Assembly: GCA_963930775.1 (NCBI GenBank)
Contig: OZ005701.1
Coordinates: 992,001-1,056,000, forward strand
Length of the DNA stretch: 64,000 bases
Direction of reading: 5' to 3'
Source: Cliona cf. orientalis
Taxonomy: Eukaryota; Porifera; Demospongiae; Clionaida; Clionaidae
The notes under the pieces are model-generated. The model saw only the letters and a list, made by a program, of their open reading frames with translations. It did no database searches and had not been told where the DNA came from. Below are positions 1 to 64,000 of this stretch, piece after piece. The translations under genes were made by a program, and so were the position numbers. The first letter of the stretch is position 1; each line of letters starts with the position of its first letter.

Positions 1-282
1 CCCACCCAAATAGTCTTCGCTGCATCTATCGAGAGGCTGTAGTGTATTATGAACTGGTAGCTGACGTATGGACCAGTCTGCGGTTTGCCCGTTGAATCCC
101 ACCAAGTTAACCAAAATGGAGGTGACATTCTCCATCTCGTAGAAGCGAATCCATCCCGTGACCCCATTCAAGTTGAAAGTAGCAGATGCTGTGGTCGGAT
201 TAATTGCTGATACACTGGGTACTGTGATGGCTATTGTCACCACCATAGCCAGTAAAACTGGCAAGATTAGAGAACTTTTCAT
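1..282 (-). CDS. SOD-repeat secreted protein, 5' part (cut by window edge)
   Basis: The first 94 codons of a gene that continues leftwards out of the window. The protein starts MKSSLILPVLLAMVV, a typical signal peptide ending near the S-A-I-N junction. It then runs into a Cu/Zn-SOD-like beta domain with the signatures FNLNGVTGWIRF, DWSIRQLPV and DRCSEDYLGG. The same three blocks occur in the same order in the first exon of the next gene (1370-6360), so the two are tandem paralogues on the same strand. As in that gene, the position of the SOD copper-binding H-x-H is occupied by S-I-R. Secretion and the SOD fold follow from sequence; the function is unknown. The rest of the gene cannot be seen. 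Confidence 0.75.
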   Translation of the reverse strand, partial: MKSSLILPVLLAMVVTIAITVPSVSAINPTTASATFNLNGVTGWIRFYEMENVTSILVNLVGFNGQTADWSIRQLPVHNTLQPLDRCSEDYLGG

Positions 283-1369
283 AATTCCTCTATGTACAAA
301 ACCTAAGAACTGGCTACGTATAGCTAGTACTACAAAAAGCCTTCACTACCTGTAATGAACAAATGTACAGTGGTGGACTTAGCTATTCCCTAGCTATTAT
401 ATAATATTATGTCCAATGAGAGGAAGCAACTAGTGTCCAAATGTATAAGGTTAATGTTGTCATTAATTAGCTTCCCTATCATGGCAAACATTAAGAGGAG
501 TTAGTGTGCATGCATAATAATAATATTACGTATGTGTTTTGCCCTGCTACGTGCAGCTGTTTACAGCCTACATAGCCCAGTATAGAGTAGCTACACATTG
601 TTTTTGGCAGGTGTTCAAACGTATATATGTCCATGGCATGGCAACTGCAGATTTCACTCAATGCTCGGTATCATGCCAAAAATCTAGATATTGGCTAGAA
701 GGCAATGTTACATACATTATTGTATGACATGGTAGCTATGGTAGAGAATGAGACGAGATCGATTATACATTAATTCATATTCATACACCAGCTAGTATAA
801 TATGCCTGGCAGTTCCCATGAATGGCAGGCATAACGTTTCTCATTTCTAATGCAGTAGCTACATTGTATACAGCAAGATATTATAGCAATAGCAGGGCTG
901 CGACAGTACATGACAATAACCACCTATACAAGTACACCTAATGACAATCAACTATCAAAGTTACTACCCTCATTCAAATAAGAGCTTCTACGTGGAAAAA
1001 CAGCTAGGTGGAGAGTTGGATCGCACTACCAAGACACCCTAAAGAATTTTGGACAATCCAACCAAAATATAGCCTTTTTCGAATCAATCAAGACTCGGAG
1101 TCTCCTTGTTTAGGTGTGGAGGTTATGAATCTAGCGTTGTGATCCCAAGTGACTGCTCTCGAGCCAGCTCCCCTGACTCGTGCTGTAAGTGAGAAGGTCA
1201 ACAATACTATTATTAAATCTGCGAATTCCTTCACTTGAGTGTTTACCAGCTGGATATTAGGTTTATAATTAAACTGCAAAAACATTACATAATATTATAA
1301 TATTAGAACAAAAAAATTAACACTATTATTATGCAGTTATGATGAGAGTGAGTCAAGGGAACCAACTGA
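283..1369. other. intergenic spacer between the two SOD-repeat genes
   Basis: About 1.1 kb of AT-rich sequence separates the start of the left paralogue from the stop of the right one. It should hold the promoter of the left gene and the 3' UTR of the right gene. Short open frames here have no recognisable domain or splice structure. I see no repeat element or RNA gene in it. Confidence 0.6.
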
Positions 1370-6360
<4,991 letters not shown>

Positions 6361-7367
6361 AGAGAGCTGTATAGAATTAACTTCAATACAAATCAAAGAG
6401 CTGCCCTTTCAAATGTGGATGTGAGAGATTTGGTCAGTGGTCTTTATAGTGCATGCTTTGGGGGAATTAAGGAAGCTCGGTGTATATTAAGTATATATTG
6501 AGTCTGTATATATTCAGTTAATAGTACATGTGTAGTACATTCCACACGACAAAGGTTGTGTCTGGAAGGATGTGTTGTCACATCCACCCAACTTAATTTG
6601 AAGAGGAACTGTTGATGAACTTGTTATGATGCACAATGTCATAATTTTGCTAGCTATGTTACCCACAGCCCTTAATACATAGCAGCTGCTGCTATAAATA
6701 GCATTTCCCATAAATTATTATAATTATAGCAGCAGAAATCTGCATAGTGTATACAATGACAAAATTATCTCCTAATTTGATTAATTAGCACATCTGCAGC
6801 GATAGTGATAATAAGTAGGAGAAACATTGACAATCGACTATAACTGTACATGTGCAAAATTTCGGTCACGCCTAATGATAAGGACTGCTCCTGATCAGCT
6901 AATTCCTAATTTTTTATAATAATATAGCATGTGCACGTGGTGCTATCCAGGTATTTTAGTGCATGTATATATAATAATAATATAGTGAGGGCAAATCACT
7001 AAAGGCAATCATTAAAAGGTATTATATTATTATAATAATCGAGATAACTCGCTGTGCAATATGAAATTTAACATTGCAAACCTAACACACACGATGTTAA
7101 AATGATATAATATTTCAGCTATAACAAAAACTAAAACAAATTACATTTATGAGGATTGTATATTATTATAATAAAGCTCTGTGTTCCATTCATTAAAATT
7201 TAATTCCTACTTCGTAAAAATAAACCTTTTCTCTATGTTTACATACATACACACTGTCATGGGGTGAGTCAAAAAAACTGTAGTAAGCAGCCATATAGCT
7301 ATAATTATTATATAGTAGTTAGAAAAATGGCTTTTTGTTCAGCAATAAAAGAAACTATATTTGGTAC
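6361..7367. other. intergenic spacer between PLCL and the SOD-repeat gene
   Basis: Very AT-rich sequence of about 1 kb between the PLCL stop and the SOD-repeat gene start, both on the minus strand. It should hold the PLCL 3' UTR and the promoter of the SOD-repeat gene. No coding exon, RNA gene or clear repeat was recognised. Confidence 0.55.
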
Positions 7368-7443
7368 TCAAGCAGCTGCCTTCAGCTCGAGACCTGCGCT
7401 ACGGGCACCAGCAGCAATCTAGGGGGGAGAGAGGGAGGGGAGG

Positions 7444-7526
<83 letters not shown>

Positions 7527-9530
7527 GGGAGTGTGTCAATCTCAAAAAGTAATAATTATTTATTTTTCTTACCTTCTTGAGTTCTTTCTCAGCTTCTTGC
7601 TTCAGCTCGTGGGCATCTGCTGACTCAGCATTCACCGAATGCATGGTGCGGCAGTAGTGATCCATCACCTACGAGAATCAAAATCAAAATAATTACAGTC
7701 AACCTCTACTACACACAAGAGTACTGAGATGATCCCCCCCCCCCCCCCCCCCCCCAGTACACAACATGTAATTGTATTATAGTATTCAAAAGTGGCTCTA
7801 ACAATCTGTTGGGGGGGGGGGAGGGCATCAAATAAAATAACCCTGAAGATGCATATATATACCTGGTCGAATCTCCTTGGAGGTGAAGCAGTCTCCTTGA
7901 GGTGAGCTACCAAACCATCCTTCATCTGTTCAGCTTCCTTGTAGATGTTCTCAAGCTACAGTAGGAAGAGACATAATATCATAATACTAAGTAAGTTTGG
8001 TATGCACTAATATTCTATAATGGCTACACACAAAAATTCAGTAGATTTACCTTCTACTACCACTCCTAATAGACCTAATTTGTAAGGGGCAACCATATCC
8101 ATCCTGTTGCCTGCTCAGACAAACCTAATCCCAGCAAAAGCCAGAGCCACTAATTCTTAGCCCTTGAGAACTAGGGTGGCATGTACAGTACTATACGTAA
8201 CATCAAAATGGTTTAAAATTTCCCACCAATCAATACAAAATTTCTAAAACATTGACACCTACCTCATGAGCGACAGGCTGAGCGTGTTCCAGGATGTCTC
8301 CAGCCACGAGGTTGAGCTGGTTGAAGGCTTCGATGACTTGCTGGATCATGCTCGGGACAGAAGCAGTCTTCTCCCCTCCTCTTTCGGTACAGCAGCGGCT
8401 TGGTACACCTGACCGGACTCACCCTGGAGGGAGGGAGGGAGGGAGAGAGGGAGACAGGGAAAGAGAATAAGGTGATATCGCAGTGTAAAGGTAGTATACA
8501 TGTATGTACAGAAATTGGGTTAATTCTAGTCACCATTTCAAAAGTGGCATATCTTACAAGTAAATGTAAAACAGTTGACGAATTTTAAAGTATTTACCCA
8601 ACTAATTTCAATATTCCACCCAAGTCCGCGCCAATTTTCACAATTCGATACCCTTACTGGACAAATATTGCTCGTTTCGGTTTCAGAAATGTAAATTGCT
8701 ACCAGGGATGTAATAACTACGTACAACCACCATTACCTTCTTCTGAGCTGTGATCTGCAATTTGAGCTTGGCAGCTGCCACCTTCGTGGCTAGTAGCTCC
8801 ACACACTCTCCAATGTCAGCCTGCCCTCCATGGCCGCACAGCTCCTTGAAGTGGAGCAGAGCGAAAGAAAAGTCTTCTTTTAGGTCGACCACCTTGTGTA
8901 GGGGTCCGCTGACATTGCGGAAGAGAAGGTCAATCGGTTGGTGTCCGACGAGGGCGTGTTCTGGGTAGTCACGTGACTTCTTCACCTTGAGAGTGGTGCG
9001 AGACCTGTGGGTACCCTATTATAGAGAGATGGGGGTTAAAAAAATAAATAATCGACATGAAATATTATGTTGGTAGATAACTGACTACTCTCTCTCTCCC
9101 CACTCCCTCTCTCTCTCCCCACTCCCTCTCTCTCTCCCCCTCTCTCTCTCTCCCTCTCTCTCTCCTTTCCTCTCTCTAGTCTGTCCCTCAATCTACCTTG
9201 TGTGCAACATAGTCTTGGACTTGCACGTGCACAAAGAGAGTTGCATTTCCAATCCTTTCGTCTCTGCAGCCAGCGTAAGTCAGATGAATGTGGCGGTATC
9301 CTGCAATTGGCATAATATTATTATAGTGAATATTATAGTACTCTGATTTGACACTACTTATAGGCAATGATTACACAAAAATCACTAAAAAATTAAGTTG
9401 AGCATCTAAATCAGTTCCCCTCCCCACCTGCAATTCACACCACATACATCTGTATAATATCAAGGGCTTTATAGATCCCCAAATAAGCCCTTGATAATAT
9501 TTATATTCTATGTGGCTAGAGAGAGAGAGA

Positions 9531-9618
<88 letters not shown>

Positions 9619-11505
9619 AGAGAGCTCCCCACATATGCTAAAATGGGCTATCACCCCGACAGTGATTATCTCTGGACACAAAACCGCAAGATAAACATCC
9701 ATCACCCACTAGGTTTCAAACAGCCACCCACCATTTCTGCTGACAAAGCAAACATCCACCTACACTACAGAACTGTGTCTCTGGTCCAGCTAGCTATAGT
9801 TGATACAGTCGACAAAGGGCTTTGTTCTCTCCTTCAGCTGGTCCTCTCTTGTCTAAATTTTAGCCTGCTCAGCCGGCCAAATCTGATAGTCCAGCCCAGC
9901 AGCTACTACACTCTTAGATAAAGGAGGTGTAACTTCACAAAGTTTATATCCATATATGTACCTGCCTTAAACACACATGCAGCAGCTGATAATTAGCACA
10001 ATGGGGTATTGTTGGGTACAGACAGATGTCTATGCATGTGCATGTGCATGTACATACATGTATAAGTACTGTACATGCTGGTAAGGTCCATATGTATATG
10101 TACACACATGTACAATGTCATGCTTCTTTATTCCGTCTTTTTATTTGCCTAGTATCTCGATTTTTAGCGGCCACTACCTATTCTTACTGTATTGCATAGA
10201 TTTGGATTATCGTAGGAACAACCTTAACACTAAGTGTGCATATGTTGTCACTTTCGTAGACTACAAAAATTTTTTACAACAAAAACTTCCAGATTTACAG
10301 CATAACGTATCTGTAAATAATAATATGACACTGTATTATTGTACATAAGTACGATGCCTACCTGGTACTATGCTGGTGAATGGGAGGCAGAAGGAGCCAA
10401 TGAAATCATCCTGGTTGATGTCCTTGTCCATCACCTTGAATCGAACCAGCGCCAGGTCTGGGTTGCGGATGATGAACTGGAATACTTCATTCCATACCGG
10501 ATTGAATCCTGGGGAATGAGACACACAATATGAAACTGGGATGTGGTTGGGCGGGGGGGGGGGGGGGGGGCATGAAGCTATCCTAAAGGCCATTCTTTCC
10601 CTCCCCCCCTCTCTTTCTCTCTCCCTCCTTCCCCCCCCCCCCCCCCCCCACCATCTCTCTCTCTCCCTCACCCACCATTATCGTCGACAGTTTTTGTCTT
10701 GACGACCTGACAGTCCTCTCCAACTCCTCCTATCTGAATCTTGACGTAGGGGTCAATGACCTCTCCCTTCTTGCTGCCTCCCGGCTTGGGCAGCTGCTGA
10801 CCACTGATCACCTATAAATACAATACAGGCAAGAAATTCGTTTATCTTCTAGCTACTAAGGGGCACATCAATGTATGTATGCATGCGGCATGCTGTACTG
10901 TCTGGTATTCAACAAATCAGCTAACATGCGATATACACATTGGTACTTGCAGTACTATTAATTTTGTCATAACATTACTTTTTGGATAATACATGTAACT
11001 GCATACAAACATTATCAGCTCCTAAGGAGTCCAATGGTAACGTGCTTTTTGTGAATTTAGGTATCAAAACTACAACAGAAACGCCTTACCTTGATGGTGA
11101 GCACCTGAGGAATGACACCACCCATGTGGGCATTGCGCTGATTGTGGTCAAATCGAGACAATTCTGAAGGTGGAAAAATTATTATCAAAGTGAGTTTGTA
11201 GTGTAGTAGTACTTGGCAAAATTCGATCCAAAGTACGCATAAAATAATATCTATTGTTCAGCTGATGGTAATGCACAATAAAGCTAAGGCCAAATCGAGG
11301 AATACTAGAATGTGCAAATGACGTCCCTTTACCTGATCGTTAGGTAAAGGTCGTTTCGAAAACAAATCCACATATGCACTATACCTTGTCTCATGTAGTC
11401 TGGTTTGAGGATGTAGCCACTCTTTCCGTTGGCACGGAAACGACCATCATTGAAGTCCATGAACTTGCCTTCCGTCTGGTAGTTCAGCGCAACTGTAGGG
11501 ATGTG

Positions 11506-11557
<52 letters not shown>

Positions 11558-13307
11558 GGAGAAAAAGTATACAAAGAAAATTATTGACAATTCCAAATGT
11601 ACGATACATGTAGTGACATTTCAATATGCACGCACACACACACACAAGCTCTACCTACCGATCTGGCAGCCAGCATTCCACATGGGGACGGGGTCGTAGT
11701 TCGTCGACGTGACCCTGGTGCCGGCTGGGTATGTCCTGCTGAGCTGTCTGCGGTTGTACTGGACGTACTTGGACGCCTGGGAGCCAGAGAACTTATTAGC
11801 ACTACCCTCACCGAAGGAGCTCATGTGGAAGCATTTGCCTGAAATAAAAGAATTATAGTATCAGTTTATTGTTTTTGCCACCCCCCCCCCCCCACCCAGT
11901 TCTCAAGGCACGAGTCGAGTGTACATGAACTCTCCAGTTTTATCATCAATCAATAAAGCACGTTTCATTAATTTATTGGTTTTACAATAATTATTTGATA
12001 CAGGACATGTACATTTTTAAGTGGATCTTGTATTGTGGTTTGTAAAGCTGCATGTACCTAGCGAGCCCCACCCCTTCAACAATCCGTAAGTTCTTCGTGC
12101 ATGCAATAATTATTCTACTCACCCTCTTCAATGCCTTCAAATCCCTTGAAGTGGACCGACTGGACGTAGTTGACGAGGGAAGAGAGTTTATAGCTCAACT
12201 TGATCTTCTTGGAGGGTCGTGCGCTAGCAGAAGGAGCAGCTGCAGAAGGCGTCTTCTTCTGTCGACTTCTGAAGCTCAAAACTCGCTTGACTTTCTCCGC
12301 CTTGGATGGACTGCCCGAAGGCACAGCTAGACTACTACTGCCACCCTCGGCCCCCTCTTTCTTCTCTCCCCCTTCCTTCTTTTCTCCCTCTCCTTCTCCC
12401 TCTTTCTTCTCTCCCCCTTCAGCTCCAGCGCTGGCACCAGCTTCACCAGAAGCAGCTGCAGCTTGTTGTTCCTGTTCGCCTTCTTTTGGTTCTTCCTTTG
12501 GCTGTTCTTCCTCTTTCGGTTTTTCGTCTTCTTTAGGCTTCTCGGCTTCTTCCTGAGGTTTTGGCTGCTCCTCTTCTTTAGGTTTGTCTTCTCCTCCCTC
12601 TGCTCCCTCATCCTTGGGTGGTTCTTCGGTCTTTGTCACAGCAGCTGCTTCTTCCGCTGCTGGCTCTTTCTGTCCCTCACCTTCTGCTGGTTTCTCCTCA
12701 GCCTTTGGCTACACGTAAATGAACAAAGATTAGAGAATGATATGATGTACATTGTATATACATGTATAGCTACGATACTATACCACATGCAGGGTTCTGC
12801 CCACATTGGTTAACGTTGGGAGTTGTCATGACAGCCCCCAGACACCCTTAGCCATTTCCTTACCACCACTTACGGAAAGTACAAATTAAATCAATCTGAG
12901 AGTGTGCTACATAACTATATGGATGTGTCGGAAGAGCCTACTGATTCCATAATAATTATTATTTTTTCCTTACCTGTTCCCCACTGGCCTGCTCGGTAGC
13001 AGCCTCTCCCTCCGCTGGTTGAGGGTTGATCTTTGAGAGCTGGTCCGGGTCTAGCTCTGCGGCCTCGTCCTCGTCCGACACCTCTCCATCGTCATTCTCA
13101 GCTTCTTCAACATTCTTGGAAAGCTTCTTACCCTGAAATTAAAAGAAAAAGGTGGACAGAGCAAACTAAAGAAGTGATCAATGCTGATCAAGCACTCGCA
13201 GAAATTTCGAATTAAGAAAATCAATGCTATGACATGGGGAGGTGGAGAGGGAAGAGAGAGAGATATAAAATAATTGAGTACTTCACTGTCTATTTTTTTT
13301 TATCAAA

Positions 13308-13346
<39 letters not shown>

Positions 13347-13608
13347 GATGATTTCTAAAAATTTTTTAACCTTTATGAGTATCTTATGCTTGAGTTGGTT
13401 GGGGCTGGGCAGGAGGTGAGATTCTTCATCTCTCTGGGCCTTGAACAGCATGTCTCCAAATATCTCGTCCATGATTTCTGCCATGCGGTGTTGCTGGGGG
13501 ATACCACAGTGGTTTTCGATCGACAGGATCACAGGGTACCTGCAGGAAGGAAGAAAGAGAAAGAGAAAGAGAGAGAGGGGGGGAGAGAGGAGAGGGAGGG
13601 AGGGAGCA

Positions 13609-13643
<35 letters not shown>

Positions 13644-16600
13644 GGGAAGGAAGGACCAAGAGAGAGAGAAGAGGATAGGGAGTAGTCACTCTGGATCTAT
13701 ACATAATATTATGAAAAATACACTTACTCTACAGGCATACATGTAGTACATTCATGTCATGATGAAGTTGACTTACGGAGAGGCTTGGAAGGCATAGTCC
13801 TTGATCGCCTGAATGGCGTCCTTGAAGAGGATCTTTGAGGTGAGGGTGTGGCCGTGGTAGATGATTGGCTCATCATCAGGCCCGTCCCAACAGTCCACTG
13901 CAATGTGTGTGCAATGACGGATCAGAGTGCATGCATTGGGTAAAGGGTCTCCAAGCAACACTGTTGGTAAAGGGTCGACCATATTACAAGTTCGATTTTG
14001 CAATGTTCAAGCTCTCTCTTCTCTCCTCCCTCCCTCTCTCTCTCTCTTTCTCTCTCCTCCCATCTCTCCCTCCCTCCCTCCCTCTCTCCCTCTCTTCTTT
14101 CTCTCTCCTCTCTCTCCCTCCACACACTCACTTACACTCGACACATCTGCATCCCCTCTTGAGTGCATTGATGTACGCCTCGGTGCTCGAGGGTCCCTTC
14201 AGCTGGTCCTCAAGCAGGTAGGTGTTGTGCGAGGAAGCGATGAAGTAGGCAGAGAGGGGCTGGGACATGTCCTGGTAGACCTCCCCGTGGTCCACGCTGA
14301 AAATATCACTCTCGGGACCGAGCATGAATCGAGTGAACCCATCAAGGCTCATCTGGTTCTGTAAGTGCACAAAAGGTAAAAAATGAAACAAATGTACTAG
14401 TCCTACGTAATATAAAATTAATTACGTATTCTCATCAATACTACTCTAATACTGTTTAGCTGCTATCAACAGAGATATGCATGGGGCAAAAAGGTCTGCG
14501 GTGCTCTAGTATAGTTTGGCTGCTGATAAGAATGAATGTGAAGGCCGAGCTCCATCTATGTTAGGCTAAGCCTGAACTATCATACATGTATATTAAATTT
14601 TTGTCCAATTAATAATTATATCAGTCACCTGTTCCTTTCCCTCTGCAGTGGTTTCGTATCGCTGGATGATCTGGCTGCAGAGCTCAATGCTTGGGTTGTC
14701 AGCACCTGGGAAGAATTTGCCACACTCAACAGTCACTACGTACCTTCACCACAAACTTCACACACATGTGCACATACACTATCACATAGTGCAGCATGCG
14801 TTGTATCAGTGTGAAATGGCTGACGTACTACACGTTTCAATCTCACCGCCGATAGATAAATGCAAGCATGTTTGTGGATCATGCAGCTACATGTAGTGAC
14901 CACGACTTTACTCGAGAATTCTTTTGGTGTCAACATGTCCCCAATGTCATGTGCGTAGCCACCTGGACAGTGCTACAATATTACAATTACATGTATGTAC
15001 ATGTGCATGTACTTGGGAGGTTTAATTAACTTTTCAGCAGTACACCCAGGTACCATTCTTCCAACTTAGACCTCAATCATGAGAAGCATGAACGAAATTG
15101 CACCCCAATTAAGGTCTTGTAACTATTTTATTGGTTCACGATCCTAACTCAATCATTGGCCTACGTACACTGTACACATGTATATACCCTATGACCACCC
15201 ATACCCCCTCTATGAAGTAGCCAGCAATTTGCCTGTAGACACCAAGAATTTCTGATCACTAGGCGATGGCCAAATGAATCTCTATAATACACATTTCACA
15301 GCAGCAGCTAGCGATGCAGATGATCACGATGGTTTCCAGATTTAAGATAAGATACGTACCTTGTTCAGTTTGCAGGAACCTCTGAAGGTCCTGGACAGTC
15401 CACCACTCCATCTTGGAGGAGTAGAGGTAGAAGAGCCTTCGCAGCTCGGGACGGCTGGCCAGTTCTTTGAACAGAGAACAGAACTCATCAAAGCTCAGCT
15501 TTCCGTCATAATCTCCATCAGAGTCTGCGTCCTATATGTACATGTACGTGTGTGTATATGGTGGGTAAGTATGTGTATACTGGTGACTCAAGAATATTCA
15601 ATTGCATCACTGAAAAGCTGACATGAAACAATTAACTTTAACCTACCACCCCTAGTTCTCAAGGTGAGCTATAGGCTCTGCCTTTTCAGGGATTAAGCTT
15701 GCCTGAGCAGGCAATGGGGATGATTGTACTGAATTTTCATGCAGGTTCGACTGTATAGTACACTATACATGTACTGTATACCCACTGCGATGAACCCTGA
15801 CCTTGAACATTTTCTTGACAACTTTCTTTGACACTCCAACATTGAGCGTCTTCATCATCTGAAGCACCTCCTTGAGGTCAAGGGTACCATCACCATTCTT
15901 GTCGGCCGAATCAAACAAGTCCTTCAGCCAACGGTCACGGATCTTTGTGCTAAACTTGTCCTCTGCGGAAATAATTAATACAAAAACAAAAGTGTGACCC
16001 ACTAAAGTCTTAGATATCATAGAAAGTACACTGTTACAGTTGATATTTATACTGTATTTGCAGCTCTATGATCACATACACATGTACCAGAATTTTATCC
16101 AATTTTAACCACATAGAGCGGCAGAGCTAGTCTGTATAATATGGCTTTGGAGAACTGATTAATACATAGCTCTAGAGAGTGAAGATTGGGACTATTTAGA
16201 TCTACAAGTGGCTATACGATGAAGGGAGAATACGACACCCAACCCCCACCCCCTCCCCCCCCCCCCCCCCCCCCCCCCCCAAAAACAAAAAGAGAGAGAG
16301 AAAAGACTCACTCACACACACTCTCACCTTCTTCCCTGACTAGAGCCTTGAGTCCCTCTACCCAGGCCTTCCTCTCCTCCTCCGTCATGGCGACCAGGTC
16401 CAGCGTCTTACTGTCCTTACCATCGATGTAGATGATGGAGAAGCACAGGTCTGGAGAGTGAGTGCTGTTGCTGATCTTGAAGCTGTCTGTGCTCTTCCCT
16501 CCGCGAACCTCAGTGATAACACTCACATTGACTGTAGATAGTATGTACCACAATTATTCATAAAAAATATAAGTTCAAAGGTCATTCACCAATTATTACT

Positions 16601-18136
16601 GACACATACGTGCGACACTTGGAGTAAAATCTACATGTTGTGCACATACGTACATATACATGTACGTACTTGCCACAGATTCGTGTTTTTCATTGGGTGA
16701 ATTGATCTACATGTAGCTGTTTACATGACAGGTTTAAGTATCCATGCTAACAATAACATACACCTCTCGGGAGAGGATTTTTCACAAACAGCTTTCGATC
16801 AATATGTACAACTACAATACTAAAAGTTATTATAACACTACAATATTATAATAGTATCATTATTACAGCACAAGCAGTGCAGACAGTTTGGACAACGCTG
16901 GAGAAGATTGCTTTTTCAACAGAAAGTACTATGACTGTCGTAACAGTTCCAAGAGTCTCTTAATTACTGGAGTTGAAAGTTGAGAAATCAGTTGCCACCC
17001 ACAAACTCCAATGCCAGTGGCTATATCCACAATCAAATTTAGCGGAAATCTGATTGAGTTATCATAGGCAACTTCCTGGTCCCATGAATATCACCTTAGA
17101 GGCGAGAAATCAATGCAATTGGACCAGATGCTAGTAAGCATGCCTATCAAGAAGAGTGCACGTGCTTCCACTATTGGGGGTACCCACTGCATATTATTTC
17201 TGCACAAAAACCTAAGGACAGGTATATATATATATGTAGCTAGCCCAGAAATGAGAACAAACAAGGTACATGGCTTTTCCAAGGGAATATCAACTTAGAG
17301 GCGGAATAGTTCATTTGGGAGAAACTAGCGCTAATAAAACCAGGACAAGTTCAGTGTGTGGGTGGCATATCAAGAGTGGCCCACTCTTTTGACAAGAACT
17401 CTTGCAAATTCACATTTTAATCACTTATTAAGGATATAGCTATTAAAATTAATGCCTTAACAAGGTGTGTAGAAACAATCTTTACAGCTCACTGCTGTGA
17501 TAGTACAATATAATTGCGTTTTTGTAGAGGGGAATCGCCAAAAATATTATCAACTTAGTCCTGGGACAAGACACTACCAGAAAGGAAGAAAAGAACATAT
17601 TTCAGGAGGGTACACCCACCAAAGGATTTCCCAGCAGAGACATATATATACCCTATGGGGCTTAGGTAGTATCATTATAGTATGTTATGGTAGTATATAG
17701 TAGTACGTAGTAGTATTGTCCCTGGCAACAGTTGATCAGTTGCGGAATTAACTTTCTCATCTAATTAGTGACCTCAGCCTCTGGATGGTAGCTGCCTTGC
17801 ATAACTGTATCTGCTAAAATAGATGGACATCTCTAGAGTGGTACTAATGAGATATTTTACTGTCACAGGGATGCTTTGCAGAGAGGGAGAGAGAGAGACT
17901 GACACTGATCTGCAAGCTATATACAGCCCTTTTAGTGTTTTGCAGGTTATGTACATGTAGCTACCCGTGCCACACATCTTAAAGTTATCGATCACCAGAT
18001 CACTGTCTCTGATGATGAGATAAGTCAATGCTAATGGCTTTCATGCTATTGAGTCCACTAACAAGTGAGGCATTGATGAATGGTATGTTGTCTGGTTCAT
18101 AAAGCCAGGAACAGAGAGAGAGAGAGAGAGAGAAAC

Positions 18137-18169
<33 letters not shown>

Positions 18170-21100
18170 GCACCAACTTACACACGGCTAAAAATTCAAT
18201 TTTTGCCAACAGCCTACACACTTAGTAAATTATTGGTCACAAACAGTTTCTGTACATGTACATGTACGATGTGTACTCTTGATAAAGATAGTTTGGACAT
18301 AAAGCTTTCAAAACCTACAACGCTCCAAGAAAATCAAGTACACATTTTATACTGTGTTGTCAAATGATAGCACATCTAGTACTAGCTACATATAAATCCC
18401 TGCAGTATACTGCACTGTTGTATTATCAGAAGATGTACAAATATTGTGTACTGAGCTAGTGTACTGCAGAAACTTGACAAAAATGTTTTGACTTGGTCAA
18501 TGCCACTTTGCAAAACCAACACGCTAATTGTGTCCTGGCTGAGGGCTCAGGTGCTCTCAAGAGCTGTACACAATACTATTATCACAAGAGCAAACAGCCA
18601 GTAACGATCGAAGGGTACACGCTAATTAATTTTAAGCGAGAGTTAGCCGCCATTCTTTAGCTAGCACTAGTCGGTCAATAAGAATTAAGTAATGGTATGA
18701 AAATTTGGCACAAAAAATTAATGATGACTACCATAGTGTCCCAGGTAAGCGGGCCCAAAATTAATTGCGATTTATATTTAAGCACCCATGGGCGCATGGG
18801 CGCTTGCTTACCCGGGATATAATTTCCATACGTTTGTGTAGAAGCTACTGCATTGACCCCTTGAAATGCGCTACATGGGCGCTCTCCCGGGACACTACGA
18901 GCTCCACCCAATATAATAACTCATTTTTGACTAGTTCCTGCTTTTACAGAATACATATGTGAGAATGTCCCAGGAAAGTGCTCATTTGACCAGTATGGGG
19001 ATATATATACATTGTATGCAATTTCTATACACTTATTGTATGAAAGCTACTTGCTGCTTTTTGCCCCCGGAAACTTGGTACATGGCCATGGGCGCTTATA
19101 ATAATTATATAACTGGTTGGGAGTGGGCGATGCCCAGGATACTACGATAAGACTTTTAAAAGCTTGGCAGAGACAGTCACTCTCAAGTTTACTACATGTA
19201 CATGTACATGTACATGTACGTGCATTGTACCACAACAGAAATTACAATAAAAGGCATACTAGTCTAAACATGATTCAAGTTGAAAGCAGTTAGTAACGCT
19301 ACAAAGGTTACCAGGCAATAGCGTGCATCAAACGTAGACTGTATACGCACTATATTGATAATTTTTCTACCTTCACCATAACCATGCAGCTATATACTGG
19401 GGATATGGTCAGTAAACAATACAGTACAAATTAAGTACATTAACGTATCCAGGCAACACCAATGTTACCACTCACACACTCATAGCCTATACCACTTATT
19501 AATGCCTCATGATTTCATCTCACTTAGGTACATGTACATGACATGGCCAAACGGTTGCCTGGCAACCAACAGGTGTGCCACGCCCATGAATTTGAGCCAA
19601 TCTGACTTTGGCCCTAAGGCATACAATATTATTCACACCTAGTTGAGCAATACTTAAAACTCAATTCATTAGTTGTCTAATGAAATTTTTTATGAAGAAC
19701 AGCACAAAAGGTAGAAAAATAAAATCATTGAAGATCCTTTGAGAGATGTAAGTTGTTTATATCAGACAATAGCTTCAAAGGCTCTTAGCTATGTCGAAAT
19801 CAAAGTGGACAGCATGGTACAGTCTTATACGTGCAAGAGGTAATACTGCTGTACTGCAATACAAAATACTATTACTGGAAGCAGCAATATTATGCAATAT
19901 TAAAGTATAGTGAAGTCCACTAATAGTTACTAACCGTATCCCTAGGGCATTCCATGGAAACCTAATCAGCACTGGATACCATCGACTGTTACAAGTATGA
20001 AACCTCAACTTCTAAACTTAGTACCTCTTAGACACAATAATGAACACAAAGCTCAGATACTTACTTACTACAAAGCTACTAACCAGTCGATACTACTAGC
20101 TAGTGATGGACTAACAAAAAAGTATTCATCCTTCTACCACAAGGCAAATGGACAGGAGGTATAGCAAATCACAAAAATCTCATGATGGTCTGAGCATGCC
20201 CGGAGTGCTGCTAAGGTCATTGGAAAACCCATGATTATAGACTAGACTAAGTGTAGTTGTGCTCCAGGATAATATGGAGGTGCACAATAATGATTTATTG
20301 TCACCCTTAGCTGTATATGGGTGTGACCTTTCAGGGGTAGAGTGTGGGTTATTTATAGTACCCCTATTTATAGTAACAACTAACCTCAGCAAAAAAAATA
20401 ACTAAATGATGCTATTAATTTTTTTCCAGCAAATAAATAGTGAGCATGAGAGATAGAACTTACTCTTGGCCTTAATGGCTTTCTTGTGGTGAGAGTTCCA
20501 AGAGATTGCTTGGAGATCTTCGTCGAGACGATAGATACGAGGGAAATTCTTGGTCTTCTTTATCTTGAGCAAGTCACTGCCTAGCTTAAGCTGACGAAGA
20601 TATCTGCCAACTGAATGAGAGGGAAAGAGAAGGAAAGAGAGAGAGAGAGGAAGACAGAAGGGGGGAGGGAGGGAGAGGTGACAGAGAGAGAGAGAAGAAA
20701 GATTCTTTAGTGCAATGTGACAACAAGTCTGTCACCTAGCCAACAACCACCACCGCAAGTTATTTAATTCCTGACCACCCCACCCTTCAACCTACCACCC
20801 AAGCAGCTGCAGTTCTCTAAAAAAGAACTCCACCATTACAAGCACTGGCTTCATCTACCCACAACATAACACCATCACCCCAGCAACTAAAGAAGATTGT
20901 CTTAATTTTAGGAATTCCAACTGGGCATAAGTCATGGATTTTTTTCAATCAGGTTGGCTCTCAAGTTCAGTGCATAGGGAATGTATTAAGTCCAAAGTTG
21001 CCAAATAATGGCATTTAAATATAGAAACTGTTCTAAATTTAGAATAGCAAACGTGATAGTATTAGAAAACGTTCTTTAATTTGTTGGAAATTAATTTTTG

Positions 21101-21304
21101 TCGCAAAATTAGGTACTCCCAACTATTCTACATAGCATACAGAATGGAAGGACAATAGTCCTGAGCAAACACGCCTATATTTTATTCAGGAACTCATGGA
21201 GGAGGACTGCTTGTGTATTCAAATAATCAAGGGTCATTGCACACCATTAATGGCAGACATGCGCTAATGATTACCTGCTTAAGCTGCAAAGCCATGATAA
21301 ACAC

Positions 21305-21341
<37 letters not shown>

Positions 21342-24300
21342 TACAGTTTCCTCAAGCTAAGGTAAATCTTCCATGGCTAAATCGAGTATGGATTTGAGTT
21401 TGTATGTGTTCACAGGTGGTAGAATGACATCAGGTACAAGTCAAGTGACTGGCTAAAATGACTTTCTTGGTTTAAAGAACAAACCAATATGTACCAAGGT
21501 ACACCAATCAGTTGATCATTGCAAAATCTCTCTCAAATCTCTCCTACCCTCTGTTCACCCCTTTCTCGCTCTTCTTCAATTCTCCCTCCACTTTATTATT
21601 ATTATTATACACACACGCTCACATTGTATCTCATCTCCGGGTTCCGGTAGCTCTTCCTTTGGCTCCTCCGGAGCTGCTGTTCCGCTCACGTCCACCGTCA
21701 CCTCGACAGTCACAGAGTCTCGACTCTCTCCTGATGTAGTGGCTTCAGTCGGTTTCTCTTCTTCTTTTTCCTTTTTCTCTCCCTCCTCAGCAGCAGGTGC
21801 CGACTCAGCAGGTTTCTCCTGTTCATCTTTTGGCTTATCTTCTTCTTTGGTTGCTTCCTCTTTTGGCTGTTCCACTTCAGCAGCTGCTGTTGGTGTCTCC
21901 TCTTCCTTCTTTTCTCCACCTTCCTCGGGTTTTGCTTCTTCTTCTTCAGATGGTTTCTTTTCCTCAGGCTCTGGCTCGGAAGGTTTTTCTGGTTCTGGTT
22001 CTGGCTCAGCTGGTTTTTCTGGTTCCGGTTCTGGCTCAGCTGGTTTTTCTGGTTCCGGTTCTGGCTGGGCCTCTGCTTCAGTAGGCTTCTCTGGCTCTGG
22101 CTCCGGATCAGTTGGTTTTTCTGGTTCTGGTTCTGGGTCAGCTGGCTTTTCTGCTGCTGATTCTGGTTCTGGCTCTGAAGGCTTTTCGGGTTCTGATGGT
22201 TTTTCCGATTCCTGTTTCGGCTCTGGTTCAGCTGATTTCTCAGGCTCTGGCTCAGCTGGCTGCTCCTCTGGTCTATTCAGAAAAATTATTTCAAAATTCA
22301 AAATTCAAACTAGAATTCGTACATATGAAGGTAAAGAAGCTAGAGGTATATAGTAGGTAGAAATGCTTAGCACCAACATGCAGCCAAATCTCAGAGAGAC
22401 TGAACTGTATGACCCCACTAATATCATACCGTACACGTGTGTAGATTGGCTGTGGAACTACAGTGCAGTGTGAATAAATTCCCGCCAAATATTGAATTTT
22501 ATCCAAGTTTGGGAGCTGATTTGGAACACCGTCAAAAAGCCTCACCCAGTTTTTGTGTGTTGTGAAACTTCCATATATATATACGACAAAATTTCGTGTT
22601 GAATGAAATATCTTCAAGTTCACCAACTATGAAAATACAAAAATTTCCAGATTCACAGCATTGTGCCCACTTCATTAGAGCCATCGATCGACCTCCAACA
22701 GCGCAGCAGGGATGTACTTATACTTGTACACAGTATGTAAAATGTAAGTAACATGTTTAGTTAACATGTTTGGGACTACAGAATGGCATCAGGTGACCAG
22801 TAATAATCGGTACGTACACACGAACCCCCGGTTCACTAAATATCATGTTTGACAAACAAAACGGTGTTTGCTATCAATCTTCGCTTTACAATGATTTTCC
22901 CAATCTCGCAAGGTGGATAAAAAGCACCAGGGGATATAGACACAAATACACAACAGAAACACATTATCTCTGGGTATAATATTATAATATTATATAAATA
23001 ATAGTTTTAAGGAACGTAGCTATTGACTGGTCTCTCAAGCCAGCAGCTCCCCCTCAGACGTGAATTTAACCGATTCTGTATTTGATAGCTGGCTCATGAG
23101 AGTGCATTATGATGATAATATGTCCACCTACACAGCCGATGGTAGAGCTACCACATTTTGCCCCATAGGTACATAGAGTTCTTCACAAATTATTTGCATG
23201 GGTGTCTCTTTAAATGGGTTCTGTTTTTGTTCACACTTACGAACACTTTAGAATACCTTTTTGTTAGATGTCTACTGTAGTACTTCAAGTACTTCACAAC
23301 ACATGCCCACAGCTAAGGGTAGGTATGTGATGATTTTTTTTTTCGTAGGAGTGCGAGACCATACCCATTAGACCAGTTGTGGTCCCACAGTACGGGATTG
23401 GCGAAATTTTTTTCCACAAAAAAAATTTCCACGTATTACAGTATAGGCCCAGATTGAGAAATAGCAGGCCATTTGCAATTACATGTGTTAAACTACTGCT
23501 CATACACACATACACACAAACTGGCTTTCAAAATGTTTATTGCTGAAAATATTGTCTTGTTTTTTTTTCAGGTAGTGAATATAATAGCATACAGCTCGCC
23601 ATGTATAATTTGTATAATAATATATAGGCACACACTATAAAAAATGTATAGTGCACAATTATGGTATTTGTGTACTTTGCTATAGTGTACACTACAGAGA
23701 TAAAAAAAAAAACTGGTTATTCAAATCAGTTACACTTTCACTATTATAATAATGGGAATAGCACCAGTAAATTGGTTTAACAGACACACATATTCATAAC
23801 CATCTTATGTAGGATTGTACTCAGTAGTGTCAGCAAAAGCACACTTACCCCAGAAACACTTGAAAGAAAACCACTGCTTTTGATTTCTTTTATGCTAACA
23901 GCCAAGTCCACTGTGGCTTACTACATTACTTTACCATCATTAGGCTATATACTCAAGAGCACATGTGACATGATACAATAGCCCAAACTGTATTGTATTA
24001 GCTTGGCAGCAGCAAATCCAGCTACTAGTATATTATATAGTACAGGGAGGATATAGGAGACAATGGCCTCTTCCTAATTTGTGGGTCTGGGTGGGGCACC
24101 TTCTTATACTGGAACAGTGAATTCATGGAGAGAAAAAAAAGCTGTACATAGCAGCAGGGCACATGCTTGCATCGCGTGCCTGGCTAGTGGTGTGACTATT
24201 GTCACCTTTTGATTCAGGATCGAGTACTATATTATTATAGAAGCACATGCCTTAATTTATTCACTGATGAGATAGCATTTTTGGGAATTTTTTTGGAGGG

Positions 24301-24912
24301 AAGGCTAGCCAACATGTATCCACATGCCACATACAACTTTAAGGCTTTGATTTTATGACCTCAAACACCAACCTAACAAGCCTGCAGCTGTCATGAATAT
24401 AGAATTAGCTGCCAGAGTCCAAAAACCGCAAACCATGAATTTATGTTCTTTTCTAGCACGCAGAGCTCGCTATGTAAACGCACGGGCTCTCCACAAGGCC
24501 GACTCAAAGATAAAGCCATCTGTTACGCACTCCAGGAAAAGAAGGGGGTTTCGTTCGGCGATAGATGGCTATCTACATAGCTACCAAAAATCGGGTGTGG
24601 CATGCTTCATTTTTCTCCTTTGCAAAGCGGCGAAATTTGCACGGTCACTGGTTGATCAAAAAATTACTACCGGTAAACACTACAAGCGCCAACAAATGAG
24701 TATCCATTCTTGCATACTAAAAGAAACAAAACACATCTACTGACTTGAGCTAGCTAGTGAAGTACATACTTTTCAGCGGACTTGTCTGGATCGTCCACGA
24801 TCACCCAGCTGTCCGAGTTGTGCTGGCGAGTGGCACCCTCTTCTCCCTCTTGCTGCTGCTGCGATTGCTCCTCGGGAGCCGCAGGAGTTGTAGCGTCTTC
24901 ATTATCAGCCAT
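7368..24912 (-). CDS. PLCL: PLC-like (PRIP-type) phospholipase C with intact catalytic site
   Basis: Twenty-three exons encode about 1,410 residues. Order: a Glu/Pro-rich N-terminal region (to residue 265), PH domain (exons 20610-20464 and 16531-16328), EF-hands (15962-15802, 15531-15360, 14705-14629), X domain (14358-14136, 13897-13777, 13539-13371), a long acidic linker (13132-12974, 12708-12123), Y domain (to 11385), C2 (11163-9197), and a C-terminal extension (9015-8737 and the last four exons). The extension carries KKSRDYPEH and HFKELCG, shared with vertebrate PLCL1/PLCL2 (PRIP) and absent from PLC-delta. Unlike vertebrate PRIPs, the PIP2-hydrolysis residues are all present: H562 (SSHNTY), E592 and D594 (VELDCWD), H607 (YHGH), E641 (IENH). 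EF-hand 1 has a good loop, [12 protein letters not shown]. The exon at 8423-8263 is one base out of frame with its neighbours. The remaining exons, 7955-7863, 7668-7573 and 7418-7368, are phase-consistent. Introns at 20463-16532 and 24769-22273 are large and repeat-laden. Confidence 0.85.
7422..7538. repeat. (GA)n tract in last PLCL intron
   Basis: A GA-rich run directly upstream (in sense orientation) of the 3' splice site of the last PLCL exon, so the transcript has a long CU-rich tract before the acceptor. Runs of C at 7735-7754 and G at 7812-7820 lie in the preceding intron. Confidence 0.9.
8095..8180. repeat. dispersed repeat, copy 1 (inverted relative to 15650-15735)
   Basis: Carries TTGCCTGCTCAG and CTTGAGAACTAGGG in the same order as the reverse complement of 15650-15735, with many small differences. 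Both copies lie in PLCL introns. It is probably an old transposon fragment; no terminal repeats or target duplications were identified. Confidence 0.55.
9087..9178. repeat. CT-rich tract in PLCL intron 18
   Basis: An impure CT run on the plus strand (GA in the PLCL transcript), starting just after the donor of exon 9300-9197. It is one of the few GA/CT tracts here with purines on the sense strand. Confidence 0.85.
9458..9496. repeat. small hairpin, also found at 35151-35184
   Basis: Inverted arms TATCAAGGGCTT and AAGCCCTTGATA around a 15-base loop. A hairpin with nearly the same arms and a shorter loop occurs inside GRWD1 intron 6, so this is a dispersed hairpin family and not a local accident. 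Confidence 0.6.
9520..9619. repeat. (GA)n microsatellite with G run, PLCL intron 17
   Basis: About 100 bp of GA repeat ending in a short G run. It is CT-rich in the PLCL sense orientation. Confidence 0.95.
11503..11563. repeat. (GA)n tract before a PLCL 3' splice site
   Basis: A GA run next to exon 11492-11385. In sense orientation it is a (CT)n tract ending about 11 bases before the 3' splice site. Confidence 0.9.
13309..13344. repeat. uninterrupted C run of about 36 bases, PLCL intron 10
   Basis: The longest of several homopolymer C/G runs in the window (others at 10549-10570, 10632-10649, 16251-16280, 46082-46110 and 52405-52418). On the PLCL sense strand it is a G run just downstream of the donor of exon 13539-13371, with obvious G-quadruplex potential. 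Its exact length may be unreliable in sequencing. Confidence 0.9.
13553..13681. repeat. GA-rich tract, PLCL intron 9
   Basis: An impure GA run on the plus strand, CT-rich in sense orientation, just upstream of the acceptor of exon 13539-13371. The opposite polarity (CT on plus) is seen in the neighbouring intron at 14009-14122. Confidence 0.9.
15650..15735. repeat. dispersed repeat, copy 2
   Basis: The reverse complement resembles 8095-8180 over most of its length, including the shared CCTAGTTCTCAAGG and CCTGAGCAGGCAA blocks. It lies in the PLCL intron between exons 15962-15802 and 15531-15360. Confidence 0.55.
18115..18172. repeat. GA-rich tract in large PLCL intron
   Basis: An impure GA run in the 3.9-kb intron between exons 20610-20464 and 16531-16328. 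Further GA tracts are at 20617-20700 and 21306-21340. The intron otherwise holds AT-rich sequence, TACATGTA-type palindromes and the MITE at 18734. Confidence 0.85.
18734..18897. repeat. MITE-like inverted-repeat element (TAGTGTCCC...GGGACACTA)
   Basis: A 164-bp element in the large PLCL intron with terminal inverted repeats TAGTGTCCCAGGTAAGCG and its near complement ending GGGACACTA; inner sequences are also partly palindromic. A diverged relative lies at 18963-19146, and a partial copy at about 58528-58555 (GGTGCTTGCCCAGGACACTA) in a TTLL12 intron. It is a non-autonomous DNA transposon by structure; the superfamily cannot be assigned. Confidence 0.65.
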
Positions 24913-25156
24913 GGCTAGCTATGGAATCTCGGTCTCCCTTTGACTCGGGTAGAACAAGCTAACACTTGATTACAAAACGTGTCCTTTGGCATTGGGTGGA
25001 ACCGTTAACCATAGGATTGCGGATGTTGGGACTGCGCATGCTCAGTGCTAACTTCTCGCCGCGCCACGCCCGCCTGCGTGAGGGGGCGTTATTCATGGGA
25101 GGGGGGCAGGGCACGTTCAAAGTAAACAGACTGAGCGATAGAAGAAGCTAAAGATC
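24913..25156. promoter_or_regulatory. divergent promoter between PLCL and the RA-domain gene
   Basis: Only 244 bp separate the two divergent start codons. The centre is locally GC- and CpG-rich (around 25058-25090) and contains an imperfect NRF-1-like palindrome, CTGCGCATGCTCAG, near 25035. A shared bidirectional promoter is inferred; no TATA box is evident. Confidence 0.55.
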
Positions 25157-28100
25157 ATGGCCGAAGTTCACGACACCGTGGAGAAGAACCAAGAGTCTGA
25201 CCCAAAAAAGAGAATAGTAAGAGCTTCTATGTTGATCTGATCATTATGCACCTGAAAAGTATTTGACAGATCAACAAATTAAAAGTACACAAGAATACTT
25301 AGTTTAGCATTCACACACAGTGATCTCTCTCTGTTTCTCTCGCTCTCTCTGCTCTGCAGCGATGGAGACGTCACTCATTTTCATCTGTACACATGCAAAG
25401 CCTCTCTGCTCAAACCCAGCTCAAAGACACCACTCAGAGCCAGAGTTCAACTCTAAGCAGAGACAGGCGGCATCATAGCTCAAGTGTAGAGCCAACCGCA
25501 TCTTCAAATTCAACCAAGAGCCACAAAATTGGAGGCTCCTTTTTCAAAATATTTCGATCGAAGTCAATAAAGAATCGTAGAGTGCAACATACAAGTTCTC
25601 AAGAGCTGGATGATGATAAAGTGAGTTTCTTACTCAGTAAGAATGCAAATGGCACAAAAAGTAGCTGTAAATAAACAGAACTAATAAGAGTATATCAATT
25701 TTGTGTGAGTAAGCAATGAAGGAATACTTGCCTAGTATAATAAGGTACGGTAAGAATGTAAACTGTGTCCTTCTTCTCAAGAAGTGTTTACTAATTTCCA
25801 TCTTGACAGAATCTGTATCGATTTTTTCGTTGCTACTATATTATAGTAGTGTAGTACACATCCCACAATCATGTTTTGATGGAATTTCACAGCAGTTTGT
25901 ATTACTATGAATACTTGCATATACACATCCCACCTTTTGCTTATACTATAATATTATTGTCTGCAGCCTCCAATACTTCTGGAGCGCAAGAATGACTACA
26001 TTCGTGTAGTTGCGACGGAGCTTCACCCTCGGATACAGTACAAGACACTGCCCATTACCGAGTACACAACTGCATATGAAGTAGTGGTTAAACTTGTCAC
26101 TAAGTTTGCCACGAGTGAAGAAGATAGAGACCGGCCTGATCTATTCTACCTTAACGAGGTAAATGCATGATGCATTGTATGATAGTATAAGCGTTGCACT
26201 GATTAAATTTTAATTATAGTTTCTCTGTATTTCTGGGGAACTCTTTCTTTATCGAGGGTCGTTTAGCTACTCAGCTACCTTTCCGAGCCATGCATTCTTA
26301 ATTAATCAATTACATAGGAGCACGAGAGTGAGCAGGGAAAATACTCTCACATGCTGGAGAATAACGAAAGGGTTCACGCCATCCAGTCGAGATGGACAGA
26401 CGGCGATAAAAAGTACTCCTTCGTTCTTTGCCGCAAGCAGAAACCCTTGCTAGAAGATAACACCTTCTTACAACCAATGTCAGGTAAAATAATATTATGG
26501 TGAAAGTAGCTATTTCCCATCCCAATAATTTTTATATCCTTACTGGGATGGCTCCTCTGCACGGTATTGGGATTGATCGTAGTCTCATAGTCTGAGAGAA
26601 TACATGCAGTTTTTGTTTCTACATCAGAGCACTTAGTCTATTAAACTTCATGCTGTGCTTTACCTCACAGCTGTAGTTCTATCGCCAAGTCAAGATTCCT
26701 TCTACAATGCTCTTCCCGGTTTGATAACAGTGGAAGAAGGTGCCATGCCCTCCAGTCAGACGACGGAGCACCTGATGAACACTTACTTTCAACCATCTTC
26801 CCTTCCAAATGGGCAAAGGATTGGTGGCCCTTATAAGCACGGAGTGCACTCGCAGACACCAGCTATCGCTACAACTTCTATTGGTGCTGGAGCTATTAAT
26901 ATGGAGGGAAGCAGAGTGGATGTTATTCGTACTACGACTGAAGAACCATCTACAACAGTTACTGCTGTGGGGGTGGCGCATTCATCACAATCAGATAGCC
27001 CTGGTGAACTTAGCGCAAAAGAAGCTAACGCTGTTGAGATTCTCTCAAACAATGCAGGCCATCAATTGGCACTAACTGGAGAAGGCAGAGTCGATCAACA
27101 TGATGATAAGCATTCTCAGCCAGCAGAGCAGCAGCAGCAGCAAGCGAATGGTGGCTCTAGCAAAGCTTCTGATAAACCAGGAGAAATGAACTACAGACAG
27201 CTGATGCAGAGGTCCATCTCTCAAGGAATGCCCGGTATCATGAACAAGGTCATAAACGAGAGCAAGCAAGATAGCAACGTTGTGCTGGTGCCGACATCAG
27301 CACAAATCCCAGCCTCTGCAGAGTCCTCTAGCTTACCCCAGACCGGGAGTATCGCAACAGATAATTCCAATTGTGATAAACAGACCTCATCACTATCTCG
27401 TGTCAAACCTCTACACCACAGTCCCGGGATGGGACGGGACAAGAGAGAAGGAAGAAATAAAGTTAAATTAGCTCCTGAGAACATAACGCTGAGGGCACTC
27501 GTCTGCTCACCAATGGAAGCAGCTTCTAGAAAGTTTCCTGAATTTGTATTCGCCCCTGGAACCGATGAAAGTACCCCCAATGCTAATGCAGATTCGGAGA
27601 CAAACAGCAAAGAGATGGCAACAGGTGGCGATGATGGTGGAGATAAAAATCAGACACGCAGTTCTCAAATAGTGCTAAGTAAGGCGAGCTTGTCTACTGT
27701 GTCAGTAAATGAAGGCAAGGGGGAACTGCACTCTAGGGGGAAGCCAGTAACTGTTGATGGATCAAAATGTGATACCAATTTGAAACCTTTGGCACGAAAG
27801 CTGGAATTTGATTATGAAAATAGCAATCAAGTGAAGTCCAAATCTGGTCATTTGGAGACAAAAATTTGCAATCAAAATAGCAAGAAACTGGGGGCTAATG
27901 GTACACCACCGGCAGCCGCCATCCATCATGATCACGATCAAGGTCCGTATGCTCACCACTCCACAGCAACTAGGTCCACTCTTCCAGTAATGGCAGAAAC
28001 GACGCTTACAATTTCCTTCAAGTATCACAGCAGAGCCAGCCTCTATCCCTCCTTCTTGAGAAGTGCCTACTACAGCACAGAAATGGATATCATGGAGTCA

Positions 28101-29255
28101 CTTCACACACTATTGGATATGAAATTCAAAAAGAAATCCCCCAGTATTGAGCAAGAAAAGCGGCAACCTTCCACTCGAAATGGTCCGACTACAGAGAGTC
28201 TAATGGATGAAGCACGGAAGAGCCATCTGATATTCAGCAAAGAAACGCCAAAAAAGGCAGCAAATGTGTCACTCAAGCGGCCACACAGTTTTCACTATAG
28301 AAGAACAAAGTCTGATGATGCTGAGTCGGCTAATTTGGAGTCACCCGTTAAGAGGGAGTTCCTCATGAGAAAAGCTGCCGAGGCTGTGAGGCAACGGAAA
28401 AAGAAATCTTTTGGCGAAAAGGAGTCGGATCTGGATACTCTCATAGAAGAACAAAGAAGCAAGCCACGAAGTATGAATGGTAGGTCTGCAGTGGTTCGCG
28501 CAGCAGAACAATCTTCAAGACAAGTGCCTGGATCCAGCAGTGACCGTACAAAATCAATGGAAAATTTGACAATGACCAACGCTCAATATCATAGTTCCGT
28601 ACCAGAAGAATCGAATCCTGGATACACACAAAAACAAATATCATCGCGTAGTTGCTCACTCCATGCCCTCCCAACTAGACACTTAAGCTTTCGAGATTCC
28701 TCCTCCTCCAGCCAACGTACAAGCCAGCGTCGTGCACTTCCAAGGAGAAGCAAAAGCTTTCACGAGAGCTCTAAAAGTTCACAATCTTTAGAAGCCTTGC
28801 ACACAAAATCCGGTCTTCTACGTGAAGATGGCGATGAAGAGTTGCTATATATTTTTGAGAGGAAGAAACGACCAGTGACAGTGCTAGTTAGAAGCAACTC
28901 TTCTCTCTCCGTGCACAATGACCAGACATCGTCGGCAGAAGCGAAACTATTGTCGCTTCGTATGAAATATCAGGCCTCTTCTAACCTTATGACTACGAAG
29001 GCTAGTTCAAGCCAAGGTCTAGCACTGTCAGAGATAACTGAAGATCCGAGTGGCAATCGTTTGGCGTTTGAGGGTGTAGAGCAGTCTCAAAAGCGCTACA
29101 GTAGAAATAGACCCACGTCAGCTCCGAGTGAGCGACCATCCCAACAAAGCAGGGCTGGTAGTGGTACTAGTGCTGATGGACAGAGTAGTGGATTAGATGA
29201 ACTAATGAGTTCTATATACTTAAAGGCTGATAAACTTTGGTGGAATGAGCTCTAA
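25157..29255 (+). CDS. Ras-association (RA) domain protein, long Ser-rich tail
   Basis: Five exons, all phase-consistent: 25157-25216, 25360-25620, 25967-26158, 26318-26483 and 26671-29255; 1,087 residues. Residues 112-215 look like an RA domain: a beta-strand opening (NDYIRVVATEL), a threonine-rich turn with a helix (TAYEVVVKLVTKF), and a closing strand (KKYSFVLCRKQ). The rest, encoded by one 2.6-kb exon, is mostly disordered, rich in Ser, basic patches and short Gln runs. One more ordered segment, at about residues 667-705, starts TLTISFKYHSRASLYPSF. A Ras/Rap-effector or scaffold role is inferred from the RA domain only. I do not recognise the family; the architecture is unlike RASSF, afadin or RAPGEF proteins. 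The gene is divergent from PLCL and convergent with ZNF593. Confidence 0.7.
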
Positions 29256-29400
29256 CCAAATTTAGAATTTTTTTTTACTTATTGTTCTGTTGATTTTTTA
29301 AATACTTTCTAAGAAAATAACTTGGCAAGCAGAAGTAGTATACAATCAAAGTTTTGTTTTGTTGCTTTTAACCATTTCCACAAAATCAATGGTTTTCAAG

Positions 29401-29406
29401 AATAAA
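29401..29406 (+). promoter_or_regulatory. polyadenylation signal AATAAA of the RA-domain gene
   Basis: A canonical AATAAA lies 146 bases after the stop codon. The opposing ZNF593 stop codon is only 47 bases further on, so the 3' ends of the two transcripts probably overlap. Confidence 0.5.
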
Positions 29407-29452
29407 TATTATTATTAAAAGTTAATTTGTGCTATCAGTATTTATACTGTAT

Positions 29453-30381
<929 letters not shown>

Positions 30382-30422
30382 AGCTCTTTGATCTCCTCTT
30401 TACAAGGCGCACACAAAAGCAC

Positions 30423-30464
30423 GTAGTCTCGTCCCCAGACCCCACCCCCTGGGGACGAGACTAC
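30423..30464. repeat. perfect hairpin, GTAGTCTCGTCCCCAG arms
   Basis: Two 16-base perfect inverted arms around a 10-base C-rich loop. It belongs to a family of hairpins with the core TAGYCTCGTNCCCAGGCC; other members are at 31217, 31284 and 40341. Confidence 0.85.
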
Positions 30465-30479
30465 GAGATCGAGCGAGAC

Positions 30480-30893
30480 CAGAGGAGGTTCGACAGGGTC
30501 AAAAGGTCACAATTAGCTAATCACGTGCTCCCATATGTTTGTATGGGAGTATTAATTTCTCCGCTGTACCCCAGCTATCTTGCTACGAAAGTATCTCTAT
30601 CATGTTTTTCGTCGTGTCTAATACTAGTTCGAGCCCTGTACCCTTCGTGAACGATTTTCTAGGCTACCATATGGCTGACCTTTGTGACCTTGAACAGCAA
30701 GGCAAGCTGCTGTAGCGAGAATGATGGCATAGAAAAGCCGCCGATTACTTCTAAAATGTCTATCATCCGCCTTGGAGAAAGCAGCGCCTGTCACCACGAT
30801 AAATCAGGACTGTCTAAATTCGGAGTCAAAGTACAAGAATGCTCGTTAACGGAGGGTTATTGCTGACCTTTTGACCCTGTCGAACCTCCTCTG
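30480..30893. mobile_element. hAT-type MITE, 414 bp, with target-site duplication
   Basis: Terminal inverted repeats of about 30 bp start CAGAGGAGGTTCGACAGG and end with the complement CGAACCTCCTCTG. The same 9 bases, GAGCGAGAC, flank it on both sides (30471-30479 and 30894-30902). Termini of the form CAG...CTG and an 8-9-bp duplication fit the hAT superfamily. No transposase is encoded. It lies upstream of the orphan gene at 31846. Confidence 0.85.
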
Positions 30894-31216
30894 GAGCGAG
30901 ACTACGCGTGTTTTGTCACGTGGAAATCATGTGACAGTCAGGTCAGCTTTATAGCTCGCGCTGCTCTTCTTGTTTGGTCCGCTCTCCTTATAGTCGCCTC
31001 CACTCTTCCGCATCTCAGTGGCAGGTAAGTATTAATACTGCTACCTATTATAGCTAGTATGTGGCCGGTGCCACGGTCACAGGCTAGACTGAGTGACTCC
31101 CTGAGTCATTCCGAACCTATCTGAGGGGCCCAAGTTGTACAAACGTCATTATCACTTTAACATTTTACCCCCTAGCTCCCCCCTCTCTTAACATCATAGC
31201 ATTTCAGTATAGTTTT

Positions 31217-31268
31217 AGCCTCGTTCCCAGGCCCTTCAAGAGGAGGAAAAAGGGCCTGGAACGAGGCT
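31217..31268. repeat. hairpin of the AGCCTCGTNCCCAGGCC family
   Basis: Arms AGCCTCGTTCCCAGGCCC and GGGCCTGGAACGAGGCT around an A/G-rich loop. A second copy at 31284-31330 has the arm AGCCTCGTACCCAGGCCC. Both lie in the inferred 5' intron of the orphan gene at 31846. Confidence 0.8.
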
Positions 31269-31845
31269 AGTATAGATTCAACATAGCCTCGTACCCAGGC
31301 CCTTTGAGGAGGAGGAGAAAGGGCCTGGTACACACTGTACGCGCATGCGCGAAGTTTACGGAGCATTTTCTAGTATAATTCGCCGGATATTGTCACTACC
31401 ACACGGTCAGACGTGTACGGACAACGTATATTTTAATATACCAAGCATCCCATGGCATCCGAAGTCGATAAAGCCTACAGACTGGATATTTCTAAAGAAT
31501 ATCGTACGGAAGACTTTCTACGCTCTCATTTGACTTTGTGTGCGCATGCGTTATTTTCCCAGTAAAAGCTGGGAATTCATATTTTTGTCCGCTTATCTGT
31601 CCGTAAACGTGAACCTTGACTTCAGGTGTATGCCTAAAAATCATTTTTGCTAGCAGCGTTTCGGGCTCAATAATATTATTATAGCTTGAAACCAAAATCG
31701 CTAAATTAAGTTGTAGCTATATGCTCATTTTCAAAATCGCTATAAATTAAATTTTAAGTGCCACTAACACTATAAGGTACTATTATTTAAGGGGGATTGT
31801 ATAGAAGTGGGGTTGAACTGTTTCTTCCATTTCTACCACAGCCTA

Positions 31846-33069
31846 ATGTCACAATTGAAGGCAATAGACAAGTCATTGACAACTGACGTTCCACCACAGC
31901 CAACTGATGATCTACCACAGTCACCAGATGATCAACCGCTGCAGCCTAAGAGACATAAGATGGCAATGCCACATGAACAAAGGAGTGTCAATGAGGCATA
32001 TTACATTGTGTGTATAAACTTTCCACGCATATTATCATCATCCGTTAATATGGAAGATCTCAAGCAAGAAGCCGAGCTCTACAATTTCAATTTAGACGGA
32101 AAATTTATTACCCGTTATACCGAATATGATGCTGATGGAGCTGTTTATAGAATCCACTTATTTGATTTCACAAAGTCAAAGGCGGCAAGTAGTGCCAAGG
32201 TGGAAGAATTTATCTTTATTCGGTCAAAAGTAGACACCAATAAGATTTTGAGTGAATCAGATGTGGAAACAAGATTTTGCATTAATCTCGAACTTACCAC
32301 TGTAAGTGCTGCAACTCAGGCGGTTACTGCTGCTGAACGTGCTGGTGAACAAAGAGTCTGTCAAATGATGTTTGATAAGAGTAGCAGTAATGAGGGTGTG
32401 AGAGCGTTTGTCGAGGAAGTATGCAGCGCACTGAATGTTTCAATTCCAGTGCCAGTACCCACCAGGGCTGTTTCAATTGTACCTCTCCCAAATGTTCCTG
32501 AAGTAATGTACAATGAACTTTTTTTTTCTCAAGTCAAAGAAGAAGCTACAAAGATGGGGTACACAGTAGTTACCAACAAGTATAATATTTCCGATTCCGA
32601 TTTAGCTATCATTTCAAAGCCTTCTCGGTACTCCCTTTTAAAACCTGATCTTGTCATTTATCACAGTGAGGAATTAGTCGCATATGTGATACATGCTCCA
32701 GTGGACGAAGAACCGAACGAAGAACTGAACGAAGAACCAGACGTGACCCTGTCAGCTGGAATGACAGAGAATAAATTAGACATTGAGTCTCAGAAACTTG
32801 GACAGTTGCTGGCTGGGATGGAGAAGGTTGCAGGAGACATAGCATTCCTGCATTTAAGTCAAGTGGGTATACCCTTTATAAAAAGGAAATTTAAGTTCAT
32901 CCAAGTTTATGGATTACAAGTGAATCACATAAGCCAAAGTTGCAAAGTGTATAAATTAGTAATGGACTTCAAGAACTGTAACAGCATGTTATACGTAGGT
33001 AAGCAGGAGTTGACACCGGCTGAAGCAATATCTCGATTACTTGTAACAATGAAGAAAAGGGCTACATAA
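31846..33069 (+). CDS. Orphan protein with possible degenerate PD-(D/E)XK-like domain
   Basis: A single coding exon, 407 residues. A pyrimidine-rich stretch ending CTACCACAG precedes the start, and a good donor (GGCAG|GTAAGT at 31022/31023) lies upstream. The likely structure is therefore a 5' UTR exon, one 5' intron carrying two hairpins, and one coding exon starting at this ATG (MSQLKAIDK). I do not recognise the family. The C-terminal third resembles a restriction-endonuclease-like core: KPDLVIY (D268) in a strand, a following strand AYVIHAP where E-x-K would be expected, and an E-N-K (308-310) leading into a Gln-rich helix, SQKLGQLLAGM. The strand position has lost the acidic-x-Lys, so catalysis is doubtful. 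The N-terminal 250 residues are mixed alpha/beta with no known motif. The coding potential is convincing; the function is unknown. Confidence 0.6.
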   Translation: MSQLKAIDKSLTTDVPPQPTDDLPQSPDDQPLQPKRHKMAMPHEQRSVNEAYYIVCINFPRILSSSVNMEDLKQEAELYNFNLDGKFITRYTEYDADGAVYRIHLFDFTKSKAASSAKVEEFIFIRSKVDTNKILSESDVETRFCINLELTTVSAATQAVTAAERAGEQRVCQMMFDKSSSNEGVRAFVEEVCSALNVSIPVPVPTRAVSIVPLPNVPEVMYNELFFSQVKEEATKMGYTVVTNKYNISDSDLAIISKPSRYSLLKPDLVIYHSEELVAYVIHAPVDEEPNEELNEEPDVTLSAGMTENKLDIESQKLGQLLAGMEKVAGDIAFLHLSQVGIPFIKRKFKFIQVYGLQVNHISQSCKVYKLVMDFKNCNSMLYVGKQELTPAEAISRLLVTMKKRAT

Positions 33070-33357
33070 TAATATTATTATAGATAAACTGCAAAATATG
33101 ATCATGCCACAATGAAGCAAAGAACTAGATCGTGATAATTATCGTAGTGCCTTAAGTGCAAAAATCAATACATTACAAAATTTAATATCAAATTTTCAGG
33201 GTCGCACTAAGTACGGGTCCCTTTTTGGGGGTGGGGTCTGGGGACGAGCACACGTGGAAAATGAAATGGGTAAGGGTCGTAATCGCTGGGCGGGGGCTAT
33301 CAATTTGACCTTTGACCTATACTGGTGGAGCCCACGTGGCATGCTTGGAGCTCGAGA

Positions 33358-34655
33358 ATGGATGAAGAACTAGAAGATATTCCAGAGGACTGCTCCGATG
33401 GAGGTATATCATAAAGTTACACGCCTTAGCTGTCGTTGGCTCCAAAAAATCACAACTTTCTGAGCTAGCAAAGCCTTGTACACATGTACATGTATGTTGG
33501 ATGCATGCAAATCTAAGTCTACATGTATGTACCGAGATCTATCAGATGTGAGTGAATTTTTTGTTATAGAAGATGATGACTCAGCTGGAGAGGCCATTGA
33601 AATGGACAGCGGGGGAGAGAGTGAGGATGGGGACGAGGCGGCCCCCGTGGGGAAAAAGGACGCAGGAAGAGGAGGGGAACAGTCGGGTAGTACAGGTGCT
33701 GCTGGTGCTGTGGAGGATAAGGTCTACGTCCCAGGCCAGCCCCTTGATGAGGGGGAGGAGCTTGTTCATGATAGCTCCGCTTATTGCATGTACCATGCCG
33801 TAAGTCTATCCAAATGTGCAGAGTTATCAGGACAAAAAATGCGATAATATTATTATATATAGGTTTCCAAAATTTAATGGACAGTACTTATAAAAAATTT
33901 TCGTCTCTTCTTCCTCTTTTAGGCGCAGACAGGAGCACCTTGCTTGAGTTTTGACATTCTTCGTGATTCGCTGGGCGATAGTCGAACGGAGTACCCACTG
34001 ACGGCCTACCTTGTGGCAGGGACGCAGGCTGAGGTCGCAAAACAGAACCTCATCATACTCATGAAGATGTCACAGCTAAAGAGCACAGAGGAGGAAGGTA
34101 TATGCACAGTACTGTCATTTTCGGAATAGTGTATACACTTTTGGGATAGTGAAGGGTGCCCTGTTTTAATAAGGTATAATAATTTATTATACCCTGATTC
34201 AATAATTAAATTTTTGCTGGGGATTGTGCATGGTATCAGAATATTGCTTTAGTCTCCTTTTGGATCGTGCATCTATAAAATGTGATCATATGACTTCAGG
34301 TGACAGTGATGACGAGGATGAAGACATCTTGGACGATGATGAACCACAGCTGGACACTGTCACGATACAGCACAACGGAGCTATAAATAGAATAAGAGTA
34401 TGACATCATTCTGTAGTTGATGGCAGTGTTATGCAGTTTGAATTTATTTTACATCCCCCTCCCTAGGCAGCTCCAATCACTGAACACAGACTGGTTGCCA
34501 CTTGGTCAGAAAGGGGTGTGGTCAGCATATGGGACATCGGCCGGCACATGTTACTGTTGGACAGTCCTAGTGCAGTGGGCGGGGCTTCGGGAAAGAATCT
34601 CAGCGGACACAAAGAGACACCACTCTTCACTTTCAGTGGACACCAGGTGCTTTCC

Positions 34656-34708
<53 letters not shown>

Positions 34709-37700
34709 ATATTATCTCTTCCTCCCTCCTATTCAATAAATTTTTAGCTGGCCATCATATTTTACCAAATTAATGATTTTGAAGATTCCATGCATGCATC
34801 TTTCTTGTAGACTGAGGGTTACGCTGTTGATTGGTCAAGAACTGTCATTGGTCGGCTGGCAACTGGCGACTGTTCCAAGAACATCCATATTTGGAACCCG
34901 AGGGACGACGGGTCATGGAATGTGGACCAGAGACCTTTCGCTGCTCACACGAAATCAGTGGAGGACATTCAATGGAGCCCAAATGAAGCAACTGTGAGGA
35001 GAAACTTCAATTTTTGTCCTCTCTCTCTTTGTTAAAAAAAATCTGACTAGATTTCCCATTAGTATTATTACGTCCCTTGAGCCTTACCAGATATTTGATG
35101 TGTATATTTTTGGGAGGGGGGAGGGGGGAGGGGGTGGAGATGGTGGATTATAACATCAAGGGCTTGTCTATAAGCCCTTGATAACATCTATCTTTAATAA
35201 TAATTATTACTGTTGTATATAACCCCCCCCCCCCCCCATCTCTGTGTTAATAATAAATTTCTGAGTATGCTTTAATGAGGTAGTATTTGAAGGATTGTTA
35301 TGTCCTAACCTGGAGGGCATAAAAGATGTGCTCTTCTACAAGTTCAGAAGGCCCACGATTGGTCAGAATTGAAGTGCCTTGTGCACAACAAGGGTGGCCA
35401 TAGAGATGCATTCTCGAACGAACGGCGCGAAGCGCTGCACGTTTCGAGAGGCCTGCTCACTCAGCAGGCCACCGAGCCTCGAGAATAGCGAGAGACGAGG
35501 TCTGTTCTTCATCATAGCCTGGTGGTAGATTTGACAGAGCGAGGACGTCGCCATTGCAGTACTGTGGCGAGTTCGAGCAGCTGCTATTGACCTGCATGGA
35601 GGGGTGTGGTCTACGAAGCATATAATAAGTTCAAAGTTCGTGCTGTTGCAGCTAGCTGGCATGCGCATTGTACTAATGATTGACAGCTAGGGAGATGAGA
35701 TTTTCTGTGAGCTTTAATACTGTGAATAACTCATGCATATTAGCCATTGTTCCATGATTGTGACATCAAACATACTTGACATTTACAATACAAGACTTAG
35801 TATGTTTGATATACCAATAATGTTACAAGTTATTCACAGTAATGCCCCCCAGGTAAGGACATTGATTGTCTGAAACAATATTTATCGTTGATTATGAGCT
35901 ACATTTTGATCTTTGTTCCAGTTCCATATCTATTACTGTTACCAGCCCTTGCTGTTACAAAGATATGCGTTTGCTATACTATGACATGTGTCTTTGAAGA
36001 AACTTTGTATGTATATGGCATAGTCTAACATGTTCAGGACCATGGTAGCTGTGTTCATCTGCTACATTTTGGTTTTTGTTCCAGCTCCATAGCTCTTTCC
36101 GTTGCCGAGATACACTTTGCGCGCGCCGCGGTATAGAGTTAATGATATTCATAGCTCTTAATTACGTCATACATTCCAACGTGAAAACCATACGCGTTTT
36201 GCTACCCCCTGTCCCAGCTCAATAAATAGCATTTTCTGGGAGGTACTATCGATAACGGGGCTAGACGGTGTCAGGGGTATCCCCTCTGGCACCTGCAGCT
36301 GAAAACTGCACGTGGTCCTGGGCATATATGGCTTACATGTAGGGGTCGCCCAGGTTCCTCCCTTGAATACCCCCCATCCCTGGAAGTATGCCAGCTGCGG
36401 TAATGTCCGCAGGGTCACTCCCAAACGGATCACCGAAGCTGCGGCACCTCGGCCCGGGGGGAGGGATGATTGGGACTATTTTTCCATCATTTTGATGTAA
36501 CAATTGTTAATTATTCACAGTATTGCCCTCCACTATTTCACTATTTCATTTTGCTTTGGACGTTTCAGCCTCTGAGCGACCAATCGGATCACAGTATTTG
36601 TTACAATGTAGGTATTGTAGGTATTGTAAGGTATTGTAAAGTATTGTAGGGTAATGTAGGTCAGGAATCTGATTGATCAGTTGGCGGTCCACTATTTCAC
36701 TTTGTTTTGCTCGGGATGCTACAGCCTCGGGCCTCTGAGTGACCAATCGGATCACAGTATTTGTTACAACTATAGGGTAATGTAGGTATTGTAGGTATTG
36801 TAAGGTATTGTAGGGTAATGTAGGTCAGGAATCTGATTGATCAGTTGGCGGTCCACTATTTCACTTTGTTTTGCTCGGGATGCTACAGCCTCGGGCCTCT
36901 GAGTGACCAATCGGATCACAGTATTTGTTACAACTATAGGGTAATGTAGGTATTGTAGGTCAGGAATCTGATTGGTCAGTTGGCGGTCCACTACTTCACT
37001 TCGCTTTGCTCGGGTTGCTAAATCCAGCCTTGGGCCTCTGAGTGACCAATCGGATCACAGTATTTTCTATACATACCTGTGTGATGTCAATTATGAGGCA
37101 GGCTCCTTGTTAATACGGAAATTTACATGACATTGTACATTACTGTAGTATTAATATTATATAATCGTGCAGGTCTTTGCATCCTGTTCCGTGGACCAGA
37201 CCATTAGGATATGGGACTCTCGGGCCGCCCCTCACAAGGCCTGCATGATCACCACCAGGGCACATGACAGCGACGTCAACGTTATATCGTGGAACGAAAA
37301 GGACCCGTTCATTGCATCGGGCGGAGACGATGGCGTCATTAAGATATGGGATTTGAGACAGTTCAAAAAGTAAGCCCGTTTTCTATGATAGTTGGAAATT
37401 TTTCTGTTGCAATCTGCAAGGTTATAGGATAGGACCTGGTGATATTGCCATACCATGGAGATGGAATTTTTTATTTTTCATGGAAAGGCAATCTTCACAA
37501 TTTTTTTACTATTAAATTTTGACAATTTACTCGTTAAGTTTACTCTCTCTCTCTGTTCCTCCCTCCAGAGGTGAGACAACTGCCCAGTTCAAGCACCATG
37601 GAGGGGCCATCACGTCCATCGAATGGCATCCAGATGACTCAACAGTCTTTGCATCAGCTGGGGAAGATGACCAGGTCAGCAAATTTGTAGACAATTAATT

Positions 37701-37890
37701 GATTAAGTATACTCTGAAAAGATGGTTATTATAGAGCTTATGTAGATGTTATAACATCTACATAAGCTCTATAATAACCATCTTTTCAGAGTATACTTAG
37801 GGGAAAGAAAGAAATTGAGATCTAGCTGGGAATTATTGAACCTTTGATTCCCAGCTTGATCTCATTTTCTTCCTTATCCCTAACCATACA

Positions 37891-37926
<36 letters not shown>

Positions 37927-38175
37927 CTCGAGTTCCCTTCCTATATACCTCATCTCTTTTTGTCTTTTTTCTCACAGGTTGTCCAGTGGGACTTGGCAGT
38001 TGAAAAGGACTCCACTACTGAGGCGGACACTCCCGAGGGCATTCCCCCTCAGCTGCTCTTCATCCACCAGGGACAGAAGGAGATAAAGGAACTCCACTGG
38101 CACCCCCAGCTGCCCGGGGTACTCGTAACCACCGCACTCAGCGGATTCAACATCTTCAAAACTATCAGTGTTTAG
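33358..38175 (+). CDS. GRWD1: GRWD1 (Rrb1) glutamate-rich WD-repeat ribosome assembly protein
   Basis: Nine exons, all in phase: 33358-33403, 33570-33799, 33923-34097, 34300-34397, 34467-34646, 34811-34993, 37173-37369, 37569-37674 and 37978-38175; 470 residues, close to human GRWD1. The N-terminus is acidic. Next comes the family block [19 protein letters not shown], a second acidic stretch ([14 protein letters not shown]), and WD40 blades with ends such as VSIWDIG, IHIWNP, IRIWDSR, IKIWDLR and VQWDLA. Yeast Rrb1 is the chaperone of ribosomal protein L3; GRWD1 is nucleolar and also binds histones. Intron 6 (2.2 kb) holds tandem repeats; intron 8 holds a perfect 96-bp palindrome. Confidence 0.93.
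34662..34707. repeat. (CT)n microsatellite, GRWD1 intron 5
   Basis: About 46 bp of CT repeat just after the donor of exon 34467-34646, pyrimidine on the sense strand. A second (CT)n tract, 37893-37922, precedes the acceptor of the last GRWD1 exon. Confidence 0.95.
35151..35184. repeat. small hairpin related to 9458-9496
   Basis: Arms ATCAAGGGCTT and AAGCCCTTGAT in GRWD1 intron 6. It is flanked by a G-rich run (35113-35135) and a C run (35222-35236). Confidence 0.6.
36530..37070. repeat. tandem repeat, about four units of 135-165 bp, GRWD1 intron 6
   Basis: Units begin near 36531, 36689, 36853 and 36988. Each contains CCACTATTTCACTTTG (with variation), CCTCTGAGTGACCAATCGG and GGTCAGGAATCTGATTG. 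Internal GGTATTGTA subrepeats vary in number and account for the differing unit lengths. No coding potential is seen. Confidence 0.9.
37704..37799. repeat. perfect 96-bp palindrome, GRWD1 intron 8
   Basis: Two 48-base arms are exact reverse complements with no spacer; the centre reads GATGTTATAACATC. A second, imperfect hairpin follows immediately (37801-37881, arms about 34 bases with some mismatches). Its right arm, GATTCCCAGCTTGATCTC, resembles the tRNA-derived tail at 52106-52150. Confidence 0.95.
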
Positions 38176-38558
38176 CAGTACCAGTACTAATACTGTTACT
38201 GGTGCACGACCATACATATTATTATAATTATGTAAGAGTTGGTATGTTTTGTGTACAGTGTATATGTTTAATAATATTATTATTGTGCGTATGATATATT
38301 TTTATTACATGACATTGTGTGTTTGGTTGCATGGGGAGGTCCACTTTATAATAACTATTATTTCTTCACACAATACAATAATACAATAATATCATGAGAT
38401 TGTACAAAACTAAAGTGTCATGCAGAAGTTCTAAATTATTGTAATAACATTATTATTAAGTTCTTATAGATCGATGGGACAGGGTATAATTTTTGCTTTT
38501 AGCTAATAAAAAGGAGGCATGCCTGACATACTAGATCTATAAAAAGTAATAGCAATTT
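38176..38558. other. convergent 3' intergenic region GRWD1 / NADSYN1
   Basis: 383 bp of AT-rich sequence between two opposing stop codons. It should hold both 3' UTRs; a TTTATT at 38301-38306 is a candidate minus-strand polyadenylation signal for NADSYN1. Nothing else was recognised. Confidence 0.5.
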
Positions 38559-40970
38559 TCATGACTTGTGGAAAAGCTGAGCTATCCATGAAGTTGGTTC
38601 TTTCTTCACCACCGGATCATCGCCACCTTGATGGTGCTGTTTCTGCCCAGCGGCTGCTGAGCTCGAGCTAGGGCTCTTCATCAGTAGCTTACCAGACACT
38701 GGTCGAGACAAAATGGCCGCCAGTCCCGAACCAATACTCAGCGATCGACCATGCCCCCCTCCTCTCGATCCCCCTCCAGATCCGCTAGTGCTGGAATTTT
38801 GAGAGGAGGAGCCATTTTTCGTGGTCGTTTTCTGACTCCCCCTACCGGCTGAGGAGCCGGAGGAGGGGGAGGAGGAGTTTCGTGGTGGAGTGGTGACCTT
38901 TGACCCTCCCAGCGCCCGCCGAAGGGACGGTGCGGAGGGTGTGGCCAAAGAACGGAGACGTTTGGTCTGTGGAGTTGGTCCCTCCATGGGAGCGGGAGGA
39001 GAAGAGCCACTGCCATTACCACTCTCGCTCACTAGGGCAGCCGTCTGCCAGCTTTCTGAAGATGTAGATGAATCCGTTGAAGATGTTGAACCGAAAGCTC
39101 CAGTGGATTTTCTCTTCGTACCAAGGTGAGTGTAGGTATTCGTGCGAATGATGACCTCTGACCTCTTCCCATTTTCTCCCTCTCCCTCGCCTTCAGAAGC
39201 TTGCTCATGTGCATGGTCACTGGAATCGCCACCCTCTCTCACTGCTTCTGGTGCTGTTTCAAAGTCCGATTCCGGTGACGATGCCTTGGTTCCATTCACA
39301 CTACTACCACCACTTGGTGGGTTTGGTTTGCTAGCGATGACTGATACAGCATGCCTCACACTTTTTGGACTAGTGTGCTTGCGCTTGCTGCTCGACTTTG
39401 AAGGAGAGGTCTTAGCAGGAACTTTTTTCTCATCAGATCTAGAAGTAGTCGCGGCCGTATCGCCACCTACTCCTTGTTTCTTTCGTAGCTGGAGGCTTTC
39501 CAAGATGGCAGTAGCTGATCTTGATGATGAAGAAGAGCTAGCAGCAGCCATCGAAGAAGGAGGGGGAGGGGGAGGTGATGTACTGGTAGGCTTCTTGGCT
39601 CCAGAGCGAGTGGAACGCAAAGCAAGGAGGGTGGAGATACGTGGAGAATCACGTCCACTGATTGGTTCGTTTTGTTCATGGCCGGCCCTCTTTGACGATG
39701 ATGCAATGATGACATCATCCTCGAGATGCATAGGAGGAGGGGGAGGGGCACTGGGTTGGGAGGACGGGGTCAAGAAGCTGAGCCGAGTATCCATGGGAGG
39801 GAGGGAGGGGTAGACACGCTGGTGGGTGGAGGCTGTCTCAAACCGGCTCAAATCTTGCAAAGAAGAAGACGAAGAATTCCTCTCTGGCTCTCTCTCTCTT
39901 TCTGTACCTTCTTTCTTTCTCCTCTCCTGTCTCTCTTCTTTCTCACTGCCACCCTCAGCAGCTGCGGAGACTTCCATGTTGTCAGGTTGGTCGTTGTCGG
40001 CAGATTGTTCATCCCGTACTGTGCTGTCGTTCACTTTGTCCTCTGCCACTATTGATTTTCCCAGTATGCGGGCAACCTGGAAATAAGTCAAGACCATGGA
40101 AGCTTAAATTCTCTAAATTGGATTGATTATTAGCATGCAAAGCTAACATTCTGGAAGCTACTACATGTAGCTTGATACCACTAGATGAAAATCTATCTCT
40201 ACACATACATGTACAACTAATTTCAATGGTTGCTGTACCTGCACCTATGGATACAATATTCTCTCATCTACATGTATATGTATATGCATGTAGGCCCAGA
40301 GACAAAGGCTAACTAACTAACTGCTAACACACACATACATGTAGCCTCATCCCCAGGCCACTCCCACGTTTTCAATGTGACTCCCACATTTTCAATGTTA
40401 TGTGAAAATGTGGGAGTGGCCTGGGGACGAGGCTACATATTATATGTACAGTACTCCTCCATCCCCCCTCACACACACACACACCTCGAGGTCAATGGCT
40501 GCAAACTGCCAGCTCCAAGCCGTGTTGTAGAGAAACTGTCGGAGGTCGAACCTGTTGTCGTCGGGGCTGTAGTTCTCGGCGTGGTAGGAGGGAGTGAGAG
40601 TAGTCAGCTTGTGACGGTTGATCGAGTAGTGCTTGAAGAAAAACTTCACCTTCTCAGCGATCTGCATGGATAGAATAAAAATGTGTATGCAAAATTTAAA
40701 TTTTTGTCAATTTTATACGCAATAATATATTCGCTGTATAAGTTAGTATAGGTGAACTATTTTTACGTAAAAGCTTTTTATGAAAATGAAAAAAATTTAA
40801 TGACAAAAATTTCGCAAATCACAGTAGTATATTCACTAACCTGCTCGACAGTGTATTTTTCCTTCCACATGTGGACCAGTTTGCAGAACATACTGTAAGG
40901 ACCACAACGATAGATCTTGCGCAGTCTACCAAATACAGAGAGCTCATCGTACGTCATCCCCATATCATCC

Positions 40971-41034
<64 letters not shown>

Positions 41035-42129
41035 GGGGGGAGGAGGGGCTAGAGTGACATACATATACTGCCATGCATATCAGTCCTCACCTCATCATTC
41101 TGAATATGGTGGTCAGTAATCGGCTCAAGCTCAGCTGTTGGCTTGGCCTTCAGGATACTGCAACAAATCCAAACAAAGCAAACATATATGTATATACTCA
41201 AAATTTATATTACTGCGAAAAGTCTGAGCTAGTAGAATCTGATACATGCAGATAGATGACTTACTTCTTGAGCTCAGGATACTGAGGTGCCATGTATCTA
41301 CAGAATGAGCGTAGATCCGTCTTGCTGATTCCTCCAATCGGATTGATGTCAGCGCTGGAGCAGTCGTACTTGGTGAAGTAACCCCTCAAGCTTTCGTCGA
41401 CGTTTGCCGACCCCAAAACCAGCAGGGAGCCAGGTTTACCTGCAAGAGAGGGTTTATACATGTAAGTGCAAGAGAGGGTTTTAAACTAGTGGTACAGCTC
41501 TTGGAGGGAGAATAATATAAAGGGGGCACGCCAAATAGGCAGTCATTGTTAGAGCAAATTTTCTTTAAAATTGATACTAACTTATACAAGATATGACGTA
41601 CAATAGAACAAAACATACTGTTTACATAGCCTCGTTTCCAGGCCACTTAATGACTAAGAAAATCTTTCTCACCCTGTGTCCATGGTGTTAGCTGGGCGTA
41701 GAAATACGAGAGCACCATCCGACAGCGAGCCTGCACGTTCTGAAGGGCAAGGTTCTCAACCTCGCTGCCACCGTGAACTTTGAACTTTGGCAGCATCACA
41801 CTCGACTGCAAGTAAAAAAAAAAATCCAATGTATCATTAAAGAGGCAATTCAGCACACTAGAGTACAGTAGAATATCTCTCTCTATCATGGCTGCCCTCA
41901 CTGACCTGAGCGAAGATGGCGACATTAGCGCTGATAGCCTCGTCAATGTTGATGGAGATGTGATTGGATCCGATCTGCTCAGCCAATCGACGAGCTCTCT
42001 CTTGAGTCTCACCGGAGGAATTCACCGTACTCATGTAACACGTCGTGAACAGCTGTCTGCAGTATTAGATACACAGCCTGTTACTGACCATTGTTGATTT
42101 ATTATAGTCCCTCCCTCTGCCTCCCTCTC

Positions 42130-42205
<76 letters not shown>

Positions 42206-45200
42206 TCTCTCACACACAGGCTGGATTAATTTACCTTGCTAAATCTTTGGCACTCTTTGGTAGCTCACTTCCCTCGGGAATTCTCAGCACACGGCAGAGA
42301 TCCGACGCTACCTGCTCGTTTCCTCGCCTGTGAGTGCATGTGTGTGTATGTGTGTGTGTACATATAAGTTAGCAAAATGTGCTTGAGTGAGCACTTGCGT
42401 TACATGTATGTTAACTACGCATAGACTAGACATATACGCAATGTATCTTTTATCCAACTGGAAGAGAACAATAATATTCGAAGATGTTTAAAGCGTACTG
42501 CAAAATATTTAAGGTTTCGATCCATTTTTATTTCTCCACTGACCTGCAAGCTTCCATGACGAGGGAGCACATGGACGAGACCAGACAGGCGGTGGAGGAG
42601 CTGTCGATGCCTCCGCTGAGAGGGAGGAAGAACCCGGCCATCTTACTGCGACGAAGGTAGTCCCACAACCAGCAGGCTGGGCCAAGGCTGTATGGAGGGA
42701 TGTACCAAGTATAGCGATTAATGAAGCTATTATCAATCACTGGTTCTTCATAAGGGGGAAATCAGACATGCTGTAGTGCTCCACCACAAAACTACTATTC
42801 TTAAATTTCAACCTCACTCTCCATTAGAGAGTATTTTGTATTTTCAGAGAATTTTGGGTTCTACTTCAAGATGCAAATCTAACATGTACTCTACAGGTCA
42901 AGGTCACGGAGTCATGGTACATGTACTAGTAGCCTTTTTCCCAGTGTCAGTGTGTACCTCAAAGTGGTTACTGAAATTGAGTTGGTGTTTAATGGAGTAC
43001 TAAATTTCAATTTCACATGCTCTCAATTTCAAGTGTAGCTTTAGAAGGGTTAATCTTTATGTACCTGATCTCCTCCTCAGGCATATAGTACTGCACATGA
43101 GTGGGCGGGGTCGTCGGCACGTCCACCGACTTGTCATGTGACAGTGCGACCTCGAGGAAGCAGCGAGGGTACGACTCCGCCTCCATGGTCTGCATCCCAC
43201 GGCTGATCATGGACCCACGGTACGAGCGCACGTCCTCGAGGTCCACGGTTGCCACGACGACCTCGACCTCGTCTAGAGTAAACTGTGAACTCTGAACCAG
43301 CACCTAGTGGGGTAAATTATACCAGTGGAAAAGGTCAATTGGGTCAGTCGGGATAAAAATTGAGCTATTAAAAATGGAATTTTAGGGCAACTCCTCCAAG
43401 ACCATGCATGCATGTGCATTGCATGTGCACATTAGACAATCACATTATACCATTATCATACATTGCATGATTGCACATAAAGATGTGATATTGTGCATTG
43501 ATCCATTCTATAATCATAGATTTTAGTTGTTTTAAGTTCTTTACCTCTCCGTTCAAGGCTATGATGCAGCACCCGTCATAGTACACCCTCTCTCCATCGC
43601 AACCAATCAGATTTGAGTACATATAAACACCACCAGCCTGATGGAGAACAATGGAAAAAAATGAGCCACAAGAATCCAATTTTTTTTAAAAACGCTCTCT
43701 ATGCCTTATTCAAGCATATACACTGTTATAATTATTTGACACCCGTTAGAAAAAATACGATAAATCTCTGTGGCTGCACTCCACCTTGCTGCTTGCTGAT
43801 TGGATGAGGTCGACTCTTTGGTGAAGTTTTCTCAGTTGATGGTAGCTACCACTGCCGTTGGTGAAGATCTCAACACCATCTAGGCCCATGGAAATGTGAG
43901 GACTGAGAGAGTGTAGGGAGAGAGGGAGGGAGAGAGAGAGAGAGAGATGGGGAGAGAAAAGAGGGAGAGGGAGGGAGGGGGGAGAGAGTTATATAACAAG
44001 TCACTTCATCAACAACATACTTCCCCACCTGTTGGCAGTGAAGAGTTCCTCACAGATCTCCGATCCAATACAAGTGTCGATTGTTGAGACAACTCCGTCG
44101 CCAAACGGCACCGTGTACTGACCACAGATGTCAGAGACGATTCTTGGCAGGTAGTAGTCCTCTGTCTTCCTGCAAAAAAATACAGTGTAGCCACACAAAA
44201 AAAATTTACACATTATACATGTATACCGTATAGCGGGAAATTTTCGAGGGAGAAAACTTTCGTGGATCGGTAGGAAAGGAGCATTTCGCGGAGAAAACTT
44301 TCGTGGACAACTGGTCGCATAATGGGTCTGGCATGCCTAGAATTTCGTGGAGAAAACTTTCGCGGATGGCTGAAAAATCGCGAAATTCGTGAAAGTTTTC
44401 TCCCTCGAAAATTTCCCGCTATACGGTATTTGTTTGACAGAAAACCATTTTCAAGCCTAAACTGTAGCCATATGCATAGAAACTACCAAGAATAATTTGA
44501 GTATTACCTTAATTTTGTCCACGGGACGAACCATCTCATTTCCCTGTAGTTTCCGTTCATGGCCATGAAGAGCTTTGGGCGAATCAGAAGAATCTCACGG
44601 TTGTAGAAGATGATGCGACAGTTGTACAGGACATTCTTGTGCATTACAGGCCTACATGTAGCAGAGAAAGGAGAGAGAATACAGTGTTTCTAGCCACAAT
44701 GCAAGTACAGCAAGAATCTTTAAGGTATAAGGAAATCTTTGGATAAAAATTATCCCAATTTGAAGTTTCAATGATTAATGGTTATTGAGCATGCCTGTTT
44801 AGTAGACAAATAAACTATCTGGTGTAAAAACATTAATGCTGGCATATGTATACATACATACATGCACCAATACAGGTACAAGTACATGTACATGTACATG
44901 TGGCTTGCATGTTCTTACATGCCGACATCGCAGACGATGCCCTGTGTCTCTGGAGCCTGGAGCAGCTCCGCCAGCACCTGCCATGAGTGAAGGAGAGTAT
45001 CACTCTCATGGAAATGATCACCACAACCATAACCACTGCAAAATAATTAAAGCAAACATTTGCTTATGCACAATAATATGTATACATTCAATTAACACTT
45101 TAGAGGGCTCCCCTGGAGTAAGCAAATTAAAATTCTCACGTTCTTGGGTACTGAATTTAACTTGAACTAACGTTATCTCCAGCTCAGGTCCAAGACGGAA

Positions 45201-45470
45201 GGTTGCTCCCTTTGCTTTAGCTTGCTTGATACCTGTGTCATCAGGATCAATTTATATGCAGGAAAAAAATCAAATCTCAGCAAAATCAATGTTTATCAAC
45301 AAATCAATGTATATTAGGGGGTGTAGCTACATGTACATGTACTTCATTCACTGCCCACACACACACAAAAAAGAGGATTTCTTACTCTCTAGCATTCTCT
45401 TCATGTTTCCTTCAAAGTCCAGCGCCCACTGGTTGAGAGCACAGCACGCTAGCGTCACCTTACGACCCAT
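38559..45470 (-). CDS. NADSYN1: Glutamine-dependent NAD+ synthetase with long disordered C-terminal tail
   Basis: Seventeen exons: 45470-45386, 45232-45172, 45035-44919, 44651-44508, 44169-44029, 43902-43785, 43637-43545, 43303-43065, 42687-42544, 42327-42235, 42056-41906, 41805-41673, 41439-41265, 41157-41091, 40969-40841, 40661-40485, 40076-38559; 1,194 residues. It makes NAD+ from nicotinate adenine dinucleotide, ATP and glutamine in the cytosol. Residues 1-333 are the nitrilase-type glutaminase with the full triad: E45 (GPELEIT), K114 (RPKLFM), C175 (SEICEE). Residues 334-689 are the synthetase with the ATP pyrophosphatase loop LSGGIDSS (356-363). That core matches the usual length of about 700 residues. 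The last exon adds about 505 residues of Ser/Pro/Lys-rich, apparently disordered sequence, which I do not know from other NADSYN1 proteins. A MITE lies in intron 4. Confidence 0.93.
40341..40436. repeat. hairpin element, GTAGCCTCATCCCCAGGCC arms
   Basis: Arms of about 27 bases (one mismatch: CTCATC against GACGAG) around a 42-base loop that itself repeats CTCCCACATTTTCAATG. It is the longest member of the TAGCCTCGTCCCCAGG hairpin family in the window. Half-sites occur near 41630 and 33227. Confidence 0.85.
40975..41050. repeat. (GA)n plus G run, NADSYN1 intron 14
   Basis: A GA repeat followed by about 18 G residues. In sense orientation this is poly-C then (CT)n ending about 10 bases before the acceptor of exon 40969-40841. 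Confidence 0.95.
42119..42210. repeat. (CT)n microsatellite, NADSYN1 intron 10
   Basis: About 90 bp of CT repeat on the plus strand, purine-rich in the NADSYN1 transcript; one of four tracts with that polarity. A GA-rich tract of the opposite polarity lies at 43906-43987. Confidence 0.95.
44224..44428. mobile_element. MITE with TACCGTA termini, NADSYN1 intron 4
   Basis: A 205-bp element with terminal inverted repeats TACCGTATAGCGGGAAATTT and its complement ending CGCTATACGGTA. The arms extend over about 40 bases and include AGGGAGAAAACTTTCG. The outer TA is probably the target duplication. It shares the TACCGTA terminus with elements at 59367, 59925 and 60760. Confidence 0.85.
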
Positions 45471-45736
45471 CTTCGCCCCGATCTTAGCCTGTAGCCTACG
45501 TCTTCTTCGGCCCCTTGTTTTTTCACTTTCGACCCCTGAACTCTTGACCGCATTGACCTATGAACCGCACGAACTTTTCACAAAAAACATTGTTGGGAAA
45601 GGGGTCGTCAACGAATTACGCTCGATCTGGAAAGATTCTACTCGGAACGCTTGATCTTTTGAAAGAAATCTACTCCATACTCTCCATTCGTGCAAGCAGC
45701 AGGTTTGCACGCACTATACGTAATCATTGATCTGTC
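45471..45736. promoter_or_regulatory. divergent promoter between NADSYN1 and ABHD14
   Basis: 266 bp separate the two divergent start codons. No TATA box or known motif stands out. A shared bidirectional promoter is inferred from spacing alone. Confidence 0.5.
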
Positions 45737-47263
45737 ATGTTCCACCCGAACTTGAGCAATCGAGGAAAAGCGAACTTCATCGTGGGCGTGGTCATTTTGG
45801 TGTTCCTCTTCTGCTGGCTGATATCGCGGTCTTCTCGTTCTTCAAAAGAAAACCCGATTGCTAGTGAAATCGGAGGAGATCTTAAACAAGATATACGCAC
45901 CGGTCGTGTCAAATCTCAGTCAAGAATGGCATCACTTGATGGTGTGGCAGTGGAGCTGCACAGGGATATGGACTTGCTCTCGCCCCCTCTACCAGAGGAG
46001 ATAGAGAGGAAGAGAGAGGCTATGGAACAACCTACTGCAGATACACTGGATGTTGATGTATGTACAGTCTTAATTAAATACTCCCCCCCCCCCCCCCCCC
46101 CCCCCCCCCCATTTGCTAGTCGGCCCCACATTGTTTGTGGTTACCCATGATGATTTGCATCCCCCCTCCCACCCTCCCAGTTCTGTCTCACCTCTATTAT
46201 CTATGCTCACATAGCCTGCCATTAAGTACATGTATCTGTGATCCACCTACTGTGTATGATAGCATTATTACCCATTTCAGGGTGTGGCAGTGTTTTATCG
46301 TGAGGCTAAGCCAGCGACAAAGCCAAAGTCAGAAATTCTTCTTCTCCATGGCCAGGCGTTCACGTCAGAGAACTGGGTTCAGCTTGGTACCCTCAATTAC
46401 CTGGCTGCCATGGGCCACAGAGCAGTCGCCATAGATATACCAGGTGAGAGAGAGGTACTACAAAAACAATTTCTTTCTCATCTCTTACTACCACCCCCTC
46501 CCCCCACCCCCCTCCCCCTGATATTATTAAAATTTAGCTTGTGCAGTAAAGGTCACCATAGATGGCAAAAATTATGAGATTGGTTTGAGCGTAGCCATAA
46601 CATTATTGCTCTCTTGCAAAATAGGTTATGGTAAATCTCGCTCAGGGCAAGTGAATGATCCAGTGAAGTTTATGATCAGTCTTCTGTCCTCTCTTGAAAT
46701 CACTGCCCCTGTAATTATCATCAGTCCCTCGATGAGTGGATCAGTAGCACTGCCATTCTTGACTGCCCACCCGGACAAGGTCAAAGGTTACATCCCAGTG
46801 GCACCTGTGAGCACTGGAAGGTACACGTCACTGTATCCTTCCATAAAGGTGAGCATGTTTTTTTAGGTAATTAGAGAGTAATTTCAGGGTATCCACCAAC
46901 AAAAATTAGGGACTTACAATGCAGGGGCTCGCAAAATTTTGGGGAGGGCATAGATGAGCTTCGCCAGTTTCTTCTCTATTGTATGAATGCATGGATGATA
47001 AACTCTTTATTTTTATTGAGCTTTCGATCAATGTATAGGGCTATTAAATTTTGTGATGCATGCAGGTACCAACTGTGATAGTTTATGGTGACAAGGACAA
47101 GTCCCTTGGTTCTGAGTCAGTGAAGAATCTCTCCCTCCTCCCCAACCATTGTGTGGTTAAGCTAGAGAATGCCAGGCACCCGGCCTATCTTGACCAGCCA
47201 AGACTGTGGCATAACTTACTCTACAATTTTCTTAACAAATACAAGGCTACCAGTAAAGAATAG
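45737..47263 (+). CDS. ABHD14: ABHD14-type alpha/beta hydrolase, membrane-anchored
   Basis: Four exons (45737-46057, 46281-46443, 46625-46848, 47066-47263), 301 residues. An N-terminal transmembrane segment (FIVGVVILVFLFCWLIS, about residues 14-30) precedes a stalk and the hydrolase domain, as in ABHD14A; ABHD14B lacks the anchor. The family blocks are ILLLHGQAFTSENW, GHRAVAIDIPGYGKS, IISPSMSGSVALPFL (nucleophile S197), VIVYGDKD (acid, D245) and NARHPAY (H274). Human ABHD14B has been described as a lysine deacetylase that transfers acetyl to CoA; whether this protein does so is not known. A C run sits in intron 1, and a possible AATAAA lies at 47427-47432. It is convergent with the TRIM-NHL gene. 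Confidence 0.9.
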
Positions 47264-47546
47264 CTGTATACGTACTGACATTAATTTTTTCAAGGAAGGA
47301 TAACATGACAATCATAACATAATTATTATTAATTTTTATATAAAGCAACTTTATTATGCTATAGTATGAGTAGTATAAGTAAGTCTTGTAGTGAAGAATT
47401 AATCTTTGATTTACACACTAAATAGAAATAAATAATTATTATTAATTTCATGGAGGGTTTGGCAGTACTTGGGGATATAATTTTTACACGGGCACATAGA
47501 ATGGGTCAAAACTAAAAGATTTGACCTGAAAGATATACAAAACGAT

Positions 47547-49757
47547 CTAAAATAGTTGTAGTCGCTTATTATCAGTATCACAGACATACAAAATGCCATC
47601 ACTGTCCACAGCTAATCCACTAGGACTGTCAAACTCTCCTTCTTTGCGTCCTCTTTTACCAAATGAAGTGATAAATTTCCCTTCCTTGGTGAATACTGAC
47701 ACACAATGAGTATTTCCCCATTCAGTGACATAGACTAGATCGCCAGCAATACAGATCGAGTGAGGATGATCCAGTTTACATGATGAACTACCTTTTTCAC
47801 TAAATGTATACAAAAATACTCCTTGAGTGTTAAAGACTTGAATACAGTTGTCACCATAGTTGCAAACATACATATTGCCAACTTTATCACAGGCTACTCC
47901 AATTGTTCGTCCAGTCTGCAGACAGTCAATTATTTTTTCCAAGCATAGGTCCATTGTAAAAACTAGGAGCTGGTGATTACCTGCATCAGTTACAATAACA
48001 TGATCACCAAATACTGCTATACCGCGGGCAGTAAAACCTTTGATTGTAGGCTTGATAGCCTTAACTTTTACACTTTCTTTGTCAAACTTGACTATATTCC
48101 CATTGTCACCATCCGTTACATATACATTGTCATCATCATCCACAGCAATACCAAAGAGAAACTCACATCCATGCTGAGACTTGGTTATCCTTTTGTCAAG
48201 AAATAGAATATCACCCTCACATTCAGCAAACACCAACTCACCACAGGAATTGAATGATATACCCTGTCCTTCAAGATCAGAAATAATCTTGAGTGGCTTA
48301 CCAAGCTGGGTGGGTAGAATATGGACAAATACAGGGAAAGGGCTTCCAGCTACTGGTAGATCACCAACTGTGACTTTCAGCTGATGGCGACCTCGGACAC
48401 TGGGAATGTACTCAATCTCATATGCATCGTCAGATTTTTGCTCTACTTTGGCTTGAACTACAGTTTCATTAGCAGAACTTTCTAATTTTGCTTTGACTAA
48501 CGTAGGCTTCTTGCATTGCATAATATTATGGCATAATGACACCTGCAGCTCGATTTTTGATGCCTTTCCAACCTCGGCATTTCCCATACCACCTTTGGGT
48601 ACAACCAACTTGAATAGATCAGCAGGTGAAGTTGTAACAACTGCTTTCTCCAGGCAGAGTGTTTTCAATTCCTTAGCACATTCTATCCCTACCATAATGT
48701 CAGCCTCTTCCACTGGCTTTAATTTAGCAGCACTGCTCTGCTGATGCTTTTTTGTCTCCTCATCTATTCGATTCAGTATCTGTGTGTGGATGGTCACCAG
48801 TTCTTCCTCAGTTGCATTCTCAATGTTCTGTTCCACAAACTCCACTAGACTCTGAATAGTACCTGATACATTCTCAAATTCTTTCTCTTGGATATTTAAC
48901 CGCTCGAGCTTTCCTTTTGCAAGACTAGACGTTTTCTCAAGTAGCTCTCTTTTACGTTGCTCAAGGATCTCATATAATTCCTGAAAGGATTGCTCAATGC
49001 TTGCAGCTACTGTTGCTCCTTGCTTCTCAATATCAGAGTTTACTGATTTGATGGATTTTGTAGCATCATATAAAGTCCCCTGCATTTCTTTGAGGGGGGC
49101 AAGGCGTTCAGTGAGCTTTCCCTTAATTGCAGGGGCAGCCTTCTTCACGAAATCGTACTTGTGACCGGCATGGTCATCAAGGATGCAGTCTCGACAAATG
49201 AGATGCTTGCATTCATAGCAGTAGATTTTCATTTGCTCCTCGTGAACTTTACACATTGGGGGCGGGGCTTGTTTCGGAAGAAGCTGTTTGGCCCCGCCCT
49301 CTTTCAGCTCCTCAAGCGTGGTTACTTTGTGATCAACAAAAACTCTCATTTTCTTGTGAACCTCGACGCAGTTGTCGCAAATAAAAGTAGCACACTGGCG
49401 ACAGAATGCTACCGCCTTGGATTCCGCGCATTGCTCACACATTGCTTCAACCTTTCCGTGGGCTTTTTCCATTTTCGCGTGGAGTTCGGTCATTCTGTTG
49501 ACGAAAAAAGCTGTCGGCAATTGATCAGGGTCATTTTGCGGAAGAACGGTGGGACTTCGACATTCTGGGCAAGAAAAGGGCTTGTTTTCGCCAGCTCTCC
49601 GCGCTAGCGCCTGGACACACCCTTTGCAGTAGTAGTGAAGGCACGGAAGGATCTTGGGCTCTTGGAAATGATCATGGCAGACTGGGCAGGTGATTTCCTT
49701 CTCTAGCTCTTTGACTCCCCTTTGGATATCTTCAGGCTGGTTGCTTTTAGTTGCCAT
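47547..49757 (-). CDS. TRIM-NHL protein (TRIM2/3/71-like), intronless
   Basis: One uninterrupted frame, 736 residues. The order is RING (C24, C27, C39, H41, C44, C47 and a distal C-x2-C in SCPECRS), two B-boxes (about 105-145 and 168-205), a coiled coil (about 215-330), a filamin-type Ig domain (about 385-480, ending VAGSPFPVFVHI), and NHL beta-propeller repeats to the end. The NHL marks are FGIAVDDDDNVYVTD, TIGVACDKVGNMYVCN and SGLAVDSDGILYVCD. This is the layout of TRIM2, TRIM3, TRIM71 and Brat relatives: E3 ubiquitin ligases or RNA-binding regulators. Which of these it resembles most cannot be decided by eye. The lack of introns in an intron-rich neighbourhood suggests an origin by retroposition, or membership of an expanded intronless TRIM family. 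Confidence 0.93.
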   Translation of the reverse strand: MATKSNQPEDIQRGVKELEKEITCPVCHDHFQEPKILPCLHYYCKGCVQALARRAGENKPFSCPECRSPTVLPQNDPDQLPTAFFVNRMTELHAKMEKAHGKVEAMCEQCAESKAVAFCRQCATFICDNCVEVHKKMRVFVDHKVTTLEELKEGGAKQLLPKQAPPPMCKVHEEQMKIYCYECKHLICRDCILDDHAGHKYDFVKKAAPAIKGKLTERLAPLKEMQGTLYDATKSIKSVNSDIEKQGATVAASIEQSFQELYEILEQRKRELLEKTSSLAKGKLERLNIQEKEFENVSGTIQSLVEFVEQNIENATEEELVTIHTQILNRIDEETKKHQQSSAAKLKPVEEADIMVGIECAKELKTLCLEKAVVTTSPADLFKLVVPKGGMGNAEVGKASKIELQVSLCHNIMQCKKPTLVKAKLESSANETVVQAKVEQKSDDAYEIEYIPSVRGRHQLKVTVGDLPVAGSPFPVFVHILPTQLGKPLKIISDLEGQGISFNSCGELVFAECEGDILFLDKRITKSQHGCEFLFGIAVDDDDNVYVTDGDNGNIVKFDKESVKVKAIKPTIKGFTARGIAVFGDHVIVTDAGNHQLLVFTMDLCLEKIIDCLQTGRTIGVACDKVGNMYVCNYGDNCIQVFNTQGVFLYTFSEKGSSSCKLDHPHSICIAGDLVYVTEWGNTHCVSVFTKEGKFITSFGKRGRKEGEFDSPSGLAVDSDGILYVCDTDNKRLQLF

Positions 49758-49962
49758 CGTATATATTCAAATTAGTCAGCAAAATACAATGAAGGGGCGC
49801 GGTTCTATCATGTGATGCTCGCTCGAGTCCGGGGACTGGGAACTGGGAACGAGATTAGAGCACTCACGCTACATGTAATTATGAGCATGCGTGCGATATG
49901 CAAAAGGCCAACATTGGGCCAACAATGATTGATAAAAAAAACATATATTATACAAGATCCAT

Positions 49963-51032
49963 GGATAGAGTAAGGTACTGATCTTCGGACGTAGACATTT
50001 TCGGACATCACTAAGCCATCTTCATTCAACCTGATGCTCCTTCTCGAACATAAACAGATAGCTCTACCCAATAGTATTTACCATCTTTAATCTGTGACCA
50101 TAGTACTAAGTTACGTGGGTACTGTACTAAATCAAAGATCTTGTACGAAATATTGATTTCTGTCCAGGAGTATGAATTTTCGACCAACCTTCATAAAAAA
50201 ACAAACCAAAAGTGATCAACTGTCTCCAACACCGATATGACTCTCCTACTACCTTGCCGTTCTTGATTGGTAATTGCAACTCCCGAAGCCCCTCCCACTG
50301 CGCATGCGCAGTGCTTACGTGAAGTTGAGTCCTGGTATCAATGTTCGTTCGGTGTGAATTTTCGCCTGCGCGGAAAAGCCATTGTCCAGGGAAAGAGCGT
50401 GTGTGCCAGCGTCTGCGTCACGACGATAGTGTACAAGTTATTTAAATAATTCAGCGGGATATATGATGGCAACTTAGAAGATCTGGTGTTATTCATCTGA
50501 CAATTGACACCCTATTTTCTAAATGACCATCAAAATTTCCCGCTGAACTGTTAAGACAACTTGGTACGCTCTCGTTGTGGCGCAGACGCTGGCACACACG
50601 CTCTTCCCCTGGACAATGGCTTTTCCGCGCAGACAAAAATTCAAACCGAACGAACATTGATACCAGGACTTAACTTCACGTAAGCACTGCGCATGCGCAG
50701 TGGGAGGGGCTTCAGAAGTTACAATTACCAGTCAAGAACGGCAAGGTAGTAGGACAGCCGTATCGGTGTTGGAGAGAGTTGATCATTTTTGGGTTATTTT
50801 TTATGAAGGTTAGTCGAAAATTCATACTCCTGGACAGAAATCAATATTTCGTACAAGATCTTTGATTTAGTACAGTACCCACGTCGCTTAGTACTATGGT
50901 CCGATAGATTATATAATGTAATTACTATGGGGTAGAGCTACCTGTTTATGTTCGAGAAGGTGCATCGGATTGAATGAAGATGGCTTAGTGATGTCCGAAA
51001 ATGCCTACGTCCGAAGATCAGTACCTTGCTCT
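49963..51032. mobile_element. 1.07-kb foldback (long inverted repeat) element
   Basis: Two arms of roughly 490 bases (about 49963-50460 and 50537-51032) are near reverse complements around a loop of about 75 bases. The outer ends read AGGTACTGATCTTCGGACG and its complement. The arms also share GTACTGTACTAAATCAAAG and CTGCGCATGCGCAGTG. Differences are scattered substitutions and small indels, for example about 25 extra bases near 50900. No protein is encoded and no clear target duplication was found. It sits upstream of the TRIM-NHL gene. Confidence 0.9.
50299..50310. promoter_or_regulatory. NRF-1-type palindrome inside the foldback element
   Basis: TGCGCATGCGCA, a perfect match to the NRF-1 consensus, also present in the other arm at 50688-50699. 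Each arm may therefore carry promoter-like activity; binding is not shown. Confidence 0.4.
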
Positions 51033-51844
51033 ATTAATTTTACACATAAAACTGACCACCTTTGCAACTGTCACATTTAATAATTTTAATCGTCAGGACT
51101 TGAAGCATGGCATTGTGTGTAGCTGTGATTGCTCAACCAGGCAGTATCTACAAAAGTATATAGAAAGGGGTTACAAAATCACCATCGCACTCACAATGAT
51201 ATAAATTTAGCATATTGTATGAACCCTTGACCATCTCCCCAGTAGCTGCACAGTGAAATGGTGCATGTGGTAAAAGGTCGTCAATAGAATGCGTACACAT
51301 CGATCGATGCTGGCCCCAGAAATCATGGAGATGGCGTCTAAGATCGACTCTCAACCTTGATAGCGACAAATTTCGATGTTTCAATCACAGAGACGAACTC
51401 GACAACACAGTATTCCTTCCGAAGTTCAGGTTGGTCACGCTGCTGCAGTCGCGCGCGGGCCAGCCCCTTGTGGCAGTGATGCGTGCTATATATAGCGCAA
51501 GGCTAGCTTTATTTATCCATGGCATTACGTAAGCCAAGAAAACACGTGAAGTTCAACCAACAGTACTTCTCAGAGAAAGTAGCGCTCAGCTTGTAATCTA
51601 TTCGCTGGATACATGCGTAAGATACTCTACATATTTACTGATTTTCAAGTCTCAGAAAAGCTCCAGGGAAGCCCTGAATTTTCTCATAATTACCTCATAG
51701 ATTACACCATAGGTTTCATCATAATTACACTATAATTACCTCATAACCACAGAAAAGTAAATTGTTACTGGGGAGATAATGTGGCAATCCAGAATCTTTC
51801 CTGAACTAAACGCTTACATGTGTAATAATTATACGGTACTTATT
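51033..51844. other. intergenic region downstream of ABT1
   Basis: About 0.8 kb between the foldback element and the ABT1 stop codon. It contains a short internal repeat of ATAATTAC/CTCATA words near 51680-51750. No exon, RNA gene or transposon was recognised; part will be the ABT1 3' UTR. Confidence 0.5.
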
Positions 51845-53422
51845 CTACCAATTTCTTACTTTTTTCAACAATGAATCACTGAGATGGATCTTAGAGTCAC
51901 TGGAAAGTCTCAAATGTGATTTTCCTGTAAAAGTAGTCTCCCTACTCTGTGCTGTCTGTTCAGTCACTTTCCTCTGCTTGTACTGCCTTTGAAGCTTTGT
52001 AACCTACAACAGAAATATTATTTTAATAAAGGTGGGAGACTATAATGTATATACTGTGTTTGCAGCTATAGTGATGGAACAGTAAGACAAAAAAGTTGAA
52101 AAGATCTGGGTTCGATTCCCAGCTGGATCTTGATTCTTTCTTTTTATTAACTTTAAGTCTTCATTTATCCAATCGTTACTTTGTAAGCTTTGGCAAGAGA
52201 GCTATCATGATCACCTCATCCTCAGTAGCTCCTCTCTTTCTCTTCCTCTCCACTATGGCCTTGATCTCCTTCCCCTTCTCCACGCTGGCAAGGTAGTGGC
52301 TGTTCTCTCTCTTTGCCTGGGATATCTCTGTCCTCATCCTCTGCTCTCTCACAGCTTGCTCATATGCTATATATTATACACAGTTTAATAATCCAAGTGA
52401 TTTGGGGGGGGGGGGGGGTATAATTGTCTTTTTGCAAAATTGATTATGTAAAGATATCAATCAATCTTCTGGTTAGCTATAGGATTAGATCAGGCACATT
52501 AATTAAGTAATGCACCAATATCTTTCACCCTCCAATCCATGATCTACAATGTCATGCATCAGATCACTTGTGTTTACCTATTTTCTCTGTGAGATGTGTC
52601 CATCTGAATTTGGAGAGGTACTTGATGTTCCACAGATCGTCGTGGTAGTAGCTACGTTTCTTCCCACCAATGGGAGTATTGTTGAGCATCAGGGCCACAG
52701 TCTTGGCCACACGCTTATCAAGAAACTCAACCCACCCTTCAGTGAAGTTTTTCTTCTTGTTACCTTTATATTTGACTCGACGCTGCCGAACAATAGGATC
52801 TGATGGAAAGAGATTGGATTTGACTTAAGACACACGCTGAATTGATTCAGAACTGACCTTCTGGTTTGAGGTACACTCTGCCCACACTCCCGTATCGCGA
52901 CAACAGGTGCTTGACCTTATGTGGCTTCATGAAGGGAGGCACCCTACTCAGATAGATGATTCCTGCTACTGTTTTGGACGATCGATCTCCTCTTAATTTC
53001 TTTCTCACTCTTTCATCTCTTTGAGACGCTCCTTCATCTTGTCTATGCTTCTCTAACTTATTCTGTGATGTTCTGTTCTCTTCTTCCTGGTCAGTTTCTT
53101 CCCGGTGATCTGATGATATTCTATCTTCAGGCTCTCTCTTTCTCTTTCTTCTTCTTTTGTCGTTCCAATCTTTCTCTGCCTCTTCATCTTGGTCACTTTC
53201 TTCCTGATCTGATGAAGTGTCATCTTCTCTCTTTCCCTTTCTTTTTTGTTTCCCTCTTGATCTCACCTTTGTCGGCTCTCTCCTGCTAGATCCGCTAAGT
53301 TTCGCTGTATCTTTATCTATGTCACTGTCTTCTTGATCACAGCTTCTTTCATCATCATCTGACCATTCTGAGGGACAGCTTGATTCCTCAAGAGATTCCT
53401 CGTCTTCAGAACTCGAGCTCAT
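51845..53422 (-). CDS. ABT1: ABT1 / Esf2 pre-rRNA processing factor
   Basis: Four exons (53422-52858, 52799-52578, 52366-52215, 52003-51845), 365 residues. The first 150 residues are acidic and basic low complexity. An RRM-like domain then starts with [20 protein letters not shown] and continues [32 protein letters not shown] and NNTPIGGKK, with the family block [20 protein letters not shown]. It is followed by a basic helix, [18 protein letters not shown]. These are signatures of ABT1, the animal form of yeast Esf2, an 18S rRNA processing factor in the nucleolus. The last splice (donor GAG|GTGATC) was chosen because it joins exons in frame and ends [11 protein letters not shown], similar to the end of human ABT1; an alternative read-through gives an earlier stop. 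It is divergent from TTLL12. Confidence 0.88.
52106..52150 (+). repeat. tRNA-derived fragment (T-arm and tail), ABT1 intron 3
   Basis: CTGGGTTCGATTCCCAG forms a perfect tRNA T-arm with a 5-base stem and a B-box. No acceptor, D- or anticodon arm can be built upstream, so it is not a tRNA gene. The tail GCTGGATCTTGATTCTTTC resembles the right arm of the hairpin at 37801-37881, which suggests a tRNA-derived SINE. Confidence 0.5.
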
Positions 53423-54010
53423 TCTCAGGCTTGCTCCAATATTCCACGTGGGTTGGCCACGCCTTCAAATTGGAATGGAATGGAATTCCCGGTATGAAGC
53501 CTTGACAATTGTTTGGACTCAGAGGACGCTTGACCTTTGGCTAATAGTTCACTAATTAAATCGCTAGTATAGGCTTTTGTGAAGGTTTTTAGAGAATATC
53601 GTTGTAATTTTCGAACTCAGCACTATTGATTTAGTGGGGGAGCCCCTCTTAGTTAGCACTGTAGAGCAATTTTTAGGTCCTTGGAATGTTAATCAAAGCG
53701 GCTAATTGACATTCCAAAGACCTAAAAAATGCTCTATAGTGCTAAGTAAGAGGGGCTCCCCCACTAAATCAATAGCTCTGAGTTCGAAAATCACAACGAT
53801 ATCCTCTTAAAATCTTCACGAAAGCCTATAATAGCGATTTAATTAGTGAACTATTAGCCAAAGGTCAAGCGTGTCCTACCTCCTCTGGTTTGGACTCATA
53901 ATATCGATGGCATCGGTGTTCCGTTCCGTTCCGATCAATGTGCAACGTCAGCAGATCTATATCTGCACCCTGCACCCACGTGGATTTTCTTCTCACCCAG
54001 CGGAAAGATA
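53423..54010. promoter_or_regulatory. divergent promoter between ABT1 and TTLL12, split by a MITE
   Basis: 588 bp separate the divergent start codons, but 369 bp of this is the MITE at 53520-53888. Without it the genes would be about 210 bp apart, like the other divergent pairs here. No TATA box was seen. Confidence 0.5.
53520..53888. mobile_element. hAT-type MITE, about 369 bp, with target-site duplication
   Basis: An almost complete palindrome. The arms share CGCTTGACCTTTGGCTAATAG, GAATTTAATCGCTA-like blocks and GGGGGAGCCCCTCTTA, around a centre near 53700. The ends are CAGAGGAC and TCCTCTG, and the flanks repeat GTTTGGACT (53511-53519 and about 53888-53896). The same CAGAGGA...TCCTCTG ends and 8-9-bp duplication are seen at 30480-30893, although the interiors differ. 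Confidence 0.85.
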
Positions 54011-57000
54011 ATGAATTTCGAGCGGTTCAAGCAGTCTCATGGATCCCAGTTGGAGAGAGTGCCGCAGATCTACTGGAAGGCCCTCTATGAGAAGCTAAGC
54101 TTGGAGGTGCATGGTATTAAATAAATATGTGCTCATGGAATGACCCCAGCAGCCTGCTACTGTACTTTCCCTTTATTCTCCAGCCTAGCCTAGCCTAGCC
54201 TAGGCACCCAACAACTAACCTAAATGGCGCTTCCTGCGATCTTTAATATATGCTTCAAATAGGTATTCTGCTTGAGCCTGTAGTCTCATCATGTCCGGCC
54301 TCCTTCCTTCTCAATTGTTTCGTAGGAGGGGTTGGATAATCTTGCATCTGGCCCGTGAGACTAGTGCTAGGCTGGGCATGATACTAGCTTGAGCTGGCCA
54401 GTTCTTTTGAATGTAATTATTTGGGGCTGATTAAGGAATCATTTATGGAAGATGACCTCTTTATGGGCTAGTGGTTGTGTTTGCAGGTGTATGATGCCGG
54501 TGGCTATTTCACGATGAGTCCCACGGAGGACGGTGACTGGAAGGTTGTGGTCAGCTCTGAGGATGGACTCAAGAAAGATGATGCATCAGCGTAAGCTTAT
54601 CTCATGTATTAAAATAATTAGCATTATAAAAATTAAGCCAACATAAGAATCAGTATTGTTTAAAGTATGGGCCCCCAACTAACTTAGGAACTTACTGAAA
54701 TATCATCAGTATTATGTTGCATTTCTTGTATTGTATGTAAACCTCAAATACCAATTTTAGCGGAATTAAATAAATAATTTTAATGCTCTGACCTGTGACC
54801 TTATTGCCTTTTTATTCTGCAGCATCTTCTTGGTGGATCATGCATGGACGTTCCAGCCTTCCAGTGCCCGTCAGCAGCTGCTTCACATTCCAGGACTGGC
54901 CAATCGGATGGCAGCGCTGATGGGCCTTGCCGGAGCTCCCTTGGACGTGCTGCTGGGTGGGCGGGGCAAGGAGGGTGACGGGGAGGACCCCTACGCAGCC
55001 GACAGTGAATCAGGTGTGGAAAAAATGACATTACACCTTGCGTATAAATTTTAGTAGAGGGTTACCTCCTTTAATCTGGAGAATTATTGATCAACAGTGA
55101 GTCAGCTACATGTAGTAATTTGGAGTTGCTTCAATGTGGTAACATAACCTAACTTTTCATAGTGTATGGTGGTAATGTAGGGTATTATAGATAATAAAAT
55201 GGGTAATGAAGGTAATACTGGTATTGTAGATAGTATTGGTAATTCTAGGGAGGGAAATCACCCTCTAACTCAGCCCCTCCCAAACTTTTTGATTTGCTCT
55301 TCTAATTTTAGGTGATGAAAAGGAGGCATGGTCAGATGATGATGATGATGACGATGATACAGAACAAGGAACAGAGAAATCAGCAGCTGCTACTTTAGCA
55401 ACGCCAGGACGAGGAGCCGCTCCTCTCGGCTCCTTTAAAACTGCTGACCAGGCGAAAGATGGCTACAGTTCTGGGGACTTAGGTGATGTGTCCCAGTTTT
55501 ACGCCACTGAGGTTCCAGACGAGAAAGACAGTGACTCCGATACGGAGGCTATACCAAGAAAGAGTTTCAAGGAGAGGTACGCAATGGCTTCCAAGGAGAA
55601 GAAGGATGGCTCAGCAAACCTGCCCGGGCAAGTGGTCGTACCGGATGTACAATCGGCACAAGGGGGTGTGGCCACAGAGGATGGTGGAGCCAGAGGTGAT
55701 GGAAAACAGGATGTAAAGGAGGTCGTTAGTGAAGCTCCTCCCACTCAGAATGAGGGGGAGGAGGAAGGAGCAGATTTGCCGTCCGAAGATCTGGTGGACA
55801 GAATACTTGAAACGATGTGGGGCTATTGCCACGCCTACCACATCAGCAATGCTGTGAGTTACATGTACACGTACAATGTTACAATTAAAATATTATATAT
55901 TTCAATATCATGCCTTAAATTATTTTCTTCCTTTTTTATATGAATGCCTAAGGGATATCTTTGTGTATATTACAGCGTTATAATAACTACACATGTATGT
56001 ACATTATATTCTTGCCTGTAGCCAGTTCCAATGTGGTACATCATGGATGAGTTTGGCTCTCGTGTTCGGCAGTCACATGACCCGACGGTTTCCATGGTAG
56101 CGTTCTTCTTCATTCCAACCCAACTGGCATTCAGTCTAATGTGGCCTACCAAAGACTTGGACTATGCAGGTAAAATTAATTTTAATGGTGGGATATATTA
56201 TAATTATAATAATTATATTATTACCAGAGAAACATTTATATTGCATGAATATTGAATATAATCATCGTAAAGATTCACGGCTTAAACTTTGAGGACAAGT
56301 GATCTTCAAATTGCTCATACCTGAAAGTAGTAACAGCCTTGATGTTAGCAAAAAATGACAATTTTTTAAATCATGATTTCCAGATGAGGTGACTTGTAAC
56401 TTTCTTCCTGAGAGTATCAAATCAGAGTTGGAGCGAGCCTGCCACACCCTTCCCTGGTCACGTGATAATCACCTGACACTTCCTCTCGACAGCCCGCTCT
56501 GGAATGAACTAGGAAACTTCAAAATTCCTGAGCCACAGGTACATACACAGTATATATAATATTTCGTATTTCGTGCAATAATTTTTCGCATTAAATAATT
56601 TTTCGCATTAAATAATTTTCAGATAAACGACCCTGTACCGCAATAATCGTTAATATTGCGCATGTATTTTTGCACGTTTAATTTTTGCATAAGCCTGGCT
56701 GTCCGAAAATATTTTAACAATGAAATATTCGTGATTTAGGGTATGTAGATGTATCAATAGATTAAGTCGTAGAAATTTGGCTCATGTCATAAGCTTTTCA
56801 AGTGCACATAATAACTAGGAGGGGCCTGTTTACAAGGTTATCAGTTTTCCCTCGTTGTGTTGTCTTTTCCCAGGAGAGAAGCGGAGAGACCCTTCCCGAC
56901 CACATCCTCTTTGCTGCCCATGAGCTGGCGGCTGCCAAGACACAGTTCACCGTCTACACGGACATGAAGCTGCTTCAGAGCTTCCTCACTCACCCCATCT

Positions 57001-57846
57001 TCAAACTCACCACGTCCAAAAAGACAGCAGATATCTTGTGGATCTCAGACCACTTTAAGGATTTCAGGTAAGGTGAATTACTGTAGACAACCGATTAATA
57101 GTGGGCACGTAGTTTCGACGACCATTACCTAGTCTACTATGCATGCTACAGGTTCTGACGACCATTACCTGCTCTGTTACATGTACGTCCATGTGCTGTT
57201 GCATGTAGGTCACTTGTGCCTGGCAAGTTCATCAACCAGTTTGCCTGTGAGAACATGATCACCTGCAAGGACCTCTTAGCATGCGTCACCTGTAGACGAG
57301 TTAATCAGTCAGGGGCTGCCCCGATTTCTCCCGACAACAACGATGAGAGGGGGCGGGGCCAGGGAGCCGCAGCAGGAGGTGGAGGTCCTACTTCGGCTCC
57401 GTCATGGCTACCGTTGACCTTTAACCTCCTCTACGAGCTGCCTCTCTTTGTCCATAACTACCTGAAGAGAGAAGAAAGGTGAACAGATGCATTGTTAAAT
57501 GTCACTTAATCTTTGTTTTAAGGTAGTATAATATTATTATGTAATGTACAGCCATTAATTTTGATGATGAATTTAGCCCATGTTACAATTTTTAATTCGT
57601 TTGATGGCCACCAATTTTAATTTTGGCTTGTTTTGCCAGGGGAGAGGATAACACTTGGATTGTGAAACCGTGGAACCTGGGAAGGGGAATGGATATTCAC
57701 ATCACCAGAAATCTCCATCAAGTCATCAGACTGGCCCAGGCTGGACCCAAGGTACAGCATGTGTAGAAGATATTATAATAGTAATAATTGGAATGGAGTA
57801 AGTCCTGAATAGAATGTGGAATGGAAGGATTGAATTGCCACACATA

Positions 57847-57936
<90 letters not shown>

Positions 57937-59333
57937 ATACACTGATGAAATATCACGTGTATTTCAGATTGTAAGCAAGTACATCACTGACCCTGTCCTT
58001 TTCCAACGAGATGACTTGGTGGGTGGAGTCAAGTTTGACATCCGCTATGTCCTTCTCCTGACCTCCGTCAACCCAACCGTCCTTCATGCTTACAATGTCT
58101 TCTGGTTGCGTTTTGCCAACAGGTAATAGTATATGGCATTGCTATGTTCGGGGGTGGGGGGAGCCATCTCTCCTGCTGTGTATAACTGTGCTATGGGAGA
58201 ATTGTGTACTGGATGATGGATTGTGTTTTTCCTCAGTTTAAATTGCAGTGTGACATGATAATCTTTTGAAATATTACTAATGTACATGTATGACATTGTG
58301 TGTCTATAGACCATTTTCTCTGGCCAACTTCATGGATTATGACAAACACTTCACGGTGATGAACTACCGTGATGAGAGCTCTCTGAAGCAGATCAACTGT
58401 GAGGACTTTGTCCCCCTCTTCAATCAACAGTATCCAGATCAACCCTGGACTGCTGTACAGGTATATATTATGCTATCCTGGGTAGGCAATAGAACACACA
58501 ATGTCTTATAACTAGCGATTTTGGTCCGCATGGGTGCTTGCCCAGGACACTATATTATAACATAGTAGTGTCTATAGCCTTTTCCATGTTGTATATATTC
58601 AAAGAGATGATTATACATGTACATGTGTTCAATGACACTATTCTGTATTGAGCATTTTCATAGATTTCGTCATGATGTTGTGAATAGACTATTTGGCTTT
58701 CAGTACGTGTACATACATGTATGTACTTCTCCTCTTCTCTATTCATCCAATATGTAGGACAAAATCTTCACCATGTTCCGAGGTTTGTTCAAAGCAGCTG
58801 CTGCAGTTCCTCCCCCAGCTGGACTAGCACCGTTCAATCAGGTAGAGTACATTGTCAGGATGAGAAACAATCATGCAGTGTAATTGTATAAAATTAATAT
58901 TAAATTTTTATACCCACATAAAGAAAATTAATGGATCTTGGCTAGTATTGTCAAAAATAAACTTTAGTCACTGATCAAAGTACGACAGTGAACTTCAAAA
59001 AAATCTTGCTATGAGTGTTATATATGCTATAGTGCCTCGCTGATGATAGTGTAATACTACTGGAGATTTTTAGTTATTAAAATTAACATTTGGTTGTTTT
59101 ATTTATTACTGCAGTCTCGTGCTCTCTATGCTGCTGATTTGATGCTGGAATGGGTGAACCGAGAATTGGATAATGGAAAAGTAATGGAGCCTCGACTCTT
59201 GGAAGTGAATTTTATCCCAGACTGTGTCCGAGCTTGCAAGTATCATCCGGACTTCTTTAACCATGTGTTTGAGGTGCTGTTTCTTGATCAAAATTCTCGT
59301 AGCAAGGATCTACCTGTCACTCAGTTACTATAG
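54011..59333 (+). CDS. TTLL12: TTLL12, tubulin-tyrosine-ligase-like protein 12
   Basis: Thirteen phase-consistent exons: 54011-54106, 54487-54590, 54823-55013, 55312-55853, 56022-56169, 56384-56538, 56874-57067, 57209-57478, 57640-57751, 57968-58122, 58310-58460, 58758-58841 and 59115-59333; 806 residues. TTLL12 signatures run throughout: [103 protein letters not shown] and [10 protein letters not shown]. The family joins an N-terminal SET-like region to a TTL-like ATP-grasp region; catalytic activity is doubtful in other animals. Human TTLL12 has 644 residues; most of the excess is an acidic, Ser-rich insert encoded by exon 4 (residues 131 to about 290, starting after a DDDDDDDD run). Exon 8 also carries a Gly/Arg-rich insert. 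Confidence 0.94.
56560..56740. repeat. diverged MITE-like sequence, TTLL12 intron 6
   Basis: Contains ACGACCCTGTACCG and GCACGTTTAATTTTTGC, resembling the middle of the element at 59925-60104 (ACGACCCCGTACCG, GCACGTTTATGTTTGC). Repeated TTTCGCATTAAATAA words form one end. It is probably an old, decayed copy. Confidence 0.45.
57848..57934. repeat. (CT)n microsatellite, TTLL12 intron 9
   Basis: About 87 bp of CT repeat about 30 bases upstream of the acceptor of exon 57968-58122, pyrimidine on the sense strand. Confidence 0.95.
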
Positions 59334-59366
59334 AATTTGTATTATTATGTCTGTAATAATTATTAT

Positions 59367-59581
59367 TACCGTATTTCTTCTAAAAATTCGGCATGAAAAT
59401 AATAATATTGCTTTAGCTTCGCCGAGTTAATATTCAACATTCTGTCTGCGTGCGCATTCCATTCCCGTTTATAGCATATACGCATGACGACCTTTGCCGA
59501 AAAATTAGAGACTATATTCAATCATTCGGTAAAGGGGTGCCGAATAATTAGAAGGGCCGAATTTTTAGAAGAAATACGGTA
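59367..59581. mobile_element. MITE, TACCGTATTTCTTC family, copy 1
   Basis: A 215-bp element with inverted ends TACCGTATTTCTTCTAAAA and TTTTAGAAGAAATACGGTA. Its interior is nearly identical to the copy at 60760-60983, including GCGTGCGCATTCCATTCCC. It starts 33 bases after the TTLL12 stop, so it probably lies in that gene's 3' UTR. Confidence 0.92.
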
Positions 59582-59767
59582 TTCTATTATTCAACATGTT
59601 CATACTGCCATAATGTGGTATATTATTATTATTATTATAGCTACGTGAGTTGGATCTGTTGCACGTACTGAACATTACTCTAGATCTGCAGTATACCCTA
59701 CAATACCTACATATGTTAATTGAAATCGAGTGCAGCTGTCCTTGTCTGTACAAATACAAGGGAGGAA

Positions 59768-59888
59768 GGATCCTTTGAGCTGCCGTTGTACCAAGGTATC
59801 ACTTTGAGCTCCCATTGTACCAAGCTATCACTTGGTACAATGTCAAAGGATTAATGTAATACCTTGGTACAATGGTAGCTGAAAGGAT
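59768..59888. repeat. inverted-repeat element, ATCCTTTGAGCTGCC ends
   Basis: About 120 bp with arms ATCCTTTGAGCTGCCGTTG and the near complement ending GCTGAAAGGATTC. TTGTACCAAG occurs three times and its inverse CTTGGTACAA twice. It is a short palindromic element of unknown class. Confidence 0.75.
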
Positions 59889-59924
59889 TCTTAGCTTCCT
59901 CTTGCCTATATAGCAAAACTATAA

Positions 59925-60104
59925 TACCGTAGGACGGGTTTTTAATTGCGTAGTTTAATAATTGCGTTCTAGTCATGCAAGTGAGGCCAAATTGCGAATC
60001 CAATAATTGCGATGGACGACCCCGTACCGTAACTGTAGTATACGCGCGCACGTTTATGTTTGCGAAACGTAGAAAAACTCGCAATTAAAACCCGACTTAC
60101 GGTA
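59925..60104. mobile_element. MITE, TACCGTAGGACGGGTT family
   Basis: 180 bp with inverted ends TACCGTAGGACGGGTTTTT and ACCCGACTTACGGTA, followed inwards by AATTGCG. The interior shows further partial symmetry (AATAATTGCG). The terminal TACCGTA is shared with two other families in the window. Confidence 0.85.
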
Positions 60105-60759
60105 TTATATTCGACTCAAAAGTCCACAGGACTAGTTTCGCTAGGCAATCTATTAGAGACTAATGTTGGATAGGTTGGAACCCCCAACTGTAAGGCTTTC
60201 AGTGCATGATTCCGGCAACCCCCACCCAAACCATGCAGAGTCTACAGGAAAGGTATGCAGACGCAAGAGTGTACTGTTGACTGGACTAAATAAGTACAGG
60301 ACCGGAGGAGGACTGCAACAATGGCGTACTTATTAATAGGGGTAGGTAAATTATGCCGGCATAGTTTTGAGCATAATAGGTGTGTGTAAGCATTTGAGAA
60401 TTATGCTAGCATTATAGGCATCAACTGGCATAATTTTGAGGCACACAGTTGCAGGTAGTTGTTCAACACAAGCAAATTGACCTTGATCATAAGGCCATAT
60501 AAAATAACTTACTTGATTCTCATCCACCTTTTTCCAAAAAATAGGGGCGGGAGGAGGCATTTTATTTTTATTTTTTACTCATCAGGACACTAGAAAGAGC
60601 AGCATCTGGAGCATATTTTCGAGATATTTGGTAAAGGGTCGCTACTGCGCACGCGCGATAGCAATAAAATTCATAGAGGCGGCCTGTAAAAATTGGGTTG
60701 ATATTTCATATAAGAGTCACGAAATATGCAAAGTCAGCATTTACGCACTGTATATATAT

Positions 60760-60983
60760 TACCGTATTTCTTCTAAAAATTCGGCATGAAAATAATAATA
60801 TTGCTTTAGCTTCGCCGAATTTTTAGAGGTTAATGTTCAACATTCTGTCTGCGTGCGCATTCCATTCCCGTTTATAGTATATACGCATGACGACCTTTGC
60901 CGAAAAATTAGAGACTATATTCAATCATTCGGTAAAGGGTGCCGAATAATTAGAAGGGCCGAATTTTTAGAAGAAATACGGTA
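60760..60983. mobile_element. MITE, TACCGTATTTCTTC family, copy 2 (nested)
   Basis: A 224-bp copy of the element at 59367-59581, with the same ends and slightly more interior (GCCGAATTTTTAGAGG). It is inserted in the left arm of the hAT-like element at a TA and is absent from the right arm, so it arrived after that element formed. Confidence 0.92.
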
Positions 60984-61014
60984 TATTGTGATATAGTATC
61001 TTGGTATCATTTGT

Positions 61015-62341
61015 GCCTCTGGTGCCCTTGGTGCCCTTGGTGCCCCTGGTGTCGTTGGTGCCTCTGGTCACTCTGGTGCCCTTGGTGCCTCTGGTGCCTC
61101 TGGTGCCTCTGGTGCCCTTGGTGCCCTTGGTGCCCCTGGTGTCATTGGTGACCCTGGTGCCCTTGGTGCCCCTGGTGTCGTTGGTGCCCTTGCATAGCTG
61201 CCAAGGGTTCAACCTGGTGAGGAGTGAGATTTAGACTCGCCACCAATAGTACAATACTTTACGATTAGAGTACCAGGAGTGAGATCCAATATAAAACAAT
61301 ACATTTTCCTGCTGGTGTCGGGAGTGAGATTAGGTAGATAGGAGTGAGACTCACTCCCAAGGAGTGAGACTTGGAAGGTATGCCCTTGGTGCCCCTGGTG
61401 CCTCTGGTGCCCTTGGTGCCTCTGGTGCCTCTGGTGCCCTTGGTGCCCCTGGTGTCATTGGTGCCCCTGGTGCCCTTGGTGCCCCTGGTGTCGTTGGTGC
61501 CCTTGGTGCCCCTGGTGCCTCTGGTGCCCTTGGTGCCTCTGGTGTCGTTGGTGCCCCTGGTGCCTCTGGTGCCCTTGGTGCCCCTGGTGTCGTTGGTGCC
61601 TCTGGTGCCCCTGGTGCCCCTGGTGCCCTTGGTGCCTCTGGTGTCCTTGGTGTTGTTAGTGTCGTTGCAATTGGTGGTTCTGGTGTCCTTGGTGCCTAAG
61701 GTGCCCTTGGTGCCTCTGGTGTTGTTGGTGTCGTTGGTGCCTCTGATGCCCATGATGCCTAAGGTGCCCTTGGTGTCTCTGGTGTTGTTGGTGTCACCAA
61801 CGGCACCAAGGGCACCAGAGGCACCAACGACACCAGAGGCACCAGAGGCACCAAGGACACCAGAGACACCAAGGACACCAGGGGCACCAACGACACCAGG
61901 GGCACCAAGGGCACCAAGGGCACCAGAGGCACCAGGGGCACCAAGGGCACCAAGGGCACCAGGGGTACCAAGGGCACCAGAGGCACCAACGACACCAGGG
62001 GCACCAGAGGTACCAGGGACACCAAGGGCACCAGAGGCACCAACGACACTAGGGGCACGAAGGGCACCAGAGGCACCAGAGGCACCAGAGGCACCAACGA
62101 CACCAGGGGCACCAGGGGCACCAGAGGCACCAACGACACTAGGGGCACGAAGGGCACCAGAGGCACCAACGACACCAGAGACACCAAGGACACCAGGGGT
62201 ACCAACGACACCAGGGGCACCAAGGGCACCAGAGGCACCAGGGGCACCAAGGGCACCAAGGGCACCAGAGGCACCAGGGGCACCAAGGGCACCAAGGGCA
62301 CCAGGGGCACCAGGGGCACCAAGGGCACCAGAGGCACCGAC
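61015..62341. repeat. 9-bp minisatellite (GGTGCCNNT), inverted at its centre
   Basis: About 145 units of 9 bp, mostly GGTGCCCCT, GGTGCCTCT, GGTGCCCTT and GGTGTCGTT, interrupted at 61194-61378 by a unique segment. From about 61795 the array continues as the reverse complement (AGGGGCACC etc.), which makes the whole array a giant imperfect palindrome. All six frames are open over long stretches; these are repeat artefacts. Confidence 0.97.
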
Positions 62342-62842
62342 ACCAAGATACTATATCACAATACAATATATTCTCTTCATGTGCTCCTGATATTATACAG
62401 TGCGTAAATGCTGACTTTGCATATTTCGTGACTCTTATATTATGAAATATCAACCAAAAATTGGGACGGGCGGGGATGAGAATCAAGTAAGTTATTTTAT
62501 ATGGCCTAATGCCTGGCATATTGTGGACTGGTAAAGGGTTGGTCAATCAGCTGGTGCCCACTTTCAAATCCGAGCACACGTAAAACTAAAATTGCTAGTT
62601 ACACTCGATGATAGTGTAACCAAGTCTCCTTATGTCTCATATCGGTTTTTTTGTTATAGTCGGTTCAACTTGAGCATAATGGGCAATATATTGGGAATTA
62701 TAGGTGTACTTCTTGAGCATTATTAGGGAATTTTTGAGCATTTGAGAATAGCATTAGGTAAAAATTAGCATAATTTACCTACCCCTACTTATTAATATCA
62801 ATGACCCTGCATATTATGGCAGGAAGCTAGAGTTATGTCCCG

Positions 62843-62854
62843 TGCGCATGCGCA
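62843..62854. promoter_or_regulatory. NRF-1-type palindrome upstream of the C2H2 gene
   Basis: TGCGCATGCGCA is a perfect NRF-1-type site 18 bases before the ATG at 62873. It supports this being a real promoter/5' UTR. A similar but imperfect site is at 31340-31351. Confidence 0.45.
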
Positions 62855-62872
62855 TAAGTCACTCGAGTTGCT

Positions 62873-63100
62873 ATGGCTGTTGGCTGGCTGAAAATCTGGG
62901 ACGAGGCACTGGACCGCGGTCCCACAGGCACCTTGGCCTCACTCTCCATCCTCAAGCTGCTATGTAAAACTGTGTTTGCCGACAGAAAATGTCCTGTGGA
63001 ACTATGCAGTGAAACTATTCCATCTGACCACGCACTGAACAATCACTTTTTAACCCAGCACACCGACCTCAACATGGAGCGATATGGACTCTCTATTTGA
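62873..63100 (+). CDS. small protein with one C2H2-like zinc finger
   Basis: 75 residues in one exon. After an amphipathic N-terminal half (MAVGWLKIWDEALDRG), residues 40-62 contain C-x4-C-x12-H-x4-H (CPVELC ... NNHFLTQH), which fits a C2H2 zinc finger. The NRF-1-type site just upstream and the compact AT-rich 3' flank favour a genuine gene, but the length is short and I do not recognise the family. It could also be the last exon of a longer gene, although no acceptor is obvious before the ATG. Confidence 0.45.
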   Translation: MAVGWLKIWDEALDRGPTGTLASLSILKLLCKTVFADRKCPVELCSETIPSDHALNNHFLTQHTDLNMERYGLSI

Positions 63101-63430
63101 CACTATTTGTTCATGTTCTGAAGAACGTTTTACTATTGGTTTAAAATTAAGTAAATTTGTGTAATTTTCTATCATAGTATAAGTATATCTACACTGTATT
63201 GTGTATCCTGTTTGGGCAGTAAATATGAACTTTGACTTTGACTTTGACTTTTGATGCAGCCGTGTACGTACGAAGTGCTTTATCAATGCCTGGGTGAACT
63301 TTTATAATACGCACTTTAATATGATTGTGGGAAGCAATGACGCATTCCATGATCTAAATAGTAGCGCGCTAGCAGCGCGCGATTAAAAGTCTATACGAGG
63401 CACACAACGCATGCAATAAATGCTGCCGCA
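63101..63430. other. intergenic spacer before HS6ST
   Basis: 330 bp containing a short (TTTGAC)n run at about 63228-63251 and a GC-rich palindromic patch (GCGCGCTAGCAGCGCGC, about 63364-63380) near the HS6ST start. No coding exon was recognised. Confidence 0.5.
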
Positions 63431-64000
63431 ATGTCAGAAATGAATCAAGTACTTTTTCTTTTTACCTCCATGTGCATTCTCTACACAATCGCAAGTGTAG
63501 CCGTTTATATCACGGGCGACGGCTCCACCACTCGTGGTCACTACATCAACGCTGCGGCGGAGGAGACACGCGTGCGATCCGTTTTTACCGTCTACGAGCG
63601 ATCGCCGCAGGCAGCGGTACGAATACAGTTCGATCCGTACGGGATGGATACCATCGTCTACATACACATCCAGAAAACTGGAGGCTCAGAGTTCCTGGAG
63701 CACCTAGTGACGGTTCGAATCCCGCTAGAACGCGTTACGTTGTCCAATGATTCGGGAACGCTGCCTACCCCAGATCCCAACACGCAGTCCATACAACTAT
63801 GCCGAACTAGTCCAACTGGCGGATGGAAACGCGGTAAAACACGTTTACACCACGAAGTGTGCCCTAGAAACTGGGAGCACCAGAATGGAGACACCTGGTT
63901 GATATCTGAAAAGACAACAGCGTGGAACTGCGGGGTGCACCCTTTCTACACAGACTTTAAGAACTGTCTACAAAATCAGTCTAAATTCAATCAGTTGTGG
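63431..64000 (+). CDS. HS6ST: Heparan-sulfate 6-O-sulfotransferase, 5' part (cut by window edge)
   Basis: 190 codons, open to the window edge. A short cytoplasmic N-terminus and a signal-anchor (VLFLFTSMCILYTIASVAVYI, about residues 6-26) give a type II Golgi membrane protein. The catalytic domain begins with DTIVYIHIQKTGGSEF; HIQKTGGS (79-86) is the 5'-phosphosulfate-binding loop for PAPS and is diagnostic for HS6ST. Later blocks, WLISEKTTAWNCGVHPFYTDFKNC, match the family region WLFSRFSTGWSCGLHADW. The enzyme sulfates the 6-O position of glucosamine in heparan sulfate. The rest of the sulfotransferase domain lies beyond the window. No intron is seen so far. The stop and any further exons cannot be judged. 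Confidence 0.85.
   Translation, partial: MSEMNQVLFLFTSMCILYTIASVAVYITGDGSTTRGHYINAAAEETRVRSVFTVYERSPQAAVRIQFDPYGMDTIVYIHIQKTGGSEFLEHLVTVRIPLERVTLSNDSGTLPTPDPNTQSIQLCRTSPTGGWKRGKTRLHHEVCPRNWEHQNGDTWLISEKTTAWNCGVHPFYTDFKNCLQNQSKFNQLW

Follow-up and report, generated by a model that had tools for sequence, protein, structure and literature searches.

The question raised by positions 60337-62788 of the analyzed stretch of Cliona cf. orientalis DNA (the window, 64,000 nucleotides) is whether a region most of which can pair with itself is one transposable element or several. The initial annotation had described a single hAT-like element with a minisatellite as its core. Our analysis favors a nest of DNA transposons, with a probability of roughly 0.92, the innermost of the three being a non-autonomous foldback element. 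A hAT-like MITE would have arrived first, a 246-bp Harbinger-like MITE would then have inserted into it, and a 1.76-kb foldback would have inserted into the 246-bp MITE, generating an 8-bp duplication. Two small elements would have landed later in the left arm of the foldback. What the initial annotation observed is real, but several nested elements were taken for one.

The outermost element (layer 1, 60337..62788) has inverted 20-bp termini (TAGGGGTAGGTAAATTATGC), outside which lies an 8-bp duplication, CTTATTAA, at 60329-60336 and 62789-62796, as had been annotated. The 8-bp duplication and the TAGGG-type terminus, here starting TAGGGG, are those of a hAT-like MITE, in agreement with the first assignment of these ends. 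The genome-wide search for other copies, which covered an assembly of 216.8 Mb in 149 contigs (G000), returned 159 exact 20-nt termini (79 forward and 80 reverse) and none for the reversed pattern used as a control. Both ends were found in 11 of the 22 loci given to a paired-end test, corresponding to nine distinct places with copies of 404-460 bp; the test required ends 250-900 bp apart, and copies with large inserts are thus uncounted. Seven of the nine distinct copies have an exact 8-bp duplication, the exceptions being L014 and L015. In the window the element's own sequence comprises 60337-60492 and about 62510-62788, 435 bp in total. Removal in silico of layer 2 and one TAA left a joined stretch of 474 bp, 435 bp of it outer MITE, which aligned unbroken across the join, at 80-88%, to 18 of the 22 loci of the outer family, representing 15 distinct places, while L018, L019, L021 and L023 aligned partially. 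Other inserts were found in L018 (~1 kb) and L023 (~0.6 kb). The outer MITE without its inner elements therefore matches array-free relatives, which contradicts the view that the minisatellite is its core.

PIF/Harbinger elements are recognized by a 3-bp TWA duplication and a GGCC-type terminus, and both are present in the second element (layer 2, 60493..62506), which starts with GGCCATATAAAATAAC... and is flanked by TAA. It is split by the foldback into two parts (60493-60695 and 62456-62506, each with one copy of the 8-bp foldback duplication). The left part was scored at 40 places among the matches listed, the window one included, with 98-100% identity. All five copies fetched whole are 246 bp long, and four of them are flanked at each end by TAA or TTA, the exception being L081. 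Each of these intact copies also contains the empty site of the foldback, with AAAAATTG present once, and the joined foldback flanks agree with the five at 98.8-99.6% over 248-260 bp. These empty sites are direct evidence that the array arrived as a separate element. It is very unlikely that the region is a single hAT-like element that duplicated its own core minisatellite across its axis, since two more duplications and pairs of inverted repeats are enclosed by the outer ones, both empty sites were found, and at other places the same core is bounded by ends and 8-bp duplications of its own; the outer duplication and termini are nevertheless real, and most of the region does pair with itself. 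The several hundred bases of paired subterminal sequence that had been ascribed to the outer element do exist as pairs, although they are mainly the terminal repeats of the 246-bp MITE and of the foldback.

The foldback itself (layer 3) occupies 60696..62455 between the two copies of AAAAATTG (60688..60695 and 62456..62463) and has the termini GGTTGATATTTC...AAGAGTCACGAAATATGC. Its ends (GGTTGATATTTCATATAAGAGTCACGAAATATGC) are inverted over ~60 bp, with the left terminal inverted repeat at 60696..60761 and the right one, which contains a 3-nt insertion, at about 62390..62455. The arms are made of a 9-bp minisatellite (GGTGCCNNT, or GGTGYCNNT), on the plus strand at 61015..61794, where it is broken at 61193-61382, and on the minus strand at 61795..62341. 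The strand flip described near 61795 was confirmed: within 60696-62455 there are 57 matches to GGTGYC, the last ending at 61790, and 54 to GRCACC, the first starting at 61802, without mixing, a separation that randomly ordered matches would show with a computed probability of about 1e-32. The match at 60938, counted among the 57, is a stray within an inserted MITE. The capacity for self-folding was also borne out: folded as RNA, 61381-62138 reached -680.7 kcal/mol, and its dinucleotide shuffles (n = 30) averaged -373.2 kcal/mol (SD 7.6). No RNA family of Rfam matched 60300-62830 at the gathering threshold. The left arm contains the MITE seen initially (layer 4, 60762..60981; 220 bp, with 24-bp inverted ends and TA on both flanks), a second window copy of which lies about 1.2 kb upstream at 59369-59579. 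A second insertion had been overlooked, a dispersed repeat of ~190 bp inside the left array (layer 5, 61193..61382) with 24 genome matches, counting itself, at 90-100%. The CCCTTG flanking it may be a 6-bp duplication, a reading that is ambiguous within a 9-bp array.

On the minus strand, 61268-62350 of the foldback arm is a 361-aa frame of Gly-X-Y type that matches Pfam Collagen (E 6.7e-36), and long frames are open in the array. That the array is collagen-like coding sequence, on its own or captured by the element, is nonetheless extremely improbable. Both strands contain long open frames. When 1810 blocks were read in the GGT-GCC-NNT frame, codon positions 1-2 (array positions 5, 7 and 8) were the variable ones, with an entropy of 0.75-1.51 bits, and the third positions hardly varied (0.02-0.24 bits), which is the reverse of coding constraint. 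A coding reading of the array is rejected on these two grounds. The Collagen match most likely arises as a side effect of the 9-bp repeat beginning with GGT, because the variation affects the first two codon positions and spares the third. Such foldback arrays could pass as collagen genes in automatic annotation.

The sequence at the axis (61784..61812) is kept across a subfamily of elements. Its pattern was found at 23 genomic places (control 0), 20 of which lie in 19 elements with inward-facing ends, the window copy included, when compared by eye with the lists of termini; of the other three, one is beside a single end, one is between same-facing ends and one has no end in the lists. No motif match was misoriented about the best dividing point in any of the 10 complete copies. 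Likewise, all 2151 motif matches in 13 axis-oriented elements (nine of the 10 complete copies, the window copy, L086, L087 and L088) run in one direction within an arm. Lacking a match to the axis pattern, the tenth complete copy, L076, was left out of this set; it too flips once. The sequence flanking the axis is recognizably alike, whichever its orientation, in most of the 13 elements, and immediately beyond the axis the window copy diverges from the subfamily sequence on one side. Assembling inverted arrays is difficult and the assembly sequence alone was examined here; still, it is extremely unlikely that the inversion is an assembly artefact, since an error could hardly repeat it and the same axis occurs at 23 places on many contigs, with the same geometry in 10/10 complete copies and 13/13 axis-oriented elements (nine common to both). 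The presence of the same axis in other elements also means that the inversion predates the spread of the subfamily to which the window copy belongs. An array growing across its own axis in the window copy, as first proposed, does not agree with this; judging from these sequences, the inversion most likely arose once, before these copies spread.

Some relatives depart from the simple arrangement. The element at C1:10649537 (L077, 838-4801) holds two axis sites and is a rearranged or duplicated foldback; in the part seen, its array runs forward, reverse, forward, reverse, and these three strand switches indicate that at least one relative is rearranged. The extra flips may be real or the product of misassembly. 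In L106 (C6:5991820-5993340), two foldback ends of the same direction lie 1.3 kb apart with one axis between them, an arrangement in which one element lacks its right end and another comes after it.

The symmetry of the arms might be maintained, and not merely inherited, if copying from one arm of an element to the other, through gene conversion or hairpin-primed repair, were the main process keeping them alike. This process would be compatible with a foldback inside a nest, although we consider it rather unlikely as the main cause. The mean fraction of shared 36-mers is 0.163 within an element versus 0.121 between opposite arms of different elements, and the observed value was reached by 1 of 20000 re-pairings. 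However, the shared fraction is no lower for same-side arms of different elements (means of 0.175 and 0.196), so that copying from arm to arm is at most modest, and part of the excess could come from subfamily structure, which is uncontrolled in the 36-mer test.

The nested foldback belongs to a dispersed family. Its terminus core, with up to 3 mismatches, was found at 37 forward and 35 reverse genomic places (reversed control 0), and a looser 25-base terminus at 61 and 62 places (controls 1 and 3). Among the 25 elements with both ends read, 19, the window copy included, have exact 8-bp duplications and four (L069, L071, L088 and L096/L097) have no clear one. The other two of the 25 have one mismatch. 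The window copy had first been scored with a mismatch (exact count then 18/25) only because of its 3-nt insertion; its true duplication is exact. The duplications are AT-rich. The 10 complete copies range from 1.2 to 3.7 kb, with ends 95-100% alike, and the array is present in 13 of the 14 relatives fetched first, the remaining one (L075) having an end without array; L075, together with L067, L073 and L077, is incomplete in the stretch fetched. Long inverted arms with tandem repeats form most of the element, with L075 and L077 as exceptions, and target-site duplications accompany multiple dispersed copies, a structure proper to foldbacks. The duplications, empty sites and copies suggest that the foldback would most likely move by cut-and-paste, driven in trans by a transposase. 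The arrays would lengthen and shorten by slippage or unequal exchange, which fits the variation in length.

Related ends were also found in front of different arrays. L084 and L085 have their outer 34 bp in common with the window foldback, with about four differences, and diverge beyond this point. Their inverted arrays have units of 54-79 bp (67 bp in L085) and an axis spacer of their own that both share. These units contain stretches resembling the 9-bp repeat, and the longest strings common with the window array are 23 bases in L084 and 22 in L085. L109 (7383 bp, with CTAGAAAT duplicated on both sides) shares about its outer 44 bp, with several differences, and has inverted arrays of ~28 bp and a non-array interior of ~4 kb. 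In L110, an element of 6.8 kb on C2 with CATTTTTT duplicated on both sides, only the outer ~25 bp are shared and the inverted array has an 18/36-bp unit in the half of the element examined. The longest strings that L109 and L110 share with the window array are only 10 and 9 bases, and no relation to the 9-bp array is therefore claimed. The 28-bp and 18/36-bp types are represented by one element each. L109 contains most of its left arm in two copies (106-802 and 4876-5582, 98.6% identity), as might result from the recombination or nesting of two elements.

We tentatively propose, while regarding it as less probable than its negation, that one transposase lineage would recognize only the outer ~25-45 bp and that the arms would have been replaced several times, mirror-image each time, by one or another minisatellite (the 9-bp unit, a 67-bp derivative of it, 28 bp and 18/36 bp). 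The arrays would then be interchangeable modules, selected for multi-site docking or pairing and symmetrized by hairpin-primed copying. If this were true, one genome would offer a natural replicate experiment on the origin of foldback arms.

Candidates for a transposase were sought through the hAT (PF05699), MULE (PF10551) and KDZ (PF18758) domains, of which the genome contains at least 148, 58 and 68 matches, respectively. The candidates scored were the best 150 of 230 for hAT, the best 150 of 153 for MULE and 107 of 107 for KDZ, and they were compared with the 72 places of the terminus core and 100 of the 123 looser-terminus places. By eye, none of the listed terminus pairs enclosed a hAT, MULE or KDZ match; the closest were one of KDZ, about 6 kb outside the element at C1:2238479, and one of MULE, about 10 kb from C5:4220348. 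The 7.4-kb L109 has 10 listed open frames: six, in its non-array interior, matched no Pfam family at the cut-off, and the other four are mostly array. The middle of L110 is mostly array in the half examined, and the remaining about 3.3 kb may hold a transposase. The hAT dimerization-domain matches are themselves strongly clustered: roughly 90 of the 148 listed are on C1, the longest contig listed, all beyond about 13.9 Mb (by eye).

hAT elements have a YARNG-type terminus and a duplication of the form nTnnnnAn. The 8-bp duplication of the foldback fits hAT in length, and its terminus, GGTTGATA, is not of the YARNG type. The 20 foldback duplications scored with no more than one mismatch include five with T at position 2 and three with A at position 7, and as a set they do not follow the nTnnnnAn pattern. 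The architecture is that of foldback elements, the 8-bp duplication occurring without the hAT terminus or duplication pattern.

The FB elements of Drosophila have long inverted arms of short tandem repeats, mostly non-coding copies, variable length and a 9-bp duplication. In architecture, the present element resembles FB and foldback-like elements by its long inverted arms of tandem repeats, the lack of coding sequence in most copies and the variation in length, and differs from FB in that its duplication is of 8 bp and its unit of 9 bp. In the TU elements of sea urchin, the inverted repeats are long and contain 15-bp units in tandem, and the duplications are of 8 bp; the present element is like them, as so described, in its inverted arms of tandem units and its 8-bp duplications. 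No paper naming TU elements was found in our literature search. In flies, foldback-like elements generate inversions and satellite arrays. Here, tens of elements have the same ends, one subfamily has kept its axis and others have different arrays, which is perhaps enough to order, by comparison, the steps by which such arms originate.

In the available text on Tetris/DAIBAM of Drosophila virilis, a non-autonomous foldback is described with tandem repeats within inverted repeats, ends in common with a shorter element and 8-10-bp duplications (PMC4079207); a 1983 paper on a sea urchin transposon is among its references. The same text gives a repeat of ~220 bp, a middle domain and a flanking domain reaching 866 bp (PMC4079207). 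As far as that description goes, the present foldback is likewise non-autonomous, with tandem repeats in inverted repeats and ends common with a shorter element, but it has a unit of 9 bp and arms meeting with almost no middle (PMC4079207). For Galileo, a member of the P superfamily in Drosophila, the portions of the reports available describe conservation between species of only ~40 bp at the extremities, and the likeness to the present element lies in the long, internally repetitive inverted repeats and variable array length (PMC3573991; PMC3688188). Galileo, by the same portions, has a known transposase and 7-bp duplications, whereas the foldback here has 8-bp duplications and no transposase was found in the hAT, MULE and KDZ searches. 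The Galileo THAP domain is reported, in the text available, to bind sites within tandem repeats (PMC3688188). By analogy, the present arrays would persist since repeats near the ends would offer a transposase extra binding sites.

Among the literature matches listed, no title names a family like the present foldback, and the foldback papers, in the parts available, describe no terminal lineage with several different inverted minisatellites. Notable in the present foldback is this association of one terminal lineage with different minisatellite arms.

Elsewhere in the window, a tandem repeat of 164 bp is present at 36568-36960 (2.4 copies, 96% matches), with a sub-repeat of 9-10 bp inside it. 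The minus strand at 47547-49766 has an open frame of 739 aa which, by eye, is a candidate for a RING/B-box/NHL (TRIM-type) protein.
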